Shown here: in pieces, positions 1-64,000 of the stretch | Position numbering within the stretch: position 1 is the stretch's first letter | Layout: every line of letters begins with the position of its first letter | From: Limnohabitans sp. | GTDB lineage: Bacteria > Bacteroidota > Bacteroidia > Flavobacteriales > Flavobacteriaceae | Assembly (NCBI GenBank): GCA_030053945.1 | Contig: JASGCW010000004.1 | Coordinates: 1-64,000 of the forward strand | Direction of reading: 5' to 3' | DNA: 64,000 nt | Notes under the pieces: generated by a model | Database searches by the model: none | What the model was told of the DNA's origin: nothing | Seen by the model: only the letters and a program-made list of their open reading frames with translations | Translations under genes and position numbers: made by a program

Positions 1-433
1 TGTCTTTATAGCAAATAGGATATTTATTATACTGATTATGATCTATCGTTTTTATAACTTCTCCTTTATCATTGTAAAAGTATTCGTTGCCTATTTTGAA
101 ACGCCCCTTATCATATTTTAAAAATGACCTTACTACTTTTAATGTCTTTTTATCGTATAGTATTTGTCTTTCTAGATAAGTTACTTTATTTATACTGTAT
201 TTCTTCCAATTTTCACTTGAAATAGCTATAGAAACCTTAAGAGTATCAGTGTCTTTTATTCTAAAAAAGCCTGCCTTTTCTAATTCTTTCTTATAAGGTT
301 CAATATTTATTGTTTTTTCTGCTTCTGAAATTTTATCATCTATTACACAATCAGAAATATCAGATTGTATCTGTTTAGTAGAAGAACAAGCTAAAAGTAT
401 AAATATTGAAAATATTAAATATATTTTTTTCAT
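1..433 (-). CDS. Lipoprotein of unknown function, 3' end cut by the window edge
   Basis: The frame is open from an ATG at 433 down to base 1, at least 144 residues, and has no stop in the window. The N-terminus is a signal peptide with a lipobox (IFILLAC, Cys at about residue 16), so the product should be a lipidated envelope protein. The mature part is hydrophilic and ends, as far as visible, in a stretch like YDKGRFKIGNEYFYNDKG, resembling the short Tyr/Gly repeats of MORN-like proteins. It starts 11 bases after the stop of the TssD-metallopeptidase gene on the same strand, where a cognate immunity gene is often found. An immunity role is only an inference from position and localisation; the protein itself was not recognised. 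Confidence 0.75.
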   Translation of the reverse strand, partial: MKKIYLIFSIFILLACSSTKQIQSDISDCVIDDKISEAEKTINIEPYKKELEKAGFFRIKDTDTLKVSIAISSENWKKYSINKVTYLERQILYDKKTLKVVRSFLKYDKGRFKIGNEYFYNDKGEVIKTIDHNQYNKYPICYKD

Positions 434-444
434 AAAGTTATTTT

Positions 445-1952
445 TTAGTGTAATAGTTGCCATTGCCACACCCATAAGGATTCTTTTGTGTTGTCATAAT
501 CCATATAGTTTTTTGTTTTACCAATTTCAAAAATATGTTTATTATTTGGATTAAAAGTGTGTTCTAAGTCTAAAGCGTGCATAATTTCGTGGGGAATTTC
601 TACCTCTGGCTTTTTATTTGTATTCCCTAAAAACATTATCGAATAATTTTTATAGGTTGCTCCATTACCAGACGCAGTATCTTCATAATCACTAGATGTA
701 GCTGATTCGGTTATCGTTTCACTTTTTAAATTAGTTAGGTATAAATATACTTCATTTGTTTGAGCAACTTTTTGCCGTTTTAAATGTAGCTGATGCAAAT
801 AGTGCAAAAACTCCAATTTTAAATCCCTATCTTGTGCTATATTATTTTTACTCCCATTTGTAAAATAATTGCTTAGTCCGTCTATTATTCCTTTCTCTTC
901 AGGGCTAGTTACTGGCGAAGTAATATCTAAGATTTCAGGAGCTAAATTTATAATGTTAATGTCAATAAGAGATGGATTAAATGCTTTTTTAAAATATTCA
1001 GTAAGTATATTTGAATCAAAATCCTCGTTAATCGTATCCTTATCCCCTTGATTATAATTCACCACCACCCAATGTAATTTTACTTCCCTTGGTTTAGGAT
1101 AAAAAACATTCAGTGCTCCTACAACAACACCATCACCCTCCACTTTAAGTTGGGATGTTTTTCCTTCGTTGTTGCAGGTTATTTTTACTTGTTTTGCGTT
1201 TTTTAAGTCGGCGGGTTCAAAAGTAAAATCAGGCGTATCTGCAAACTTAATTTCATTAAAAAGAGGATAGTTTTTTCGTTTGCTCTCTGTTATTTCTAAA
1301 GTTATGGTTTGTCCCTTTCTAATGCTCAACCACGAAGGAAAGTATTTTTCACCATAGACTTGAATGGGTTTGTATTCGTTTTCAAAACTAGCATATGATT
1401 TACCTGTATAGTATTTTTTTAATTCAGATTTATAGTCGTCAAAACCAAATTTACCATTTTTCACATCATTTGCATTAGCAGGCTTAAATGACAAGATAAC
1501 TTTCTTTTCTTCGTCTTTGTTATCCTCTAGCGGTTTTGGTTGTTCCACAGGTTTTTCGTCGTGCCAGTGTTTTTTTATTCCCTCAGCTAGAACGCCATTG
1601 TTATAAATCCCTCCAGGCGATAGTCTAAAAGTAGTACTCATAGGCTCGCTGGTTGTCGAAGTAAATGAATCATTGTACGAAACACAATACGTATCTTTTA
1701 GTTCAATTGCTCGGCTCTTGCCTCCTGCAAAACGAGAAGGGATTACTATTTTTACATCTTTTAACCCATTGTGTTGTAGCATCCAATCAATAAAAATGTT
1801 TTCTTTGCCTGCTTCTACTTGTATATCAAAATAACCACCTAAGGGTTTCCTACTGGAAGGTCTCTATGGTCGGTTTCCTGATGAATGCTAATTTTAAGGT
1901 GTTTAATGTCGTGTTCTTGGTCTTCTATATATAATTTTGCAACGATGCTCAT
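445..1952 (-). pseudogene. TssD (T6SS Hcp-like)-zinc metallopeptidase fusion, frameshifted
   Basis: An ATG at 1952 opens a frame (MSIVAKLYIEDQEHDIKH...ISIHQETD) that stops at a TAG at 1839-1841. The adjacent frame continues at once (GGYFDIQVEAGKE...) to the stop at 445. Together they give about 502 residues. The first ~130 match the Bacteroidota TssD/Hcp pattern: HQETD, a GG-Y-F-D-I strand, F-I-D-W-M, then YNDSF and TTFRLSPG. The C-terminus has HEIMHALDLEH, a HExxHxxxxxH zinc site, with a Met-turn-like NYMDYD about 25 residues later. This is the layout of an evolved Hcp/TssD effector with a peptidase toxin. The break lies at GGAAACCC (plus-strand 1843-1850); one extra A would restore VGKPLGG, so a single-base loss in an A run is the simplest explanation. 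A sequencing error cannot be excluded. If translation starts at 1782, a 445-residue protein lacking the start of the TssD fold could still be made. Confidence 0.8.
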
Positions 1953-2533
1953 TGTTTTTTAGGTGTTTAAAAAAAATAATCGGCTAAAGTATGTATTGCT
2001 AATGATTTTGAATTACGGTTTTTTCGTACATTTTGTTAAAACTTGTTTAAGTCCTGAAACTTCGAATCAAAGGTTACTGAGCTTGTCGAAGTAAGGTTTT
2101 TAAGTATGAAAGTGCTTATTTCACTTCTTTTACTATTATTTTCAGGTTGTTTAGTGTAGTGTTCAGGTTATAAAGGCAAATAATAGTCTTTTTTAATAAA
2201 ACTTTCAGGTTGGTTAACTCCATTTTTGGGGTTATTTAACCCTAATTTGGGGTTGTTAACCCCATTGTTAGGGTTTAGTAATATAAAATTTTATATTTAG
2301 AACCCCATCACTTTAGTTTAGAACCTAAACGTAAGTTAAAACGACCTTATGACTTGTATATTTAATCCCACTAGTTGGGTATAAATAGGGAACTGTGGGC
2401 TTTGTAACCTGAACGGATAATTATTAAACCTCGTTGTTTATGTTTTTTTATCATTTATCATATCTATCCAGTTATTGCTTTATTCATATTTTATCTAACT
2501 AGCTGAATAGTTACAAATATTTTAAACCACTCC
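1953..2533. other. 581-bp gene-free region with GGGGTT/AACCCC repeats
   Basis: No convincing gene was seen. The region lies between the TssD fusion start and the stop of the next minus-strand lipoprotein gene. It contains short phrases ending in ttcaggtt (about 2140-2210) that resemble the degenerate repeats near 6454-6599. A cluster of GGGGTT/AACCC units follows at about 2227-2277. A 17-codon lipoprotein-like frame at 2106-2159 is too short to call. Confidence 0.5.
2227..2277. repeat. Cluster of short GGGGTT/AACCC inverted repeats
   Basis: GGGTT-ATTT-AACCC at 2229-2242 and GGGGTT-GTT-AACCCC at 2249-2263 are back-to-back small hairpins, followed by another AGGGTTTAG. GC content is unusual for this AT-rich intergenic DNA. 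There is no T tract, so neither looks like a terminator. Function unknown. Confidence 0.45.
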
Positions 2534-3184
2534 TTAACAGCAGTAAATTACATCAAAAGCTTTGTTCTTCTTACTGGAATACCCAATATAAGTGATATCT
2601 TCTTCAGCTAACCCTATGACAAAAAGTGGTCTTTTCTCATTTTTGCATTCTGTGAAAACTAAATAATTCTCAAACTCGTTTTTTTCTCTATCAAGCATTC
2701 CTCCTTTTTCAATGTCTGTATCTAAATTGACAAAACTATCTTTTGAAAGCATTAATTTAGCTTCTTCGAGAATATAGTTTTCTATTTCTTCATCTGAGTA
2801 ATAGCGATCATCAATTGCATAACCATTTATGATTTCTCTAGTCTGAAATTCTTTTTTGTAAATTAATTCATTTTCAGAATTGTAAATCTTTATTGATGAA
2901 GTAGTTGTGTTAATATTGCCTTCAGGTATTTCGAAAACGAATTTATCATCGCTTTCTAAATTCGAAAATTTAATATTTAGAGAGTCTTTAAATTCTTTAT
3001 GAATGACAACATTCTTGTAATCATTTCTTTTAACTTCTTTTTTAATATTTATGGATGTGTCTTGTTCAACAACTGAAGTATCAGTAACTTTTTTAATTGG
3101 AACTTGTTCTTTTTTTGCTTCTTTTTTACAAGACAGTACTATAAATAAAAGGAGGATAAAATAATAAAGTTGTTGTTTTTTCAT
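2534..3184 (-). CDS. Lipoprotein of unknown function
   Basis: 216 residues starting at an ATG at 3184. The N-terminus MKKQQLYYFILLLFIVLSC is a signal peptide with a lipobox (Cys19), followed by a Lys/Glu-rich linker, so the protein should be membrane-anchored in the envelope. The middle is predicted β-rich (KFVFEIPEGNIN, SSIKIYNSENELIYKKEF) and the C-terminus has two adjacent cysteines (VIYCC). No family was recognised. It stands alone, with 129 bases to the next gene upstream and the repeat-bearing region downstream. It could be another accessory envelope protein related to the T6SS island, but nothing in the sequence shows this. Confidence 0.75.
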   Translation of the reverse strand: MKKQQLYYFILLLFIVLSCKKEAKKEQVPIKKVTDTSVVEQDTSINIKKEVKRNDYKNVVIHKEFKDSLNIKFSNLESDDKFVFEIPEGNINTTTSSIKIYNSENELIYKKEFQTREIINGYAIDDRYYSDEEIENYILEEAKLMLSKDSFVNLDTDIEKGGMLDREKNEFENYLVFTECKNEKRPLFVIGLAEEDITYIGYSSKKNKAFDVIYCC

Positions 3185-3313
3185 TTTAATTTTTTTGCAG
3201 ATACAGATTGAAAATATGTGTAAAAATTAGTTTGAATAATTTTCAGGCTTATCACTTCCAAAATTAGAAAAAAATGATTGTTTAGTTTTTAGTTTTTTTT
3301 AATTTAATTTAAT

Positions 3314-4456
3314 TTATGAAAAAGTATCAGTTTTTTCATCCTTAGAATCCCCCCAATCGGCACCGGCTCCACCACCACTAAAATCTCCGCCACCAAAGCC
3401 TTCTGTAAATCCTTCAGTATTTGAAGCAATTTCGTTATTTGTCATAAAAATGCTGTTATTGATTGAGTTCAAAGTACTAGTTTCGTTAGAAAATTCTCTT
3501 GCTGCAAAATATTTGGTTACATATTCATCGTTTTCTTTATTTGTTTTATAAAGACCATTGTCGTCTTTTTCGGTAATATTTTTCGATTTTGGTGTAAACT
3601 CTTGAATACGTTTTAAATATTGACGTTTTTCTAAATCGCCGTGCCACAAATGAAAAAGATCACCTTTCACATAGCCAATTTTTCCTTGAACTATAGCGTA
3701 AAATTGAGAACTCCATTCATTTACTTCTTCAAGATTGTCGGTAAACGATTTTGTGATGCAGGTATGCGGAATTTGTCCTGCTGCTGCGTGAGCTATGATA
3801 TGATCAGCTCCTCCTATTAAAGCTTTATCGTATAGAGGCATTTGAGTCAAAACTTCTCTCTTTGCGCCCCAAGCAAAACCTACGTGACCGTGATTATTAT
3901 AATTTTCATCTTTCCAATATTGGTTTTCAAAATAATTAGTACAGAAACTACGCCAAACCTTATTGTTTTTTGCATTAGGCAATTCCATTTTTTTGAGTCC
4001 GTCGATAGCAAATGACGGGCTTGTTTCGTCTTTGTCAAGATGAACACAAAAATCAAAAGGCTGTATAATGTGATTGTCCTTGAGTGCTTCAACCCCTTGA
4101 ATCAACCAATTTTTATTCGTAAATATAATATCTGTATCTAACCAAAACACATACTTGAATTTATTAGGTAAATCTAAAATGATCTTGTTTAACAAACTTT
4201 CCTTATGCCAAAGCATATTTGGAGTATATACCGTTTTGATTTGTTTATATTCTTGTAATTGAGGCTCATTGTCTCCTATAACGCATTCTAGTATATAATG
4301 GTTTAAGTGCTTTATACTTTCATACCAAATGGAAAATGCTTTTTTTCGATACGGCGATTTTAAAGGGTTAAAGTAACAAGCAATAATTACAACTTCGGAG
4401 TGTGTTTTGTATTTATTTTGGTAAAATAATTTGTTTTTTATACTGTTTAGCAACAT
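3314..4456 (-). CDS. Glycosyltransferase-like protein with DTD motif and Gly-rich tail
   Basis: 380 residues. The N-terminal part contains VVIIACYFNP (a first β-strand of a nucleotide-binding fold), the middle has KYVFWLDTDIIF, and further on come FAWGAKREVL and GGADHIIAHAAAG. A DxD (here DTD) after hydrophobic strands is the metal/nucleotide-sugar site of GT-A glycosyltransferases. Conserved Trp/His pairs (FHLWHGD) suggest a catalytic C-terminal half. The last ~45 residues are low complexity with an almost pure Gly/Phe/Asp stretch (GFGGGDFSGGGAGADW). There is no signal peptide, so it is probably cytoplasmic. The gene lies 27 bases downstream of the secreted-protein gene on the same strand. 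Sugar donor and acceptor are unknown. Confidence 0.6.
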   Translation of the reverse strand: MLLNSIKNKLFYQNKYKTHSEVVIIACYFNPLKSPYRKKAFSIWYESIKHLNHYILECVIGDNEPQLQEYKQIKTVYTPNMLWHKESLLNKIILDLPNKFKYVFWLDTDIIFTNKNWLIQGVEALKDNHIIQPFDFCVHLDKDETSPSFAIDGLKKMELPNAKNNKVWRSFCTNYFENQYWKDENYNNHGHVGFAWGAKREVLTQMPLYDKALIGGADHIIAHAAAGQIPHTCITKSFTDNLEEVNEWSSQFYAIVQGKIGYVKGDLFHLWHGDLEKRQYLKRIQEFTPKSKNITEKDDNGLYKTNKENDEYVTKYFAAREFSNETSTLNSINNSIFMTNNEIASNTEGFTEGFGGGDFSGGGAGADWGDSKDEKTDTFS

Positions 4457-4483
4457 TTTAATTTACTTTTTAGTTTCCCATTT

Positions 4484-5182
4484 TTAAAAGTAAACGATAC
4501 TTTTCTTTCCTAACTCTTTTTTTAAATCAACTTTTGAAAGCCCTATAAGCCATTTCCCGTTTTTTTTAATTTTGTAATTGTACTTAAAAGTAAATAATCC
4601 GTTTTTAATATCAATAAATTCAATTAGTTGACGCGGATCTGATTGAGGAATGTCTGCAATATCTAAAGTTTTTTTTATAAACTGTTGTGGTAATTTTTTC
4701 TCAAAATAAAAACCTTTGGTCAGATTAACAATGTATAAAACATTAAAATTTTCAGTATCCAAATACACCGTGTATCCGGAATTGTTTTCTTCGTTGCTTA
4801 GAATTTCCATACCAAAATCTATGATTTTCTTGCCATTAGTTTTATTGTATAAAAAATCATTGTTAGGGTAGCAACATCCTGAAATATTACGATAGGTAAC
4901 CAAAAAAGTATTTTTATATTCTTCCCAATTTGAAAAACCAAGTCTTCCTGTTAGGTCAATTAGTTCTTTATCTAACGAATCTAAAATTCTTTTTTTGTTT
5001 TTATATTCGAAAACCACCCAAGACGAATCACAATTGAACTGACGGTAAAGTTTTGCGCCGTTTTTGAATATGGTTTTCTTACAAGTAATAATCTCGTTTA
5101 GTTGAGGGTTTGATTTGCAGTTACAGTTTTGGGCAAAACAAATCGAAGAAAACAAAAGGAATGTAATTATTTTTTTTATCAT
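4484..5182 (-). CDS. Secreted protein of unknown function
   Basis: 232 residues. The N-terminus MIKKIITFLLFSSICFAQ is a cleavable signal peptide, so the product is probably periplasmic or exported. The mature protein begins with NCNCKSNPQ and carries more Cys (CDSSW, SGCCYPNN), which could form disulfides. The rest alternates hydrophobic and charged residues typical of β-rich domains (GLFTFKYNYKIKKNGKWL). No family was recognised. It is immediately upstream of the glycosyltransferase-like gene and may be co-transcribed with it. Confidence 0.7.
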   Translation of the reverse strand: MIKKIITFLLFSSICFAQNCNCKSNPQLNEIITCKKTIFKNGAKLYRQFNCDSSWVVFEYKNKKRILDSLDKELIDLTGRLGFSNWEEYKNTFLVTYRNISGCCYPNNDFLYNKTNGKKIIDFGMEILSNEENNSGYTVYLDTENFNVLYIVNLTKGFYFEKKLPQQFIKKTLDIADIPQSDPRQLIEFIDIKNGLFTFKYNYKIKKNGKWLIGLSKVDLKKELGKKSIVYF

Positions 5183-5204
5183 TTGATTATTTCACTAACT
5201 AATT

Positions 5205-5294
5205 GTTTTTTTTAACCGCAAAGCGCTAAGTTTTACGCTAATTTTACAAGGTTTCGTGAGCTTTGTGCCTTCTTTGTGTCCTTTGTGGTTAATC
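5205..5294. repeat. Dispersed CTTTGTG-type intergenic repeat
   Basis: The stretch reads ...gctttgtgccttctttgtg and tcctttgtggttaa between two minus-strand genes. Similar CTTTGTG/CACAAAG phrases occur at 7678-7765 in inverted orientation. Such degenerate short repeats are common between flavobacterial genes; no function can be read. Confidence 0.45.
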
Positions 5295-6449
5295 TCAATT
5301 TACAAAAAACAAATCACTCGCTATCCCATCACAAAAGAATTTTCCTTTACGAGTGGTTTTTAAAATTTGATTCGTAATTTCTAATTTACCTTCCTTAAGG
5401 TGAAAATAGGCATTTTGTAATAAATATTCCAAATATGCTACTCCAAATTCCTTTTCAATTCGTTCCAGAGAAACACCCCAAATGGTTCGTAAACCTGTCA
5501 TAACATATTCATTATAACGATCGGTTAAAGATAATATTTCAATTTCGCTTGGTAATTTATTGTCTGCCAATGATTTTACATACAGCGAATTATTGGCAAC
5601 ATTCCACGAACGGTTTTTCCCGTCATAACTATGTGCTGAAGGTCCTATACCAATATATTTTTTACCCAGCCAGTACGCTGAATTATTTTTAGAAAAATAA
5701 CCTTCTTTTCCAAAATTAGATAACTCATAATGCACGAAACCATTTTTTTCTAAGGTGTCAACCAAGTATAGAAATTGTTCGTGGGCAACTCCATCATCAG
5801 GAGTTGGGATTTTCCCATTTTTAACCAATGTTGCCAGTGCCGTTTTAGGTTCTACGGTCAAAGCATAACTGGATATATGCGGAATACCTAAATCTAAAAG
5901 CGTTTGAATATTTTGAGCCCATTTTTCATCGGTTAGCCCTGGAATACCATAAATCAAGTCGGCAGTAATATTGTCAAAATATTGCGTAGCAACTTGTAAA
6001 CAAGCCAAGGCTTCGGTGGCATTATGCGCCCGATTCATCAGTTTTAAATCTTCTTCGTAAAAGGATTGGATGCCTATGGAAAGGCGATTGATGCCAATTT
6101 CTTTTAATTCCTTTATGTGATTTCTCTCATTCGGTCGAAATGACAAGTTTGGGCTTAAATCATCTGGATTCGCTTCAATGGTTATTTCTGGATTGTTAGA
6201 AACATTGAAATTTCTATATACTTCATCAATCAGAAATCTTAAATCTGCAATCTGCAATATAGATGGTGTTCCACCACCAAAATAGATGGTTTCGACTGTT
6301 TCGTCTTTGAATTCGTCTTTCCGCATGAAAATTTCTTTGGCTAATGCTTGTACCATTTCATCTTTTTTCTTCATTGAAGTAGAAAAATGAAAGTCGCAGT
6401 AATGACAAGCTTGCTTGCAGAAGGGTATGTGGATGTAGATGGAGCTCAT
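5295..6449 (-). CDS. hemW: Radical SAM heme chaperone HemW
   Basis: 384 residues, the usual HemW length. The start MSSIYIHIPFCKQACHYCDF shows the CxxxCxxC cluster (Cys11, 15, 18) that binds the [4Fe-4S] for S-adenosylmethionine. FGGGTPS, IEANPDD and GINRLSIGIQSF are strongly conserved motifs of the HemW/HemN-like group, and the C-terminal HemN domain (NNSAYWLGKKYIGIGPSAHS) is complete. HemW delivers heme; it is often misannotated as oxygen-independent coproporphyrinogen III oxidase, whose distinguishing N-terminal extension is missing here. The start sits next to a block of degenerate repeats (6454-6599), which leaves little room for a promoter outside the repeats. Confidence 0.9.
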   Translation of the reverse strand: MSSIYIHIPFCKQACHYCDFHFSTSMKKKDEMVQALAKEIFMRKDEFKDETVETIYFGGGTPSILQIADLRFLIDEVYRNFNVSNNPEITIEANPDDLSPNLSFRPNERNHIKELKEIGINRLSIGIQSFYEEDLKLMNRAHNATEALACLQVATQYFDNITADLIYGIPGLTDEKWAQNIQTLLDLGIPHISSYALTVEPKTALATLVKNGKIPTPDDGVAHEQFLYLVDTLEKNGFVHYELSNFGKEGYFSKNNSAYWLGKKYIGIGPSAHSYDGKNRSWNVANNSLYVKSLADNKLPSEIEILSLTDRYNEYVMTGLRTIWGVSLERIEKEFGVAYLEYLLQNAYFHLKEGKLEITNQILKTTRKGKFFCDGIASDLFFVN

Positions 6450-6453
6450 TTTT

Positions 6454-6599
6454 TAGTGTTCAGGAGATTAGTGTTCAGTGTTCAGTATTTTAGTGGTCAG
6501 TATTCAGGAGATTAGTGTTCAGGAAATCAGTGTTCAGTGTTCAGTTTTTAGTGATCAGTATTTTAGTGATCAGTGTTCAGATAGTTAGTGTTTAGTATC
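6454..6599. repeat. Degenerate TTAGTGTTCAG repeat block, left flank of the four-helix-bundle gene
   Basis: About ten irregularly spaced copies of TTAGTG-TTCAG variants (gtgttcagg, gtgatcag, gtggtcag, gtattcagg). The same motif appears in the opposite orientation (CTGAACACTAA) at 7029-7126, so the two blocks form long imperfect inverted repeats around the gene between them. Spacing is too irregular for a CRISPR. Confidence 0.75.
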
Positions 6600-6614
6600 T
6601 CTCATTTGTAAGTT

Positions 6615-6986
6615 TTAGTCTTTTTTGACTCCAAATTTATGAGGATTTAGGATCATATAGTTAATAAGTTTACCGACTTCAATGCTTTTGTTAGTTAATT
6701 CTTGAAATTTTTCTTCAGAGATGTACTTGCAAGCTAAAGCATATTCAAGCCAACCTTGCGTTTCTGAATTTTCGGAATCAACATCCGTAAGTTTACTGTG
6801 AAAATGTTTTGGATATTCTCTTTTTCTATAAGCTTCACTAATCGTTATTGTTACACTTCTAGAAGATCTTCTTATTTGATCTGTTAGAGAATATATTTCT
6901 TCTTTTGGAAATACTTTTGTAGTTTCAAAAATTTTCATTGCTAAACTAAACCCTTTTTGATACGCTAATAAATCCTGAAAACGCAT
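6615..6986 (-). CDS. Four-helix-bundle protein of the S23/IVP family
   Basis: 123 residues, predicted entirely helical. MRFQDLLAYQKGFSLAMKIF, FPKEEIYSLTDQIRRSSRSV and LEYALACKYISEE follow the pattern of the 23S rRNA intervening-sequence (S23) four-helix-bundle family, which also includes the Avd accessory proteins of diversity-generating retroelements. The usual NIAEG segment is altered here (TISEAYRKRE). The role of free-standing family members is unknown. The gene sits alone between hemW and ruvC and is flanked on both sides by arrays of the same short repeat in inverted orientation, which suggests it arrived as a unit. Confidence 0.8.
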   Translation of the reverse strand: MRFQDLLAYQKGFSLAMKIFETTKVFPKEEIYSLTDQIRRSSRSVTITISEAYRKREYPKHFHSKLTDVDSENSETQGWLEYALACKYISEEKFQELTNKSIEVGKLINYMILNPHKFGVKKD

Positions 6987-7028
6987 TTTAAATTATTTTT
7001 AAATTTGATTTTAAGTTCTAAATACAAA

Positions 7029-7126
7029 TACTGGCCACTGAATACTAAATACTGATCACTAACTTCCTGACCACTCCTGCTCTGAACACTAACCCCCTGA
7101 ACACTGAACACTAAAATACTGAAAAC
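7029..7126. repeat. Degenerate CTGAACACTAA repeat block, right flank of the four-helix-bundle gene
   Basis: Copies of ctgaacactaa, ctgaatactaaa and ctgatcactaa in tandem, the reverse complement of the motif at 6454-6599. The block runs up to the stop codon of ruvC. The same motif recurs at 43055-43097 between etfB and etfA. Confidence 0.75.
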
Positions 7127-7677
7127 TATTTCTTCACTCTATCCTCATTTTGCTTAATAAAAGCATCCCAGCCCGAATAATTTTTTCCTGTTTCAATTTT
7201 TCCCGAATTAAAAAAATGACACACCGCAGCCGCCAAACCATCAGTAGAGTCAAGATTTTTAGGAAGTTCTTTCAGTTTTAAAAGCTGTTGCAGCATCTTA
7301 GCCACTTGTTCTTTACTGGCGTTTCCGTTACCCGTAATTGCCATTTTGATTTTTTTAGGTTCATATTCCGTGATAGGAATTTGTCGGGAGAGACCTGCTG
7401 CCATAGCTACGCCCTGCGCCCGACCTAATTTTAACATCGATTGGACATTTTTTCCAAAGAAAGGTGCTTCAATCGCGATTTCATCAGGATGATGGGTTTC
7501 AATTAACTCAATTGTGCGTTCGAAAATAACTTTAAGCTTCGTGTAATGATCATCATATTTAGACAGAATTAATTCGTTTAACTGAAGAAATTCCATTTTT
7601 TTATTGATGACTTTAATCAATCCGAAGCCCATAATGGTAGTCCCTGGGTCAATACCTAAAATTATTCTTTCACTCAT
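7126..7677 (-). CDS. ruvC: Holliday junction endonuclease RuvC
   Basis: 183 residues from the ATG at 7677. The frame stays open upstream to 7716, but those 13 codons lie in intergenic repeat sequence and the conserved protein starts at MSERIILGIDPGTT. RuvC resolves Holliday junctions with RuvAB. The acidic catalytic residues are visible: Asp10 in GIDPGT, Glu in AIEAPFFGKN, and the C-terminal DSTDGLAAAVCH with two Asp and a His. ALKLGRAQGVA-type (here LKLGRAQGVAMAAG) and NGNASKEQV are also family motifs. It overlaps the right repeat block only at its stop. Confidence 0.95.
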   Translation of the reverse strand: MSERIILGIDPGTTIMGFGLIKVINKKMEFLQLNELILSKYDDHYTKLKVIFERTIELIETHHPDEIAIEAPFFGKNVQSMLKLGRAQGVAMAAGLSRQIPITEYEPKKIKMAITGNGNASKEQVAKMLQQLLKLKELPKNLDSTDGLAAAVCHFFNSGKIETGKNYSGWDAFIKQNEDRVKK

Positions 7678-7765
7678 AATTTCACAAAGATACTCAGAGA
7701 AGCCACAAAGAACCACAAAGTATTCTCTGTGAAACTTTGAGATGCTTTGTGCAACTCTGTGAAAT
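7678..7765. repeat. Dispersed CACAAAG/CTTTGTG intergenic repeat
   Basis: Several alternations of cacaaag and ctttgtg (ttcacaaagatactc, agaaccacaaag, gatgctttgtgcaactc) between divergent ruvC and the membrane-protein gene. They are capable of pairing and resemble the stretch at 5205-5294. Confidence 0.4.
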
Positions 7766-7786
7766 AGTTTTTGTTATTTTGCCCTG

Positions 7787-8737
7787 ATGCAAAAAATATC
7801 TAACAAAGCTAAACAATTCTTACTACTTCTACTTAAACTTTTAATTGTAGGTGGTTCATTTTATTTTATATATGACCGACTTTCAAAGGAGAGTGCTTTG
7901 GAATTTAATAGATTTCAAGAACAAGTTTTGTCTAAGCAGCCTTTTTATACTATACTTTTTATTTTATTATTGTCGTTTATAAATAGGTTTTTAGAAATTT
8001 TAAAATGGCAAAACTTAGTAAAGGTTGTGAGACCAATTACAGTAACTGAGTCGGCTAAACAAGTTTTAGGAGCTTTGACATTTGCACTTTTTACACCCAG
8101 CGGTATAGGGGAGTATGCGGGTAAAGCTTTTTATTTTCCTAAGGATAAAGCTAAAAAAATAATTTTCCTAAACCTTATTTGCAACGGAATTCAATTGGTT
8201 TTAACCATAGTTTTTGGAGTATTGGGCTTGTTGTATTTCAATGCAAATTTTGAAGTACTGCCTTCAAAAATAATTTGGATGCTTTTTGGTGCTTGTGTTT
8301 TACTTTTTGGTGTTTTATGGATGACGAAACAATTAAGTTTTAAAGGGTATTCGATAGAAAAACTAATTCATAAAATAAATAAAATCCCGAAGGCAATTCA
8401 CCAAAAAAATATATTCTTGGGACTATTACGATATATCACTTTTTCACATCAATATTATTTTTTGTTTCTTATGTTTGGTGTTGATTTGCCTTACGGAATT
8501 ATGATGGCAATGATTACATCGGTATATTTTTTAGCCTCGGCATTGCCAACTTTCAATTTTCTAGATTTTGCAGTCAAAGGGAGTGTTGCAGTGTATTTCT
8601 TTGGATTTTTAAAAGTAAACGAATGGATTGTTCTTTTTATTAGTACCTTAATGTGGTTTTTAAATACAGTAATTCCTGTGGTATTAGGGAGTTATTATGT
8701 GTTGAGTTTTAAATTAGCGAAGCCAAAGGAAATCTAA
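7787..8737 (+). CDS. UPF0104 / LPG-synthase-TM-region-like membrane protein
   Basis: 316 residues with about eight hydrophobic segments, the first at ~12-28 (LLLLLKLLIVGGSFYFIYD). A loop with ALTFALFTPSGIGEYAGKA matches the conserved P-x-G-x-G-E/R motif of the family that includes the transmembrane region of lysylphosphatidylglycerol synthase. There is no cytoplasmic synthase domain, so this is the TM-only type, whose function is unknown. It is 6 bases upstream of a glycosyltransferase 2 gene, a pairing common in Bacteroidota, which suggests a role in making or moving a glycolipid. Confidence 0.7.
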   Translation: MQKISNKAKQFLLLLLKLLIVGGSFYFIYDRLSKESALEFNRFQEQVLSKQPFYTILFILLLSFINRFLEILKWQNLVKVVRPITVTESAKQVLGALTFALFTPSGIGEYAGKAFYFPKDKAKKIIFLNLICNGIQLVLTIVFGVLGLLYFNANFEVLPSKIIWMLFGACVLLFGVLWMTKQLSFKGYSIEKLIHKINKIPKAIHQKNIFLGLLRYITFSHQYYFLFLMFGVDLPYGIMMAMITSVYFLASALPTFNFLDFAVKGSVAVYFFGFLKVNEWIVLFISTLMWFLNTVIPVVLGSYYVLSFKLAKPKEI

Positions 8738-8743
8738 TAAATT

Positions 8744-9958
8744 ATGGAATGGTTTATTTTAAGTGTTTATGTTGTTTTGTTGGGATATATTCTCAATATT
8801 TTATGGCTGTGGAAGGGTTTTCATAACGTGAAGCTATTTAAGTCTTCTACTGTTAAACCTATGACAACTTTCACGATTATAATTCCTTTTAGAAATGAAA
8901 CCGAAAATTTGCCCAAACTTTTAGCATCTATTGAAAAACTGGAATATCCTACTAATTTATTTGAAGTGATTTTGGTGGATGATGATTCAACTGATGGATG
9001 GAAGATGGATGATGGAAGATGGAAGATAGAGGATGGAAGATGGAGGATGGAAGATGGAGGATGGAAGATGGTAGATGGAAGATGGAAGATAGAGGATGGA
9101 AGATGGAGGATGGAAGATGGAGGATGGAAGATGGTAGATGGAAGATGGATGATTGTTAAGAATGAAAGGAAAACAAATTCTCCTAAAAAAGATGCTATTA
9201 ATACCGCAATTAAAATAGCTCAAAACGAATGGATTATCACTACAGATGCCGACTGTGTAGTTCCAGAAAAATGGTTGGCTACTTTTGATGCTTTTATTCA
9301 GGAAAATAAAGTGAAGATGGTTGCTTCTGGCGTAATTTATAATTCTCAAAGTAATTTTTTAGAGAATTTTCAACAATTAGATTTGTTGAGTTTACAAGGA
9401 ACCACCATAGGTAGTTTTGGAAATGCTCAGGCTTTTATGTGTAATGGAGCTAATTTTTGTTATAAGAAAGATTTTTTTATAACGTTAAATGGATTTGAAG
9501 GAAACGAAAATATAGCGAGTGGTGATGATGTTTTTTTATTACAAAAGGCTATTGCAAAAGACGCTACTTGTGTTCATTTTTTAAAAAGTCAAGAAGCCAT
9601 CGTAACCACAAACCCAGAAGCAACTTGGAAAGCTTTGTTTTATCAAAGGGTGCGATGGGCTAGTAAGACAGCAAATTATCAAGATATGTATAGCAAGCAG
9701 TTAGGCGTATTTGTATTTTTGATAAATGCACTTTTGATTACTACTTTGGTGTTCCAATTATGGAATGTTTTTGTGTATGCTTTTGCATATAAGGTTTTGG
9801 TTGATTATCTACTTTTTAGGACTACGGTTACTTTTTTTAGATTGCCTTTAAGGAATTTAATTACGTCTAGTTTACTCTATATGTTTTTTTGTACTGCTGT
9901 TGTTGTGTATTCTTTATTTGGGAAATACGAATGGAAGGGAAGAAGGTTTGAAAAGTAA
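8744..9958 (+). CDS. Glycosyltransferase family 2 with an internal minisatellite
   Basis: 404 residues: an N-terminal membrane segment (~5-24), a GT-A domain and two or three C-terminal membrane segments (~310-385). FTIIIPFRNE, VILVDDDSTD (first Asp motif), TTDADCVVP (DxD) and the Q-x-x-R-W signature YQRVRWASK are all present, so the enzyme should be an inner-membrane processive or lipid-linked GT2. Between residues ~85 and ~137 the normal sequence is replaced by a Trp/Asp/Gly/Arg/Met-rich repeat (DGRWKIEDGRWRMEDGGWKM...), including an exact 21-residue tandem duplication. The tract lies in a surface loop between the two Asp motifs, so the enzyme may still work. Probably an operon with the upstream membrane protein. 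Confidence 0.85.
   Translation: MEWFILSVYVVLLGYILNILWLWKGFHNVKLFKSSTVKPMTTFTIIIPFRNETENLPKLLASIEKLEYPTNLFEVILVDDDSTDGWKMDDGRWKIEDGRWRMEDGGWKMVDGRWKIEDGRWRMEDGGWKMVDGRWMIVKNERKTNSPKKDAINTAIKIAQNEWIITTDADCVVPEKWLATFDAFIQENKVKMVASGVIYNSQSNFLENFQQLDLLSLQGTTIGSFGNAQAFMCNGANFCYKKDFFITLNGFEGNENIASGDDVFLLQKAIAKDATCVHFLKSQEAIVTTNPEATWKALFYQRVRWASKTANYQDMYSKQLGVFVFLINALLITTLVFQLWNVFVYAFAYKVLVDYLLFRTTVTFFRLPLRNLITSSLLYMFFCTAVVVYSLFGKYEWKGRRFEK
9020..9145 (+). repeat. 63-bp perfect tandem duplication within a GGAAGAT-rich minisatellite
   Basis: Bases 9020-9082 and 9083-9145 are identical 63-mers, themselves built from 7-bp-like units (ggaagat, ggaggat, ggtagat). The wider tract runs about 8996-9152. All units keep the reading frame of the GT2 gene, giving residues 93-113 and 114-134 as exact copies. 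The strand is strongly purine-biased. Confidence 0.95.
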
Positions 9959-10087
9959 CTCTTAGCTTTTCAATGATTTTTCGTATAGTGTAGAAAAATA
10001 ATTTACATATACTTATTTTGTTTTTAAATATAATCGCAAAAATTAATTTTTTCAGTAAATTTTATCAAACCATCCAAATTAATTAGA

Positions 10088-10095
10088 TACTTTTG
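10088..10095 (+). promoter_or_regulatory. Putative -7 box TACTTTTG
   Basis: Matches TANNTTTG and lies 28 bases before the start codon of the secreted PLD-like gene. No clear -33 TTG at the expected distance. Confidence 0.4.
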
Positions 10096-10123
10096 TAGAC
10101 TGCCCTAATTTTAAAGATGTGAT

Positions 10124-11776
10124 ATGGTAACAAAACTACTTGGTATTATTTTTTGGTGTTTTTTGATTTCTTTTTCTTCTTATAGTCAAGAAGTTGTTAT
10201 TTCTGAAAACGGATTGGTTTCGAAACATTATACTGACAAAGTTGAAATTAACTTTAATCAAAAAGATATTGATTTTAGTTTCATTAAAGCGTATGATGCT
10301 TCAACTAATGCTGAGTTAAAAACTAATTTTGACGAAAGTCGGTTTCAAGTATATACTTCAAAACCTGGGCAAATCATAAAAGTAGAATATTTGGAAAATA
10401 ATATTTTTCAAACAGCTTATTTAGCGTCAAAATCACTTTCCACAGGAACTATCAATGTGTATTTTAACCATCCTGTAGATACTAGTGTTGCGACAACTGG
10501 AAATAATGCGGTAAATCTCGGAAACACTGTAGATACCAAGTTAATTCAGTTAATAGATGCTTGTCAGGCTACATTAGATATAGCAATTTATAATTCTTCG
10601 TCTCCATCTTCATCAACAGGGATTGCTGGAGCGATAAATAGAGCTTATGCTCGAGGGGTTCAGATTAGAGTTATTTATGAAAATTCTACGACAAGTTCTA
10701 GTCCAATGATTCCGTTATTGAATGCTGGAATTCCTACACTAGCAAGTCCAGTAGGAACAAGCTACGGGATTATGCATAATAAGTTTGTGATTTTTGATGC
10801 AGATAATGCAGATGCTAATATTCCATTAGTGTGGACTGGTTCTACAAACTGGACTGTGGCACAAATTGATGGACCTGATACAAACAATGTAATCACTATT
10901 CAGGATCAAGCTTTAGCTCAAGGGTATAAAATTGAATTTGAAGAAATGTGGGGTAGTAATACAATGACGCCAAACTCTGTAAATTCTAAATTTGGTCAAT
11001 TTAAAACAAATAATACTCCACATAGTTATATTATTGGTGGAAAAACGGTTGAGAGTTACTTTAGCCCATCTGATGGGGTAAATGCGAAAATCATTAGCAC
11101 TATTAACTCAGCAAATAGTGATATTAATGTCGCAACAATGATTATGACCAGAAGTGACATTGCTAATGCTATTATAACAAAGTATAATTCAGGAATTACA
11201 AATACAAATGTTTTAGTAGATAGTCAAGTGCCTACAGGAACACAATTGCCTAATTTGCAAACGAATCTAGCATTAAATCACGCAGTACCTTATAGTGTTA
11301 CTAATGCAATTATGCATCATAAGTTTGTTGTGGTTGATAATTTTAATTCTTCTTCAGATCCACAAGTTTTATTAGGTTCGCATAATTGGACAAGCTCAGC
11401 AGAAACTAAGAATGATGAAAATACATTGATTGTACATGATTCAAAAATTGCAAACCAGTATTATCAAGCATTTGTTTATTTATATAATTTGTCTAGTGGA
11501 GTTTTGAAGGTTGAAGAATTTGATAATTCAACAAGTGCATTTGCGCTTTATCCCAATCCAACTAGTGATATTCTTCATATAAAAAACAAAGATGAAATTG
11601 GTTTAAGTGAAGTTAGTATTTCGGTTTCTGATTTGCTAGGTAAAAATGTTTATAGAAAAGAATTTAATCAATTTCAAAATGAAGAAATTGATTTTTCAAA
11701 TCAGCAAAAAGGCATCTATATTTTAGAAATTAAATCGGGAGTTTTTAGTAAGAAGTATAAACTTTTTGTTCAATAA
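10124..11776 (+). CDS. Secreted phospholipase D-like protein with T9SS sorting domain
   Basis: 550 residues with an N-terminal signal peptide (about residues 1-22, ending SSYSQ). Two HKD-type motifs are visible: MHNKFVIFD near residue 217 and MHHKFVVVD near residue 398, each followed by a G-S-x-N-W-T segment (TGSTNWT, LGSHNWT). This is the paired arrangement of the phospholipase D/nuclease superfamily. The last ~75 residues (FALYPNPTSDILHI...GIYILEIKSG...KKYKLFV) are a type A C-terminal sorting domain, so the protein is exported through T9SS and released or anchored at the surface. Whether it cleaves phospholipid or nucleic acid cannot be told; non-specific nuclease is equally possible. Confidence 0.88.
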   Translation: MVTKLLGIIFWCFLISFSSYSQEVVISENGLVSKHYTDKVEINFNQKDIDFSFIKAYDASTNAELKTNFDESRFQVYTSKPGQIIKVEYLENNIFQTAYLASKSLSTGTINVYFNHPVDTSVATTGNNAVNLGNTVDTKLIQLIDACQATLDIAIYNSSSPSSSTGIAGAINRAYARGVQIRVIYENSTTSSSPMIPLLNAGIPTLASPVGTSYGIMHNKFVIFDADNADANIPLVWTGSTNWTVAQIDGPDTNNVITIQDQALAQGYKIEFEEMWGSNTMTPNSVNSKFGQFKTNNTPHSYIIGGKTVESYFSPSDGVNAKIISTINSANSDINVATMIMTRSDIANAIITKYNSGITNTNVLVDSQVPTGTQLPNLQTNLALNHAVPYSVTNAIMHHKFVVVDNFNSSSDPQVLLGSHNWTSSAETKNDENTLIVHDSKIANQYYQAFVYLYNLSSGVLKVEEFDNSTSAFALYPNPTSDILHIKNKDEIGLSEVSISVSDLLGKNVYRKEFNQFQNEEIDFSNQQKGIYILEIKSGVFSKKYKLFVQ

Positions 11777-11777
11777 T

Positions 11778-12257
11778 TTATTTTAAAATAATTGGAACTT
11801 CAAATTCCGATTTGATTTTTATTCCTCTTTTTATTGCTGGTTCTACTTTAGGGAAATTAATTAACTTGGTTTGAAGTAAACTATCTACACTTGTAGTGTT
11901 ATATTCTTGAAGGTTGCCAGTAGAGAAAATAGGTTTAAATTTTAAATCCCCATCGGGAAATACTGTTACCCTCACTTTGATTGTGTCGAGATTTGGGTAG
12001 TTTTTTTGAATAGTATCGTTAGTGATTCTTTTGTAAAGATTTAGTTTGATGTAATCAAAAAAACAGGCTTCACAAAGTTTCTTGTCTTCAATAGAATCAC
12101 AATAGCTTGTGCTAGGCATTGCATCTACTTTTTTCCAATCAATTTTTTTTAGTTCTTCTTGTAATAAAACATCTTTATTGGGTGTTTTTTTTTCAAAAAA
12201 TTGACAACTCGAAAGGGTTAGGAATGAAAAAAAAGAAAGTAATACTATTCTTGCCAT
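11778..12257 (-). CDS. Lipoprotein of unknown function
   Basis: 159 residues. MARIVLLSFFSFLTLSSC is a lipoprotein signal peptide (Cys18). The C-terminal half (KVRVTVFPDGDLKFKPIF ... LINFPKVEPAIKRGIKIKS) vaguely resembles the TonB C-terminal fold seen in two other proteins of this window, but the match is weak and the family is uncertain. A Cys pair (CDSIEDKKLCEACF) could bind metal or form a disulfide. Its stop lies 1 base from that of the convergent PLD-like gene, with no terminator hairpin between them. Confidence 0.7.
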   Translation of the reverse strand: MARIVLLSFFSFLTLSSCQFFEKKTPNKDVLLQEELKKIDWKKVDAMPSTSYCDSIEDKKLCEACFFDYIKLNLYKRITNDTIQKNYPNLDTIKVRVTVFPDGDLKFKPIFSTGNLQEYNTTSVDSLLQTKLINFPKVEPAIKRGIKIKSEFEVPIILK

Positions 12258-12320
12258 TTAATTACTATTGATGAAACTAATTATTAAATTTAGCTTCAAA
12301 AATACTAAAAATATATTGAA

Positions 12321-12824
12321 ATGGATTTTTTATTGTTCATACTAGGTTTTGTCTGTGTCGTAGTAGGAGTATTTGGTAGTTTCTTGCCTGTTTTGCCAGG
12401 ACCAACATTAGGGTGGGTTGGATTGCTTTTACTCTATTTAACAAATGTTGTTCCTAATAATTACTGGGTTTTGGGGATTACGCTGCTGATAACATTGATT
12501 TCTATGGTTTTGGATTATGTTATTCCAGCAAAAGGGACTAAAAAATTTGGAGGAAGTAAATTTGGTGTTTGGGGAACTAACATCGGGATGATTGTTGGTT
12601 TCTTTATTCCTGTGCCTTTTGGATTTGTAATAGGTGCTTTTGTAGGAGCTCTAGTTGGGGAGTTATTTTTTGGAGAACAAAATCATAAAACCGCTTTAAA
12701 ATCGGCTACAGGTTCGTTTTTAGGTTTTTTGGCATCTAGTTTTATCAAGTTCTTTATATCAATTATTTTTTTAGGGATATTTGTTTGTGTGGCTTGGCAA
12801 AATAGAGCGTTGTTTACGATATAA
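12321..12824 (+). CDS. DUF456 family membrane protein
   Basis: 167 residues with four or more hydrophobic segments rich in glycine. GFVCVVVGVFGSFLPVLPGP at the start and GSKFGVWGTNIGMIVGFF, GAFVGALVGELF in the middle match the DUF456 family, small inner-membrane proteins with glycine-zipper helices and unknown function. Divergent from the lipoprotein upstream (63-base gap) and closed downstream by a clear bidirectional terminator. Confidence 0.85.
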   Translation: MDFLLFILGFVCVVVGVFGSFLPVLPGPTLGWVGLLLLYLTNVVPNNYWVLGITLLITLISMVLDYVIPAKGTKKFGGSKFGVWGTNIGMIVGFFIPVPFGFVIGAFVGALVGELFFGEQNHKTALKSATGSFLGFLASSFIKFFISIIFLGIFVCVAWQNRALFTI

Positions 12825-12830
12825 AAATAT

Positions 12831-12856
12831 AAAAGCTCCTAATTTAAGGAGCTTTT
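12831..12856. terminator. Bidirectional terminator
   Basis: AAAAGCTCCT-AATTTA-AGGAGCTTTT, a perfect 10-bp stem with A and T flanks, between the convergent DUF456 and TlpA-like genes. Confidence 0.85.
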
Positions 12857-12871
12857 AAGTAATAAAAGTTA

Positions 12872-13855
12872 TTATTTAACAACTGAGTTTAACAAATTTG
12901 CTAGTTCAGGCGAAGACGGTCTTGGTGCATCAGCATTAACAACTTTTCCATCAGGACCTATTAATATAAATCTTGGAATAGATTGAATGCCAAATGCCAC
13001 AGTAAAATCAGAATTCCAATCTTTGTCTGCCATTAATTGGATTCCTCCAAGTTGTTTTTCAGTTACAAAATTTTTCCATTTATCGTGGTCTTTCATTGCA
13101 TCTATAGATAAACTAACAAACTCGATGTTTTTTCCGTGAAACGCTTCTTCGGTTTTTTTCAAAGAAGGAATTTCAGCTCTGCAAGGGCCACACCAAGTTG
13201 CCCATACATCTATATAAACATATTTACCTCTCAAATCTTCAAGTTTTGTAGTGCCTCCTTTGTGGTTTTCATAATTAAATCCTGGGGCGATTTGGCCATT
13301 AAGTTTTTTATTTCCAAGAGACTTTTTTACATAATTTGTAAGTCCAGCAAATTCCATTTCGCTGATTTTCTTAAATTCATCTACAAATTTTGTATTTAAA
13401 TCTTTTGGAATTCCACCAAAAACTTTTTCTTTTAGTTTGTTAACTTCAGTATTTATTGATGCTTCATCACTAGCGTTTATTATTGATTCGAAATCTTTTT
13501 CGTTTCGTTCCGCTAAACGTTTCGCTAAATAATTGTTTTCTTTAGCGCCTTTGCCAGTGTATTTTAATGTTTTATCAAAGTCTTTATAATCTAAAGTTGC
13601 TTTCAAGTCGTTATCTTTAGTTAAGTATAACTGTGTGAATTGCTCTCCTAATTGTAGCTGATAAAATCCATCAGCTGCATCAGTACCTAATTCAATTTTA
13701 TAAACACCATCTTTTCCCGTAAATTCTTTCTTAGTAGCTCTATTTCCAATTGTTATTTTGTCGGAAGGAGCATTTTTTGCTGTAAATTGAAGCTTAATTT
13801 GCGAAATCCCAAATTGAGAAACAACAAGTAGCCCCAATAGTAATATTTTTTTCAT
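12872..13855 (-). CDS. TlpA-family thiol:disulfide oxidoreductase
   Basis: 327 residues with an N-terminal signal peptide (~1-18). Residues ~20-110 look like the β-rich DUF4369-type domain often found in front of Bacteroidota thioredoxins (KNAPSDKITIGNRATKKEF). The C-terminal ~140 residues are a thioredoxin fold with the active site WATWCGPCRAE and the cis-Pro segment IQSIPRFILIGPDGK. It should act in the periplasm, reducing or exchanging disulfides, for example in cytochrome c maturation or oxidative-stress defence. Transcribed away from aspS with 103 bases between the two starts. Confidence 0.88.
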   Translation of the reverse strand: MKKILLLGLLVVSQFGISQIKLQFTAKNAPSDKITIGNRATKKEFTGKDGVYKIELGTDAADGFYQLQLGEQFTQLYLTKDNDLKATLDYKDFDKTLKYTGKGAKENNYLAKRLAERNEKDFESIINASDEASINTEVNKLKEKVFGGIPKDLNTKFVDEFKKISEMEFAGLTNYVKKSLGNKKLNGQIAPGFNYENHKGGTTKLEDLRGKYVYIDVWATWCGPCRAEIPSLKKTEEAFHGKNIEFVSLSIDAMKDHDKWKNFVTEKQLGGIQLMADKDWNSDFTVAFGIQSIPRFILIGPDGKVVNADAPRPSSPELANLLNSVVK

Positions 13856-13935
13856 AATAATTTGATTTGATTAAGCTAATGTAAATAAAATAAATGTTGC
13901 ACCTATAATACGTATAAAATTTTTATGATTTTATT

Positions 13936-13943
13936 TACATTTG
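13936..13943 (+). promoter_or_regulatory. Putative -7 box TACATTTG for aspS
   Basis: Exact TANNTTTG, 15 bases before the aspS ATG; a TTG start further upstream (13941) would overlap the box and is rejected. No clear -33 TTG. Confidence 0.5.
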
Positions 13944-13958
13944 CCAAAAATTATAATA

Positions 13959-15713
13959 ATGTACAGAAGTCATAATTGTGGCCAATTAAATGCGTCACAT
14001 ATAAATACAGAAGTTACTTTAGCTGGTTGGGTGCAAAAATCGCGTGATAAAGGGTTTATGATTTGGGTCGATTTACGTGATCGATATGGAATTACCCAAT
14101 TGATTTTTGACGAAAGTCGTACAGATAAAGCGGTAATGGAATTAGCTAAAACTTTGGGGCGTGAATTTGTAGTTCAAGTAAAAGGAACTGTAATAGAGCG
14201 TGAATCTAAGAATCCTAATATGGCTACTGGTGATATTGAAATCTTGGTAAATGAATTAAATGTTTTAAACCAAGCACAATTACCACCATTTACAATTGAA
14301 GACGAAACAGATGGAGGAGAAGAATTACGTATGAAATATCGCTATTTAGACATACGTCGTAATCCAGTGAAAAATAGTTTGTTATTCCGTCACCGTGTGG
14401 CAATGGAAGTGAGAAACTATTTATCTAACGAAGGTTTTTGCGAAGTAGAAACACCTTATTTAATCAAATCTACTCCTGAAGGAGCTCGTGATTTTGTGGT
14501 GCCAAGCCGTATGAATCCAGGGCAATTTTATGCGTTACCTCAATCGCCACAAACATTCAAGCAGTTGTTGATGGTAGGTGGTATGGATAAATATTTCCAA
14601 ATTGTGAAATGTTTCCGTGACGAGGATTTACGTGCAGACCGCCAACCTGAATTTACTCAGATAGATTGCGAAATGGCATTTGTGGAACAGGAAGATATTT
14701 TGAATATGTTCGAAGGGTTGACACGTCATTTGTTGAAAGAAATAAAAGGAATCGAAGTAGAGAAATTCCCAAGAATTACTTACGAATATGCAATGAAAAC
14801 CTATGGTAATGATAAACCAGACATTCGTTTCGGGATGGAATTTGGGGAGTTAAATGCCGTAGCACAACACAAAGATTTTGGCGTTTTTAATTCGGCAGAA
14901 TTAGTAGTGGGTATAGCTGTTCCAGGCGGAGCGTCTTACACCCGTAAAGAGATTGATGCGTTAATAGATTGGGTAAAACGTCCACAAATAGGTGCTTCAG
15001 GAATGGTATATTGTAAATATGAAGCTGATGGAAGTTTAAAATCCTCTGTAGATAAATTTTACGATCAAGAAGATTTGAAAAAGTGGGCTGAAGCTACTAA
15101 AGCTAATCCGGGTGATATCATTTTTGTATTGTCTGGTCCTGCGGATAAAACTCGTGGACAGTTGAGCGCATTACGTATGGAATTAGGTAACCGTTTAGGA
15201 TTGCGTAAGCCAGATGAGTTTGCGCCTTTATGGGTTGTCGATTTCCCTTTGTTAGAATGGGATGAAGAAAGTGCTCGTTTCCACGCAATGCACCATCCAT
15301 TTACATCACCAAAACCAGAAGATTTCCATTTAATTAGTACAGAGCCAGGAAAAATTCGTGCCAATGCTTATGATATGGTGTTGAATGGAAATGAAATAGG
15401 CGGAGGGTCTATTCGTATTCACGATAAAGAGTTACAAGCTAGAATGTTTGAATTATTAGGCTTTACGAAAGAAGAAGCTGAAAACCAATTTGGATTCTTG
15501 ATGAATGCCTTCCAATATGGAGCACCACCTCACGGCGGGTTAGCGTTCGGGTTGGATAGATTGGTAGCAATTTTAGGTGGACAAGAAACGATTCGTGATT
15601 TTATCGCATTCCCTAAAAATAATTCAGGTCGCGATGTAATGATTGATGCGCCTTCGGTTTTAGATGATAAGCAATTAGAAGAGCTTTTTATCAAATCTAA
15701 TGTGCCTAACTAA
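13959..15713 (+). CDS. aspS: Aspartyl-tRNA synthetase
   Basis: 584 residues from the ATG at 13959 ([14 protein letters not shown]), the expected bacterial AspRS N-terminus. It charges tRNA-Asp with aspartate. An N-terminal OB-fold anticodon-binding domain ([20 protein letters not shown]) is followed by the class II catalytic core: motif 2 [17 protein letters not shown] and motif 3 [15 protein letters not shown]. The bacterial insertion (GAD-like) domain lies between them. The final [11 protein letters not shown]...A-P motif is also typical. It is followed, with stop and start overlapping (TAATG), by a Crp-family regulator gene. Confidence 0.97.
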
Positions 15714-16252
15714 TGCAAAACCAACTTTATCAAATTTTTCAAGAACACGAACTTTTTGAAAAAAAGATAGAGTTAAAACGTAATGAGTTTTTAGTAGAAA
15801 AAGGAGTTACAGATACTAATATTTACTTTGTTGAGGACGGAAGTTTGAAAATTTCCGTCTTTAATAAAGAAGAACAAATCATCCGATTTGGCTATACTAA
15901 TAACTTTATTGTCGCTTTAGACTCATTTATTTCTGAAAAACCTACTGAGTTTTACATTCAAGCGATAAAAAAAGCTTCAATATTTGTTGCTTCCAAAAAG
16001 AAATTTCAAGAATTTATACAGGCTGATATAAAACACCTTCAATTGTGGAATAAAATATTAGAAGATTTGATTCTACAACAAATAGAAAGAGAAAAAGATT
16101 TGCTTTTAACCACTACTAAAGAGCGTTATTTAAAAGTTCTAAAGCGGAATCCGAATGTTTTTCAAGAAATACCACATAAGCTTATTGCTAATTATCTTAG
16201 GATGTCGCCCGAAACATTATCTCGTTTAAAAAGTCTTGATTTACATCAATAG
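15713..16252 (+). CDS. Crp/Fnr-family transcriptional regulator
   Basis: 179 residues. The N-terminal ~115 residues have the cyclic-nucleotide-binding-like β-roll (FVEDGSLKISVFNKEEQIIRF, with FIVALDSFI). The C-terminal end has a helix-turn-helix (ELPHKLIANYLRM-type: IPHKLIANYLRMSPETLSRL). The ligand is not evident: the usual cAMP-binding Arg/Glu pocket is absent, as in most Bacteroidota members. It overlaps the aspS stop by one base and is therefore likely co-transcribed. A DinB gene follows 45 bases later, a possible target or partner. Confidence 0.82.
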   Translation: MQNQLYQIFQEHELFEKKIELKRNEFLVEKGVTDTNIYFVEDGSLKISVFNKEEQIIRFGYTNNFIVALDSFISEKPTEFYIQAIKKASIFVASKKKFQEFIQADIKHLQLWNKILEDLILQQIEREKDLLLTTTKERYLKVLKRNPNVFQEIPHKLIANYLRMSPETLSRLKSLDLHQ

Positions 16253-16297
16253 TTTCAAAAAGAGGATTGATTTATTTTGTGTTGTAAAATTAATAAA

Positions 16298-16855
16298 ATG
16301 ACACAGCCAATTTCTCAACTCAAAAAAGAACTAACAAATCATATTGATAAAGCAATTCAACTAACTCATAAATTGCAACAGCTTTCTTTAGAAGAGCTTA
16401 CATGGAGAGAATCTCCTAAATCTTGGAATATCCTAGAATGTATTGAACATTTGAATCGTTATGGGGGCTTTTATTTATCAGAGATAGAAAAAGAAATAAT
16501 AGCTTCAAAATACGATTTCGAAAGTGATTTTAAATCAGGATGGCTTGGAAATTACTTTGCCGAAAGTATGTTGCCTAATGCTAAAAATAAAGCTATGAAA
16601 ACCTTTAAAAATAAAAATCCTTTAGGTGCAAGTTTAGATAGATCAGTGATTGAAGTTTTTTTTAACCAGCAACAACAATTGTTGCTTTTGTTCAAGGATG
16701 CTGAAACGGTAAGTTGGAATAAAACGAAAGTAAAAATAAGTATAGCTAAATGGATTAAAATCAGGTTAGGCGACACATTTCGTTTTATGATTTATCATAA
16801 TACACGTCATTGTAATCAGATAGGAAAAATTTTAAAAAATCATAGCGCGATTTGA
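16298..16855 (+). CDS. DinB-family protein
   Basis: 185 residues from the ATG at 16298; the frame extends to a TTG at 16277 but MTQPISQLKKEL is the usual start. All-helical four-helix-bundle of the DinB/YfiT type. The three metal-binding His are visible: one in CIEHLNRYG and two in YHNTRHCNQI. LEELTWRESPKSWNILE matches the common W-S-P-x-x-W-S-x-x-E pattern. DinB-like proteins are metal-dependent, often thiol transferases; substrate unknown. Confidence 0.82.
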   Translation: MTQPISQLKKELTNHIDKAIQLTHKLQQLSLEELTWRESPKSWNILECIEHLNRYGGFYLSEIEKEIIASKYDFESDFKSGWLGNYFAESMLPNAKNKAMKTFKNKNPLGASLDRSVIEVFFNQQQQLLLLFKDAETVSWNKTKVKISIAKWIKIRLGDTFRFMIYHNTRHCNQIGKILKNHSAI

Positions 16856-16894
16856 AAATGTTTTGATAAAACTTTTTTATTTCAATAAAAAGTA

Positions 16895-16902
16895 TATCTT
16901 TG
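16895..16902 (+). promoter_or_regulatory. Putative -7 box TATCTTTG for the cold-shock gene
   Basis: Exact TANNTTTG, 28 bases upstream of the start codon, in an AT-rich leader ending TTTATTTTTTTTTA. No well-placed -33. Confidence 0.55.
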
Positions 16903-16929
16903 ATTAATTATTAATTTATTTTTTTTTAA

Positions 16930-17127
16930 ATGCGCACAGGCAAAGTAAAATTTTTTGTTGCATCCAAAGGATTTGGATTCATTACTGATGATGAAACAGG
17001 AGTAGATATTTTTGTTCACATCACAGGATCAAACGGTGTAGAGTTACAAGAAGGTCAAAAAGTAACTTTCACTGAAGAAGACGGACGTAAAGGTAAAGTG
17101 GCTACTCACGTTGTAGTAGTTGGCTAA
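16930..17127 (+). CDS. Cold-shock-domain protein
   Basis: 65 residues, the standard CspA size. It has the nucleic-acid-binding RNP1 and RNP2 motifs: KGFGFIT (residues ~13-19) and IFVHI (~28-32). KVKFFVASKGFG differs slightly from the usual KWFNxxKGFG in having Val-Ala instead of Asn-x. It binds single-stranded RNA/DNA and acts as an RNA chaperone. Monocistronic, with its own -7 box and a strong terminator downstream. Confidence 0.92.
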   Translation: MRTGKVKFFVASKGFGFITDDETGVDIFVHITGSNGVELQEGQKVTFTEEDGRKGKVATHVVVVG

Positions 17128-17164
17128 TTATATAAAGTATTTTTAGATTACCAGAATGAAGGTT

Positions 17165-17192
17165 AAACCACGTCTATAGACGTGGTTTTTTT
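17165..17192. terminator. Bidirectional terminator
   Basis: AAACCACGTC-TATA-GACGTGGTTT followed by T4; a 10-bp stem between the cold-shock gene and the convergent tadA gene. Confidence 0.9.
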
Positions 17193-17193
17193 G

Positions 17194-17634
17194 TTATCTT
17201 TTTCTTTTAAAAAATTCTTTCATTAAACTAGCACATTCGTTTTCCATTACACCTGATACGACTTCGGTCTTAGGGTGTAGTTTGCCTCCTATCGTTTTAT
17301 ATCCTCTATTTTCATCTGAAGCACCATACACAATTTTAGAGATTTGACTCCAGTATAAAGCGCCAGCACACATTTGGCAAGGCTCAAGCGTTACATATAG
17401 TGTGCATCCTTTCAGATATTTTCCACCAAGGAAATTTGCAGAAGCTGTAATGGCTTGCATTTCTGCGTGTGCAGTAACATCATTAAGCATTTCGGTAAGG
17501 TTATGGCTTCGAGCAATTACTCTATTGTCTATAACAATAACAGCGCCAACAGGAATTTCGCCTTGTTCAAAAGCAGTTTGTGCTTCTTGTAAGGCTTTCT
17601 TCATAAAATATTCGTCAGTGAAAATGTTCTCCAT
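17194..17634 (-). CDS. tadA: tRNA(adenine34) deaminase
   Basis: 146 residues from the ATG at 17634 (MENIFTDEYFMKKALQEA). The frame is open up to 17685, but the added residues are not conserved. Zinc-dependent CDA-fold with HAEM (catalytic Glu, Zn His) and PCQMC (two Zn Cys). It converts A34 to inosine in tRNA-Arg(ACG). The N-terminus FMKKALQEAQTAFEQGEIPVG is typical of TadA, although guanine deaminase family members look similar. Confidence 0.88.
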   Translation of the reverse strand: MENIFTDEYFMKKALQEAQTAFEQGEIPVGAVIVIDNRVIARSHNLTEMLNDVTAHAEMQAITASANFLGGKYLKGCTLYVTLEPCQMCAGALYWSQISKIVYGASDENRGYKTIGGKLHPKTEVVSGVMENECASLMKEFFKRKR

Positions 17635-17695
17635 TATACAAAAATATGGTTTTTTGGAATGGTTTTTGTTTGTTGAAATATTCAAATTTCCTAGT

Positions 17696-18277
17696 ATGTC
17701 TGCAAATAAGATATTTATTTCTAAACCTTGTCGTCAAAATTGGGATCAAATGACCCCAGACGAAAAGGGACGTTTTTGTTCTATGTGTTCTAAGTCAGTA
17801 ATTGATTTTACATCTAAAGAGATAGTAGAAATAAATGATTTTATCTATAAAAATAAGGATCAAAAAATTTGCGGCAGATTTAATAGAAATCAGGTAGCCC
17901 CTACTTTTGATATTGTTGTTCAAGATTCGTTTTTGTATCAATATAGAGGTTTGAAAAATGCTTTTTTGTTGTCGTTGTTTGTAGTAATGGGTAACAGCTT
18001 GTTTAGTTGCATGAATAATGAAGGACACGTATTAAATAAAGTTGTAATTCAAGAAGAAGTGAAGCAAGAGGTAGTTAAAAGAGACTCTGTAATTAGCAAG
18101 CCTTCTAAAAATTTTCCTTTATTAGAAGTGAAAGTTTTAGAGCCAGAGCCAGTTGCTTGTGTTAGCTATGAGCCTAGTCCCGAGCCTCAAATTGCAGGAG
18201 GAATAGGTCTTGTTGAACCAGAAGTAGTGGTAGAAAAAAAGGATAGTTTGCAAGTGAAAAAAGATAGTTTGAAATAA
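17696..18277 (+). CDS. Cys-motif membrane protein, first of a tandem pair
   Basis: 193 residues from the ATG at 17696 (MSANKIFISKPCRQNWD); the open frame reaches back to 17402 over the tadA gene but is not real there. The N-terminus has KPCRQNWDQMTPDEKGRFC and SMCSKSVIDFTS: a Cys-x13-Cys-x2-Cys pattern, typical of a Bacteroidota N-terminal domain often found in front of TonB-like proteins and probably metal-binding. A hydrophobic segment (AFLLSLFVVMGNSLFSC, residues ~87-103) follows, and then a Pro/Glu/Val-rich tail (PEPVACVSYEPSPEPQ). The domain is followed 12 bases later by its paralog. The exact family name is not known to me. Confidence 0.8.
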   Translation: MSANKIFISKPCRQNWDQMTPDEKGRFCSMCSKSVIDFTSKEIVEINDFIYKNKDQKICGRFNRNQVAPTFDIVVQDSFLYQYRGLKNAFLLSLFVVMGNSLFSCMNNEGHVLNKVVIQEEVKQEVVKRDSVISKPSKNFPLLEVKVLEPEPVACVSYEPSPEPQIAGGIGLVEPEVVVEKKDSLQVKKDSLK

Positions 18278-18289
18278 ATAAGAATAGAA

Positions 18290-18868
18290 ATGGAGAGATT
18301 TAAAATAACAATTCCAAAACCTTGTCACGAAAATTGGGATGAAATGACACCTGAAGATAAAGGTAGATTTTGTAGCGTATGCTCTAAAACGGTTGTTGAT
18401 TTCACAGAAATGAATAACGAACAAGTAAATGGTTTTTTTGCTGAAAATAAAGATAAGAAAGTATGTGGTAGGTTTAAGAATGAACAAGTTGAGAAAAAAT
18501 TTACTTTCAATGTTCCGTATTCATTATTATGTCAAAAAAGAACCTTTCATAAAGCATTTTTGTTGACTTTATTTGTAGTTATGGGTACAACACTTTTTAG
18601 CTGCAAAAATTTTAACGGGCAACAAATGGGTGAAGTTGCTGTTCAAGAGGACTCCATAGCTTTGACAGCTGAACAAGATTCAATTTCTAAAAATAGTTTT
18701 ATGCTTGGAAAACCAGCTGTAAAATCAGATGAAGTCTTACTGCCACCTCCGCCATCTAAAGTAAGTGATATAAAATCTGAGGGAAAAAAAGAAAGTGGTA
18801 CAATATCTATGGGGATGCCAATTGCAGAACCAACTATTGTAATTAAAGATTCTAGTAAAGTAAAATAA
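18290..18868 (+). CDS. Cys-motif membrane protein, second of a tandem pair
   Basis: 192 residues. It repeats the architecture of its neighbour: KPCHENWDEMTPEDKGRFC followed by SVCSKTVVDFTEM, a hydrophobic segment AFLLTLFVVMGTTLFSC (~86-102), and a Ser/Pro/Lys-rich tail (PPPPSKVSDIKSEGKKE). The conserved LFSC after the hydrophobic segment looks like a lipobox placed in the middle of the protein, in both paralogs. The cytosolic N-domain would then bind metal and the tail face the periplasm. It ends 38 bases before dxs, whose promoter lies in that gap. Confidence 0.8.
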   Translation: MERFKITIPKPCHENWDEMTPEDKGRFCSVCSKTVVDFTEMNNEQVNGFFAENKDKKVCGRFKNEQVEKKFTFNVPYSLLCQKRTFHKAFLLTLFVVMGTTLFSCKNFNGQQMGEVAVQEDSIALTAEQDSISKNSFMLGKPAVKSDEVLLPPPPSKVSDIKSEGKKESGTISMGMPIAEPTIVIKDSSKVK

Positions 18869-18869
18869 T

Positions 18870-18902
18870 TTGTTTTTAAAAACATAAATTTGTCTTTTGT
18901 TA
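18870..18902 (+). promoter_or_regulatory. Putative dxs promoter (TTG-N22-TAAATTTG)
   Basis: TTG at 18870-18872 and TAAATTTG at 18895-18902, spacing 22 bases, matching the flavobacterial consensus (TTG, 17-23 bases, TANNTTTG). The -7 box ends 4 bases before the dxs ATG, so the transcript would be nearly leaderless, or the true start is downstream. Confidence 0.45.
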
Positions 18903-18906
18903 TACA

Positions 18907-20682
18907 ATGAAAGACACCTTACTCTCTACCATAAATTATCCTTCTGATTTAAAAAAATTAGATATTACCCAATTGCCTCAATTGGCTCAAGAACTTCGTG
19001 ACTTTATTATTGAGATTATCTCACAAAAAGAAGGGCATCTTGGAGCAAGTCTAGGAGTGGTAGAGCTTACTATTGCTTTGCATTATGTTTTTGATACGCC
19101 AGATGATTTACTTGTTTGGGATGTTGGGCATCAGGCGTATGGGCATAAAATACTTACTGGTAGAAGAGATGTATTTCATACCAATAGGGATTTGAATGGG
19201 ATTTCAGGATTCCCAAAAAGAGATGAAAGTGAATATGATGCCTTTGGAGTAGGACATTCTTCAACTTCCATTTCGGCTATATTAGGAATGGCATTGGCTT
19301 CAAACTTAAAAGGAGAAAAAAACCGCCAACATATTGCAGTAATTGGAGATGCTTCAATAGCATCTGGAATGGCATTCGAAGCATTAAATCACGCAGGAGT
19401 CACAAATGCAAATATGCTTGTAATTTTAAATGATAATGCAATTGGTATCGATCCAAGTGTAGGAGCGCTAAAAGAATATCTAACCTCTTTTAAGGAAGGA
19501 AATGTACATGAAGAGAATAACATATTTAAAGCGCTTAATTTTGATTACACAGGTCCGATTGATGGTCACGATTTGGATGCTTTGGTTGCTGAATTAAATA
19601 GATTAAAAAAAATAAAAGGACCTAAATTCCTTCATATTATAACCACCAAAGGCAAGGGGCTTCAATTAGCAGAAGAAAATCAAGTAAAATACCACGCACC
19701 TGGAAAGTTTGACCCGGAAACAGGTAAAATTTATCCAAAGGAAGAAGGAGATTTACCACCTAAATTTCAGGATGTATTTGGTCATACTTTAGTGGAATTA
19801 GCTCGCCAAAATGAGAAAATTATCGGTGTCACTCCAGCAATGCCTTCAGGGAGTTCTATGAAGTTTATGATGGAGACTTTTCCTGAAAGAGCATTTGATG
19901 TGGGAATAGCAGAGCAACATGCAGTCACTTTTTCAGCAGGAATGGCAACGCAAGGAATGACCGTATTCTGTAATATTTATTCCACTTTTTTGCAACGTGC
20001 CTATGATCAAGTAATTCATGATGTAGCGTTGCAAAAATTACCTGTTATTTTTTGTCTTGATCGCGCTGGTTTTGTTGGTGAAGATGGAGCTACACATCAT
20101 GGTGTTTTTGATTTGGCTTATTTAAGTTGTATTCCGAATATAATTATTTATGCGCCACTCAATGAAATTGAATTGCGTAATATAATGTACACGGCACAAT
20201 TAGGTTTGGATTTACCTATCGCGATACGATATCCAAGAGGGAGGGGTTATGTGCAAGATTGGCAAAAGCCTTTTGAAAAAATAGAAATTGGCAAAGCGTT
20301 TATGTTAAAAGAAGGCGAAACAACGGCAATACTTTCTACAGGAACTATTGGTAATAATGTCATAAAAGCATTAGAAAGCTTGTCTAATACATCTCATTTT
20401 TCACATTATCATTTTCCTTTTATCAAACCATTAGATGAGAAAATTCTATTAAAAATTGGTGCTAAATATTCAAAAGTAATAACTGTTGAAGAGGGAGTTG
20501 TTAATGGTGGATTTGGAACTTTAGTTGCTAATTATTTTGCAGAACATAATATTGTTATAGCTATTAAGAAAATTGGCATTTCAGATGTTTTTATTGAACA
20601 AGGAACTATAAATCAATTGTATGGGATTTGTGGTTTTGATGTTTTAAGTTTGGTGAGTTTTTTCAAAAGATGGATTATTTAG
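18907..20682 (+). CDS. dxs: 1-deoxy-D-xylulose-5-phosphate synthase
   Basis: 591 residues, slightly shorter than the common ~620. It condenses pyruvate and glyceraldehyde 3-phosphate with thiamine diphosphate in the first step of the MEP isoprenoid pathway. The family start VWDVGHQAYGHKILTGRRD is present, as are the TPP-binding IGDASIASGMAFEALNHAG ... LNDNAIGI segment and the transketolase-like second domain with DVGIAEQHAVTFSAGMA (catalytic Glu) and DRAGFVGEDGATHHG. The C-terminal domain is complete (VVNGGFGTLV). Confidence 0.97.
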   Translation: MKDTLLSTINYPSDLKKLDITQLPQLAQELRDFIIEIISQKEGHLGASLGVVELTIALHYVFDTPDDLLVWDVGHQAYGHKILTGRRDVFHTNRDLNGISGFPKRDESEYDAFGVGHSSTSISAILGMALASNLKGEKNRQHIAVIGDASIASGMAFEALNHAGVTNANMLVILNDNAIGIDPSVGALKEYLTSFKEGNVHEENNIFKALNFDYTGPIDGHDLDALVAELNRLKKIKGPKFLHIITTKGKGLQLAEENQVKYHAPGKFDPETGKIYPKEEGDLPPKFQDVFGHTLVELARQNEKIIGVTPAMPSGSSMKFMMETFPERAFDVGIAEQHAVTFSAGMATQGMTVFCNIYSTFLQRAYDQVIHDVALQKLPVIFCLDRAGFVGEDGATHHGVFDLAYLSCIPNIIIYAPLNEIELRNIMYTAQLGLDLPIAIRYPRGRGYVQDWQKPFEKIEIGKAFMLKEGETTAILSTGTIGNNVIKALESLSNTSHFSHYHFPFIKPLDEKILLKIGAKYSKVITVEEGVVNGGFGTLVANYFAEHNIVIAIKKIGISDVFIEQGTINQLYGICGFDVLSLVSFFKRWII

Positions 20683-20730
20683 TTTGAAGGTTTTTAACAA
20701 AAAAAATATTTCTTGTTTAGAAATAAAATG

Positions 20731-20738
20731 TATTTTTG
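20731..20738 (+). promoter_or_regulatory. Putative -7 box TATTTTTG for the secreted Asp-box protein
   Basis: Exact TANNTTTG, 28 bases before the ATG at 20766; a TTG at 20713-20715 gives a spacing of 15, two bases shorter than usual. Confidence 0.45.
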
Positions 20739-20765
20739 AAGCCTTAACAAAAAAAACAGCATTTT

Positions 20766-23609
20766 ATGAAAAAGCACTTATTTTATTTGAAAATATGTTT
20801 TTTTTCTTTGACTGCCTCAATTTATGCTCAAGCAGATAAGGTTGGAGTAGAAAAGAATAAGACATTAACAGCTAAGGAGGCAAAGTTATTAAAGAAGAAG
20901 CATGCTAAGTTTTTAGCGAATAGTCCTTTTAAAAAGACTTTGAAAATGGATAAAGCAGAGAGGCAAGCCATTGGATTACCTCCTAACAAGTATTTTGAAG
21001 AAATGTATGAGTTAACAATTAATCCTAATACAGGTAAAACTCATCCTGAAAATATTACATTTTTACAAGAAAATTTAGAGAATGAGAGATTAACATCACG
21101 AACTCCAGGGGATGCTGCGGATAATGCTTGGATTGAAAGAGGCCCAAATAATGTGGGAGGAAGAACAAGAGTATTGTTGTTTGATCCTAACGATGCGACA
21201 AAGAAAAAAGTTTATGCAGGTTCAGCAACTGGAGGGTTATGGGTTATTAATGATATTACATCTTCAACCGCTACTTGGTCTAGAGTTACGACTTTACCAG
21301 GAAATATAAATGTTTCTTGTATTACTGTAGATCCTAATAATTCAAATATATGGTATATTGGTACAGGAGAGCAATATACTTTTGGTGATGCCGTAGGTAA
21401 TGGAGTTTATAAAACTACAGATGGAGGTTTAACTTGGTCAAAAATAGCAGTTAATTTTTCAGGCTCAAACTTTTCGTTCAACGCCTCAACTTTTTTTGTG
21501 GCGGGTATTTATTATATTCATGATATAATAGCAAGAAATAATGCGGGAGCTACTGAGTTGTTTATTGGGGTTGGAGCGCATGCTTATAAAGATTCAAGTA
21601 CTCCAAGAGATTATAATGGTATGGAGCAAACGGGGATTTATAAATCTACAAATGGAGGGACAACTTGGTCAAGAATTCAAAGTGCTAATTTAATTGCAGG
21701 TACTTCAGGTGGAAAGAATTATTATGAGATTCCTAATGATTTAGAACTTGATGCAAATAATAACTTATGGTTTAGTACTACTGATTTTCCTTATTTTGGC
21801 TATGCTGGTGGTAAAATTTATAGATCTACTGATGGGTCTAATTTTACATTGGTGAGAACTTTAGCATCTGCACAAAGAACTGAAATTGAACCTTCAGTAA
21901 CAAACGCAAATAAGTTTTATGTTTTATACGAACAAACAGATGGTACTCCAGCAATTGGAATGACAACAGACGCATTTGCAACTGCTCCAACAGTAGTGAC
22001 AGAGCCTGTAGATCCTGATTCAAGTGCTGCAAGTGATTTTACTAGAGGACAAGCTTTTTATGATTTATTCATTGAGTCTGATCCTTCAAATGATGCTATT
22101 GTTTATATAGGAGGTATAAATGTTCATAGATCAGCAGATAGTGGTGCTACTTGGAGTACAATTTCACATTGGTCTACGTATTACTCTACTGCGGGTTCAG
22201 ATATGCATTCAGATCAACATGTAATGACTTTTAGACCTGGATTTAACAATGAAGCTGTATTTGGAAATGATGGAGGGGTTTATTATTGTACTAGCTTGAG
22301 CACAACGGGAAATAATCTTACTACAATTTCTAAAAGAGTATCTGGTTATAATGTAACTCAGTTTTATAGTATGGGAGTAGCTCCAACTCAAGCGGTGAGT
22401 GGTTTAGTAAATGATTATTTTGTGGCAGGAGCACAAGATAATGGTACTCAGTATTTTGCAAACAAGACGACAGCTGCAGTTGCTTCTAGTGTTGCGGCTC
22501 AAGGTGGTGATGGAGCATTTAGTTTATTTGATCAAGATAACGGAAAATATTATATTACTAATTACGTTTATAATCAGAGTGTTAATTATAGGACTACAGC
22601 TGGAACATCAACTTCAATTAATTCAGAAGCAACTTCTAATGGGGCGTTTATTACACCAATGACATTAGATTCTAGTTTGAATATTTTATATTCAGATTAT
22701 AGTTCTGGTTCTACATATAGAATTCAACGTTATTCAGGGTTAGGTAGTTTGATTACTAAAACAATTTTAACAAATGCGTTATTAACAAGTAATCCAACAG
22801 CAATGAGAGTTTCAAAATATACTACGACTTCAACAAAGATGCTAGTTGGAACAAAAAATGGTAAAGTATTATTAGTTACTAATGCTAATGCGGCAACACC
22901 AACTTGGACAAATATTTCAAGTGCAAGTTTTGTAGGAAGTGTTTCAGATGTTGAGTTTGGTCAAAATGAAAATCAAATATTTGTTACTTTTTATAATTAT
23001 GGTGTAACAAGTGTTTGGTATAGTTCTAATGGAGGTACAACTTGGTCAAGTATTGAAGGAAATCTTCCTGATATACCTGTAAGATGTGTGCTTTTAAATC
23101 CTTTGAATACAGCAGAATTAATTGTTGGTACAGATTTAGGTGTGTGGTATGCAAATACTTTTAATCCTGCTGGAACAACAGCTCAAGCTTTAGATTGGAA
23201 GCAATCTTATAATGGTATGAGTGATGTAAAAGTAACAGATTTACAATTACAAACAGATTCAGGAACACCAACAGAATATAATGTGTATGCTGCTACATAT
23301 GGTAGAGGAGTTTTTTCAGGTAAGTTTAAAACACCTTTCTTTTCTGTAAACAATAATGATGCGATAAGCAATTCAATAAAGATATATCCTACTATTAGTA
23401 AAGGAAATATTACAATTTCATCTGATAAAGTGTATGGTAATACAAAATTGAATTTATTTGATTTATCAGGTAAAAAAGTATATGAATCAGAAGTTGTTAT
23501 AAACTCAGACTCTAACAGTATTAACTTTGGAAAGTTAAGTACAGGAGAATATATTTTAAAATTATCTGGTGAAGGATTTGATTTGACTAAGAAGTTAGTG
23601 ATTGAATAA
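20766..23609 (+). CDS. Secreted T9SS Asp-box (BNR/sortilin-like) repeat protein
   Basis: 947 residues. A signal peptide (MKKHLFYLKICFFSLTASIYAQ) is followed by a Lys-rich propeptide-like segment (KKKHAKFLANSPFKKTLKMD) and the pattern WIERGPNNVGGRTR. Then come several Asp-box motifs: TDGGLTWSKI, TNGGTTWSRI, SADSGATWSTI and SNGGTTWSSI. Such motifs mark β-propellers of the sialidase/VPS10 type. The final ~75 residues (IKIYPTISKGNITI ... GEYILKLSGEGFDLTKKL) are a T9SS type A sorting domain. It is paralogous to the gene at 29101 and sits on the other side of susCD. Substrate unknown; a role in glycan or protein binding at the cell surface is plausible. Confidence 0.85.
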   Translation: MKKHLFYLKICFFSLTASIYAQADKVGVEKNKTLTAKEAKLLKKKHAKFLANSPFKKTLKMDKAERQAIGLPPNKYFEEMYELTINPNTGKTHPENITFLQENLENERLTSRTPGDAADNAWIERGPNNVGGRTRVLLFDPNDATKKKVYAGSATGGLWVINDITSSTATWSRVTTLPGNINVSCITVDPNNSNIWYIGTGEQYTFGDAVGNGVYKTTDGGLTWSKIAVNFSGSNFSFNASTFFVAGIYYIHDIIARNNAGATELFIGVGAHAYKDSSTPRDYNGMEQTGIYKSTNGGTTWSRIQSANLIAGTSGGKNYYEIPNDLELDANNNLWFSTTDFPYFGYAGGKIYRSTDGSNFTLVRTLASAQRTEIEPSVTNANKFYVLYEQTDGTPAIGMTTDAFATAPTVVTEPVDPDSSAASDFTRGQAFYDLFIESDPSNDAIVYIGGINVHRSADSGATWSTISHWSTYYSTAGSDMHSDQHVMTFRPGFNNEAVFGNDGGVYYCTSLSTTGNNLTTISKRVSGYNVTQFYSMGVAPTQAVSGLVNDYFVAGAQDNGTQYFANKTTAAVASSVAAQGGDGAFSLFDQDNGKYYITNYVYNQSVNYRTTAGTSTSINSEATSNGAFITPMTLDSSLNILYSDYSSGSTYRIQRYSGLGSLITKTILTNALLTSNPTAMRVSKYTTTSTKMLVGTKNGKVLLVTNANAATPTWTNISSASFVGSVSDVEFGQNENQIFVTFYNYGVTSVWYSSNGGTTWSSIEGNLPDIPVRCVLLNPLNTAELIVGTDLGVWYANTFNPAGTTAQALDWKQSYNGMSDVKVTDLQLQTDSGTPTEYNVYAATYGRGVFSGKFKTPFFSVNNNDAISNSIKIYPTISKGNITISSDKVYGNTKLNLFDLSGKKVYESEVVINSDSNSINFGKLSTGEYILKLSGEGFDLTKKLVIE

Positions 23610-24063
23610 TTGACTGTTTTTTTATAAAAAAATTTAATGCCCTCAGAAGTAAATTTTGAGGGTATTTTTTTTTGTAAAAATTACTTATATAAACTAAATA
23701 TTTTTGTTTTATGGTATTTTGCTTTTTGGAGCTTTAGAGCTAAAAATAGTTGGTGAAACAGCTGATAAATGTTGTGAAATAGGAGTTTTGGTGTTTGTTG
23801 AAATTTGTTGCTATAAACTTTTTTATTTATGAATAAATCAAAATTGTAGCCTTTTTGATTGGTTTATAAAAAAAAGATGGAAATGAGTGATGTTTTTACT
23901 TTCAATATTTACTGAAATCAAAATGCGTTTAGTGTTTATTTGGTTAAAAGTGATTTAGTTTTTTTTAATTGTTTCTAACCATTTTAAGAGTGTTTTAATA
24001 AAAAAGAGGTAAACAATAAATGTTCACCCCCTTCTCTTCTTAAACTAACCAAAAACTCTTTTT
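23610..24063. other. 454-bp region between the Asp-box protein and susD; no gene seen
   Basis: After a terminator hairpin the sequence is AT-rich and poorly structured, with no frame of any plausible length and no recognisable motif. It is the 3' side of both neighbours (convergent). Confidence 0.5.
23637..23673 (+). terminator. Rho-independent terminator
   Basis: ATGCCCTCA ... TGAGGGTAT (one G-T pair) with a run of eight or more Ts, 27 bases after the stop of the Asp-box gene. Confidence 0.85.
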
Positions 24064-25545
24064 TTAAAATTTATCCCAAAATAATTTTGTAGTGATGAGA
24101 TCTCCTCCAATATTGTTGGAAGCACTTGTGTAATTAGCTGTATTTAAATTCTGTTCTCTTCTTGAATAGAATAAGCGCACAGGAACCTTATTTTGAGCTT
24201 GTAATTCTGCATTTGAAGGTGCTTGCAGTCTAGGGTAATCTAGTCTTCTAAATTCTGTCCAGGCTTCAAAACCTCTGTTGCCATAAGACAACCATAATTG
24301 ATAGGCTATTTTTTCTTTAGCATTGATAGATTCTCCATTTATACCCGTTGCTGTTGAAAAAGCAACACTAGGCTGCGCTAAGTATGTAGTAATTTCAGTA
24401 GAGGTCATTCCCCAAGATTGCATACTTGCTGTAATACCATTGTTATACCAATCTTCGGTTGATCCTCCTACTGAATATCCTTTATTAGCAGCATCTGCAA
24501 GTAAAAAGCAGGTTTCAGCATAGTCAAATATTACCCCTGGTAAAGTTGGATCATTAAAAGTAGTCGAAAAATGAGAGTAATCATCAAAGCTTCCAGAACT
24601 AGCATAAACTGCTCCTAAATAATTTCCTCCTATTTTTGATGTAGGGTCAAAATATTTGTCAGCTCTTGGGTCAGATTTTGAGTTCAATTCATCAACGAAT
24701 AGTTTTGTTGGCACATATTGGTCATTATTGATAAGAGCTAAATAAATTGGACTTTGATTGTTAGCAGTATTAAAATATTTTACAATTGCGTTGTCGTTAT
24801 TGCTATTAATAACACCACTTGCTACAGCTGCATTAATCAACTCGTCAGCTTTAGGTTTGTTTACATCATAGAGATGAAGACCGATTTTTAAGCAAAGAGA
24901 ATTAGCAAATTTTTTCCATTTAGCTACATTCCCATTATAAATTATATCTTGATTGTTGTTAAAACTACTTTTATTCGTATCTAAATTATTAATAGCATTA
25001 GTTAATTTATTAGCTATTGATAGATAAATGCTTTGCCCATCATCATATTTAGGATTGTAATTGTTCTCAACTAGAGCTTCTGTATATGGGACATCACCAA
25101 AACAATCTACTAAGAACAAATAAGTATTTGCAATTTGTACATCTATTATTGCTAACTTGTTTTGTTTTATAGCTATTTCTTCTGGTGTTAATACTACAGT
25201 TTTCTCAATAAATTTTTTAGAGTTATTTAAGTCTTGTAGAACATCTATATACATAGTTCTAAAAAGAGCACCACCAATATCTCTTGTGAAGTTATATCTT
25301 GTTTCTTTATTACCTATTGCGTAAATATTAGTCCAATGCTGAGATAAATAGCGAAAAATATTACTATTTACATCTATGGCAATTAATTGATTTGCATAAT
25401 TAAGTTGTGCAGAGGTCATAAGGGCTTCGGGTATAGGTTGTTCAAATACCTTTTCATTTTTATTCAAGTCATCTATGTCACCGCATGAAGTCATTGCTAG
25501 ACATATCAGTGAGAGACTTAAAAATCTTCTGTTTATTTTTTTCAT
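24064..25545 (-). CDS. SusD/RagB-family nutrient-binding lipoprotein
   Basis: 493 residues. MKKINRRFLSLSLICLAMTSCG is a lipoprotein signal peptide, so it is anchored on the outer membrane. The TPR-rich helical pattern (ANTYLFLVDCFGDVPYTEA, GNVAKWKKFANSLCLKIG, FEAWTEFRRLDYP) is that of the SusD-like-2 family, which captures a ligand for the partner TonB-dependent transporter. It lies 12 bases downstream of the susC gene, forming the usual SusCD pair. The substrate class cannot be read, since no neighbouring glycoside hydrolase or protease is present. Confidence 0.92.
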   Translation of the reverse strand: MKKINRRFLSLSLICLAMTSCGDIDDLNKNEKVFEQPIPEALMTSAQLNYANQLIAIDVNSNIFRYLSQHWTNIYAIGNKETRYNFTRDIGGALFRTMYIDVLQDLNNSKKFIEKTVVLTPEEIAIKQNKLAIIDVQIANTYLFLVDCFGDVPYTEALVENNYNPKYDDGQSIYLSIANKLTNAINNLDTNKSSFNNNQDIIYNGNVAKWKKFANSLCLKIGLHLYDVNKPKADELINAAVASGVINSNNDNAIVKYFNTANNQSPIYLALINNDQYVPTKLFVDELNSKSDPRADKYFDPTSKIGGNYLGAVYASSGSFDDYSHFSTTFNDPTLPGVIFDYAETCFLLADAANKGYSVGGSTEDWYNNGITASMQSWGMTSTEITTYLAQPSVAFSTATGINGESINAKEKIAYQLWLSYGNRGFEAWTEFRRLDYPRLQAPSNAELQAQNKVPVRLFYSRREQNLNTANYTSASNNIGGDLITTKLFWDKF

Positions 25546-25557
25546 TTGCTTTTTCTT

Positions 25558-28500
25558 TTACAATTGTATTTTTACATTAAAACTAATATCTCTAGTGGTA
25601 GGTAGCACACCACCTTGTACCCCTTGAGTATTTCCAGTTCCCCCTGATTCTGGGTCAGCATAAGGTAGATTTTTATGAATTATCCATAGGTTAGTACCAT
25701 TCAAACTGAATGTCATATCTTTTATAAATGTGTTGCTTAATAGTTTTGAAGGTAATTTATATGATATAGATACTTCTCTTAGTTTTATAAATGATGCATC
25801 ATATACAAAAGATTGTAATGGAAAAGAATTGTAACCTTGAGTGTCGCTATTGTATGGCTGAACAACAGTATTAATACTTCCATCTGCTTGTACTCCTTCT
25901 AATATTTGTCCACCTCCATTAGCAACAGTGTTTCTAATTGGATTTCCTAAATAGTTTGTGCCAACAGTATTAGCATAAAGACCACTTCCTTGACCATAAT
26001 ATTGGTCTAATGAGAATATATTACCTCCTTTGCGACCATCTATCAGCACACTAAGTGATAAATTCTTGTAGGTAAAAGTATTACTTATTCCGCCTATCCA
26101 TTCAGGATTGATGTTTCCTATACTAGCGTTATTGTCAATTACGTAATTTCCAGCTGCATCTACTAATTTTTGCCCATTTAAATAGGTGTAGCCACTACCA
26201 ACCATTGCACCTAATGGTTGACCAACTTCAGCGCGTAATGATACTCCTTGGTAGTAAGCATACTCAAAACTATTTAAGTTAGCAGGTAAATCTAATACTT
26301 TGCTTACATTTCGAGACCAATTAATTTTTGTATTCCAGCTGAAATTATTTGTTTTGATTATATTAGCGTTTAAAATTGCCTCAATTCCTCTATTTTGAAT
26401 AGTTCCACCATTAATATATGCTGATAAATATCCTGAAGCATGTGAAACATCAATAGGTAGAATTTGATCTTTAGTGTTGCTGTCGTAAGCCGAAATGTCT
26501 AGGCCTATGCGCTTTTTAAATAATGATAACTCTAAGCCAATTTCTTTACTTGTAGTTAATTCTGATTTTAAATTACTATTTCTTTTATTGTCTTCTGTAC
26601 TAAATAAGTAAGCTTCATTAAAATTATATGAAGTTTTTGGGAAGATAGAAGTAGTTAGACCAAAACCCGCTTCATTACCTGTTTGTGCATAATTCAAACG
26701 TAGTTTGCCAAATGATAACCATGGTGTTAAATTTTTTAAATTATTGCTGAATATCCACGACCCTGTAAGTGAAGGGTATTGATAAACTGCATTAGCAATG
26801 GGTAATGTAGATGCTTGATCAATTCGATAAGTTCCTTCGATAAAGTAAGTGTCTTTGTACCCAAAAGTTGCATTGGTGAAAACGCTATTTATTCCAGTTC
26901 TTATTAATGTTTCATTTGGGTTCGATACTGGTAACTTCGAATTATTTATGTTATAAATTCCTGGTACAACCAAGCCTCCCTCGGTAGAAGTGTAAACAGC
27001 ATCAACATAATTTCTTCTTATTGTTCCTCCTAACATTGCTTTGAAATTTATGTCTTTTGTGATATTAGTGTTGAAGTTAAAAAAAGCTTCAAGGTTGGTT
27101 TCCCTAGAATTTCTATTGTATCTGTTGTACTCTCCTAAAAGATGATCTCTTCTTTTTGATGTAGCTGCAACTCTTTCATCGTTAAGTTGGCTATAGACAT
27201 CAACAGATGCGCGCCCTGTAAAACTTAACCATTTGTATAGCTCTCTGGTTAATGAGAAATTACCAAAAAAGCGATCTCTGCTAACTGTGTTATAATTATT
27301 ATAACGAACAAAGTAAGGGTTGTCGTGGAAAGATGGGATTCTATTAAATCTTGAAATAGGATTCCATGAAATGTTTCTGCCGGTTAGATTGTAAGCGTCT
27401 TCTAATTCTTTTATATCAACATTTGTTTGCCACCACTGGCGGAAACTTGCAAATATATTATTACCACCATCACCATAACCTACTTCATTTTGTCCTAAGA
27501 TATTTGTTTTAATATAATTTGCATTTGCTGTAATGCTTGTTTTAGGGTCTAAATTGTAACTGCCGCTTATGTTTACGTTATCTCTTTTTAACTGACTGTT
27601 TGGAATAAAACCGCTTTGGTCATATCTTGAATATGATAAGCGGAAATTGCTATTTTCATTTCCTCCACCAATAGAAAAATTATTGGTATAGGTTACTGAA
27701 GGTATATAGAAATCGTTAGGAGTGTTTTTGGCTGCTAACCAAGGTGTTGCTTTGCCGTAGGTAGGTAATTCTGGGTAAAAAGAGTTCCATTGGAAAACTT
27801 CTAGATTTGGATCGAAAGGTGAACCGAAAGATGCATCTCTAGAAGTGATAACTCTTAAATGAAATGGTCCAAAACCTGCTGGAATTTGGATTGGTGCAGC
27901 TCCAAAAGAGTAATTGCCATACCCACCTCCATATTGATCTTGATATTCAGGTAGGGTTTGTTTATTTGCTGTACCTACTGTTATGCCTGAATTTATAGTT
28001 ATTCCAAGACCTTTAGAATTTTTACTTCCTTTTTTTGTGGTTACAATAATAACGCCGTTTGCGGCTCTTGACCCATATAAGGCAGATGCAGCTCCACCTT
28101 TAAGAGTGTTTATGTTTTCTATATCATCTGGATTGATGTCAGATATTGGATTTCCTGCATCATAACCACCTACACCTCTGGAAACATAATTTGAATTGAT
28201 ATTGGCATTATCTACAGGAATTCCATCAATAACCCATAATGCTTGGTTATTTCCAGTAATTGATTTGCTTCCTCTAAGTACAACACTTGTGGAACCACCT
28301 ATATTTCCTGAACGTCTAATTTCGATTCCAGCTATTTTTCCAGAAAGATTATTAGCAACGCTACCTGAATTTACTTTGGTTAAATCTTCACCTTTTACTT
28401 CTTGTGTTGCATAACCTAATGATTTCTTTTCTCGTTTAACGCCTAAAGCTGTAACAACAATCTCTTTAAGCTGATTCGTTTCTGTGCGCAAAAGGACATT

Positions 28501-28770
28501 TATGATGTTGCTCTCTTTTGTTACTGTTCTTTCTACTTGTCTCATACCAAGAAAGGTAAAAACTAAAGTTTCACCAACCGATGCTCTGGTGGTGTATTTT
28601 CCGTCAAAGCTAGTAGAGACACCTCTGGTTTTTCCTTTTATAATAACGTTAACTCCAGGAATTGGTCCGTTTTCGTCTGTAACAATTCCGCTAATTTCTT
28701 TTTCTTGAGCAAAAAAATGCATGCTAAAAAGAATAAATAAATAATAAATCCAATGAAATTTTGTGTTCAT
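25558..28770 (-). CDS. SusC/RagA-family TonB-dependent outer-membrane transporter
   Basis: 1070 residues. A signal peptide (to ~22, HFFAQEKE) is followed by a carboxypeptidase-regulatory-like domain (SGIVTDENGPIPGVNVIIKG). Next come the SusC TonB-box segment (EIVVTALGVKREKKSLGYAT), the plug (IRRSGNIGGSTSVVLRGSKS, ALWVIDGIPVDN, LKGGAASALYGSRAANGVI) and a long β-barrel ending in ISFNVKIQL with an aromatic-free last strand. It imports large substrates with its SusD lid. Its promoter region (28771-29100) contains an inverted repeat at 28812-28833. The pair lies between two paralogous secreted Asp-box proteins, so the four genes may belong to one surface uptake module. Confidence 0.95.
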   Translation of the reverse strand: MNTKFHWIYYLFILFSMHFFAQEKEISGIVTDENGPIPGVNVIIKGKTRGVSTSFDGKYTTRASVGETLVFTFLGMRQVERTVTKESNIINVLLRTETNQLKEIVVTALGVKREKKSLGYATQEVKGEDLTKVNSGSVANNLSGKIAGIEIRRSGNIGGSTSVVLRGSKSITGNNQALWVIDGIPVDNANINSNYVSRGVGGYDAGNPISDINPDDIENINTLKGGAASALYGSRAANGVIIVTTKKGSKNSKGLGITINSGITVGTANKQTLPEYQDQYGGGYGNYSFGAAPIQIPAGFGPFHLRVITSRDASFGSPFDPNLEVFQWNSFYPELPTYGKATPWLAAKNTPNDFYIPSVTYTNNFSIGGGNENSNFRLSYSRYDQSGFIPNSQLKRDNVNISGSYNLDPKTSITANANYIKTNILGQNEVGYGDGGNNIFASFRQWWQTNVDIKELEDAYNLTGRNISWNPISRFNRIPSFHDNPYFVRYNNYNTVSRDRFFGNFSLTRELYKWLSFTGRASVDVYSQLNDERVAATSKRRDHLLGEYNRYNRNSRETNLEAFFNFNTNITKDINFKAMLGGTIRRNYVDAVYTSTEGGLVVPGIYNINNSKLPVSNPNETLIRTGINSVFTNATFGYKDTYFIEGTYRIDQASTLPIANAVYQYPSLTGSWIFSNNLKNLTPWLSFGKLRLNYAQTGNEAGFGLTTSIFPKTSYNFNEAYLFSTEDNKRNSNLKSELTTSKEIGLELSLFKKRIGLDISAYDSNTKDQILPIDVSHASGYLSAYINGGTIQNRGIEAILNANIIKTNNFSWNTKINWSRNVSKVLDLPANLNSFEYAYYQGVSLRAEVGQPLGAMVGSGYTYLNGQKLVDAAGNYVIDNNASIGNINPEWIGGISNTFTYKNLSLSVLIDGRKGGNIFSLDQYYGQGSGLYANTVGTNYLGNPIRNTVANGGGQILEGVQADGSINTVVQPYNSDTQGYNSFPLQSFVYDASFIKLREVSISYKLPSKLLSNTFIKDMTFSLNGTNLWIIHKNLPYADPESGGTGNTQGVQGGVLPTTRDISFNVKIQL

Positions 28771-29100
28771 AAATGTGTTTTTATATTGTGGAGCAATTTT
28801 GTTAATATTAGTATATCTCGATTGTTAGATATATTCCGATTTGAATACTATTTTAATGATATTTAATCTGAAATATCTATTTGTTAAGATTTGTCTTTTT
28901 ATGTGTAGGTGTTTTTTAATGAGTTACACTAAGGGTGTTGAGTGTTTAATTTATTGTTGAAGAGAAAGAGTGATTTCGGGTTAATAGTTTTGGAAATCGG
29001 TTTTTGTGATTTTTTTTATGGTTGTATTATTGTTTTATTTAATTTTTTGTACTTTATTTAAAAAATAATGATAAATTCGTTAAATTTTTTAACGGAAAAT
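28771..29100. promoter_or_regulatory. 330-bp divergent control region of susC and the second Asp-box gene
   Basis: It contains the inverted repeat TATATCT-N8-AGATATA (28812-28833), 42 bases upstream of the susC start, a candidate operator. The rest is AT-rich and has no gene. No exact TANNTTTG box was seen on either strand. Confidence 0.4.
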
Positions 29101-32100
29101 ATGAAAACTAGAAATTTTATTTTACAGTTGTTCTTTTTGTTTTTTTTATATCCAATGTTTGGCCAGTTTGAAGAAAAAAATGGTATCAAAACTAAGATTG
29201 CAGTAGCAAAAGAGGCAAAAGGGTTAAGAAAAAAGCATTCTAAATTTTTAGCACACAGTCCATTTAAGAAAACAATGCAAATGGATAATGATGAGAGAAA
29301 GGCTGCTGGTTTACCTCCTAATAAGTATTTTGAACAGGAATGGGAATTAACTATGAATCCTACATTAGGAAGACCAACAGGAGAAAATTTAGAAGTTGTC
29401 AGAAAGCAACTAGAAGACGAAAGAAATGCTGCTTTATTAGCTGGCAGAACTCCAGGAGATGCTTTGGATAATTCATGGATAGAAAGAGGACCTAATAATG
29501 TCGGTGGGAGGACTAGAGCAATTATGTTTGATCCAAATGATGCGTCTAGTAATACAGTTTTTGCTGGAGGTGTAAGTGGTGGTTTGTGGAAAAATACTAA
29601 TATTTCTAGTAGTACATCTTCGTGGGTGAAAATTAATAGTTTTCCAGAAAATTTGAATATAACTAAAATAATAGCAGATCCTAATAATAATCAAATCTTT
29701 TATATTGGTACTGGAGAGTCTTATACTTCTGGAGATGCAGTTGGAAACGGAGTTTGGAAATCAGTAAATGCAGGTGTTTCTTGGACAAAAATTTTAGGAA
29801 CTTCAAGTCCAGCTACTCAGCAAACTATTCAAAATTTGACAGTTAATTCCCCAGTTTCTGTAGCGGGTAATTATAATTCAATTATGACTACATCTTTTGG
29901 AGCCTCAATAAGTGTTGCAATTACAGCTAACGTTGTTTTGGTTAATGATGGCTCGGCTCCTAATGCAGATGCTTGTGCGTCAACTACAACAGGAGCTAGT
30001 TTTGCTGCGGGATCTATGACTGGAAAAATCGCATTAATTAGAGGTGGTACATGTTCGTATCCTTTAAAATTAAAAGCAGTTCAGAATGCAGGAGCTATTG
30101 CTGCTATAGTTATGAATTATGTTCCTGGAACTGGACCTATGATTATGGGAGGCTCAGATTCAACGATTACTATTCCATCAATTTCAATTTCAAAAGAGGA
30201 TGGTGATTTGTTAGAGGCAGCAGCAGTGGCAGGTACAGTAAATGTAACTTTAAATCCAAATCCAGTTGGGCAGTTTACAGGTGTTGTAAATCCAGGAGTT
30301 CAATTTGTTAATGATATGGTAATTAGAAATAATGGTGGTATCTCAGAATTGTATATTGCTGCTGGCGATGCTCGTTATAGAGATGCTGCTATTATAAATT
30401 ATTCTGGATCAAATGATTATGGTGTGTATAAGTCAACTAATGGAGGAACTACATGGTCGGTTTTAACATTGCCACTTTCGCCGTCAGGAAATAAAACTTG
30501 CCCTAATAATATTGAAATAGCTACGAATGGAAATATTTGGGTTTCTTCAACAGATAGTGCGGCCTATAGAGATGGGGGAGGTAAAGTGTTTTTATCTACA
30601 GATGGAGGTGTTACCTTTCAATTGAAACATACTGTTACGGGTAACGGTGGGGGTAGAAGAGTTGAAATTGAGGCTTCTTCCACAAATGCAAATACTTTAT
30701 ATGTTTTAACTCAATTGAAACAGGCAGATTCTGCTAATCCAACAATTGAAGTTTCTTTGCTTAAAACTACAGATGCTTTTGCTACAGCTCCATCTGTTTT
30801 GAGTTTGCCTGTGGGTAATGAAACTAGAGAAACTACTTATGGTTTTACTGGAGCTCAGGCATTTTATGATTTGCTAATAGAGTCAGACCCAACTAATGAT
30901 CAAATTATATATGTTGGAGGCATCGATTTATATCGATCGGCAGATAGTGGTACTAGTTGGACTACTATATCTAGTTGGTACACAAATGTGCATTCTGATC
31001 AGCATGCTATGGTTTTTAAACCAGGAAATTCAAATATTGCTTTGTTTGGAAACGATGGAGGGGTTTATTATTGTGGAAGTTTGTCTACTGCGACTGAAAA
31101 TTCTACAACAGCAATAACAGATAGAAATAGTGGATATAATGTGACTCAATTTTATAGCGTAGGAGTAGCTCCAACTCAAGCGGTTAGTGGTTTGACTGGG
31201 GATTATTTTGCGGCAGGCGCTCAAGATAATGGTACGCAATATTTTGGCGGAGTAGCCGCTGGTGTTAATTCGAGCGTTGAATCTCAAGGAGGTGATGGAG
31301 CATATACATTGTTTGATCAAGGAGCGGATAAGTATTATATTTCGAACTATGTTTATAATCAAAGTATAAATTATAGACCGATTCCATTAGGAACGGTAAG
31401 AACTATAAATAGTGAATCTACTTCAAATGGTGCTTTTATAAGTGTTATGACATTAGATTCTAGCTTGGATATGCTTTATACCGATTATACTTCAGCAACA
31501 GGAAATGCTGCGATTAGAAGATATACTAATTTGAAGAGTGGTACTGTTGGCAAAACTGTATTGACAAATGCTTTATTGAATGGTAGACCAACAGCGTTAA
31601 CAGTTTCTAAATACACTACAGCCACTACAACGCTTTTTGTGGGGACAATAGGAGGTAAAATCTTGAAGGTTACTAGTGCGAATGGAACTCCAGTCTGGGC
31701 TGATTTAACTGCAACTGCAAGTCCTATAGTAGGTAGTATTTCAGATATTGAGTTAGGCGCTTCTGAAGCGCAAATTTTTGTTACGGTACATAATTATGGA
31801 GTGACTAGTATTTGGTACACTAGTAATGGTACAGCCGCTAATCCTACTTGGTCAAGTATTGAAGGTAATTTGCCAGATATTCCTGTAAAATGTATTTTGC
31901 AAAATCCTTTAAATGCAGCTGAATTGATTGTTGGTACAGAACTAGGGGTTTGGTATACTAATGGTTTTAATCCTACAGCAACTTCAGCTCAAGCATTAAC
32001 TTGGAATCAATCCTATAATGGTATGAGTAATGTTAAAGTTGTTGATATGGATATTCAAGCAGATTCTGGGACTCCAGTAGCTTATAATGTTTATGCATCT

Positions 32101-32418
32101 ACATATGGAAGAGGAATTTTTTCTGGACAGTTCAAAGCTCCTTCTTTATCGGTAACTGAAAATAGTGATTTGATTAGTAATTCTATAAGAGTTTATCCAA
32201 CGATTAGTAAGGGAGAGGTGATGGTTAATTCGGATAAGTTTTATGGTAATACTAAATTGAGTTTATTTGATTTGTCAGGTAAAAAAGTTTATGAATCAGA
32301 AGTGCTTATCAATTCAGACTCAAGTGTTGTTAATTTTGGTAAATTAAGCACAGGAGAGTATCTTTTAAAATTATCCGGTGAAGGATTTGAATTGACGAAA
32401 AAGCTTATAATAGAATAA
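29101..32418 (+). CDS. Secreted T9SS Asp-box repeat protein with PA domain insertion
   Basis: 1105 residues from the ATG at 29101 (MKTRNFILQLFFLFFLYPMFG signal peptide); the frame also opens at 29068, but the extra residues would break the signal sequence. The layout matches the gene at 20766: KKKHSKFLAHSPFKKTMQMD, WIERGPNNVGGRTR, NVTQFYSVGVAPTQAVSGL, the Asp-box TNGGTTWSVL, and a C-terminal T9SS sorting domain (VYPTISKGEVMVN ... LKLSGEGFELTKKL). Between about 29820 and 30270 it has an extra domain (ALIRGGTCSYPLKLKAVQNA, AIVMNY) that matches the protease-associated (PA) fold. The protein probably binds or shields peptide/glycan at the surface. A perfect 16-bp terminator follows. Confidence 0.86.
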   Translation: MKTRNFILQLFFLFFLYPMFGQFEEKNGIKTKIAVAKEAKGLRKKHSKFLAHSPFKKTMQMDNDERKAAGLPPNKYFEQEWELTMNPTLGRPTGENLEVVRKQLEDERNAALLAGRTPGDALDNSWIERGPNNVGGRTRAIMFDPNDASSNTVFAGGVSGGLWKNTNISSSTSSWVKINSFPENLNITKIIADPNNNQIFYIGTGESYTSGDAVGNGVWKSVNAGVSWTKILGTSSPATQQTIQNLTVNSPVSVAGNYNSIMTTSFGASISVAITANVVLVNDGSAPNADACASTTTGASFAAGSMTGKIALIRGGTCSYPLKLKAVQNAGAIAAIVMNYVPGTGPMIMGGSDSTITIPSISISKEDGDLLEAAAVAGTVNVTLNPNPVGQFTGVVNPGVQFVNDMVIRNNGGISELYIAAGDARYRDAAIINYSGSNDYGVYKSTNGGTTWSVLTLPLSPSGNKTCPNNIEIATNGNIWVSSTDSAAYRDGGGKVFLSTDGGVTFQLKHTVTGNGGGRRVEIEASSTNANTLYVLTQLKQADSANPTIEVSLLKTTDAFATAPSVLSLPVGNETRETTYGFTGAQAFYDLLIESDPTNDQIIYVGGIDLYRSADSGTSWTTISSWYTNVHSDQHAMVFKPGNSNIALFGNDGGVYYCGSLSTATENSTTAITDRNSGYNVTQFYSVGVAPTQAVSGLTGDYFAAGAQDNGTQYFGGVAAGVNSSVESQGGDGAYTLFDQGADKYYISNYVYNQSINYRPIPLGTVRTINSESTSNGAFISVMTLDSSLDMLYTDYTSATGNAAIRRYTNLKSGTVGKTVLTNALLNGRPTALTVSKYTTATTTLFVGTIGGKILKVTSANGTPVWADLTATASPIVGSISDIELGASEAQIFVTVHNYGVTSIWYTSNGTAANPTWSSIEGNLPDIPVKCILQNPLNAAELIVGTELGVWYTNGFNPTATSAQALTWNQSYNGMSNVKVVDMDIQADSGTPVAYNVYASTYGRGIFSGQFKAPSLSVTENSDLISNSIRVYPTISKGEVMVNSDKFYGNTKLSLFDLSGKKVYESEVLINSDSSVVNFGKLSTGEYLLKLSGEGFELTKKLIIE

Positions 32419-32444
32419 TTGTTTTTAAAGAACTTAATTTCGCA

Positions 32445-32481
32445 CATAAAAATACCCCACTTTTAGTGGGGTATTTTTATG
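32445..32481. terminator. Bidirectional terminator
   Basis: A perfect 16-bp stem, CATAAAAATACCCCAC / GTGGGGTATTTTTATG with loop TTTTA, between the convergent Asp-box gene and the UspA gene. Confidence 0.92.
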
Positions 32482-32497
32482 TTTAATTTATTTTGTT

Positions 32498-33322
32498 TTA
32501 AATTTTAAAAGTAATTACAGGGCGTTGAGAGTGATTTACTAAGCTTTCACTAATGCTTCCATTAAAGAAATGTGATAAACCTTTTCTTCCGTGTGTACAC
32601 ATTCCAATTAAGTCTGCATTTAGATCATCGGCAATGTTTAAAATACCAGCTTCAACATTGTAATCATTATAAATGTGTGTTTTATAGTTGTTGATAGCAT
32701 AATTAGAAATAAAATCATTCAAGGATTTTTGAGCTGCACGAGTCGATTTAAAGCTGTTTGGGGTAATAACTTTTACTAAATGAAGAGTAGCTCCAAATTC
32801 ATTAACAAATTTTAATACATTTTCAAAAGGTTTTTTGATTTCATCAGAAAAATCTGATGCAAAAACAAAATCATTAATATTGAAATTCTCTTTTTCACTT
32901 TTAAGTACTAATACAGGTACGCTTGAATTTCTCACGACTTTTTCAGCGTTAGAACCAACGAACATTTCTTTTACGCCGCTTGCTCCATGGGAACCCATAA
33001 CGATTAAGTCGATATTGTTAGCGGTAACAGATTTCATTATGCCCTCAAAAGCATGGTCTAATTGTATTATTTTAGAAACATTTAATCCTTCTAGGTAGTC
33101 ACTTTCGGCTAATTCATCTAATTTTCTTGCCGTAGCATTTTTGAAAAACATTACTTCAGGAATGTCGTGACCATGTGATACAGCGTCACTTCCTTGATGA
33201 GGTAGTTCTAAGATGTGATTTAAAAATATTTCTGCATTATATTTTTTTGCTAGATCAGCAGCAACTTTTAAAGCGTATTCTGCATGTTTAGAAAAATCTG
33301 TAGGAACTAGAATTCTTTTCAT
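32498..33322 (-). CDS. Universal stress protein UspA, two tandem domains
   Basis: 274 residues made of two USP folds. The first starts MKRILVPTDFSKHAEYALK and ends with the ATP-binding pattern GSHGASGVKEMFVGSNAEKV. The second (residues ~150-274) ends with the same pattern: CTHGRKGLSHFFNGSISESL. The G-2x-G-9x-G-[ST] motif argues for the ATP-binding type. Cytoplasmic stress-response protein of unknown precise role. It faces rimP (divergent). Confidence 0.92.
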   Translation of the reverse strand: MKRILVPTDFSKHAEYALKVAADLAKKYNAEIFLNHILELPHQGSDAVSHGHDIPEVMFFKNATARKLDELAESDYLEGLNVSKIIQLDHAFEGIMKSVTANNIDLIVMGSHGASGVKEMFVGSNAEKVVRNSSVPVLVLKSEKENFNINDFVFASDFSDEIKKPFENVLKFVNEFGATLHLVKVITPNSFKSTRAAQKSLNDFISNYAINNYKTHIYNDYNVEAGILNIADDLNADLIGMCTHGRKGLSHFFNGSISESLVNHSQRPVITFKI

Positions 33323-33427
33323 AAATTAATTCGGTGTTTATTTCGTTAATATTTGGTATTAAATATGTAATAAAGGTAAGAAATTTTTTAAGATTTATCA
33401 ATTATTTTAGTATTAAAAAAAAAGTAC

Positions 33428-33435
33428 TATATTTG
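33428..33435 (+). promoter_or_regulatory. Putative -7 box TATATTTG for rimP-nusA-infB
   Basis: Exact TANNTTTG, 32 bases before the hairpin at 33467, so a transcript starting near 33441 would include the hairpin. Confidence 0.5.
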
Positions 33436-33466
33436 CAGCGTTATTTAGGAGTTGGATTTAAATAAT

Positions 33467-33492
33467 GAGGCACGCACTGCGTGCCTCTTTTT
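33467..33492 (+). terminator. Terminator-like hairpin in the rimP leader (putative attenuator)
   Basis: GAGGCACGCA-C-TGCGTGCCTC, a perfect 10-bp inverted repeat (in practice about 8-9 bp with a small loop), followed directly by TTTTT. It sits 8 bases before the rimP start codon, downstream of the putative promoter, so it would end transcription of the operon early unless overridden. NusA, made by this operon, stimulates pausing and termination at such hairpins, so feedback control is a natural guess. Confidence 0.7.
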
Positions 33493-33499
33493 ATACAAA

Positions 33500-33964
33500 A
33501 TGGGATTTAGAAAAAAGGTAGAAGAATTATTAATTCAAAGTTTAGTTGAACATCCAGACTTGTTCTTAATTGACTTGGTGATTACAGATAGTTATAAAAT
33601 TATTGTAACTTTAGATGGTGATAATGGAGTTCAATTGCAAGATTGTGTGAGTGTTAGTAGAGTTATTGAAAATAATTTAGATCGTGAAGAACAAGATTTT
33701 TCTTTAGAAGTTGCTTCTGCAGGAATTTCATCTCCTTTGAAGTTGGTTCGTCAATATAAGAAAAATGTTGGAAGAACTCTAAAAGTAAAAACTAAAGAAC
33801 AAGTTATCGAAGCTCATTTATTAGATGCTTCAGATGAAAATATAACGCTAGAATGGAGTTCGAGAGAACCCAAAAAAATAGGAAAAGGCAAGGAAACAGT
33901 GCTTCATAATGTGAATATTCCCTATGGAGAAATTGTTGAAGCATTTGTGACAATAACATTTTAA
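33500..33964 (+). CDS. rimP: Ribosome maturation factor RimP
   Basis: 154 residues from the ATG at 33500 ([20 protein letters not shown]). The frame reaches back to 33452 through the leader hairpin and must be wrong there. RimP helps 30S subunit assembly. [24 protein letters not shown] and [21 protein letters not shown] (RimP-N: EVSSPG-like, here EVASAG) and the C-terminal SH3-like domain ([18 protein letters not shown]) identify it. First gene of the conserved rimP-nusA-infB operon. Confidence 0.92.
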
Positions 33965-33978
33965 AAATAAAGAGTTGT

Positions 33979-35220
33979 ATGGAGAATTTAGCATTAATTG
34001 ATTCATTTTCAGAATTTAAAGACGATAAGTTAATTGATCGTGTAACGCTTATGGCGATTTTGGAAGATGTGTTTAGAAATGCATTGAAGAAAAAATATGG
34101 TTCCGACGATAATTTCGATATTATTATCAATCCTGATAAAGGGGATATGGAAATTTGGAGAAGAAGGGTTATTGTTGCAGATGAAGATCTTGATTTTGAA
34201 AATGAAGAAATTTCTTTGTCTGAAGCTCGTAAAATCGAACCAGATTTTGAAATAGGAGAAGAGGTTTCTGAAGAAGTAAAATTGATTGATTTAGGAAGAA
34301 GAGCTATTTTAGCATTACGTCAAAATCTTATTTCTAAAATTCATGAGCACGATAATACAAACCTATATAAACAATTTAAAGATTTAATAGGCGAAATATA
34401 TACGGCAGAAGTTCACCATGTTCGCCCTAAAGCTGTAATTTTGGTTGATGACGAAGGTAATGAAATTGTTTTGCCAAAAGAAAAACAAATTCCATCTGAT
34501 TTCTTTAGAAAAGGAGATAATGTTAGAGGAATAATTGAAAATGTAGAACTAAAAGGAAATAAGCCTCAAATTATAATGTCAAGAACTTCAGAGAAGTTTT
34601 TGGAAAAATTATTTGAACAAGAAATTCCAGAAGTTTTTGACGGATTAATTACCATCAAAAAAGTGGTAAGAATTCCTGGTGACAAAGCAAAAGTAGCCGT
34701 AGATTCTTACGATGATAGAATTGATCCAGTAGGAGCTTGTGTGGGAATGAAAGGTGCTCGTATTCACGGAATTGTACGTGAATTAGGTAATGAAAATATT
34801 GATGTAATCAATTTTACAACTAACACACAACTTTTTATAACAAGAGCATTAAGCCCAGCTAAAGTGTCTTCAATAAAATTAGATGAAGAAAAAAAATCGG
34901 CTGAAGTTTTCTTGAAACTAGAAGAAGTTTCTAAGGCAATTGGGCGTGGCGGTCACAATATTAAATTAGCTGGATTGTTAACTGGATACGATTTAGATGT
35001 GATTAGAGAAGGAAATGTAGCAGAAGATGACGACGTAGAGTTAACAGAATTCTCAGATGAAATCGATGGATGGATTATTGATGAATTTGCAAAAATTGGT
35101 TTAGATACTGCAAAAAGTATTTTAAGTCAAAATGTAGAAGATTTAGTTCGTCGTACAGATTTAGAAGAAGAAACAATACTTGAAGTAATCAAGATTTTAA
35201 AAGAAGAATTTGAAGATTAA
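33979..35220 (+). CDS. nusA: Transcription elongation/termination factor NusA
   Basis: 413 residues. An N-terminal RNA-polymerase-binding domain (MENLALIDSFSEFKDDKLID), an S1 domain (~135-200) and two KH domains (VGACVGMKGARIHGIVREL and AIGRGGHNIKLAGLLTGYDLDV) are present. It lacks the C-terminal AR repeats of E. coli NusA, which is usual in Bacteroidota. It works in pausing, termination and rRNA antitermination. 14 bases after rimP. Confidence 0.96.
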   Translation: MENLALIDSFSEFKDDKLIDRVTLMAILEDVFRNALKKKYGSDDNFDIIINPDKGDMEIWRRRVIVADEDLDFENEEISLSEARKIEPDFEIGEEVSEEVKLIDLGRRAILALRQNLISKIHEHDNTNLYKQFKDLIGEIYTAEVHHVRPKAVILVDDEGNEIVLPKEKQIPSDFFRKGDNVRGIIENVELKGNKPQIIMSRTSEKFLEKLFEQEIPEVFDGLITIKKVVRIPGDKAKVAVDSYDDRIDPVGACVGMKGARIHGIVRELGNENIDVINFTTNTQLFITRALSPAKVSSIKLDEEKKSAEVFLKLEEVSKAIGRGGHNIKLAGLLTGYDLDVIREGNVAEDDDVELTEFSDEIDGWIIDEFAKIGLDTAKSILSQNVEDLVRRTDLEEETILEVIKILKEEFED

Positions 35221-35268
35221 TTATTCGCCTTTTAATCCACAAAAAAATAAAAATCATAAATAAAATTT

Positions 35269-38136
35269 ATGTCTGAAGGAACAATAAGAATAAACAAAGT
35301 TTTAAGGGAATTTAATATTTCGTTAGAGAGAGCTGTAGATTTTTTAAAGGAAAAAGGATTCACTATAGAGTCTAATCCAAATACAAAAATTACGGACGAA
35401 ATATATAATGTCCTGTCTAATCAATTTGCTGGAGACAAAGGGAATAAAGATGCTTCAAAAGAAGTGAGTGAAGAAAAACGCAAAGAGAAAGAGGCATTAC
35501 GTTTAGAGCGTGAACACGAACTTGAAGAAAAAAGAAAAGAAGAAGAGCGTCTTCGTCAGGAAGTAATTAAGGCTAAAGCAGCTGCTGTTACTGGACCAAA
35601 ACAGGTGGGTAAAATTGATTTAAATCCAATTAAACCAGTTGCTAAACCTGTGGTTGTAGAGACGCCTAAACCTGTTCAACTTGAAGAAAAAGTTGAAGAA
35701 AAAGTTGAGGAAGTAAAAGCAGCACCACAGGTAGTTGTCGAGAAAATAGAGCCTGTCGAGAAGATAGTGAAAATTCAAAAAGTAGAAAAAATAGAAGTTG
35801 AGAAACCTGTTGTAAAGGAAAAAGTTGAAAAACCTGTAGAAGCTAAACCTTCAAAACCTTCAGTTGAAGGAGTTCCTACGGAAGAAACTTATGAAACTCA
35901 ATATCAAAAATTATCTGGTACTACATTTACAGGGCAAACAATTGATTTGTCACAATTTAATAAGCCTAAAAAGAAGCCAGAAGATAGAAATAACAACAGA
36001 CAAGGCGGAGGAAATCAAAATAATGCAGGAGCAGATAAGAAAAAGAGAAATAGAATTCCTTCTAAACCTGGTCAAGGTGTTCAAGGTGGTCAAGGCGGCG
36101 GACAAGCTATTCAGCCTAATCAAGGTCAAAACAGACAAGGTCAAGGCGGTGGCTTTAACAAAGGTGGTGGTAATAAACCTTTTAATAAAGGTAATAACAA
36201 TCAACGTCCTGCCATTGTAAAAGTTGAGCCTACTGAAGAAGAAGTAAAAAATCAAATTAAAGAAACTCTTGAAAGACTTCAAGGGAAAGGAAATAAATCG
36301 AAAGCGGCTAAATACCGTCGTGACAAACGTGATACGCATCGTGAAAGAAATGAAGCTGAATTGCAAGCTCAGGAGGAAGGAAGCAAAATACTTAAAGTAA
36401 CTGAATTCGTTACTGTAGGTGAGATTGCAACTATGATGGATGTGCCTATTACCAAAGTGATAGGAACTTGTATGTCATTAGGTATAATGGTGACAATGAA
36501 TCAGCGTCTTGATGCAGAAACATTAACTATTGTTGCTGACGAATTTGGTTATGAGGTTGAATTTACAACAGCAGATATCGAAGAAAATATTGAAGTTGTA
36601 GAAGATAAACCAGAAGATTTAAAAGGAAGAGCGCCAATTGTAACTGTGATGGGTCACGTTGACCACGGTAAAACGTCTTTACTTGACTATATCCGTAAAG
36701 CAAATGTAATTGCGGGTGAATCTGGTGGTATTACACAACATATTGGAGCTTATGGGGTAGAGTTAGAAGATGGTCAAGAGATTACATTCTTAGATACACC
36801 TGGTCACGAAGCGTTTACCGCAATGCGTGCACGTGGTGCACAAGTAACTGATATTGCAATTATCGTAGTTGCAGCCGATGATGATATCATGCCACAAACA
36901 AAAGAGGCTATTAGTCATGCGCAAGCAGCAGGTGTTCCTATCATCTTTGCTATCAATAAAATTGATAAACCAACAGCGAATCCTGAGAAAATAAAAGAAA
37001 AATTAGCAGCAATGAACTTCCTTGTTGAAGAATGGGGAGGAAAATATCAATCGCATGATATCTCTGCTAAAATGGGAATAGGAGTAAAAGAATTACTTGA
37101 AAAAGTATTGCTTGAAGCCGAAATATTAGAACTTAAAGCTAATCCAACTAAACCAGCAGTAGGAACTGTAGTAGAAGCATTTTTAGATAAAGGTCGTGGA
37201 TATGTTTCTACGGTATTGGTTCAAGCGGGCACTATGCGTGTTGGTGATTATGTATTAGCAGGTAAGCATCATGGTAAAATTCGTGCAATGCATGATGAAC
37301 GTGGGAAAAATGTAAAAGAAGCAGGGCCTTCAACACCAGTTTCCATTCTAGGATTAGATGGTGCGCCTACAGCAGGTGATAAGTTTAATGTATTTGAAGA
37401 TGAAAGAGAAGCAAAACAAATTGCTGCGAAACGTATTCAGTTAATTAGAGAGCAATCTGTACGTGCAACTAAACATATTACATTAGTAGAAATTGGTCGT
37501 CGTATTGCATTAGGTCAATTTAAAGAGCTTAATATAATTATTAAAGGGGATGTGGATGGATCTGTTGAAGCATTATCTGATTCATTCTCTAAATTATCAA
37601 CGGAAGAAATTCAAGTTAAGATTATCCTTAAAGGTGTTGGAGCAATTACAGAGTCTGATGTAATGTTGGCATCTGCTTCAGATGCGATTATTATCGGATT
37701 TAATGTTCGTCCTCAAGGAAATGCTAAACAATTAGCTGAAAAAGAAGAAATCGATATCCGTCATTATTCAATTATCTATGCAGCTATAGATGATTTAAAA
37801 GATGCTATGGAAGGTATGCTTTCTCCAGAGATGAAAGAAGAAATTACTGGTACTGCAGAAATCAGAGAATTATTCAAAATTTCTAAAGTGGGAACTATTG
37901 CAGGATGTATGGTAACTGACGGTAAGATTGCAAGAGCAAACAAAATCCGCTTAATACGTGAAGGGGTTGTTGTTTACACTGGTGAATTGATAGCGCTTAA
38001 ACGATTTAAAGACGATGTGAAAGAAGTTTCTAAAGGATATGATTGTGGTATGCAAATTAAAGGCTACAACGATATTCAGGAATACGATATCATTGAAGGA
38101 TTTACTGAAGTTGCAGTGAAGAAGAAATTGAAATAA
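35269..38136 (+). CDS. infB: Translation initiation factor IF-2
   Basis: 955 residues. The N-terminal domain (to ~350) is long and Lys/Glu/Val-rich, then Gln/Gly/Asn-rich ([23 protein letters not shown]). The G domain has GHVDHGKTS (P-loop, residue ~462), [16 protein letters not shown] (G3) and NKID (G4). Domains II, III and the fMet-tRNA-binding C2 domain ([18 protein letters not shown]) follow. It places initiator tRNA on the ribosome. Third gene of rimP-nusA-infB and ended by a strong terminator. Confidence 0.97.
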
Positions 38137-38142
38137 AAAATA

Positions 38143-38172
38143 AAATCCCGATTCAATCGGGATTTATTTTTT
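38143..38172. terminator. Bidirectional terminator infB/folA
   Basis: AAATCCCGAT-TCA-ATCGGGATTT (10-bp stem) with A-rich and T-rich flanks; the T run overlaps the folA stop codon. Confidence 0.88.
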
Positions 38173-38649
38173 TAGGTAGGTTTCAAAAGTAAAACTGTAT
38201 TTGTGTTTTTCATCCATATCGTGAAATTCAGATTTTGTTAATTCCCATTTATCTAAATCAATTTCAGGAAAAAAAGTATCTGCCTCAAAAGTGTGATGCA
38301 CACGTGTTAATTCAATACAATCAGCGGTTTCGATGCTTTGTTTGTAAATTTCACCGCCTCCTATTATAAAGGTTGTTTCGTTTTTTGGACAGGTTTCAAT
38401 AGCTTTAGCAATATTGTTTACAACTATGCAACCGTCTGGAGCTTGATAATTTTCACTTCGTGTAATGATTACGTGAGTTCTATTAGGAAGTGGTTTGGGG
38501 AAACTTTCAAACGTTTTACGACCCATTATAATATAATGCCCAGTAGTAAGTGATTTGAATCGCTTGAAATCATCTGGTAAATGCCAGAGCAAATCGTTGT
38601 CTTTGCCTAATTCGTTTTTTTGTCCAGCAGCGGCTATTAGTGTAATCAT
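38164..38649 (-). CDS. folA: Dihydrofolate reductase
   Basis: 161 residues from the ATG at 38649 (MITLIAAAGQKNELGKDNDL); a TTG at 38655 adds only two residues. Reduces dihydrofolate to tetrahydrofolate with NADPH. LLWHLPDDFKRFKSLT holds the substrate-binding Asp, IIMGRKTFESFP is the NADPH site, and FIIGGGEIYKQ is the conserved G-G-x-x-[IV]-Y segment. Last gene of a tight minus-strand unit that starts with thyA, which makes the dihydrofolate that FolA consumes. Confidence 0.96.
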   Translation of the reverse strand: MITLIAAAGQKNELGKDNDLLWHLPDDFKRFKSLTTGHYIIMGRKTFESFPKPLPNRTHVIITRSENYQAPDGCIVVNNIAKAIETCPKNETTFIIGGGEIYKQSIETADCIELTRVHHTFEADTFFPEIDLDKWELTKSEFHDMDEKHKYSFTFETYLKK

Positions 38650-38660
38650 TAGCAATGAAT

Positions 38661-39641
38661 TTATTCAGCAGGAATACTAAGTGCAATTGGTAGCATATAT
38701 TTTGTTCTCGTAACTCGACCTCTCATTTTACCTGGTAAGAATTTAGGGGCTCTTTTTAATGTTCTTATAGCTTCATCTCCTGTTCCATAGCCTAAATCTT
38801 TTAAAACTCTTATATCTCCAAATGAGCCATCAGTTTCAATAACAAATTCAACAATCACTCTTCCTTCAATTGAGGTGGTTATTGTTTCTGCTATTTGATC
38901 TGTGTGATAATTTCTTTGAATATATTTTAAGAAAGTAGAAATTCCTCCACTAGGTTCAGCAACTACTAATTGCTCGGTATATATGTAAGGATTATAATCA
39001 TCATCATAACTGCACCCTTCAATTAACTCACCATTTGAATAATTTTCAGTAAACGTTAGAAGGCAGTTTACGTCTTTTGAATAGCTTTCTTTACCTTCCC
39101 ATTGTCCTTCTCTTAAGCCATTTTTAATGAAGCCTTTTTCTGCTAAAAAATATTTTTCTTTTAAAGTGGTTAGTGAATAGAAACCATTTCCATTTGTTAC
39201 TGTTTGTTTTCCATTTGGATTCCAAAAAGAAACAATTATATGATTCCATTTTTTATCTGTCTCTATGTTTTCACCTTCAGCTGCTTTCTTTCCATTTTCA
39301 TAATATTCAACAAATTTCCCATTTTTTTGCGAAAGGCTATCATATTGAATTATTTCCCTAGTGTTACCGTTTTTATAATAGCTTTTGAATTCACCTACAT
39401 TTTTTTTATAAGTTTTGTCAACAGAGAAACCTTCCTCATACACTTGGTCGAACTTATCATAATATAAATATTTATATGTTTTTTGAGAATTATTATAATC
39501 TTTAACTATTTTATAATAATGATAGTTGTCTTTTGTAGCGATGTGTCCTATAGAATCATAATAAAATACTCTATCATTTTCTTCTTGGCTAAAAGAAACA
39601 AATGGAATTGATAGAAGTATAACTAAAAGTATGTTTTTCAT
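38661..39641 (-). CDS. Secreted MORN-like / TonB-C-terminal-domain protein
   Basis: 326 residues with a signal peptide (MKNILLVILLSIPFVSFSQ). The middle contains variants of the toxin-antidote/MORN pattern (GEFKSYYKNGNTREIIQYD, GKFVEYYENGKKAAEG, LREGQWEGKESY). The last ~95 residues (GRVIVEFVIETDGSFGDIRV, LPGKMRGRVTRTKYMLPIA) form the TonB C-terminal fold. Because it has no membrane anchor or TonB proline-rich region, it is not an energy transducer; it probably acts freely in the periplasm. It is 11 bases upstream of folA and 7 bases downstream of the 2TM gene. Confidence 0.82.
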   Translation of the reverse strand: MKNILLVILLSIPFVSFSQEENDRVFYYDSIGHIATKDNYHYYKIVKDYNNSQKTYKYLYYDKFDQVYEEGFSVDKTYKKNVGEFKSYYKNGNTREIIQYDSLSQKNGKFVEYYENGKKAAEGENIETDKKWNHIIVSFWNPNGKQTVTNGNGFYSLTTLKEKYFLAEKGFIKNGLREGQWEGKESYSKDVNCLLTFTENYSNGELIEGCSYDDDYNPYIYTEQLVVAEPSGGISTFLKYIQRNYHTDQIAETITTSIEGRVIVEFVIETDGSFGDIRVLKDLGYGTGDEAIRTLKRAPKFLPGKMRGRVTRTKYMLPIALSIPAE

Positions 39642-39648
39642 TTGATGT

Positions 39649-39975
39649 TTAGTTCTTATTATCTAAATCCTTTTCTAATTGCTCAATTCTTCTTTCTTGC
39701 TTAGCAATAAGTTTATCAATTTGTGCGCGTTCCCATTTCTTATTCATAAAGCTATCAGTAATAAAAACCCTAATGAAATGCAATACAAAAAGAAAAATCC
39801 AACTAGCAATTGCCCATAACGACCAATGTATTTCAGGTAAAACTCCTAACAAATAGTTAAGCGAAAGCAGAAATAGACTACCTACAATTAAAACTACAAA
39901 ATGAAAATACAATCTCTTTTTTTGTTTGAGTCGTAAGCGAGCGTATTCGTATAGTTCGTGTTGGGTAGTGTCCAT
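39649..39975 (-). CDS. 2TM-domain membrane protein
   Basis: 108 residues from the ATG at 39975 (MDTTQHELYEYARLRLKQKK); the alternative TTG at 39987 would overlap the preceding gene. Two transmembrane helices (FHFVVLIVGSLFLLSLNYLL and WSLWAIASWIFLFVLHFIRV) and a charged coiled tail (IDKLIAKQERRIEQLEKD) match the 2TM family of Bacteroidota. Function unknown; some members are fused to LytTR regulators. Single-base gap from the TonB-C gene upstream. Confidence 0.85.
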   Translation of the reverse strand: MDTTQHELYEYARLRLKQKKRLYFHFVVLIVGSLFLLSLNYLLGVLPEIHWSLWAIASWIFLFVLHFIRVFITDSFMNKKWERAQIDKLIAKQERRIEQLEKDLDNKN

Positions 39976-39976
39976 A

Positions 39977-40393
39977 TTATTTTGCAACTATATTAATAGC
40001 GATTGGAAGCACATATCGAGCTTTGACTTTTTCTCCTTTAATTTCTCCAGGTTTCCATTTTTTGCAATTAGAAACTACTCTTTGTGCTTCTTCATCAAGA
40101 CCATACCCTAAACCTCTAACTACTTTAATGTCGATTACACTTCCATCTTTTTCAATTACAAATTCTACAAAAATTTTGCCTTGAATAGTTTGTTTTGCTG
40201 CTTGGGGTGGTATTGTGAAATTTTTAGCTATGTATTCTCTGAATCCTTGAATGCCTCCTTCATATTCAGGTTGGTATTCTATTGTGGCAGATGAATATAT
40301 TATATCTTCGCTTTTGTTTTTCGAATCAGTTTTTATTTCTTGGCTAAAAGCACTAATGGTTAGAAATAGTATTGCTATTTTATAAATTTTCAT
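39977..40393 (-). CDS. Small secreted TonB-C-terminal-domain protein
   Basis: 138 residues from the ATG at 40393 (MKIYKIAILFLTISAFSQ signal peptide). The frame extends to 40444, overlapping thyA, but the signal peptide marks the true start. Most of the mature protein is one TonB C-terminal domain (GKIFVEFVIEKDGSVIDIKV, WKPGEIKGEKVKARYVLPIA), the same fold as the protein two genes downstream. No anchor, so periplasmic. 10 bases after the thyA stop. Confidence 0.85.
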   Translation of the reverse strand: MKIYKIAILFLTISAFSQEIKTDSKNKSEDIIYSSATIEYQPEYEGGIQGFREYIAKNFTIPPQAAKQTIQGKIFVEFVIEKDGSVIDIKVVRGLGYGLDEEAQRVVSNCKKWKPGEIKGEKVKARYVLPIAINIVAK

Positions 40394-40403
40394 ACATATT
40401 AAT

Positions 40404-41228
40404 TTAAATAGCGACTTTCCCTTTAATATGAGGGTGTGGGTCATAATCTTCTAGAGTAAAATCTTCAAAAGTAAAATCGAAAATATTTTTTATATCAGGA
40501 TTTAAAATCATTCTTGGCAATGGTCTTGGTTCACGAGATAATTGTAATTCTAATTGCTCTATATGGTTGTTGTAAATGTGCGCATCGCCAAAGGTATGTA
40601 TGAATTCTCCTAGTTGTAAGTCACAAACCTGAGCAATCATCATTGTAAACAAAGCGTAGGAAGCAATATTGAAAGGAACTCCTAAAAAAATATCGGCACT
40701 TCTTTGGTATAACTGACACGAAAGTTTTCCATCGGCAACATAAAACTGAAAGAAAGCGTGGCAAGGTGGTAATGCAGCTTTGTTATTTGCTACATTTTCA
40801 GAAAATGATTTTTTGTCATCCGGCAATACAGAAGGATTCCAAGCGGAAACTAACATTCTTCGGCTATTAGGATTCTTTTTTAATGTCTCAATAAGTTCAG
40901 AAATTTGATCAATTTCTTCGCTATTCCAGTTGCGCCATTGATGACCATAAACAGGGCCTAAGTTTCCATTTTCATCAGCCCATTCGTCCCATATTCTAAC
41001 ACCATTTTCTTTCAGATATGCAATGTTAGTATCTCCTTTTAAAAACCACAATAGTTCATATATAATCGATTTTAGATGTAGTTTTTTTGTGGTAACCATA
41101 GGGAAACCTTCACTTAAGTCAAAACGCATTTGATAACCAAAAACACTTTTTGTTCCAGTTCCTGTTCTATCTCCTTTTTGATTTCCGTTCTCAAGAACGT
41201 GTTTTACTAAATCTAAATACTGTTTCAC
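40404..41228 (-). CDS. thyA: Thymidylate synthase
   Basis: 274 residues, starting with GTG at 41228 ([15 protein letters not shown], like the E. coli enzyme). It methylates dUMP with methylenetetrahydrofolate and releases dihydrofolate. Catalytic Cys lies in [38 protein letters not shown] and [20 protein letters not shown] are also visible. First gene of the unit thyA, TonB-C, 2TM, TonB-C, folA (gaps of 10, 1, 7 and 11 bases). Confidence 0.97.
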
Positions 41229-41324
41229 TGTTTTGTTGTTTTATTTGTTTGCTTCGTCCGTTTGCTATCGCTCGGGCGGGTTTCAAGTTTATCTGAACAC
41301 TGTAAACTGATACTGCATACTTAT

Positions 41325-41942
41325 CTAAGATTCTCTTTTTGAAATCTCGTCTCTAATTTTTGCTGCTTTTTCATAGTCTTCATCTTGTACCGCTTGTTCT
41401 AATAAGTCGTGTAATTCAGAAAGACTGTATTTAGCATACATATTTTTTGTGTCTTCTTCTCCTAAACCAAATGTCTCCGGAGTGCTAAGAACATCGTCTT
41501 CGTTTTCTGAAGGAGCTTCTTCTGGATTAACTTTTAAATAAATTCCTGCTTTATCTAAAATGTTTTTATAAGTAAAAATTGGTGCGTTAAATCGTAATGC
41601 TAATGCAATGGCATCAGATGTTCTTGCGTCAATAATTTCTTCAATTTTATCACGCTCACAAATCATACTTGAATAAAAAACTCCATCTACAAGCTTGTGA
41701 ATAATAACTTGTTTAATGACAATGTCGAATCTTTCGGCAAAGTTTTTAAATAAATCGTGGGTTAATGGTCTTGGAGGTTTAATCTCTTTTTCTAAAGCTA
41801 TGGCTATAGATTGAGCCTCAAAAGCTCCAATTACAATTGGTAGTTTTCTGTCTCCATCTACTTCATTAAGTATTAATGCGTATGCGCCATTTTGTGTTTG
41901 GCTATAAGAAATTCCTTTTATTGATAGTTTAACTAAACTCAT
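41325..41942 (-). CDS. Bifunctional nuclease (BFN, DUF151) with C-terminal UVR motif
   Basis: 205 residues. The first ~145 residues (VKLSIKGISYSQTQNGAYAL, VDGDRKLPIVIGAFEAQSIA, DARTSDAIALALRFNAPIF) are the bifunctional-nuclease domain described from plants and Mycobacterium/Thermotoga structures. The last 45 residues (LHDLLEQAVQDEDYEKAAKI) are a UvrB/UvrC-interaction motif. The nuclease function is from the family, and catalytic residues are not confirmed here. Solo gene; the etf operon terminator lies 60 bases upstream of its start. Confidence 0.85.
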   Translation of the reverse strand: MSLVKLSIKGISYSQTQNGAYALILNEVDGDRKLPIVIGAFEAQSIAIALEKEIKPPRPLTHDLFKNFAERFDIVIKQVIIHKLVDGVFYSSMICERDKIEEIIDARTSDAIALALRFNAPIFTYKNILDKAGIYLKVNPEEAPSENEDDVLSTPETFGLGEEDTKNMYAKYSLSELHDLLEQAVQDEDYEKAAKIRDEISKRES

Positions 41943-42000
41943 TTTTTAGGCTGTGAATTATCCCTGCAAAGTAACAAAAAAGTTTGTCTTTATAAATAAA

Positions 42001-42029
42001 AAAAGAGTCGCAATTTGCGACTCTTTTTA
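42001..42029 (-). terminator. Terminator after etfA
   Basis: AAAAGAGTCGCA-ATT-TGCGACTCTTTT, a 12-bp stem with A/T flanks, between etfA (stop at 42053) and the BFN gene start. Serves the etfBA transcript on the minus strand. Confidence 0.88.
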
Positions 42030-42052
42030 AGATAGTTTTCTAATTAAACTAT

Positions 42053-43021
42053 TTATGAGTTTTGAGCTTTGAAAGCTTTTAGTTTTTCGATTAAAGCAGG
42101 TACTACTTGGAAAGCATCTCCAACTACTCCATAATCAGCTACTTTGAAGAAAGGTGCTTCAGGGTCAGAATTGATGGCTACTTTTACTTTAGAAGAGTTT
42201 ACTCCAGCAATATGCTGAATTGCTCCAGAAATACCTACAGCAATGTATAAGTTGGTAGCAACTGGTTTACCAGTTTGTCCAACGTGCTCGCTGTGAGGTC
42301 TCCATCCTAAATCAGAAACTGGTTTAGAACACGCAGTTGCAGCACCTAAGACAGAAGCTAATTCTTCAATCATTCCCCAGTTTTCAGGGCCTTTTAATCC
42401 ACGACCACCAGAAACAACAACATCTGCATCAGCGATTGTTACTTTGCCTGAACCTTTTTCTACAGATTGTACTTGTACACCAAAATCTGCATCAGAAATA
42501 GATGGGGAAAAATCTTCAGCAGCAGCAGCTCCATTAGATTCTACTATACCAAAACTATTTTTACCTATTGCTAATACTTTAACGTCAGTATCAATTTGAG
42601 TTATGTTGAAAGCTTTGTTAGAAAAAGCATTTCTTTTTACTTGGAATGGAGATGTGCTTACTGGTAAAGCTACCACATTTGAAGCATATCCCGCATTTAA
42701 ATTTACAGCTACAAGTGGTGCAGTGTATAAGCTGTCTGTAGTAGAGGATAAAACAACAATTTTTGCTCCTACTTTTTCAGCCGCTTGTTTGATTACATCT
42801 GCATATGCTTTAGCAGTAAAGTTATTCAATTTGTCGTTTGTTACTTTCAAAACTTTATCAACACCATATTTTCCTAATTCTGAAACATCACCTGCGTTGA
42901 TTGTTAAAGCGGTAACCGTTGTACCAGTTGATTCTGCAATTTTTTTTGCGTATGAAGCTAATTCAAAAGCTACTTTTTTGAATTTTCCTTCAGCTGATTC
43001 TGCGTATATTAAGATTGACAT
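42053..43021 (-). CDS. etfA: Electron transfer flavoprotein, alpha subunit
   Basis: 322 residues. N-terminal domain MSILIYAESAEGKFKKVAFE and the C-terminal FAD-binding ETF-α signature: VSGGRGLKGPENWGMIEELA, then SDLGWRPHSEHVGQTGKPVA, LYIAVGISGAIQHIAGVNSS and AINSDPEAPFFKVADYGVVG. With EtfB it carries electrons from acyl-CoA dehydrogenases to the quinone pool. It follows etfB after 73 bases that contain degenerate CTGAACACTAA repeats. Confidence 0.96.
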   Translation of the reverse strand: MSILIYAESAEGKFKKVAFELASYAKKIAESTGTTVTALTINAGDVSELGKYGVDKVLKVTNDKLNNFTAKAYADVIKQAAEKVGAKIVVLSSTTDSLYTAPLVAVNLNAGYASNVVALPVSTSPFQVKRNAFSNKAFNITQIDTDVKVLAIGKNSFGIVESNGAAAAEDFSPSISDADFGVQVQSVEKGSGKVTIADADVVVSGGRGLKGPENWGMIEELASVLGAATACSKPVSDLGWRPHSEHVGQTGKPVATNLYIAVGISGAIQHIAGVNSSKVKVAINSDPEAPFFKVADYGVVGDAFQVVPALIEKLKAFKAQNS

Positions 43022-43054
43022 AATTTTTTTGTTTAAAGTTTTAAGTTTGAAGTT

Positions 43055-43097
43055 TCAGGTTGAATACTGAACACTAAAAACTAAATACTGATTACTA
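43055..43097. repeat. Degenerate CTGAACACTAA repeats between etfB and etfA
   Basis: Variants ctgaacactaaa, ctaaatactg and ctgattactag occur in tandem, the same family as the blocks at 6454-6599 and 7029-7126. They lie inside an operon, so they are evidently tolerated in a transcribed spacer. Confidence 0.65.
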
Positions 43098-43841
43098 GAT
43101 TACTTTTGCTTCGTTGTGTAATAAGTTAATTAATTCGTCTAAATTATCAGGACTCACTAATTTTACTGCTTGTTTAGGAGCTGGTTTTTCAAATTTAACT
43201 GCTTTAGTTGCAATTTCAGCACCTGCTGGTTCTAAAACTTGTAAAGCTTTAGTTCTAGCAGTCATAATCCCACGCATATTAGGAATACGCAAATCTTTTT
43301 CTTCAACTAAACCTTTTTGACCACCTACAATTAATGGTAATGAAGTTGAAACTGTTTCTTTTCCACCATCTATTTCACGAACAGCAGTTGCGTTTGTGCC
43401 TTCAATTTTTAAATCGATACAAGAGTTTACGAAGTTATGTCCTAAAATACCAGCAATCATTCCTGGTACCATACCACCATTATAATCTAAAGATTCTTTC
43501 CCAGCAATCACTAAATCATAACCTCCATTTTTGATTACTTCTGCTAATTGTTTTGCAACGAACATTCCGTCTGTTGGGTTTGCATTCACACGAATAGCTT
43601 CATTTGCACCTATGGCTAGAGCTTTTCTTAATGTAGGTTCTGTATCAGGTCCTCCTACATTTACAACAGTCACATTAGCTCCCTGTTGTTCTTGAAACCA
43701 AATAGCTCTTGTTAAGCCAAATTCGTCATTAGGATTAATCACATATTGTACACCAGCTGTATCAAATTCTGAATCGCCATTGGTGAAGTTGATTTTTGAA
43801 GTAGTATCAGGCACGTGGCTGATGCAAACTAATATTTTCAT
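43095..43841 (-). CDS. etfB: Electron transfer flavoprotein, beta subunit
   Basis: 248 residues. MKILVCISHVPDTTSKINF and NPNDEFGLTRAIWFQEQQGA at the start, then AIGANEAIRV, LVIAGKESLDYNGGMVPGMI and the ETF-β signature around EIDGGKETVSTSLPLIVGGQ. AMP-binding subunit and partner of EtfA. Divergent from pdhB (201-base gap) with a -7 box on its own strand. Confidence 0.95.
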   Translation of the reverse strand: MKILVCISHVPDTTSKINFTNGDSEFDTAGVQYVINPNDEFGLTRAIWFQEQQGANVTVVNVGGPDTEPTLRKALAIGANEAIRVNANPTDGMFVAKQLAEVIKNGGYDLVIAGKESLDYNGGMVPGMIAGILGHNFVNSCIDLKIEGTNATAVREIDGGKETVSTSLPLIVGGQKGLVEEKDLRIPNMRGIMTARTKALQVLEPAGAEIATKAVKFEKPAPKQAVKLVSPDNLDELINLLHNEAKVI

Positions 43842-43876
43842 TTTTTTAATATTTTAGTTTTATAAAATAAGGTTTA

Positions 43877-43884
43877 CAAAGTTA
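43877..43884 (-). promoter_or_regulatory. Putative -7 box TAACTTTG for etfBA
   Basis: Plus-strand CAAAGTTA is TAACTTTG on the minus strand, 36 bases before the etfB start. No good -33. Confidence 0.45.
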
Positions 43885-44000
43885 GAAAAAAAAATATAAA
43901 TTATTATGCGTGCATAATAAATAATTTGATAAAAGTTGTTTTTAATAAAAATTATATGATTATAATATTTTAAATTACTCAATAATGATTTAAAAATTTT

Positions 44001-44008
44001 TATTTTTG
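44001..44008 (+). promoter_or_regulatory. Putative -7 box TATTTTTG for pdhB
   Basis: Exact TANNTTTG, 35 bases before the ATG at 44043; sequence context TATTTTTGCC is shared with the box at 62600. Confidence 0.5.
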
Positions 44009-44042
44009 CCATTCAAATTTATAGAAATAAGATATAATATAT

Positions 44043-45020
44043 ATGAGAACGATACAATTTAGAGAAGCTGTTTGTGAAGCGATGAGTGAAGAAATGCGTC
44101 GTGACGAAGCGGTGTATTTGATGGGGGAGGAAGTTGCAGAATATAATGGGGCTTACAAAGCTTCTAAAGGAATGTTAGACGAATTTGGACCAAAACGTGT
44201 GATAGATACACCTATTGCAGAGTTAGGATTTGCAGGAATTGCTGTAGGTTCTGCGATGAATGGTTGTCGTCCCATTGTTGAATTTATGACGTTTAATTTT
44301 TCATTAGTTGGTATCGATCAGATTATAAATAATGCAGCAAAAATGCGTCAAATGTCTGCTGGTCAATTCCCAATGCCAATGGTTTTTAGAGGGCCAACAG
44401 CATCGGCTGGACAGTTAGGGGCTACGCATTCACAAGCTTTTGAAAATTGGTTTGCGAATACTCCTGGATTAAAAGTAGTAGTGCCTTCTACTCCTTATGA
44501 TGCTAAAGGACTATTAAAGTCAGCGATTCGTGATAATGATCCTGTAATTTTTATGGAGTCTGAGCAAATGTATGGTGATAAAGGTGAGGTGCCAGAAGGA
44601 GAATACACAATTCCGTTAGGTGTTGCAGATATTAAAAGAGAAGGTAAAGACGTGACTATTGTTTCTTTTGGAAAAATTATAAAAGAAGCATTTGTAGCTG
44701 CGGACGAATTAGAAAAAGAAGGGATTTCTTGCGAAATAATAGATTTAAGAACAGTACGTCCAATGGATTATGACTGCATAATTAATTCTGTTAAGAAAAC
44801 GAATAGATTAGTAGTTCTTGAAGAAGCTTGGCCTTTTGCATCAGTTGCTTCAGAAATTACTTATATGGTTCAAGAGAGAGCTTTTGATTATTTAGACGCA
44901 CCTATTCAGAGAATTACAACAGCAGATGCTCCAGCGCCTTATTCACCAACTCTTTTAAAAGAATGGTTGCCTAATGCACAAGATGTGGTAAAAGCTGTAA
45001 AAAAAGTTATGTACAAATAG
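44043..45020 (+). CDS. pdhB: Pyruvate dehydrogenase E1 component, beta subunit
   Basis: 325 residues. Transketolase-type fold with TPP-interacting MGEEVAEYNGAYKASKGML, ELGFAGIAVGSAMNGCRPIV, EFMTFNFSLVGIDQI and the C-terminal domain (VVLEEAWPFASVASEI). With the alpha subunit it decarboxylates pyruvate for the pyruvate dehydrogenase complex. The alpha subunit and E2 are not in this window. A related branched-chain 2-oxoacid E1β is possible, but AYKASKGMLDEFG is typical of PdhB. Confidence 0.9.
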   Translation: MRTIQFREAVCEAMSEEMRRDEAVYLMGEEVAEYNGAYKASKGMLDEFGPKRVIDTPIAELGFAGIAVGSAMNGCRPIVEFMTFNFSLVGIDQIINNAAKMRQMSAGQFPMPMVFRGPTASAGQLGATHSQAFENWFANTPGLKVVVPSTPYDAKGLLKSAIRDNDPVIFMESEQMYGDKGEVPEGEYTIPLGVADIKREGKDVTIVSFGKIIKEAFVAADELEKEGISCEIIDLRTVRPMDYDCIINSVKKTNRLVVLEEAWPFASVASEITYMVQERAFDYLDAPIQRITTADAPAPYSPTLLKEWLPNAQDVVKAVKKVMYK

Positions 45021-45041
45021 TAAAATAATATACTATATTTG

Positions 45042-45071
45042 AAACTCCATCGTTATTGATGGAGTTTTTTT
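45042..45071 (+). terminator. Terminator after pdhB
   Basis: AAACTCCATC-GTTATT-GATGGAGTTT followed by a T run, 22 bases after the pdhB stop. Confidence 0.9.
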
Positions 45072-45140
45072 AATTAATAAAGAAAGAATGGCTTAATTCT
45101 TGATGTAAAAAGGAATTTAAGTTTTGAGATAAATTTGACT

Positions 45141-47642
45141 ATGAAACATCTTCATTTATTATTGTTTTTTTTGATCACGATAACGTCTTCAGCACAAACT
45201 AAAGTTAGTGGTGTTGTATATGATGACACAAAACAGCCCTTGCCTTATGTTAATATCTATTTTAAAGGTAATAAAACTGGAGTTGCTTCAGATGAAAATG
45301 GAAAATTTTCTATAGAATCGGATAAAGATTTTAGAGCGATTATTGTGAAATATGCAGGATTTGAGGATCTTGAGGTGAGCTTGAAAACTTCAGTTACAAC
45401 AAATCTTAAAGTCGTTTTGTCTTCTGCAAAACAATTAAACGAAGTTGTAATTGTTAGTAAACCTAAAAAACACCTTAAAAAAGAAGAAAATCCAGCTTAT
45501 AAGATTTTGCAGGGTATTTGGAAAAATAAAAAGAAAAACGGTTTACAGTTGGTGAAGAACTACGAATATACTAGATACACATCTGTTGCAAATGGATTGA
45601 GTAATTTAGATAGTATTTTCTTGAAAAAAGTTTTAGGGAAGCAATATGATAGTGTTATCAAAATAGCTGAACAGGAGAAAAATCAAAAAACATTTATTAT
45701 TCCTACTTATTTAAGAGAAATCAATGAAAAAGTTTATGGGGATAATCAGCTTAATAAAATTAGAGAAGATATTGAAGGAGAGCGTACTACTGGCTTAGCA
45801 GACAAAGGATTTGTTATGGAAAAAATAGCAAATTTTATAAAACCTTTTGATATTTATGATGATGATGTGGTGATTTTAAATAAAACTTTTGCAAGTCCTA
45901 TATCAACTCGTGGGTATGGTATGTATGAATACTTGCTGAAAGATAGTATTCAGGAGGGAAATAAAAAGATTTATGATATTTATTTCTTTCCAAGAAATAG
46001 CCAAGATTTGTTGTTTCAAGGACATTTTAAAGTAGTTGACAAGACTTTTGCAATAACTGAAGTTTCGATGCGAAATAATGCAAAAGTTAACTTGAACTTT
46101 GTGAGAAATTTATCTATCGAAAAAACATATACTATTCAGGATAATGACGTGTATCTTCCAGAGAGAGAAACTTATGAGGGAGACTTTACCTTATTGACTA
46201 AAGATGATGAAGAAAAAGGGATGTATCTCAAAAAGAATATTTTGTATTCTGATTATCTTTTTGATAAACCTAAAGAAGCTGTTTTTTATGATGGTCAAGT
46301 AGTTCAGACAAAAGCGAAGCAATTTGAAAAAGATGACACTTATTGGCAACAATTGAATAATAGAGAAGCAGGTATAAATAATACTAGAAATATTATTACA
46401 GATTTAGGAAATAATAAGCGAATAAAGAGAGTAACAAATATCATTACGATTCTTTCTTCTGGTTATTTTACTTTGTTCAAGAATATTCAATACGGATCAA
46501 TTTATCAGTCAATCGCAAATAATGATATAGAAGGGATTAGACTTAAGGCTGGATTTAGAACTTTTAAAACGGTTAATGATTTATTTCGAGTTAATGGTTA
46601 TTTAGCTTATGGTTTACGTGATCACAGACCTAAATTTGGGTTAAGTGCAAGGTATTTAGTGAATTCTTCACCTCGCATTACTGTAGGTGCTGGTTATTTA
46701 GATGATAATTTGCAATTGAGTAATATTGGGTTAGAAGAAACCGAACTAATTCCATCAGGACCTAATACTAATGTTATTATTGCTAGAGGGCAAAACTTTA
46801 CCTTGACAAATACTAAAAAGGCCGTAGCTAGTTTTGATTTGCAACCTACAAATAATTTGAAATTTAATTTTTCATCAGTTTTTAGAAGAATGATTTCGGC
46901 AGATGTAGATCATTTTTCTATGGCATATCAATTGCCAAATGAATTAGAGAAAAATGCAATAAATGATTTTGCTACAAGTTTAGCAGTAGTATATACTCCT
47001 AAAAGAGATGTATATGGTTTTGGGGTAGATCAAACATATACTGGTCGTCTATATTCGACTTTAAGTGTTAAATATACACACGGATTTAAAGGAATGTTAA
47101 ATAGCGATTTTAATTATGATAAAATTCAAGCTATGTATACTAAGCCTTTGCAATTGAGTAATTTTGGTGTGCTTAGAATGAATTTTGAAATAGCTAAAGT
47201 TTTTCAAAGAGTACCATTGTCATTGTTGACACCAGTTGTAGTGAATCAAGCTTATTCTATATCACCTACAGCATTTTCTTTACTTGATTTCTATGATTTA
47301 ACAACCGATAAATATGCCTCTGTTAAATTTGAACATCATTTTAATGGTTTAATTTTTAATAGATTGCCGTTTATAAAAAAGCTAAAGCTAAGGGAAGTTT
47401 TGTTTTATAAAGGTATAGTTGGAGATATTTCTCAAGAAAATAGAGATATAAATAAATCTTCAATAGTTTATAATGCTCCAACAAGGGTGTATTCAGAATA
47501 TGGTTTTGGAATCGAAAATATAGGATTAGGTAACTTTAAACCAATTAGAGTTGATTTTATTTGGAGAAGTAATTTTACAGATTTGAATGGGACTGTTCCG
47601 CCAAATTTTGGAGTTCGTTTCGGTTTCTTTCCAGAGTTTTAA
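45141..47642 (+). CDS. DUF5686 outer-membrane protein with carboxypeptidase-regulatory-like domain
   Basis: 833 residues from the ATG at 45141 (MKHLHLLLFFLITITSSAQ, signal peptide). Residues ~20-110 form a carboxypeptidase-regulatory-like β-sandwich (VSGVVYDDTKQPLPYVNIYF), followed by LNEVVIVSKPKKH and the DUF5686 region (ENPAYKILQGIWKNKKKNG, PISTRGYGMYEYLLKDS). The C-terminal ~450 residues alternate aromatic and small residues as in an outer-membrane barrel, ending NFGVRFGFFPEF. No plug or TonB box, so not a classical TonB-dependent transporter. Function unknown; its stop overlaps the start of the glycosylase gene (TAATG). Confidence 0.85.
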   Translation: MKHLHLLLFFLITITSSAQTKVSGVVYDDTKQPLPYVNIYFKGNKTGVASDENGKFSIESDKDFRAIIVKYAGFEDLEVSLKTSVTTNLKVVLSSAKQLNEVVIVSKPKKHLKKEENPAYKILQGIWKNKKKNGLQLVKNYEYTRYTSVANGLSNLDSIFLKKVLGKQYDSVIKIAEQEKNQKTFIIPTYLREINEKVYGDNQLNKIREDIEGERTTGLADKGFVMEKIANFIKPFDIYDDDVVILNKTFASPISTRGYGMYEYLLKDSIQEGNKKIYDIYFFPRNSQDLLFQGHFKVVDKTFAITEVSMRNNAKVNLNFVRNLSIEKTYTIQDNDVYLPERETYEGDFTLLTKDDEEKGMYLKKNILYSDYLFDKPKEAVFYDGQVVQTKAKQFEKDDTYWQQLNNREAGINNTRNIITDLGNNKRIKRVTNIITILSSGYFTLFKNIQYGSIYQSIANNDIEGIRLKAGFRTFKTVNDLFRVNGYLAYGLRDHRPKFGLSARYLVNSSPRITVGAGYLDDNLQLSNIGLEETELIPSGPNTNVIIARGQNFTLTNTKKAVASFDLQPTNNLKFNFSSVFRRMISADVDHFSMAYQLPNELEKNAINDFATSLAVVYTPKRDVYGFGVDQTYTGRLYSTLSVKYTHGFKGMLNSDFNYDKIQAMYTKPLQLSNFGVLRMNFEIAKVFQRVPLSLLTPVVVNQAYSISPTAFSLLDFYDLTTDKYASVKFEHHFNGLIFNRLPFIKKLKLREVLFYKGIVGDISQENRDINKSSIVYNAPTRVYSEYGFGIENIGLGNFKPIRVDFIWRSNFTDLNGTVPPNFGVRFGFFPEF

Positions 47643-48253
47643 TGAAGAAAGCATTTGATTTTTTAATACAAGAAGATAAAATTTTCGGGCAAATTGTAGA
47701 TACCTACGGTTTGCCCGAAGTTATTCCGTCTAGACCTGAAGGTTTTGAGACGTTAATGTTGTTAATTTTAGAACAGCAAGTCTCTATAGATTCTGCTAAA
47801 GCTACTTTTTTAAGGATTAGAGCTTCAGTTTTAGAGATTTTACCAGAAAAATTAGTCGATTTGACAGATGACGAATACCGTGTACTAGGGGTAAGTAGAC
47901 AAAAAGCAAAATATATTCGTGGTTTATCGGAGTCGATACTTGCTAATGAGATTGATTTACAAAGTTTGTCACAAAAGTCTTCGGAAGAAGTTATATTAGA
48001 GTTGATACAACTAAAAGGAATAGGAAATTGGACAATAGATATTTATTTAATGTTTTGTTTGAAAAAAGAAGATGTATTTCCTATTGGTGATATCGCGGTT
48101 GTAAATACAATGAAAGAATTATTAGGAATCCATACAAAAGAAGAAATGGAACTCTATTCTCAAAAATGGTCTCCTTATAGAAGTTATGCAACTTTTTTGC
48201 TTTGGCATTATTATTTGATGAAAAGAGGTAGAAAAATAAGTTATCAATATTAA
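47642..48253 (+). CDS. AlkA-like HhH-GPD DNA-3-methyladenine glycosylase
   Basis: 203 residues. The helix-hairpin-helix LIQLKGIGNWTIDIYLMFCL and the catalytic Asp in FPIGDIAV are the HhH-GPD signature. VSIDSAKATFLRIRA and LGVSRQKAKYIRGLSESI match the AlkA subfamily without an N-terminal domain. Removes alkylated bases. Coupled to the DUF5686 gene by a one-base overlap, probably just co-transcribed. Confidence 0.88.
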   Translation: MKKAFDFLIQEDKIFGQIVDTYGLPEVIPSRPEGFETLMLLILEQQVSIDSAKATFLRIRASVLEILPEKLVDLTDDEYRVLGVSRQKAKYIRGLSESILANEIDLQSLSQKSSEEVILELIQLKGIGNWTIDIYLMFCLKKEDVFPIGDIAVVNTMKELLGIHTKEEMELYSQKWSPYRSYATFLLWHYYLMKRGRKISYQY

Positions 48254-48313
48254 ATTTAGGTTAATCACTAAAAAAACTTTTCACTTTTCACTTTTTACTT
48301 TTTACTTTTTACG

Positions 48314-48321
48314 TACCTTTG
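48314..48321 (+). promoter_or_regulatory. Putative -7 box TACCTTTG for ppa
   Basis: Exact TANNTTTG, 29 bases before the ATG, preceded by direct repeats of actttttactttttac (48281-48312). Confidence 0.5.
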
Positions 48322-48350
48322 CACCCTCAAAAATAAAAAGTTAATAAAAA

Positions 48351-48884
48351 ATGACTGCAGATAAAGTAAAAACTTTCGACGTTTTAGTTGAAATTCCTCG
48401 TGGAAGCCGTAATAAATATGAATATGATTTTGATTTGAAAAGAATGCGTTTTGACCGTATGTTATTTTCATCAATGATGTATCCAGCAGATTACGGATTT
48501 ATTCCAGAAACTTTAGCGTTAGATGGTGATCCTTTGGATGTTTTAGTATTAGTTACAAAACCAACTTTTCCTGGTTGTGTGATTGAAGTAAAACCAATTG
48601 GAGTTTTCCATATGGCAGATGATAAAGGACCAGATGAAAAAGTTATTTGTGTTCCTGTTTCTGATCCTATTTGGAATAAATTAAATGATTTATCAGACAT
48701 CAATCCGCACTTATTAAAAGAAATTGAACACTTTTTTGAAGTTTATAAAGATTTAGAAAATAAACAAGTAGATGTTCAAGGTTGGGGTGATGTAAATGAA
48801 GCACAACAAATTCTAAAAGAATGTGTAGATCGCTTTAACGCTATAGAAAACAGACCTGAAGGGTTGTTTAGCATAAAACAATAA
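48351..48884 (+). CDS. ppa: Inorganic pyrophosphatase (family I)
   Basis: 177 residues. VEIPRGSRNKYEYDF, MYPADYGFIPET and the metal site DGDPLDVLV are the family I hallmarks. Hydrolyses pyrophosphate in the cytoplasm. The gene beside it encodes the membrane-bound pyrophosphatase HppA, so both ways of using PPi lie together. An imperfect 18-20-bp inverted repeat (48890-48945) lies right after the stop. Confidence 0.96.
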   Translation: MTADKVKTFDVLVEIPRGSRNKYEYDFDLKRMRFDRMLFSSMMYPADYGFIPETLALDGDPLDVLVLVTKPTFPGCVIEVKPIGVFHMADDKGPDEKVICVPVSDPIWNKLNDLSDINPHLLKEIEHFFEVYKDLENKQVDVQGWGDVNEAQQILKECVDRFNAIENRPEGLFSIKQ

Positions 48885-48889
48885 TTATT

Positions 48890-48945
48890 TAGAAAATATT
48901 CTTTTTGCTGGGTTTTGGTTAGTATTTAGCAAAAGAATCTTTCTA
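48890..48945. repeat. Long imperfect inverted repeat downstream of ppa
   Basis: TAGAAAATATTCTTTTTGCT (48890-48909) faces AGCAAAAGAATCTTTCTA (48928-48945), which differ only by two short bulges. With the 18-base loop this makes a sizeable RNA hairpin 5 bases after the ppa stop. It has no T run after it. Confidence 0.6.
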
Positions 48946-48985
48946 GGTTTATCTTAGTAACACAAGCATAAATCTCGTATTGGTT

Positions 48986-49020
48986 AAAAAGCAGCATTTC
49001 TGTTGAAATGTTGCTTTTTT
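48986..49020 (+). terminator. Terminator between ppa and hppA
   Basis: AAAAAGCAGCATTT-CTGTTG-AAATGTTGCTTTTT(T), one G-U pair. It either ends the ppa transcript or lies in the hppA leader; the hppA start is 58 bases downstream. Confidence 0.8.
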
Positions 49021-49077
49021 ATTTACATTGATTTCAATATATTTACGAATATTAATTTACTAACCAACAAACAAATT

Positions 49078-51651
49078 ATGAATTCAATGATGATTTATGT
49101 GCCAATAGTTATGGCTCTTGTAGGGCTTGCATTTATGGCAATGAAAAGAGCTTGGGTGCTCAAACAAGATGCTGGTGACGGCAAAATGAAAGAAATTTCA
49201 GATTATATTTATGAAGGTGCCTTGGCTTTTCTTAAAGCTGAATACAGATTATTAGCAATATTTGTGCTTTTGTCAAGCGTGGTATTAGCAGGTATCACTT
49301 TTTTACCTGGTGTAAAAACTCATATGTTAATTGTAGTTGCATTTGTTTTTGGAGCATTCTTTTCGGCTTTAGCTGGTAATATGGGAATGAAAATAGCCAC
49401 TAAAACGAATGTTCGTACAACACAAGCTGCTCGTACAAGTTTGCCTCAAGCTTTAAAAGTATCTTTTGGAGGTGGAACTGTTATGGGGTTAGGAGTTGCT
49501 GGTTTAGCAGTATTAGGTCTTACTGGTTTCTTTATTATTTTCTTTAAAGTATTTATGGGAGGCGTTTGGACTTCTACTGATGATATGACCATTGTTTTGG
49601 AGACATTAGCTGGGTTTTCTTTGGGTGCCGAATCTATTGCCTTATTTGCACGTGTAGGAGGAGGGATTTATACGAAAGCTGCCGATGTTGGAGCTGATTT
49701 AGTGGGTAAAGTAGAAGCTGGTATCCCTGAGGATGATCCTCGTAATCCAGCAACTATTGCAGATAACGTAGGAGACAATGTTGGAGATGTTGCAGGTATG
49801 GGAGCCGATTTGTTTGGTTCGTATGTGGCCACAGTTTTAGCAGCAATGGTGCTTGGGAACTATGTAATTAAAGATATGGGAGGCGCTATTCAAGACGTTT
49901 TTGGAGGTATAGGGCCTATCTTATTGCCTATGGCAATTGCAGGTTTCGGTATTTTATTTTCTATTGTAGGAACTATGCTGGTGAAAATCTCAAGTGACGA
50001 CGCAAAGGAAGCCCAAGTTCAAAAAGCATTGAATATTGGTAACTGGGTTTCGATTACTTTAACTGCTGTATCATGTTTCTTTTTAGTGCAACATATGTTG
50101 CCAGAGGTAATGACAATGGAATTCTTTGGTGAAGGAGCACAACAAATATCTTCTATGAGGGTGTTTTATGCAACATTGATAGGGCTTTTTGTGGGTGGAG
50201 CTATTTCATCAGTTACAGAATACTACACAGGATTAGGGACAAAACCAGTTTTGGCTATTGTTCAAAAATCATCAACAGGAGCGGGAACAAATGTAATTGC
50301 TGGTTTGGCAACAGGAATGATTTCAACTTTTCCAACTGTATTATTGTTTGCAGGTGCAATTTGGGCAACCTATGCATTAGCAGGGTTTTATGGAGTAGCT
50401 TTAGCAGCTTCAGCAATGATGGCAACAACCGCAATGCAATTAGCTATTGATGCTTTTGGACCAATTTCTGATAATGCTGGAGGTATAGCCGAAATGAGTG
50501 AATTACCTAAAGAGGTTCGTACTCGTACAGATATTTTGGACTCAGTAGGAAATACTACAGCAGCTACTGGAAAAGGTTTTGCTATCGCTTCAGCAGCATT
50601 GACATCGTTGGCTTTATTTGCTGCCTATGTGACTTTTACGGGTATTGACGGGATTAATATTTTTAAAGCTCCAGTTTTAGCAATGTTGTTTGTGGGTGGA
50701 ATGATACCTGTAGTTTTCTCTGCTTTAGCAATGAATTCTGTTGGAAAAGCTGCAATGGATATGGTATATGAAGTGCGTCGTCAGTTCAAAGAAATTCCAG
50801 GAATTATGGAAGGAACAGGCAAACCCCAATATGGGAAATGTGTGGAGATTTCGACTAAAGCAGCATTACGTGAAATGATGTTGCCAGGTATTTTAACAAT
50901 AGGTTTTCCTATTGCAATTGTGTTAGTTGGTAAATTAGTATATGGAAGCAACAATCAGTTAATAGCTGAAATGCTTGGAGGATATATGGCTGGAGTAACA
51001 GTTTCTGGTGTGCTATGGGCGGTATTCCAAAATAATGCAGGTGGGGCTTGGGATAATGCAAAAAAATCTTTTGAAGCAGGTGTTATGATTAATGGCGAAA
51101 TGACTTACAAAGGTTCAGATGCTCATAAAGCAGCTGTGACAGGTGATACTGTGGGAGATCCGTTTAAAGATACTTCTGGACCATCAATGAATATTTTAAT
51201 CAAATTGACTTGCTTGATTGGTTTAGTTATTGCTCCTATATTAGGTTCTGGACATTCTGAAGGAATGGGTGTCAAAGAAGATTGTTGTGTAAAAAAAGAA
51301 AATGTATGTAAAGAATCCAAATGTGATTTGTCAAAGTGCGCTACAATGACTAAAGAGGAATGTGCTAAAATGTGTGAAGACAATGGTTGCTCTGACGAAT
51401 GTAAAGAGAAATGTTTGTCACAATATGATGCAAACGGCAAATATGTTGGTGATAAGGCTGAAGTAATGAAATGTGGTAAATGCGATATGAGCAAATGTGC
51501 TACAATGACAAAGGATGAATGTGCTAAAATGTGTGATGAGAATGGTTGTTCTCCTGAAGAAAAAGAAAAATGTTTGTCTATGTATGATGAAAATGGAAAG
51601 TTTATAGATGATAAATCAAGTGAAAAATCTTGTTGTTCAGCTAAGAAATGA
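49078..51651 (+). CDS. hppA: Membrane-bound pyrophosphatase (K+-dependent type) with Cys-rich tail
   Basis: 857 residues from the ATG at 49078 (MNSMMIYVPIVMALVGLAFM). About 16 transmembrane segments, with catalytic loops GADLVGKVEAGIPEDDPRNP, ADNVGDNVGDVAGMGADL, FGPISDNAGGIAEM and AVTGDTVGDPFKDTSGPS. The K+-dependence position is Ala (GNTTAATGKG), so it should be a K+-requiring Na+ or H+ pump driven by PPi. After the last helix (about residue 730) comes a tail of ~127 residues with 19 Cys, including two 46-residue repeats (51319-51456 and 51478-51615) each containing SKCATMTK and EKCLS. Family members normally stop near residue 730. Both termini of this family face the periplasm, so the tail should be periplasmic. 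Tail function unknown; metal binding is suggested by the Cys content. Confidence 0.95.
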   Translation: MNSMMIYVPIVMALVGLAFMAMKRAWVLKQDAGDGKMKEISDYIYEGALAFLKAEYRLLAIFVLLSSVVLAGITFLPGVKTHMLIVVAFVFGAFFSALAGNMGMKIATKTNVRTTQAARTSLPQALKVSFGGGTVMGLGVAGLAVLGLTGFFIIFFKVFMGGVWTSTDDMTIVLETLAGFSLGAESIALFARVGGGIYTKAADVGADLVGKVEAGIPEDDPRNPATIADNVGDNVGDVAGMGADLFGSYVATVLAAMVLGNYVIKDMGGAIQDVFGGIGPILLPMAIAGFGILFSIVGTMLVKISSDDAKEAQVQKALNIGNWVSITLTAVSCFFLVQHMLPEVMTMEFFGEGAQQISSMRVFYATLIGLFVGGAISSVTEYYTGLGTKPVLAIVQKSSTGAGTNVIAGLATGMISTFPTVLLFAGAIWATYALAGFYGVALAASAMMATTAMQLAIDAFGPISDNAGGIAEMSELPKEVRTRTDILDSVGNTTAATGKGFAIASAALTSLALFAAYVTFTGIDGINIFKAPVLAMLFVGGMIPVVFSALAMNSVGKAAMDMVYEVRRQFKEIPGIMEGTGKPQYGKCVEISTKAALREMMLPGILTIGFPIAIVLVGKLVYGSNNQLIAEMLGGYMAGVTVSGVLWAVFQNNAGGAWDNAKKSFEAGVMINGEMTYKGSDAHKAAVTGDTVGDPFKDTSGPSMNILIKLTCLIGLVIAPILGSGHSEGMGVKEDCCVKKENVCKESKCDLSKCATMTKEECAKMCEDNGCSDECKEKCLSQYDANGKYVGDKAEVMKCGKCDMSKCATMTKDECAKMCDENGCSPEEKEKCLSMYDENGKFIDDKSSEKSCCSAKK
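51319..51615 (+). repeat. Two 46-residue Cys-rich repeats in the hppA tail
   Basis: Copies at 51319-51456 and 51478-51615, offset 159 bases. Each has Cys at equivalent positions (KCDxSKCATMTK, ECAKMC, GCS, EKC) and ends in a D-x-N-G-K loop (YDANGKYV, YDENGKFI). The first copy has one extra Cys (SDEC). Confidence 0.9.
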
Positions 51652-51656
51652 TAAAT

Positions 51657-51687
51657 AAAAACTCCTTCTTTTAGAAGGAGTTTTTTT
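51657..51687 (+). terminator. Terminator after hppA
   Basis: AAAAACTCCTTC-TTTTA-GAAGGAGTTTTTTT immediately after the hppA stop. Confidence 0.92.
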
Positions 51688-51790
51688 ATGTTTTGAGATG
51701 TTGTTTTTTAAACAGCTTTGTGTTTAATAGAATATTATATAAATAACATTAAGATAATTCTTACTTAATGATATTCTGTAAGTAACTTTT

Positions 51791-51798
51791 TAAGTTTG
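51791..51798 (+). promoter_or_regulatory. Putative -7 box TAAGTTTG
   Basis: Exact TANNTTTG, 21 bases before the ATG at 51820. No matching -33. Confidence 0.4.
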
Positions 51799-51819
51799 CT
51801 AAACTTTAAACAAACAACG

Positions 51820-52281
51820 ATGAACTTAAAAAGATTTTTTTTATTAGTATTAGTATTTGCAGGAATGCATACTTATTCCCAAAAGTGGAACTTTCTTTCG
51901 GAAATTTCAAAGATCAACAGTGTTAATTATCACTTGTGGGTTTCTGGAGTTAAAGGTGGAGGTAGTGGAGCAAACTTTACAATTACTTTAAAAGAACCTA
52001 TGGTAGGTTTAGAACTGGAGAAAATGTTGTATAATTCACAATTAGCAGAGTTTAGAACAAATGATGGGTTAGTTTATACTACTAGTTATTACTATCCTAG
52101 TGATGACGAACCTGTTTTTGAACCTAAAGAAGATGCCGATAGACAGCGAACAAATTCTTGTGCAGACGATAAAAAAGCTTCAAGGGGTACTTATATAAGA
52201 CTTTATTTTAGATTACCTAATGGTTTTTATTTAGTTAAAAGATTTTTTGCACAAGAGTTGAGTACGGTTTTTTATCCATAA
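51820..52281 (+). CDS. Secreted protein of unknown function
   Basis: 153 residues from the ATG at 51820 (MNLKRFFLLVLVFAGMHTYSQ signal peptide); the frame reaches a TTG at 51796, but that start is in the promoter. The mature part is β-rich (ANFTITLKEPMVGLELEKML, YIRLYFRLPNGFYLVKRFF). No family was recognised. Alone between two terminators. Confidence 0.75.
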   Translation: MNLKRFFLLVLVFAGMHTYSQKWNFLSEISKINSVNYHLWVSGVKGGGSGANFTITLKEPMVGLELEKMLYNSQLAEFRTNDGLVYTTSYYYPSDDEPVFEPKEDADRQRTNSCADDKKASRGTYIRLYFRLPNGFYLVKRFFAQELSTVFYP

Positions 52282-52296
52282 AATAATTTATAATAA

Positions 52297-52337
52297 CAAA
52301 CAACAATGCCTTCTTTTAAAGAAGGCATTGTTGTTTG
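52297..52337. terminator. Long perfect hairpin between convergent genes
   Basis: CAAACAACAATGCCTTC / GAAGGCATTGTTGTTTG, a perfect 17-bp stem with a 7-base loop (TTTTAAA). Convergent position supports a bidirectional terminator, though there is no long T run. Confidence 0.75.
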
Positions 52338-52349
52338 AATTCTTTAATG

Positions 52350-52964
52350 TTAAAACAAACCATTAATTTCAGCATCAATTTTATTAATAATCATACCTAA
52401 ATCTTCAGGGTTGTCCACAAAGTTTATGTTGTCAACATCAATGATTAATAATTTACCTTTGTTATAGGTTTGAATCCAACCTTCATAACGTTCATTTAAT
52501 CGGCTTAAATAATCTATCGAAATTGTATTTTCATATTCACGACCGCGTTTGTGAATTTGTCCTACCAAATTAGGAATTGAACTTCTTAGGTAGATTAATA
52601 AATCAGGAGGGCCAACTAAGTTTTCCATCAATTCGAATAATGATGTGTAATTCTCATAATCACGATTACTCATAAGTCCCATTGCGTGAAGATTAGGGGC
52701 AAAAATATGAGCATCTTCATAAATGGTTCTATCTTGGATTATTTTTTTTCCACTTTGTCTTATTTTTAAAATCTGGCGAAAACGACTATTCAAAAAATAA
52801 ATCTGAAGGTTAAAACTCCATCTGTCCATCGAATGGTAGAAATCGTCTAGATAAGGATTTTCGTCCACATCTTCAAAGTGTGGCTCCCATTTAAAATGTT
52901 TTGATAATAGTCTGGTCAAAGTTGTTTTTCCGGCCCCTATATTTCCTGCAACTGCTATATGCAT
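52350..52964 (-). CDS. Deoxynucleoside kinase
   Basis: 204 residues. P-loop MHIAVAGNIGAGKTTLTRLL, the Glu/Arg substrate site EDVDENPYLDDF with RWSFNLQIYFLN, IIQDRTIYEDAHIF (DRx motif) and the lid region IHKRGREYEN. Belongs to the deoxyadenosine/deoxyguanosine kinase group and salvages deoxynucleosides. Its ATG overlaps the stop of the upstream gene by one base. Confidence 0.92.
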   Translation of the reverse strand: MHIAVAGNIGAGKTTLTRLLSKHFKWEPHFEDVDENPYLDDFYHSMDRWSFNLQIYFLNSRFRQILKIRQSGKKIIQDRTIYEDAHIFAPNLHAMGLMSNRDYENYTSLFELMENLVGPPDLLIYLRSSIPNLVGQIHKRGREYENTISIDYLSRLNERYEGWIQTYNKGKLLIIDVDNINFVDNPEDLGMIINKIDAEINGLF

Positions 52965-53761
52965 TATGGTAAATTAATTTTATAATTAGTTAATCCTTCT
53001 GTGGTAAAAATAGCTAAATTTTGGTTTTTGTAATGAAAACTTAGAAAGCTTTTTTGAACAATTTCTATAGGGTAGGAAATTTTCTTTTTGAAGTTAAATA
53101 GGGTTAATGTTTTATCCTTCTCATAAATCAAAAAATCATCATCACTGCTAGAAATAGTATCAAAGGAAGGGATTTTTCCTAAATAACTTTTTTTGCCAAA
53201 AATATCTGAAGCGAAAAAATTATTATCGGTATCTATCCAGAAAAAGTTATTGAAGGTACTCCAGTAATTTTTAATAGTTTTGTCGAAAGTTATTCCAATA
53301 TATCTGAAAGTGTTATTTTGAAAATTGTAAATTCCTAGCTGTTGATTGAGTTGATTGAAAATCCAATAGGAATTTTGAGAGGCTGTGCCAGTAGCTCCTA
53401 AAAGTATTTCTGAATTTATTTCGTTAAAATTAATTTTTCTAATTTCATTGAGTTGACTATCCAAAGCAATTATCGTATTAAAGCTTTCATAAAAGACTAT
53501 TACACGTAAGGGATTTTGTAAATCTACTTTGGTTATTTTTCCTAGACTGATGTTTTGATATTCGAATTTTAAATTGTTGTTGGTTTTTATTAATTTATTT
53601 TGATTTATAAAATAATGAAAACCAAGGTCATCGTTTCCTATATATATGTCTGCATTGATGATAATTGAATCATTTAGATGTTCTTCAATGCTTATTTTGT
53701 TTTCTTGCGAAAAGGTAAGAAATGAAGTGAAGATTGAAATTAATAAAATGATTTTTTTCAT
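52964..53761 (-). CDS. Secreted β-propeller-like protein of unknown function
   Basis: 265 residues. Signal peptide MKKIILLISIFTSFLTFSQ. The mature part has regularly spaced β-strand pairs with aromatic/Asn turns (NSYWIFNQLNQQLGIYNFQN, NNFFWIDTDNNFFASDIFGK, DDFLIYEKDKTLTLFNFKKK), consistent with a β-propeller. No family was recognised. Overlaps the kinase start by one base; the two are probably co-transcribed but unlikely to be functionally linked. Confidence 0.7.
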   Translation of the reverse strand: MKKIILLISIFTSFLTFSQENKISIEEHLNDSIIINADIYIGNDDLGFHYFINQNKLIKTNNNLKFEYQNISLGKITKVDLQNPLRVIVFYESFNTIIALDSQLNEIRKINFNEINSEILLGATGTASQNSYWIFNQLNQQLGIYNFQNNTFRYIGITFDKTIKNYWSTFNNFFWIDTDNNFFASDIFGKKSYLGKIPSFDTISSSDDDFLIYEKDKTLTLFNFKKKISYPIEIVQKSFLSFHYKNQNLAIFTTEGLTNYKINLP

Positions 53762-53884
53762 AAAACTAAATTACAATTAAACTTTTAATAATTTTAGTAG
53801 TCTGACTGAAAACAATTTTGTAATAATAATATTCGTAACAAAATTTTAAAAAAGCGACATATACATTAAATAAAAATTTTTATT

Positions 53885-53968
53885 ATGAAATCGCCACTAA
53901 CAATAGGTTTGTTGAAAACAATTGAAAAATCATCGAACACCGATAAAAATAAATTCAATGTGAGATAA
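53885..53968 (+). other. Possible 27-residue small ORF
   Basis: ATG at 53885, stop at 53966-53968, giving a basic peptide starting MKSPLTIGLLKTIEKS. It is in the leader of the first GLPGLI gene and follows an AT-rich stretch. No homology can be judged; it may be chance. Confidence 0.2.
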
Positions 53969-54027
53969 ACACCAATGAAGATAAGGCGATACCATATGAC
54001 AAATGAAAAACAAATAATTATTTACAT

Positions 54028-54930
54028 ATGAAAAATATTTTAGCTATCATAGTTTTTGTTTTTTCTTCGATGATTTCTATTGCTCAAGATTTTCAAGGAA
54101 TGGCAGTTTATGAGTCGAAAACTAGTAGTGCCGAGTTCAAGTCTCGAATGGAGGGGAATAAAGACATTACTCCAGAGATGAGAAAAATGATTGAAGAAAG
54201 GATGAAGAAAATGTTTGAAAAAACATTTATACTTAATTTCGATAAAACAGCTTCAATTTATAAAGAAGAAGAAAAATTAGATGCTCCTACTGCACAAGCA
54301 GGAGGTATGCGTATGATGGGGTCTTTTATGGGAGGCGGAGGAACGCATTATAAAAATTTAAAAGCACAAACGTACACAGTCGATAAAGAAATGATGGGTA
54401 AAGAGTTTTTAGTACAGGATGCTTTACCTAAAATAGAATGGAAATTGACTCAAGAAACTAAAGAAATAGGTGGGTATATGTGTTTTAAAGCAACTGCTAA
54501 GCAGGAAGCAAGTCAATCTGATTTTAGAAACTTCAAAATGCGAAAAAAAGAAGAAAATGCTGAAAATAAGTCTGCTGAGCAGAAACCAGCTGGTGGAAAT
54601 AGAGTAATTAGTATGACAGATGGTGAAATTCCTAAAGAAATTGAAATTACTGCTTGGTACACTCCAGATATACCTATTAGTAATGGACCTGAAAATTATC
54701 AAGGTTTACCTGGTTTGATTTTAGAGGTTAGTGCTGGTAAAACAACTGTTTTGTGTTCTAAAATTGTGCTTAATGTAAAGGATAAAAAAGAAATTAAAGC
54801 GCCTACAACGGGAAAGATTGTCACCCAAAAAGAATATGACGAAACAATGAAGAAAAAAATGGAAGAGATGAGGGAGATGTATCAATCACGTTCAGGTAAT
54901 GGAGGAGGTTTTCATATGAGAGGTAATTAA
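54028..54930 (+). CDS. GLPGLI-family protein (first copy)
   Basis: 300 residues. Signal peptide MKNILAIIVFVFSSMISIAQ. The family-naming motif is exact here: YQGLPGLILEV, in a domain that also has WYTPDIPISNGPENY. A Met/Lys-rich stretch (EMRKMIEERMKKMFEKTF) and a Gly/Met-rich loop (GGMRMMGSFMGGGG) precede it, and the C-terminus is Lys/Met-rich (DETMKKKMEEMREM). Function unknown; GLPGLI proteins often sit beside TonB-receptor-like barrels, as here. Paralog of the gene at 57223. Confidence 0.9.
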   Translation: MKNILAIIVFVFSSMISIAQDFQGMAVYESKTSSAEFKSRMEGNKDITPEMRKMIEERMKKMFEKTFILNFDKTASIYKEEEKLDAPTAQAGGMRMMGSFMGGGGTHYKNLKAQTYTVDKEMMGKEFLVQDALPKIEWKLTQETKEIGGYMCFKATAKQEASQSDFRNFKMRKKEENAENKSAEQKPAGGNRVISMTDGEIPKEIEITAWYTPDIPISNGPENYQGLPGLILEVSAGKTTVLCSKIVLNVKDKKEIKAPTTGKIVTQKEYDETMKKKMEEMREMYQSRSGNGGGFHMRGN

Positions 54931-54939
54931 ACAAATTTA

Positions 54940-54976
54940 AAATCCCAATATGCTAAAGTGATATTGGGATTTTTAG
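54940..54976. terminator. Bidirectional terminator
   Basis: AAATCCCAATAT / ATATTGGGATTT (12-bp stem, 9-base loop) plus further Ts, between the first GLPGLI gene and the response-regulator gene. Confidence 0.88.
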
Positions 54977-55650
54977 CAAATTAATTTGTACCCTTCGTTG
55001 CGGCTATTTATTATTTGGACATTTTCGTCTTCACTAAGTTTTTTTCTAAGTTTAGTTATAAAAACATCCATACTTCTGCTCGAGAAAAAATCATCATTTT
55101 TCCAAAGTTTTCTCAAGATGATGTTTTTGTCGATAGTTTCATTTTTATTACAGTATAATAAATAAAGCAATTCAGATTCTCGATTGGTTAAAGTTTGTGA
55201 GTTGTTATTAAGATTTAAGGTTTGCTTAGTGTAATTGAAAATGTAAGTGCCTATTTCGAGTGTTTGGGTTTCGTTAATGATTTTTATTCTATTTAAAAGG
55301 GACAAACATCTTACGATTAATTCTTCCATACTAAATGGTTTTTTTAGGTAATCATTGCCGCCTATTTTAAATCCTTCTACAACATCTTGTACTTGCGATT
55401 TTGCTGTTAAAAATAGAATTGGAATATGCTTGTTTATTTTTCTAATTTCTGAAGCAAGTGTAAAACCATCTTTTTTGGGCATCATAACATCTAAGATGAT
55501 TATCTCAAATTCTTTCTCAAGGAAAAACTTAAATGCCTCATCGCCATCTTTACAAAGAGTTACTTCAAAATCTCTAGTTTCTAAACTTTCTTTGATAATT
55601 ATTCCTAGCGATAATTCATCTTCAGCAAGTAGTAGTTTTATCTTATTCAT
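54973..55650 (-). CDS. OmpR-family response regulator
   Basis: 225 residues. Receiver domain with the acidic pocket LLLAEDEL, phospho-acceptor Asp54 in IIILDVMMPKKDGF, the conserved Thr/Lys (FLTAKSQ) and YLKKPFSMEELI. The C-terminal winged helix (LTNRESELLYLLYCNKNETI, RSMDVFITKLRKKLSEDENV) is the OmpR/PhoB type, which binds direct-repeat operators. Overlaps the histidine-kinase gene by 8 bases. Candidate operators lie at 57139-57164. Confidence 0.95.
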   Translation of the reverse strand: MNKIKLLLAEDELSLGIIIKESLETRDFEVTLCKDGDEAFKFFLEKEFEIIILDVMMPKKDGFTLASEIRKINKHIPILFLTAKSQVQDVVEGFKIGGNDYLKKPFSMEELIVRCLSLLNRIKIINETQTLEIGTYIFNYTKQTLNLNNNSQTLTNRESELLYLLYCNKNETIDKNIILRKLWKNDDFFSSRSMDVFITKLRKKLSEDENVQIINSRNEGYKLIC

Positions 55651-57100
55651 TTTTTGGTAAATTTAATATGAAACTTGTGCCTTCTTTTGTTTTTAGAATT
55701 ATATTTCCATTATGTTTTTTTATAATTTGTCTGCAATAATATAAACCTATTCCAAAACCTTTTATATCATGAATATTACCTTTAGGAATACGATAAAATT
55801 TTTCAAAAATTTTCTCTCTATGTTCTTTAGGGATTTTTTGCCCATTATCTTTGACGATAACTTCAATAGTAATGTTATTTGAACTTATAGATATTTCTAT
55901 TTTGTTTCCGCCATATTTTACTGCATTGTCAATTAAGTTAATAATGCAGTTTTCAAAGTGAAAAGGATCAACTTTAGCAAAAATATCTTCTTCGGGTTTA
56001 AAAGAAATTTCTTTTTCGGATGTGTTTATAAGTTTACTTTCTACAACTGTTGTGATCAATTGGGTGATATTTATAAGTTCGTAGTTTAAAACTATTTCAT
56101 CAGTATGTAATGTAGCAGTTTCTAGTAGTTTTTCAACCATATTCTCTAGTTTGTGGAGCTGACTAGTTGAAATTTGCAAATATCTGTTTGTTTTATCAGT
56201 ATCATTAATAGAATTAAAATGTTTTATTCCTTCAATGGCTGCATTTATAGTTGTTATGGGGGTTTTGAACTCATGGGTAATATTGCTTATAAGGTCATTT
56301 TTTATTTCATCGGCTTTTTTTTGCTTGTTTATTGTCTTTAATAAATAGAATAAGCAGAATATTACTGAAATTGAAAGAATAAATGATAATACTATTTCAA
56401 ATAATCCTCTTTTTAGTATGAGAAAGAATGGATAATAAAAAGCTATTTCAATTTTAGCGTTTTTAGGTAAATAGTTGGAGTTGGAAATATAGTTGTAATT
56501 TAACTCTTCAATGTTGGTTTTTGGATAGCATCTTTTAGAACCATTTTTTTTATTGAATTCTGTAATTGTAAATGGAATATCAATTTTTTTTCTTGTTAGT
56601 TCCTCTTTTATAATGGAGTTTAATTTTAGTAGTCTTATAGAATCTTTAGTTAATGAAATGGCAATTTTTTTTGCAAGCATACTTATTTGGTCAAAATTTA
56701 TTCCATAATCAGTAGCATTGGATTGATTTATAAGGATGGTGTTTGTAGAATTGTTTTTTTTGGGTGTTGACTTTTTAATCGAATCAAAAAAGTTTTTTAA
56801 ATCTGTATTTTGAGAAGAAATAGTTATTTTTTTTTCTTGTTTATCTAAATCTTTGAAATCTTTGTTGTTGTCTTCAGTTTTTAGAATTGTTGAAGATAAT
56901 GAAGATATAGAAACATTGTTTTTTAAATCGTTTGCAAAATATTTTTCAATGCTCGATTCAAAAGTTTTATGTACTTCAGTAATCAAATATTCTTTGTTGG
57001 TATGGTATTTTTTTATGTTCCAATATACTTGTAATGCTATCGTCAAGGTGATAACGATGCCAATGAAAATTAATATGATTTTATAATTATTGCGTTTCAT
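55643..57100 (-). CDS. Sensor histidine kinase
   Basis: 485 residues. Transmembrane helices at ~7-28 and ~233-255 enclose a ~200-residue periplasmic sensor domain of unknown fold. The cytoplasmic part has the HisKA phospho-acceptor His276 (NITHEFKTPITTINAA) and the HATPase boxes (NLIDNAVKYGG, DNGQKIPKEHREKIFEKFYR, GFGIGLYYCRQII, EGTSFILNLP). Cognate partner of the regulator it overlaps. The pair is flanked by two GLPGLI genes on the opposite strand, which points to sensing envelope state or an exported protein. Confidence 0.95.
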   Translation of the reverse strand: MKRNNYKIILIFIGIVITLTIALQVYWNIKKYHTNKEYLITEVHKTFESSIEKYFANDLKNNVSISSLSSTILKTEDNNKDFKDLDKQEKKITISSQNTDLKNFFDSIKKSTPKKNNSTNTILINQSNATDYGINFDQISMLAKKIAISLTKDSIRLLKLNSIIKEELTRKKIDIPFTITEFNKKNGSKRCYPKTNIEELNYNYISNSNYLPKNAKIEIAFYYPFFLILKRGLFEIVLSFILSISVIFCLFYLLKTINKQKKADEIKNDLISNITHEFKTPITTINAAIEGIKHFNSINDTDKTNRYLQISTSQLHKLENMVEKLLETATLHTDEIVLNYELINITQLITTVVESKLINTSEKEISFKPEEDIFAKVDPFHFENCIINLIDNAVKYGGNKIEISISSNNITIEVIVKDNGQKIPKEHREKIFEKFYRIPKGNIHDIKGFGIGLYYCRQIIKKHNGNIILKTKEGTSFILNLPKNE

Positions 57101-57138
57101 TTGACTAAGTTAGTCATAAAAGTATTATGAATAAAGGA

Positions 57139-57164
57139 GTTAACAAACGTTAACACTCATTAAC
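57139..57164 (+). promoter_or_regulatory. Three direct TTAAC repeats, 10-bp spaced: candidate response-regulator operator
   Basis: GTTAAC-AAAC-GTTAAC-ACTC-ATTAAC: hexamers at 57139, 57149 and 57159, one helical turn apart, between the histidine-kinase start and the second GLPGLI gene. OmpR-type regulators bind such direct repeats. The promoter of the first GLPGLI gene lacks this array. Confidence 0.6.
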
Positions 57165-57222
57165 TGCTTATAAACATATGAAGTAATTATTTTGTTTTAT
57201 TCAATATTAAAAATTATTAAAA

Positions 57223-58053
57223 ATGAAAACAAAATTAATTCTACTCGCAGTATTATGCTTTCAGCATATGTTTTCTCAGAATTATAAAGGGAAAGCTTTT
57301 TATCAAACTAAGATGACAATTCCAAATATTACATCTGAAGATAAAAATATAACGCCTGAAATAGCCGCATTAATTCAAGAAAAATTGAAAAAGAATTTTG
57401 AGAAATCTTTTGTTCTAACGTTTACAAGTTCTGAATCTCTATATGAAGAGCAAGAAGAACTTGGGAAACAAGATGTAAATTCAGGTATAAACATAATGAC
57501 TTTTGGAGGTGGAAATAAAGGAAAATTATATAAGAATCTGAAAACCAGTATGTCGCTTTCTGAGGAAGATTTGTTTGGAAAGGAGTTTTTAGTTTCAAAT
57601 CCTCTAGAAAAACTGAATTGGAAAATTACTGGCGAGACAAAAAAAATAGGCGATTATTTGTGTCAAAAGGCAATTTGTGTGATACCAGTTACTGCGGAAC
57701 AACGGAAATTGTATGAGGAAAGAAAAAGGAAGAATTCAACTAAGAATCATACTTTTATTACGACTGAACCTACAGATGTGAATCTTGTTGCTTGGTTTAC
57801 ATCGGATATTCCTATCAGTAATGGCCCGAATTCATATGGTGGTTTGCCAGGCTTAATTCTTGAGTTAAATGATGGAAATACGGTGTATTTGTGCAATAAA
57901 ATTGTGTTGAATACTAAGGGTGATTTTGAGATTAAAGTTCCGAATAAAGGTAAAAAAGTAACAAAAAAGGAATTTGATGTACTAATAAAAGAGAAGACAG
58001 AAGAAATGACAAGCGGTCGTGGAGATAATGCAATTATGAAGGTGATTCGCTAG
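57223..58053 (+). CDS. GLPGLI-family protein (second copy)
   Basis: 276 residues. Signal peptide MKTKLILLAVLCFQHMFSQ. The GLPGLI motif is in YGGLPGLILEL, preceded by WFTSDIPISNGPNSY, and the C-terminal KIVLNTKGDFEIKVPNKGKK with a Lys-rich end matches the first copy. Unlike the first copy it lacks the Gly/Met-rich loop. It is 133 bases upstream of the outer-membrane barrel gene and probably in the same operon. Confidence 0.9.
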   Translation: MKTKLILLAVLCFQHMFSQNYKGKAFYQTKMTIPNITSEDKNITPEIAALIQEKLKKNFEKSFVLTFTSSESLYEEQEELGKQDVNSGINIMTFGGGNKGKLYKNLKTSMSLSEEDLFGKEFLVSNPLEKLNWKITGETKKIGDYLCQKAICVIPVTAEQRKLYEERKRKNSTKNHTFITTEPTDVNLVAWFTSDIPISNGPNSYGGLPGLILELNDGNTVYLCNKIVLNTKGDFEIKVPNKGKKVTKKEFDVLIKEKTEEMTSGRGDNAIMKVIR

Positions 58054-58186
58054 GTTGATTCTTAAGTTATATGGATTAATTTAAACTTTTTATATTTTTT
58101 TTAGTCTCTATTTGAGTTGATTTTAAACTTAAGCTTTTTTATAATTTATTATACTAAATAAATCATATAACATATAAATACTATTT

Positions 58187-60889
58187 ATGAAATTTTTTCT
58201 ATCACTGTTGTTGATGTGTGTTTTTACAACTGCATTTTCTCAAACTATAAAATATGAAGGTATTGTAAAAGATACGACAAATGTTCCTTTGGAAATGGCA
58301 AATGTGATGGCAGTAAATCAAGCGACAAAGGCAGTGGATTCTTATTCTATTACTAATGATAAAGGTCGTTTTGTCCTTAATTTGAATGTAAATGCTACTT
58401 ATAATGTTAGGTTTAGTTATTTAGGATTGAAGCCAAAGACTATTGCTGTGACTACAAAGACTACAGATATTACTCAAAATGTAACTTTAATTTCTGATTC
58501 TAAACAGCTTAATGAAGTGGAAATTGTTCGCGAAATGCCTATTTCAGTCAAAGGGGATACTATTATTTACAAGGCTGATGCTTTTAAAAATGGAACTGAA
58601 CGAAAACTTGAAGATGTTTTGAAAAAGCTTCCAGGAGTAGAAGTGACTAAAGATGGCGAAATACAAGTTGAAGGGAAAAAGGTGCAAAAAGTAATGGTGG
58701 AAGGGAAAGACTTTTTTGATGGTGATACTAAAATTGCAACTAAAAATATTCCGGCAGATGCTCTTGATAAAATTCAGGTTTTACGCAATTATAATGAAGT
58801 ATCAAATCTAAAAGGATTAGAAAACAACGAAGAAAATGTAGCTTTAAATATTAAGCTTAAAGAAGGGAAGAAGAATTTTTGGTTTGGTGATCTTACAGCA
58901 GGAATTGGTGTAGGACACGAAGAGGATAGACATTTGTTAAATCCAAAATTGTTTTACTATAATCCGAAATACAGTATCAATGTGATTGGAAATTTTAACA
59001 ATATAGGAGAATTACCACTCACAGCACAGGACTATTTTAAGTTTACAGGTGGTTTTAAAAACTTTATGAAAAAAGGTGGCACTAATTTTAATGTTGCCTC
59101 TAATGATTTAGGTGTTTTAGGTTTAAGAAATAACAGAGCTGCTTCTATCGATACAAAATTTGGTGCAGCAAATTTTAGTTACAATCCTTCAAAATCACTT
59201 TCTTTCAGTGGCTTTGGGATTTATTCATCCAATGTGACCCAAATTAGAACAGATACAAAAACTACGGGTTTGCCTAACAACCAAGAAGAAATAAAGTCGG
59301 AAATTTCAAATCAAGATAATAAATTCGGATTGTTTAAATTAAGTTCTAGTTATGTGCCTTCTACAAAAGTGCATTTTGATTATGACGGGCTATTAAAGTT
59401 TACAGATCAAATTGAAAGCTCTTCTTTGAATTCAAGTTTGTTGTCAGATATCTATACAGATAAAAAGCAAAAACCAAGATCATTTAATCAAAATCTAAAT
59501 TATTATTATACCTTAAATGATAAACACGTTTTTGCAGCTGAATTACAACATTTGTATCAAAATGAAGATCCTTTTTATAATGCGAATCTAAAACAAATTC
59601 CTGTGTTTGCTAATTTGCTTTCGGGGTATAATATTTTTCAATCACGTAATAATTTAACCCAAAATAGATTGGTGACAACTTCTAAATTTGATGGAAAATT
59701 TGACTATTATTATATGTTAACTCCTAAAAGTAATTTGAATTTGACTATTGGTAATACATTTTCAAATCAAAACTTCAATTCTTCTGTTTTTCAAACTTTA
59801 GATAATGGGAGTTTGAATACATTGATTGATCAAAAAAACAATAATGACGTTACCTATAGATTCAATGATGTTTTTATAGCAATGCATTATAAGTTTTTGT
59901 TGAAAAAATTTACTTTCAATCCTGGCTTTTCGGTTCATAAGTATCAGACAAATGATACGCAATTAGGAACTTCAAATAAAAATTCATTCAATAGAATTCT
60001 GCCTGACTTTTATGCTTTATGGCAAATAAAGAAATCCGAAACCTTGAGCTACAATTTTTCTGTTATTAATAACTTTACAGATATTAATAAGTTAGCAGAA
60101 GGGACCGTTTTTTCTTCTTATAATTCCATTTTTAGAGGAAATAGGTATTTAGAGAATTCACTGTCACAGGTTCATTCTTTGAGATATTTTAGATACAATA
60201 TGTTTAATTTTGAGAATATTTTTGCTAATATCACTTATTCAAAACAAATTAATCCAATAAAAAACAGAGTGAATATTATAGGGATTAACCAGATTTCTAG
60301 TGCTACGAATATGAGCTCAAATTTTGCAGATGAAAATTTTATGTTAAATGGTAATTATAGTAGGTCTTTTAAGAGATATTATAAAGCATCTTTTGGTGCA
60401 AATTTTAATTGGAATCTGTTTAACAATATTAGAGTAGGATTAAATAATCTTGAAAGTATTCAAACTACTAAATCTGTAGTTCATTCATATAATTTAGGCT
60501 TTTCAACAAATTTCAAGAAGTTGCCAAATTTTGATTTAGGATACAGTTATTCAATAAATGATAATTTCAGTGATAAGTTTTTTACGCATAGTCCTTCTGT
60601 TAAACTTGAGTATTCTTTCTTAGATAATTTTTCATTTACAACAGAATATACTTATTTTAATAATAGTAATAGCAGTAAAAGTATTAAATCTGAATATGAG
60701 TTTCTTGAGGCTAATTTGATGTATAACAAGAAAGGAAGTAAATGGGAATGGAAAATTTCAGGGACTAATTTGTTAAATACAACAGCATTAAATGACTCTA
60801 GTTTTAATCAATTAGGTGGTTTTAGTAGCTTTTCAAGTTATTATGTACAACCTAGATATTTAATCTTGAGTGTAAAATATGCTTTGTAA
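58187..60889 (+). CDS. Outer-membrane β-barrel protein with carboxypeptidase-regulatory-like domain
   Basis: 900 residues. Signal peptide MKFFLSLLLMCVFTTAFSQ, a carboxypeptidase-regulatory-like domain (YEGIVKDTTNVPLEMANVMA), then the plug-like segment KPISVKGDTIIYKADAFKNG-type (ISVKGDTIIYKADAFKNG) with EDVLKKLPGVEVTKDGEIQV, and a barrel ending RYLILSVKYAL. No TonB box can be seen. This architecture is the usual partner of GLPGLI proteins in Bacteroidota. Substrate unknown. Confidence 0.88.
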   Translation: MKFFLSLLLMCVFTTAFSQTIKYEGIVKDTTNVPLEMANVMAVNQATKAVDSYSITNDKGRFVLNLNVNATYNVRFSYLGLKPKTIAVTTKTTDITQNVTLISDSKQLNEVEIVREMPISVKGDTIIYKADAFKNGTERKLEDVLKKLPGVEVTKDGEIQVEGKKVQKVMVEGKDFFDGDTKIATKNIPADALDKIQVLRNYNEVSNLKGLENNEENVALNIKLKEGKKNFWFGDLTAGIGVGHEEDRHLLNPKLFYYNPKYSINVIGNFNNIGELPLTAQDYFKFTGGFKNFMKKGGTNFNVASNDLGVLGLRNNRAASIDTKFGAANFSYNPSKSLSFSGFGIYSSNVTQIRTDTKTTGLPNNQEEIKSEISNQDNKFGLFKLSSSYVPSTKVHFDYDGLLKFTDQIESSSLNSSLLSDIYTDKKQKPRSFNQNLNYYYTLNDKHVFAAELQHLYQNEDPFYNANLKQIPVFANLLSGYNIFQSRNNLTQNRLVTTSKFDGKFDYYYMLTPKSNLNLTIGNTFSNQNFNSSVFQTLDNGSLNTLIDQKNNNDVTYRFNDVFIAMHYKFLLKKFTFNPGFSVHKYQTNDTQLGTSNKNSFNRILPDFYALWQIKKSETLSYNFSVINNFTDINKLAEGTVFSSYNSIFRGNRYLENSLSQVHSLRYFRYNMFNFENIFANITYSKQINPIKNRVNIIGINQISSATNMSSNFADENFMLNGNYSRSFKRYYKASFGANFNWNLFNNIRVGLNNLESIQTTKSVVHSYNLGFSTNFKKLPNFDLGYSYSINDNFSDKFFTHSPSVKLEYSFLDNFSFTTEYTYFNNSNSSKSIKSEYEFLEANLMYNKKGSKWEWKISGTNLLNTTALNDSSFNQLGGFSSFSSYYVQPRYLILSVKYAL

Positions 60890-60908
60890 GTGATTAGAAT
60901 AATTTATA

Positions 60909-60948
60909 AAAAAAAGACCTCGAAAAATTAAATTCGAGGTCTTTTTTT
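60909..60948. terminator. Bidirectional terminator
   Basis: A7-GACCTCGAA / TTCGAGGTC-T7, a 16-bp stem with flanking A/T runs, between the barrel gene and metK (convergent). Confidence 0.92.
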
Positions 60949-60960
60949 ATGAGTGTTTTT

Positions 60961-62235
60961 TTAGAATCCAAAAGCACTTTTTATTTTATCTACAAAGTCA
61001 AGTTTTTCCCAAGTAAATAATTCAACTTCTAGTTCTTTAACTTCACCTGATGGAGAAACAAAACGCTTTTTAACAACTTCATTCTTACGTCCCATATGTC
61101 CGTAAGCAGCTGTTTCGCTATAGATAGGAGTTCTTAATTTTAAACGTTGTTCTATTGCATAAGGTCTTAAGTCAAATAATTCATTTACTTTTTCAGAAAT
61201 TTGAACATCTGATAATCCGTTTTTAGCAGTGCCGTAAGTGTTTATGTAAACATTACAAGGTTTTGCAACTCCAATAGCATAAGATACTTGAACTAATACT
61301 TCGTCTGCAACTCCAGCAGCCACTAAGTTTTTAGCTATATGGCGTGTAGCATAAGCTGCGGAACGGTCAACTTTTGAAGGGTCTTTTCCAGAAAAAGCAC
61401 CACCACCGTGAGCTCCTTTACCTCCATAAGTATCTACGATAATTTTTCTACCTGTTAATCCAGTGTCACCGTGAGGGCCGCCTATAACGAATTTACCAGT
61501 AGGGTTAATGTGGTAAACAATTTTGTCATTAAATAAATGAGCATATTGTGGATATTTAGCTGTAATTCTTGGAATAAGAATCTCAACGATATCTTTTTTA
61601 ATTTTTGCTAGCATCTCAGTTTCTTCGGCAAAATCATCATGTTGTGTTGAAATTACGATAGAATCAATTCTAACAGGTTTGTTGTTGTCATCATATTCTA
61701 AAGTTACTTGCGATTTTGCATCAGGACGTAAATAAGTGATTGCTGAATTTTCTCTACGTAATTCCGCTAATTCTTGTAATAATTTATGAGACAAGTCTAA
61801 AGCTAAAGGCATATAATCCTGAGTTTCGTTAGTTGCATAACCAAACATAATTCCTTGGTCACCTGCTCCTTGTGCGTTAGCTTTAGTTTCAAAATCAGCT
61901 TCTGTAGTAATTCTATCTACTCCACGATTAATATCATCTGATTGTTCGTGAATTGCAGACAATACTCCACAAGAGTTTGCTTCAAACATATATTCGCTTT
62001 TTGTGTAACCAATTTTTTTGATTACCTCACGTGTGATGCTTTGTACATCTAAATAGGTCTTAGATTTTACTTCACCAGCTAATATCACTTGTCCAGTGGT
62101 TACTAGTGTTTCACAAGCTACTTTTGAAGATGCGTCAAAAGCTAAGAAGTTGTCAATCAATGCGTCGCTAATTTGATCAGCAATCTTGTCTGGATGTCCT
62201 TCGCTTACAGATTCTGACGTAAATAAATAGGCCAT
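60961..62235 (-). CDS. metK: S-adenosylmethionine synthetase
   Basis: 424 residues, slightly longer than E. coli's 384, as in other Bacteroidota. It makes SAM from methionine and [22 protein letters not shown] holds the ATP-binding His, [12 protein letters not shown] is the conserved hexapeptide region (GAGDQG), and [20 protein letters not shown] is the C-terminal signature. Its 5' leader contains a SAM-II-like riboswitch, so it is probably repressed when SAM is plentiful. Confidence 0.97.
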
Positions 62236-62294
62236 AATTTAAAATTTTATTAATTAAGGTAAAATTTGCATAGATCGCCTAAAGAGTAGTATTA

Positions 62295-62378
62295 CTGCTT
62301 TAGCATTTTTTTATTCTATTTAGTTTCTTAAAGAATCTAGTTCGAATAGAGGTTGCAATCAGTTCAAATTTTTCCTCT
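62295..62378 (-). promoter_or_regulatory. SAM-II-like riboswitch in the metK leader
   Basis: Read on the minus strand: AGAGG (P1 5' arm, 62378-62374), then a loop with TTTGAACTGATTGCAA, then CCTCT (P1 3' arm, 62352-62348), a ~40-base loop with an inserted hairpin (AGATTCTT..AAGAAACT), and finally TGCTAAAGCAG (62305-62295). The CTG in the loop can pair with the terminal CAG, and TTGCA with TGC-T-AA (one bulged U). This pseudoknot arrangement mirrors SAM-II (GATTTAACCGTATTGCA ... AGCTAAAAAGGG), with CTG/CAG replacing CC/GG. It begins about 15 bases after a -7 box and ends 59 bases before the metK start. Direct sequence identity to a known family member was not tested. Confidence 0.72.
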
Positions 62379-62392
62379 TGTTTTTTGTGTTG

Positions 62393-62400
62393 CAAATGTA
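62393..62400 (-). promoter_or_regulatory. Putative -7 box TACATTTG for metK
   Basis: CAAATGTA on the plus strand is TACATTTG on the minus strand, placing the expected transcription start just upstream of the riboswitch. Confidence 0.55.
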
Positions 62401-62599
62401 TGAATTGCAATTGAAATTTAGCTTATTATTTTATTTATTTTTTTTATTACATAGATTTCGAGTCGGTAAATATTCGATTTTGTAGTTTTTTTAATTTATT
62501 AGTAAATGTTTTTAAAGAAAATAATTTTGTTTAAACTTCTTTTTTGTAGTAAAATTTAGAAAAATAATCTATTTATTATTTTTTTAAAGAATATATTTC

Positions 62600-62607
62600 T
62601 ATTTTTG
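62600..62607 (+). promoter_or_regulatory. Putative -7 box TATTTTTG for the methionine leader
   Basis: Exact TANNTTTG, 24 bases before the leader-peptide ATG, so the transcript would begin near 62613. Confidence 0.55.
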
Positions 62608-62631
62608 CCTTGTAAAAATAATTTGATTACA

Positions 62632-62700
62632 ATGTTAGTAAATGCAATAATGATGTTTATGATGATGTCGGATAATTCCGCAGAGAACTTTATTGTATAA
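62632..62700 (+). CDS. Methionine-rich leader peptide (attenuator)
   Basis: 22 codons, ATG at 62632, TAA at 62698-62700. Met is at positions 1, 7, 8, 10, 11 and 12, so five of the six codons 7-12 are Met (AIMMFMMMSDN). The frame is followed by an antiterminator/terminator pair and then a trans-sulfuration enzyme gene of the methionine/cysteine family. This is the arrangement of amino-acid leader peptides such as those for his, leu and trp: ribosome stalling at the Met codons when methionine-tRNA is scarce would change RNA folding downstream. Confidence 0.88.
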   Translation: MLVNAIMMFMMMSDNSAENFIV

Positions 62701-62728
62701 TTTAATAATATTACTTAAAGACCTCTGC
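62680..62728 (+). promoter_or_regulatory. Antiterminator pairing of the methionine attenuator
   Basis: GCAGAG (62680-62685) and CTTTA (62688-62692), both inside the end of the leader peptide frame, pair with CTCTGC (62723-62728) and TAAAG (62716-62720). This gives 6 + 5 bp around a 2x2 internal loop. The CTCTGC segment is also the 5' arm of the terminator, so the two structures exclude each other. A ribosome reaching the leader stop covers 62680-62692; one stalled at the Met codons leaves it free. Confidence 0.82.
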
Positions 62729-62746
62729 AAAAGCAGAGGTTTTTTT
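62717..62746 (+). terminator. Attenuator terminator before the trans-sulfuration gene
   Basis: ACCTCTGC-AAAA-GCAGAGGT with an extended A/T base (AAAG on one side, T7 on the other), 20 bases before the ATG at 62767. Confidence 0.9.
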
Positions 62747-62766
62747 ATGATTTTAAAGCAAATTTT

Positions 62767-63942
62767 ATGGCAGTACAATTAGAAACACTTTTGGCAAATT
62801 TAACACAGTATAGTGGTATTAAAGATGCTTATGGAGCAACACACTTACCTATATATAATACAGCAACTTTTGATTATAAGCGTCAAGAAGGGGCAGATGT
62901 GCTTTATGATTATTCAAGAACAGATAATCCTACTAGGAATGCTTTAGAAACAGTTTTTGCAAAAGCAGAAGATGGTTTCGGATGTATTTGTACCAATACT
63001 GGTATAGCTGCCATTGCATTATTGTTTGAAACAGTTTTAAAATCAGGTGATATAGTTCTAATTGAAAGAGATTGTTACGGAGGAACTTATAGATTGCTTA
63101 ATATTCTTTTTGAAAAAAATAATATAAAGGCTTTATTTGCTGATTTTACTAATGAAACTGAAGTTGAAGATTTGTTAAAAAACAATACAGTTAGATTAGT
63201 ATTATGTGAATCGCCAACAAACCCTGGACTTAAAATAGTTGATATTAAAAGCATAGCTGATTTAGCAAAAAAATATGATAGTGTTTTTGCAGTTGATAAT
63301 AGTATGGCGACTTTCGCTTCTCAAAAACCACTTGATTTAGGAGCAGATTTTTCTATTTTTTCAGCAACAAAATATGTTTCAGGTCACGGCAGTGTAGTAG
63401 CGGGTGCTATTGTCGCTAAATCAGAGTATTGGTATGAAAGAATTCATTATTATTCTAATGCACAAGGTAGAGCGCAATCTCCTTTTGATGTTTTTCTTGT
63501 GTCACTTGGATTACCTTCTTTAGTTTATAGAATGAAAGCCCAAGAACAAAGTGCAATACAATTAGCAAATCAATTACTAGAGTTTCCAGAAGTTAAATCG
63601 GTAAAGTTTCCTGGTTTGCCTTCTCATCCTCAGTACGAATTGGTTAAAAGGCAAATGAAAATTGTACCAGCTATTTTGACAGTAGATTTTGAAGATGAAT
63701 TTATTGCAGAATCCGTTATCAAGAATACAAAACTATTTGGGGAAAAGGTTTCTTTTGGTACTGCAGATTCTAGAGCAGAAATACCTGCAAAGATGAGTCA
63801 TGCTACCTACTCAGAAGAGGATTTGATTAAAATAGGTCTAACAAAATCTACGGTTAGATTCTCTGTAGGTTTAGAAAATGTTGATGATTTATTACAAGAT
63901 ATAAAGCAAGCAGTGTTAGCTTCGACAATTAAAGTTTTTTGA
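62767..63942 (+). CDS. PLP-dependent trans-sulfuration enzyme (cystathionine γ-synthase/O-acetylhomoserine sulfhydrylase family)
   Basis: 391 residues. Cys/Met-metabolism PLP fold: YSRTDNPTRNALE, the substrate loop CYGGTYRLL, ESPTNPGLKIVDI, VDNSMATFASQKPLDLGADF and the PLP lysine in SATKYVSGHGSVVAG. The exact reaction (MetB-like cystathionine γ-synthase, MetY/MetZ sulfhydrylase, or γ-lyase) cannot be decided from sequence, but control by a methionine leader peptide favours a biosynthetic step toward methionine. Confidence 0.9.
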   Translation: MAVQLETLLANLTQYSGIKDAYGATHLPIYNTATFDYKRQEGADVLYDYSRTDNPTRNALETVFAKAEDGFGCICTNTGIAAIALLFETVLKSGDIVLIERDCYGGTYRLLNILFEKNNIKALFADFTNETEVEDLLKNNTVRLVLCESPTNPGLKIVDIKSIADLAKKYDSVFAVDNSMATFASQKPLDLGADFSIFSATKYVSGHGSVVAGAIVAKSEYWYERIHYYSNAQGRAQSPFDVFLVSLGLPSLVYRMKAQEQSAIQLANQLLEFPEVKSVKFPGLPSHPQYELVKRQMKIVPAILTVDFEDEFIAESVIKNTKLFGEKVSFGTADSRAEIPAKMSHATYSEEDLIKIGLTKSTVRFSVGLENVDDLLQDIKQAVLASTIKVF

Positions 63943-63945
63943 AAA

Positions 63946-64000
63946 ATGCAAAATTTATTCCAAAATATCCCTTGTGGGAAATCAATTCCATTAAATAATC
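63946..64000 (+). CDS. Partial gene at the window end
   Basis: ATG 3 bases after the previous stop; open to the last base: MQNLFQNIPCGKSIPLNN. It should be the next gene of the methionine transcript. Too short to identify. Confidence 0.45.
   Translation, partial: MQNLFQNIPCGKSIPLNN

Follow-up and report, generated by a model that had tools for sequence, protein, structure and literature searches.

Methionine genes are, as far as is known, mostly sensed by MetJ, SAM riboswitches or T-boxes. The locus studied here raises the question whether a short frame crowded with Met codons, placed ahead of a terminator and a gene of Cys/Met metabolism, could serve as the sensor through its own translation, and whether such a unit stands alone. 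It lies near the end of a 64,000-nucleotide stretch of Limnohabitans sp. (assembly GCA_030053945.1, contig JASGCW010000004.1, positions 1 to 64,000), assigned to the Flavobacteriaceae in the GTDB lineage and referred to here as the window. Features are on the + strand unless stated otherwise.

The leader upstream of metB and its surroundings

Reading of the sequence gave a leader frame MLVNAIMMFMMMSDNSAENFIV at 62632..62700, with ATG at 62632, 22 sense codons and TAA at 62698-62700. Met is encoded at codons 7, 8, 10, 11 and 12, and the proposed regulatory stretch, codons 7-12 (62650..62667), reads M M F M M M with five Met in six codons. Three distinct short ATG frames with at least three Met in six codons were present on the two strands of the 64-kb window, and only the leader frame had five. 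The 5' strand of the putative antiterminator (region 2, 62680..62692) consists of GCAGAG (62680-62685) and CTTTA (62688-62692), and its 3' strand (region 3, 62716..62728) of TAAAG (62716-62720) and CTCTGC (62723-62728); the latter overlaps the 5' arm of an intrinsic terminator (regions 3:4, 62721..62746) with the arms ACCTCTGC (62721-62728) and GCAGAGGT (62733-62740) and seven T at 62740-62746. Both inverted repeats were also recovered by a mechanical repeat search, and both covary in relatives. The sequence-only reading had described a 22-codon Met-rich frame with two mutually exclusive RNA structures and had placed the antiterminator strand inside the end of that frame; the letters reproduced this description exactly, 62680-62692 lying within 62632-62700. 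A protector pairing 1:2 (62647-62658 with 62685-62696, spanning 62647..62696) is predicted from the MFE fold and from clade permutation and encloses a small hairpin (62669-62672 with 62677-62680).

Upstream of the frame, a -7-like box TATTTTTG (62600..62607; consensus TAnnTTTG) was read from the sequence as the predicted promoter of the leader transcript, and similar boxes occur in relatives. The element TTTAGAAAAATAATCTAT (62555..62572), 18 bases with inverted TAGA/TCTA ends, has only two exact matches in the 4.98-Mb genome, at 62555-62572 and at 86293-86310 of contig C248. The two copies precede the metB and metX leaders, each 27 nt upstream of a -7-like box, and may serve a methionine regulator as operator or promoter element.

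The putatively regulated gene (62767..63942) encodes a PLP-dependent enzyme of Cys/Met metabolism (Pfam PF01053, 361.4 bits) and is called metB here. The best NCBIfam model for its product was TIGR02080 (cystathionine gamma-synthase-like) with 315.7 bits at a cut-off of 504.55, and the protein scored below the cut-off of every NCBIfam model among the best 25 of 46. Its ATG (62767) lies 66 nt past the leader stop codon and approximately 20 nt past the terminator. The next gene of the operon, encoding a second PF01053 protein, begins at 63946 (start codon placed by eye) and runs off the window at 64000 (30-1424 in the extended locus L130). On the - strand, the divergent S-adenosylmethionine synthetase gene metK (60961..62235; TIGR01034, 508.5 bits, cut-off 309.4) is preceded by a SAM-II riboswitch in its leader (62290..62383; Rfam RF01726, 51.6 bits, gathering score 44), which lies outside the attenuator. 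Eight loci were searched for SAM-II; six (L001-L004, L033 and L034) had it, and two (L031 and L032) gave no match.

Conservation, covariation and predicted folding

Close orthologues of the metB product (E up to 1e-120, 68-100% identity) were found in 12 of 398 genus genomes, the own one included, and all 12 carried a Met-rich leader frame followed by the CCTCTGC hairpin with its T tract, a conservation that rules out a Met run arising by chance. Together with the leaders of named Flavobacterium davisii (L033) and F. columnare (L034), these formed a set of 14 metB leaders. Their Met runs align across all 14 sequences, that of the window included, and each run contains at least three Met. The sequence-only reading had predicted Met-codon runs with compensatory changes upstream of orthologous genes, and both were found; the case it had named as refuting, a terminator kept where the Met-rich frame is lost, did not occur among the 12 genus orthologues. 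Nearest to an exception came F. columnare, in which the Met run is kept, the leader frame continues through the terminator and the enzyme frame hits a stop at residue 43. The same combination of a reading-on leader frame and a first enzyme stop at residue 43 was seen in L085 (genome G355), and the two loci suggest a joint decay of switch and gene. In F. davisii the leader is intact and the enzyme frame has a stop at residue 294 of about 390; in genome G197 (L070) the leader is kept next to an enzyme frame with two internal stops. No leader was found at the orthologues of Cloacibacterium rupense (65% identity) and of the metagenome-assembled genome UBA1937 (64%).

RNAalifold on alignment A2 gave the terminator as the only consensus structure, probably because the linkers vary, and the antiterminator was then tested by named pairs. 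Since A2 alone showed no two-sided change in the first antiterminator helix, the larger alignment A4 (95 distinct rows), which had not been fitted to this helix, was used. In A4 the helix (columns 74-80 with 148-154) was paired in 89.6% of cells as compared with 35.5-61.1% for slid versions, and four of its pairs changed on both sides (21 cells). Its covariation score was reached by 0 of 500 shuffles and its number of two-sided pairs by 2 of 500, where the shuffles ignore genome relatedness. A slide by -3 columns also gave 21 two-sided cells (three pairs), but only 37.1% of its cells were paired and its score was 0.042 versus 0.170. The outermost pair (80-148) was unpaired in 46 of the 95 rows. 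For the terminator, whose helix was part of the model, six two-sided pairs were counted at 99.5% pairing; covariation of the small hairpin after the Met run was not above that of shuffles.

Strands 2, 3 and 4 were found to co-vary as triplets, with the variants GCAAGGG/CCCTTGC/GCAAGGGC, GCAGCGG/CCGCTGC/GCAGCGGC, GCAGGGG/CCCCTGC/GCAGGGGC, CAAGAGGC/GCCTCTTG/CAAGAGGC and GCGGAAGG/CCTTCCGC/GCGGAAGG. The reading phase of the leader strand varied, with 79, 39 and 20 of 138 leaders in the three possible phases, which argues that the RNA rather than the peptide has been kept. The distance from the last Met/Cys codon to the antiterminator strand was 10-14 nt in 126 of 138 leaders, and that from the strand to the stop 9-13 nt in 124 of 138, spacings that the model favours. 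For the window copy alone, a codon-shuffle test of the antiterminator strand was not significant (p = 0.14), and the evidence for the antiterminator is comparative. The same test gave p values up to 0.05 at 87 of 154 sites, single sites being weak evidence because the helices are short. Terminator-like hairpins were present at all 154 sites, most of which had been found with the model containing that hairpin.

Full-length MFE folds of the 14 leaders paired the Met-codon region with the frame end and formed the terminator. In ensemble folds without a ribosome, the terminator probability was 1.0 in 14/14 leaders; pairing 2:3 also formed transiently (mean 0.87) before the 3' arm was made and was then replaced by 3:4. 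Ribosome cover was modelled as cut RNA, under the assumption that it extends 12 nt beyond the first nucleotide of the codon in the A site. When the last Met codon was occupied, the antiterminator reached 0.99-1.0 in 14/14 leaders before the 3' arm was made; once this arm was present, its mean probability was only 0.32 (0.19 for the window), so that read-through would depend on kinetics. For a ribosome at the stop codon, which L034 lacks at this place, the terminator value of 1.0 follows from the hiding of region 2 and is no test. When strands were swapped among five clades, the native 1:2 pairing ranked 1 of 120 clade permutations, with single members failing (e.g. F. davisii). The second 2:3 helix ranked 3 of 120, with L002, L004, L069 and L034 pairing natively no better than the swapped mean.

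Distribution, codon content and tandem arrangement of related leaders

A covariance model (R1) was built from the 14 leaders and searched against 398 genomes of the genus and 397 of the family. At E values up to 0.1 it matched 351 of the former and 253 of the latter, many of the weak matches being likely due to chance; those near E 1e-3 outside the genus were taken as mostly chance. With E values no higher than 1e-6, a wider model (R2, 100 sequences) matched 213 of 299 genomes of the genus, on part of which it had been trained. A total of 143 sites was classified, comprising 81 distinct R1 matches (88 minus seven same-place repeats), 60 further ones by E-value order and, from the own genome, two sites of low score; genes were named by blastp to 12 references, most of them typed by NCBIfam or Pfam. 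The nearest gene was metY at 92 sites, metB at 14, metX at 13, cysH at 10, an OsmC gene at five and metH at two; CpeT and TonB receptor genes accounted for two each, cysD and a thrA-like gene for one each, and one site had none. After exclusion of the 14 training sites and of the two sites picked from the own genome, a sulfur-amino-acid gene was nearest at 117 of 127 sites. The other 10 comprised five OsmC, two CpeT and two TonB receptor genes and one site without a match; metY follows at both CpeT sites, and three of the OsmC genes are followed by a metX or thrA-like frame. The sequence-only reading had proposed a single methionine attenuator: the unit in the window is supported, and the scope proved too small. 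The window leader looks like one unit of a wider set of Met/Cys leaders in the Flavobacteriaceae, often arranged in tandem before metY.

Leaders of the same Met/Cys type were seen before a TonB-dependent receptor gene in L125 (the same place as L210) and L193; the receptor might be a transporter for methionine, cobalamin or a sulfur source.

The identity of the codons followed the gene. In the best 8-codon run, metB leaders (n = 14) had means of 4.8 Met and 0.1 Cys, metH leaders (n = 2) 5.0 and 0, metX leaders (n = 13) 3.8 and 0.9, metY leaders (n = 80) 3.6 and 1.8, and cysH leaders (n = 10) 1.5 Met and 3.5 Cys; these means refer to unique leaders and include the training sites and own-genome picks. 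The Cys fraction of the Met+Cys run was 0.50-1.00 before cysH/cysD (11 leaders) versus 0-0.40 before metB/metX/metH (29 leaders), with a Mann-Whitney p of 2e-7 that is too small because the genomes are related and the rows not independent. Because the metB leaders used for training had runs of nearly pure Met, R1 is biased against Cys runs. The own genome provides both types. On the contig of the window, a five-Cys leader MNKNNKIVVKFNANASCCCCCQLRWEVVCTIY with a terminator (L130 10011-10163, contig 74011-74163) precedes cysH, followed downstream by cysD, cysN, cysE and cysK; a Met leader MKKYFTSMQYMMWMLSLRGRV (L131 from 11369) with a terminator precedes metX and thrA. A SAM-I riboswitch (RF00162, 70.5 bits; L233 1306-1440) was located on own contig C248 before metH at 96007. 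With this SAM-I, a single pathway of one genome comprises SAM-I, SAM-II, Met leaders and a Cys leader.

The unit in the window is single. Where the first unit ended 90 nt or more before the gene (110 sites), a second Met/Cys-rich frame was found in 89 and a second terminator in 76, counts for which no chance level was computed. The second terminator was commonly AAGTCCTTTTGG...CCAAAAGGACTT with T, and several second leaders end in codons giving CCAAAAG, which copies the 3' arm, an arrangement shared with the first unit. A second antiterminator in the tandem leaders is suggested by these copies, with codon-shuffle support in 24 of 66 second leaders. Second frames were present before cysH in five of eight, before metX in three of 11 and before metH in two of two cases, the remainder being mostly before metY. 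Those before cysH were Cys-rich (mean fraction 0.71, five leaders), those before metX and metH Met-rich (Cys fraction 0.12-0.25, five leaders). These patterns probably reflect a sulfur-amino-acid regulon of the Flavobacteriaceae in which one RNA scaffold is re-tuned per operon by Met/Cys codon swaps. In this regulon metY usually, and cysH, metH and some metX, would lie behind two serial attenuators acting as a two-step gate that reads charged tRNA-Met and tRNA-Cys, beside end-product SAM riboswitches at metK and metH.

At E up to 1e-4, R2 matched 18 of 335 class genomes, six of them from the own genus. Among 13 loci outside the family, L212, L213, L217, L218 and L227 were leader-like by eye, L214, L215, L216, L221, L222 and L223 were not, and L220 remained uncertain. 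The leaders of L212, L213, L217 and L218 contain Cys/Met codons and precede a NirA/CysI-type reductase gene or metY; L217 and L218 (from 1501) have two successive Cys-rich frames before the reductase gene, whose protein family was scanned for L217. L227 (1501-1634) harbours an Asn-rich leader MKSLKNNFFNYNSNNNIRAERLFY with matching antiterminator and terminator before asnA (gene from 1801; TIGR00669 above cut-off), possibly an asparagine attenuator in another family of the class. In Ruminococcus (L035, L036, L048, L055, L056 and L057), short Cys/Met-rich frames precede the metB-like match by approximately 1.1-1.3 kb; in L056 (1654-1820) a terminator-like hairpin follows such a frame ahead of another gene. 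In Pontibacter (L051 2744-2785), a short frame MRNPMRMMACCCC precedes the start of a metY-like gene by approximately 135 nt, with no clear terminator.

Proposed mechanism, alternatives and known systems

From the comparative data and the RNA models, 62632-62746 very likely attenuates transcription through the translating ribosome, with charged tRNA-Met as the sensed signal, and is predicted to open the sulfur-amino-acid operon when methionine is short. The leader frame would be translated. Stalling of the ribosome at the Met codons would block region 1; region 2 (62680-62692), being exposed, could then pair with region 3 (62716-62728) and prevent the terminator from forming. If the ribosome instead ran on to the stop codon, it would mask region 2, 3:4 would form and transcription would end near 62746. 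Without a ribosome, 1:2 together with 3:4 is predicted to end transcription too. Three features of the trp/his type are present at the sequence level, namely a leader frame with pathway codons, an intrinsic terminator and a covarying, mutually exclusive antiterminator. The earlier proposal of trp/his-type logic applied to methionine is supported by the conserved frame and terminator, the covariation and the match between codon and gene.

Sulfur genes are often controlled by riboswitches or T-boxes, and the terminator could in principle belong to such an element sensing SAM or tRNA-Met directly, with the Met-rich frame being incidental. The SAM-II element on the metK strand of this intergenic region and the SAM-I element at the own metH speak for this reading. 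On the + strand, however, no Rfam family reached its gathering score here, and a permissive scan of 62480-62800 gave only sub-threshold matches to unrelated families. No SAM-I or SAM-II aptamer was found in the metB transcript by the Rfam scan, which gave only RF01726 on the opposite strand; no T-box matched before metB in either the gathering-score or the permissive scan, nor did Bacteroid-trp or Flavo-1 RNA. A direct ligand sensor would not need codons that follow the gene, and we regard this explanation as very improbable.

Slightly more credible, yet still improbable, is an arrest peptide, in which a specific nascent chain would stall the ribosome in response not to uncharged tRNA but to a ligand such as SAM or methionine. 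Its RNA anatomy would look identical, and many leaders have a Trp after the Met run (MMMWK/R), although this TGG codon may have been retained because it sits in the predicted hairpin arm. Against a specific chain, the peptide outside the Met/Cys run is unconserved, the antiterminator RNA reads SAE, PQR or SRV by phase, and Met is swapped for Cys when the gene changes. The lowest probability is given to an action of the frame at translation, by reinitiation or leader-enzyme coupling, with the hairpin as a processing or general terminator element. The short stop-to-gene gap of 66 nt in the window would suit coupling, whereas among the sites the gap from the terminator to the nearest matched gene ranges from under 25 to 869 nt and the hairpin with its T tract is kept. 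Attenuation by the translating ribosome is the preferred reading. If it holds, the trp/his attenuation logic appears to have been applied to methionine and cysteine in a large environmental family, and codon identity would offer a testable route to what each flavobacterial operon senses. Natural gates of two serial attenuators would be on offer, and tRNA-charge sensing and SAM sensing would adjoin in one genome.

The leader-peptide attenuators of E. coli trp and his combine regulatory codons, the pairings 1:2, 2:3 and 3:4 and a terminator before a biosynthetic gene. The same pairings and ribosome-position geometry are proposed for the window leader; different are the Met/Cys codons, the occurrence in Bacteroidota and the two serial units often found before metY. 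SAM-I and SAM-II riboswitches and Met T-boxes likewise control methionine genes at the RNA level and bind the ligand or tRNA directly, whereas a translated codon run is the proposed sensor here. Bacteroid-trp RNA (Rfam RF01692), whose name points to trp genes, is another cis-regulatory candidate of Bacteroidetes (PMC2864571), to which the window leader showed no match at the gathering score or in the permissive list. For Flavobacterium psychrophilum, a member of the same family, a transcriptome study reports strong indications that leader peptides attenuate operons of amino-acid biosynthesis, and lists structured 5' elements, pheA and hisG being among the genes concerned (PMC9723704); the main text of that study does not contain the word methionine, and its Table S7 may list some of these leaders. 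For Actinobacteria, the parts of PMC1262725 consulted describe candidate Cys leaders with Cys-codon runs before cys operons, and report that no terminator hairpin is conserved at the mycobacterial cys leaders, nor any regulatory RNA structure at methionine operons. Cys-codon runs are common to both groups, and a terminator with a covarying antiterminator distinguishes the leaders described here from what those parts report. Among the papers that searches of open-licence PMC text brought up, none was recognised as an account of Met leader attenuation in Bacteroidota. In comparison with these systems, the mechanism class is a known one, and the leaders described here appear to differ in their amino acid, in how widely they are spread, in the switching between Met and Cys and in the tandem arrangement.
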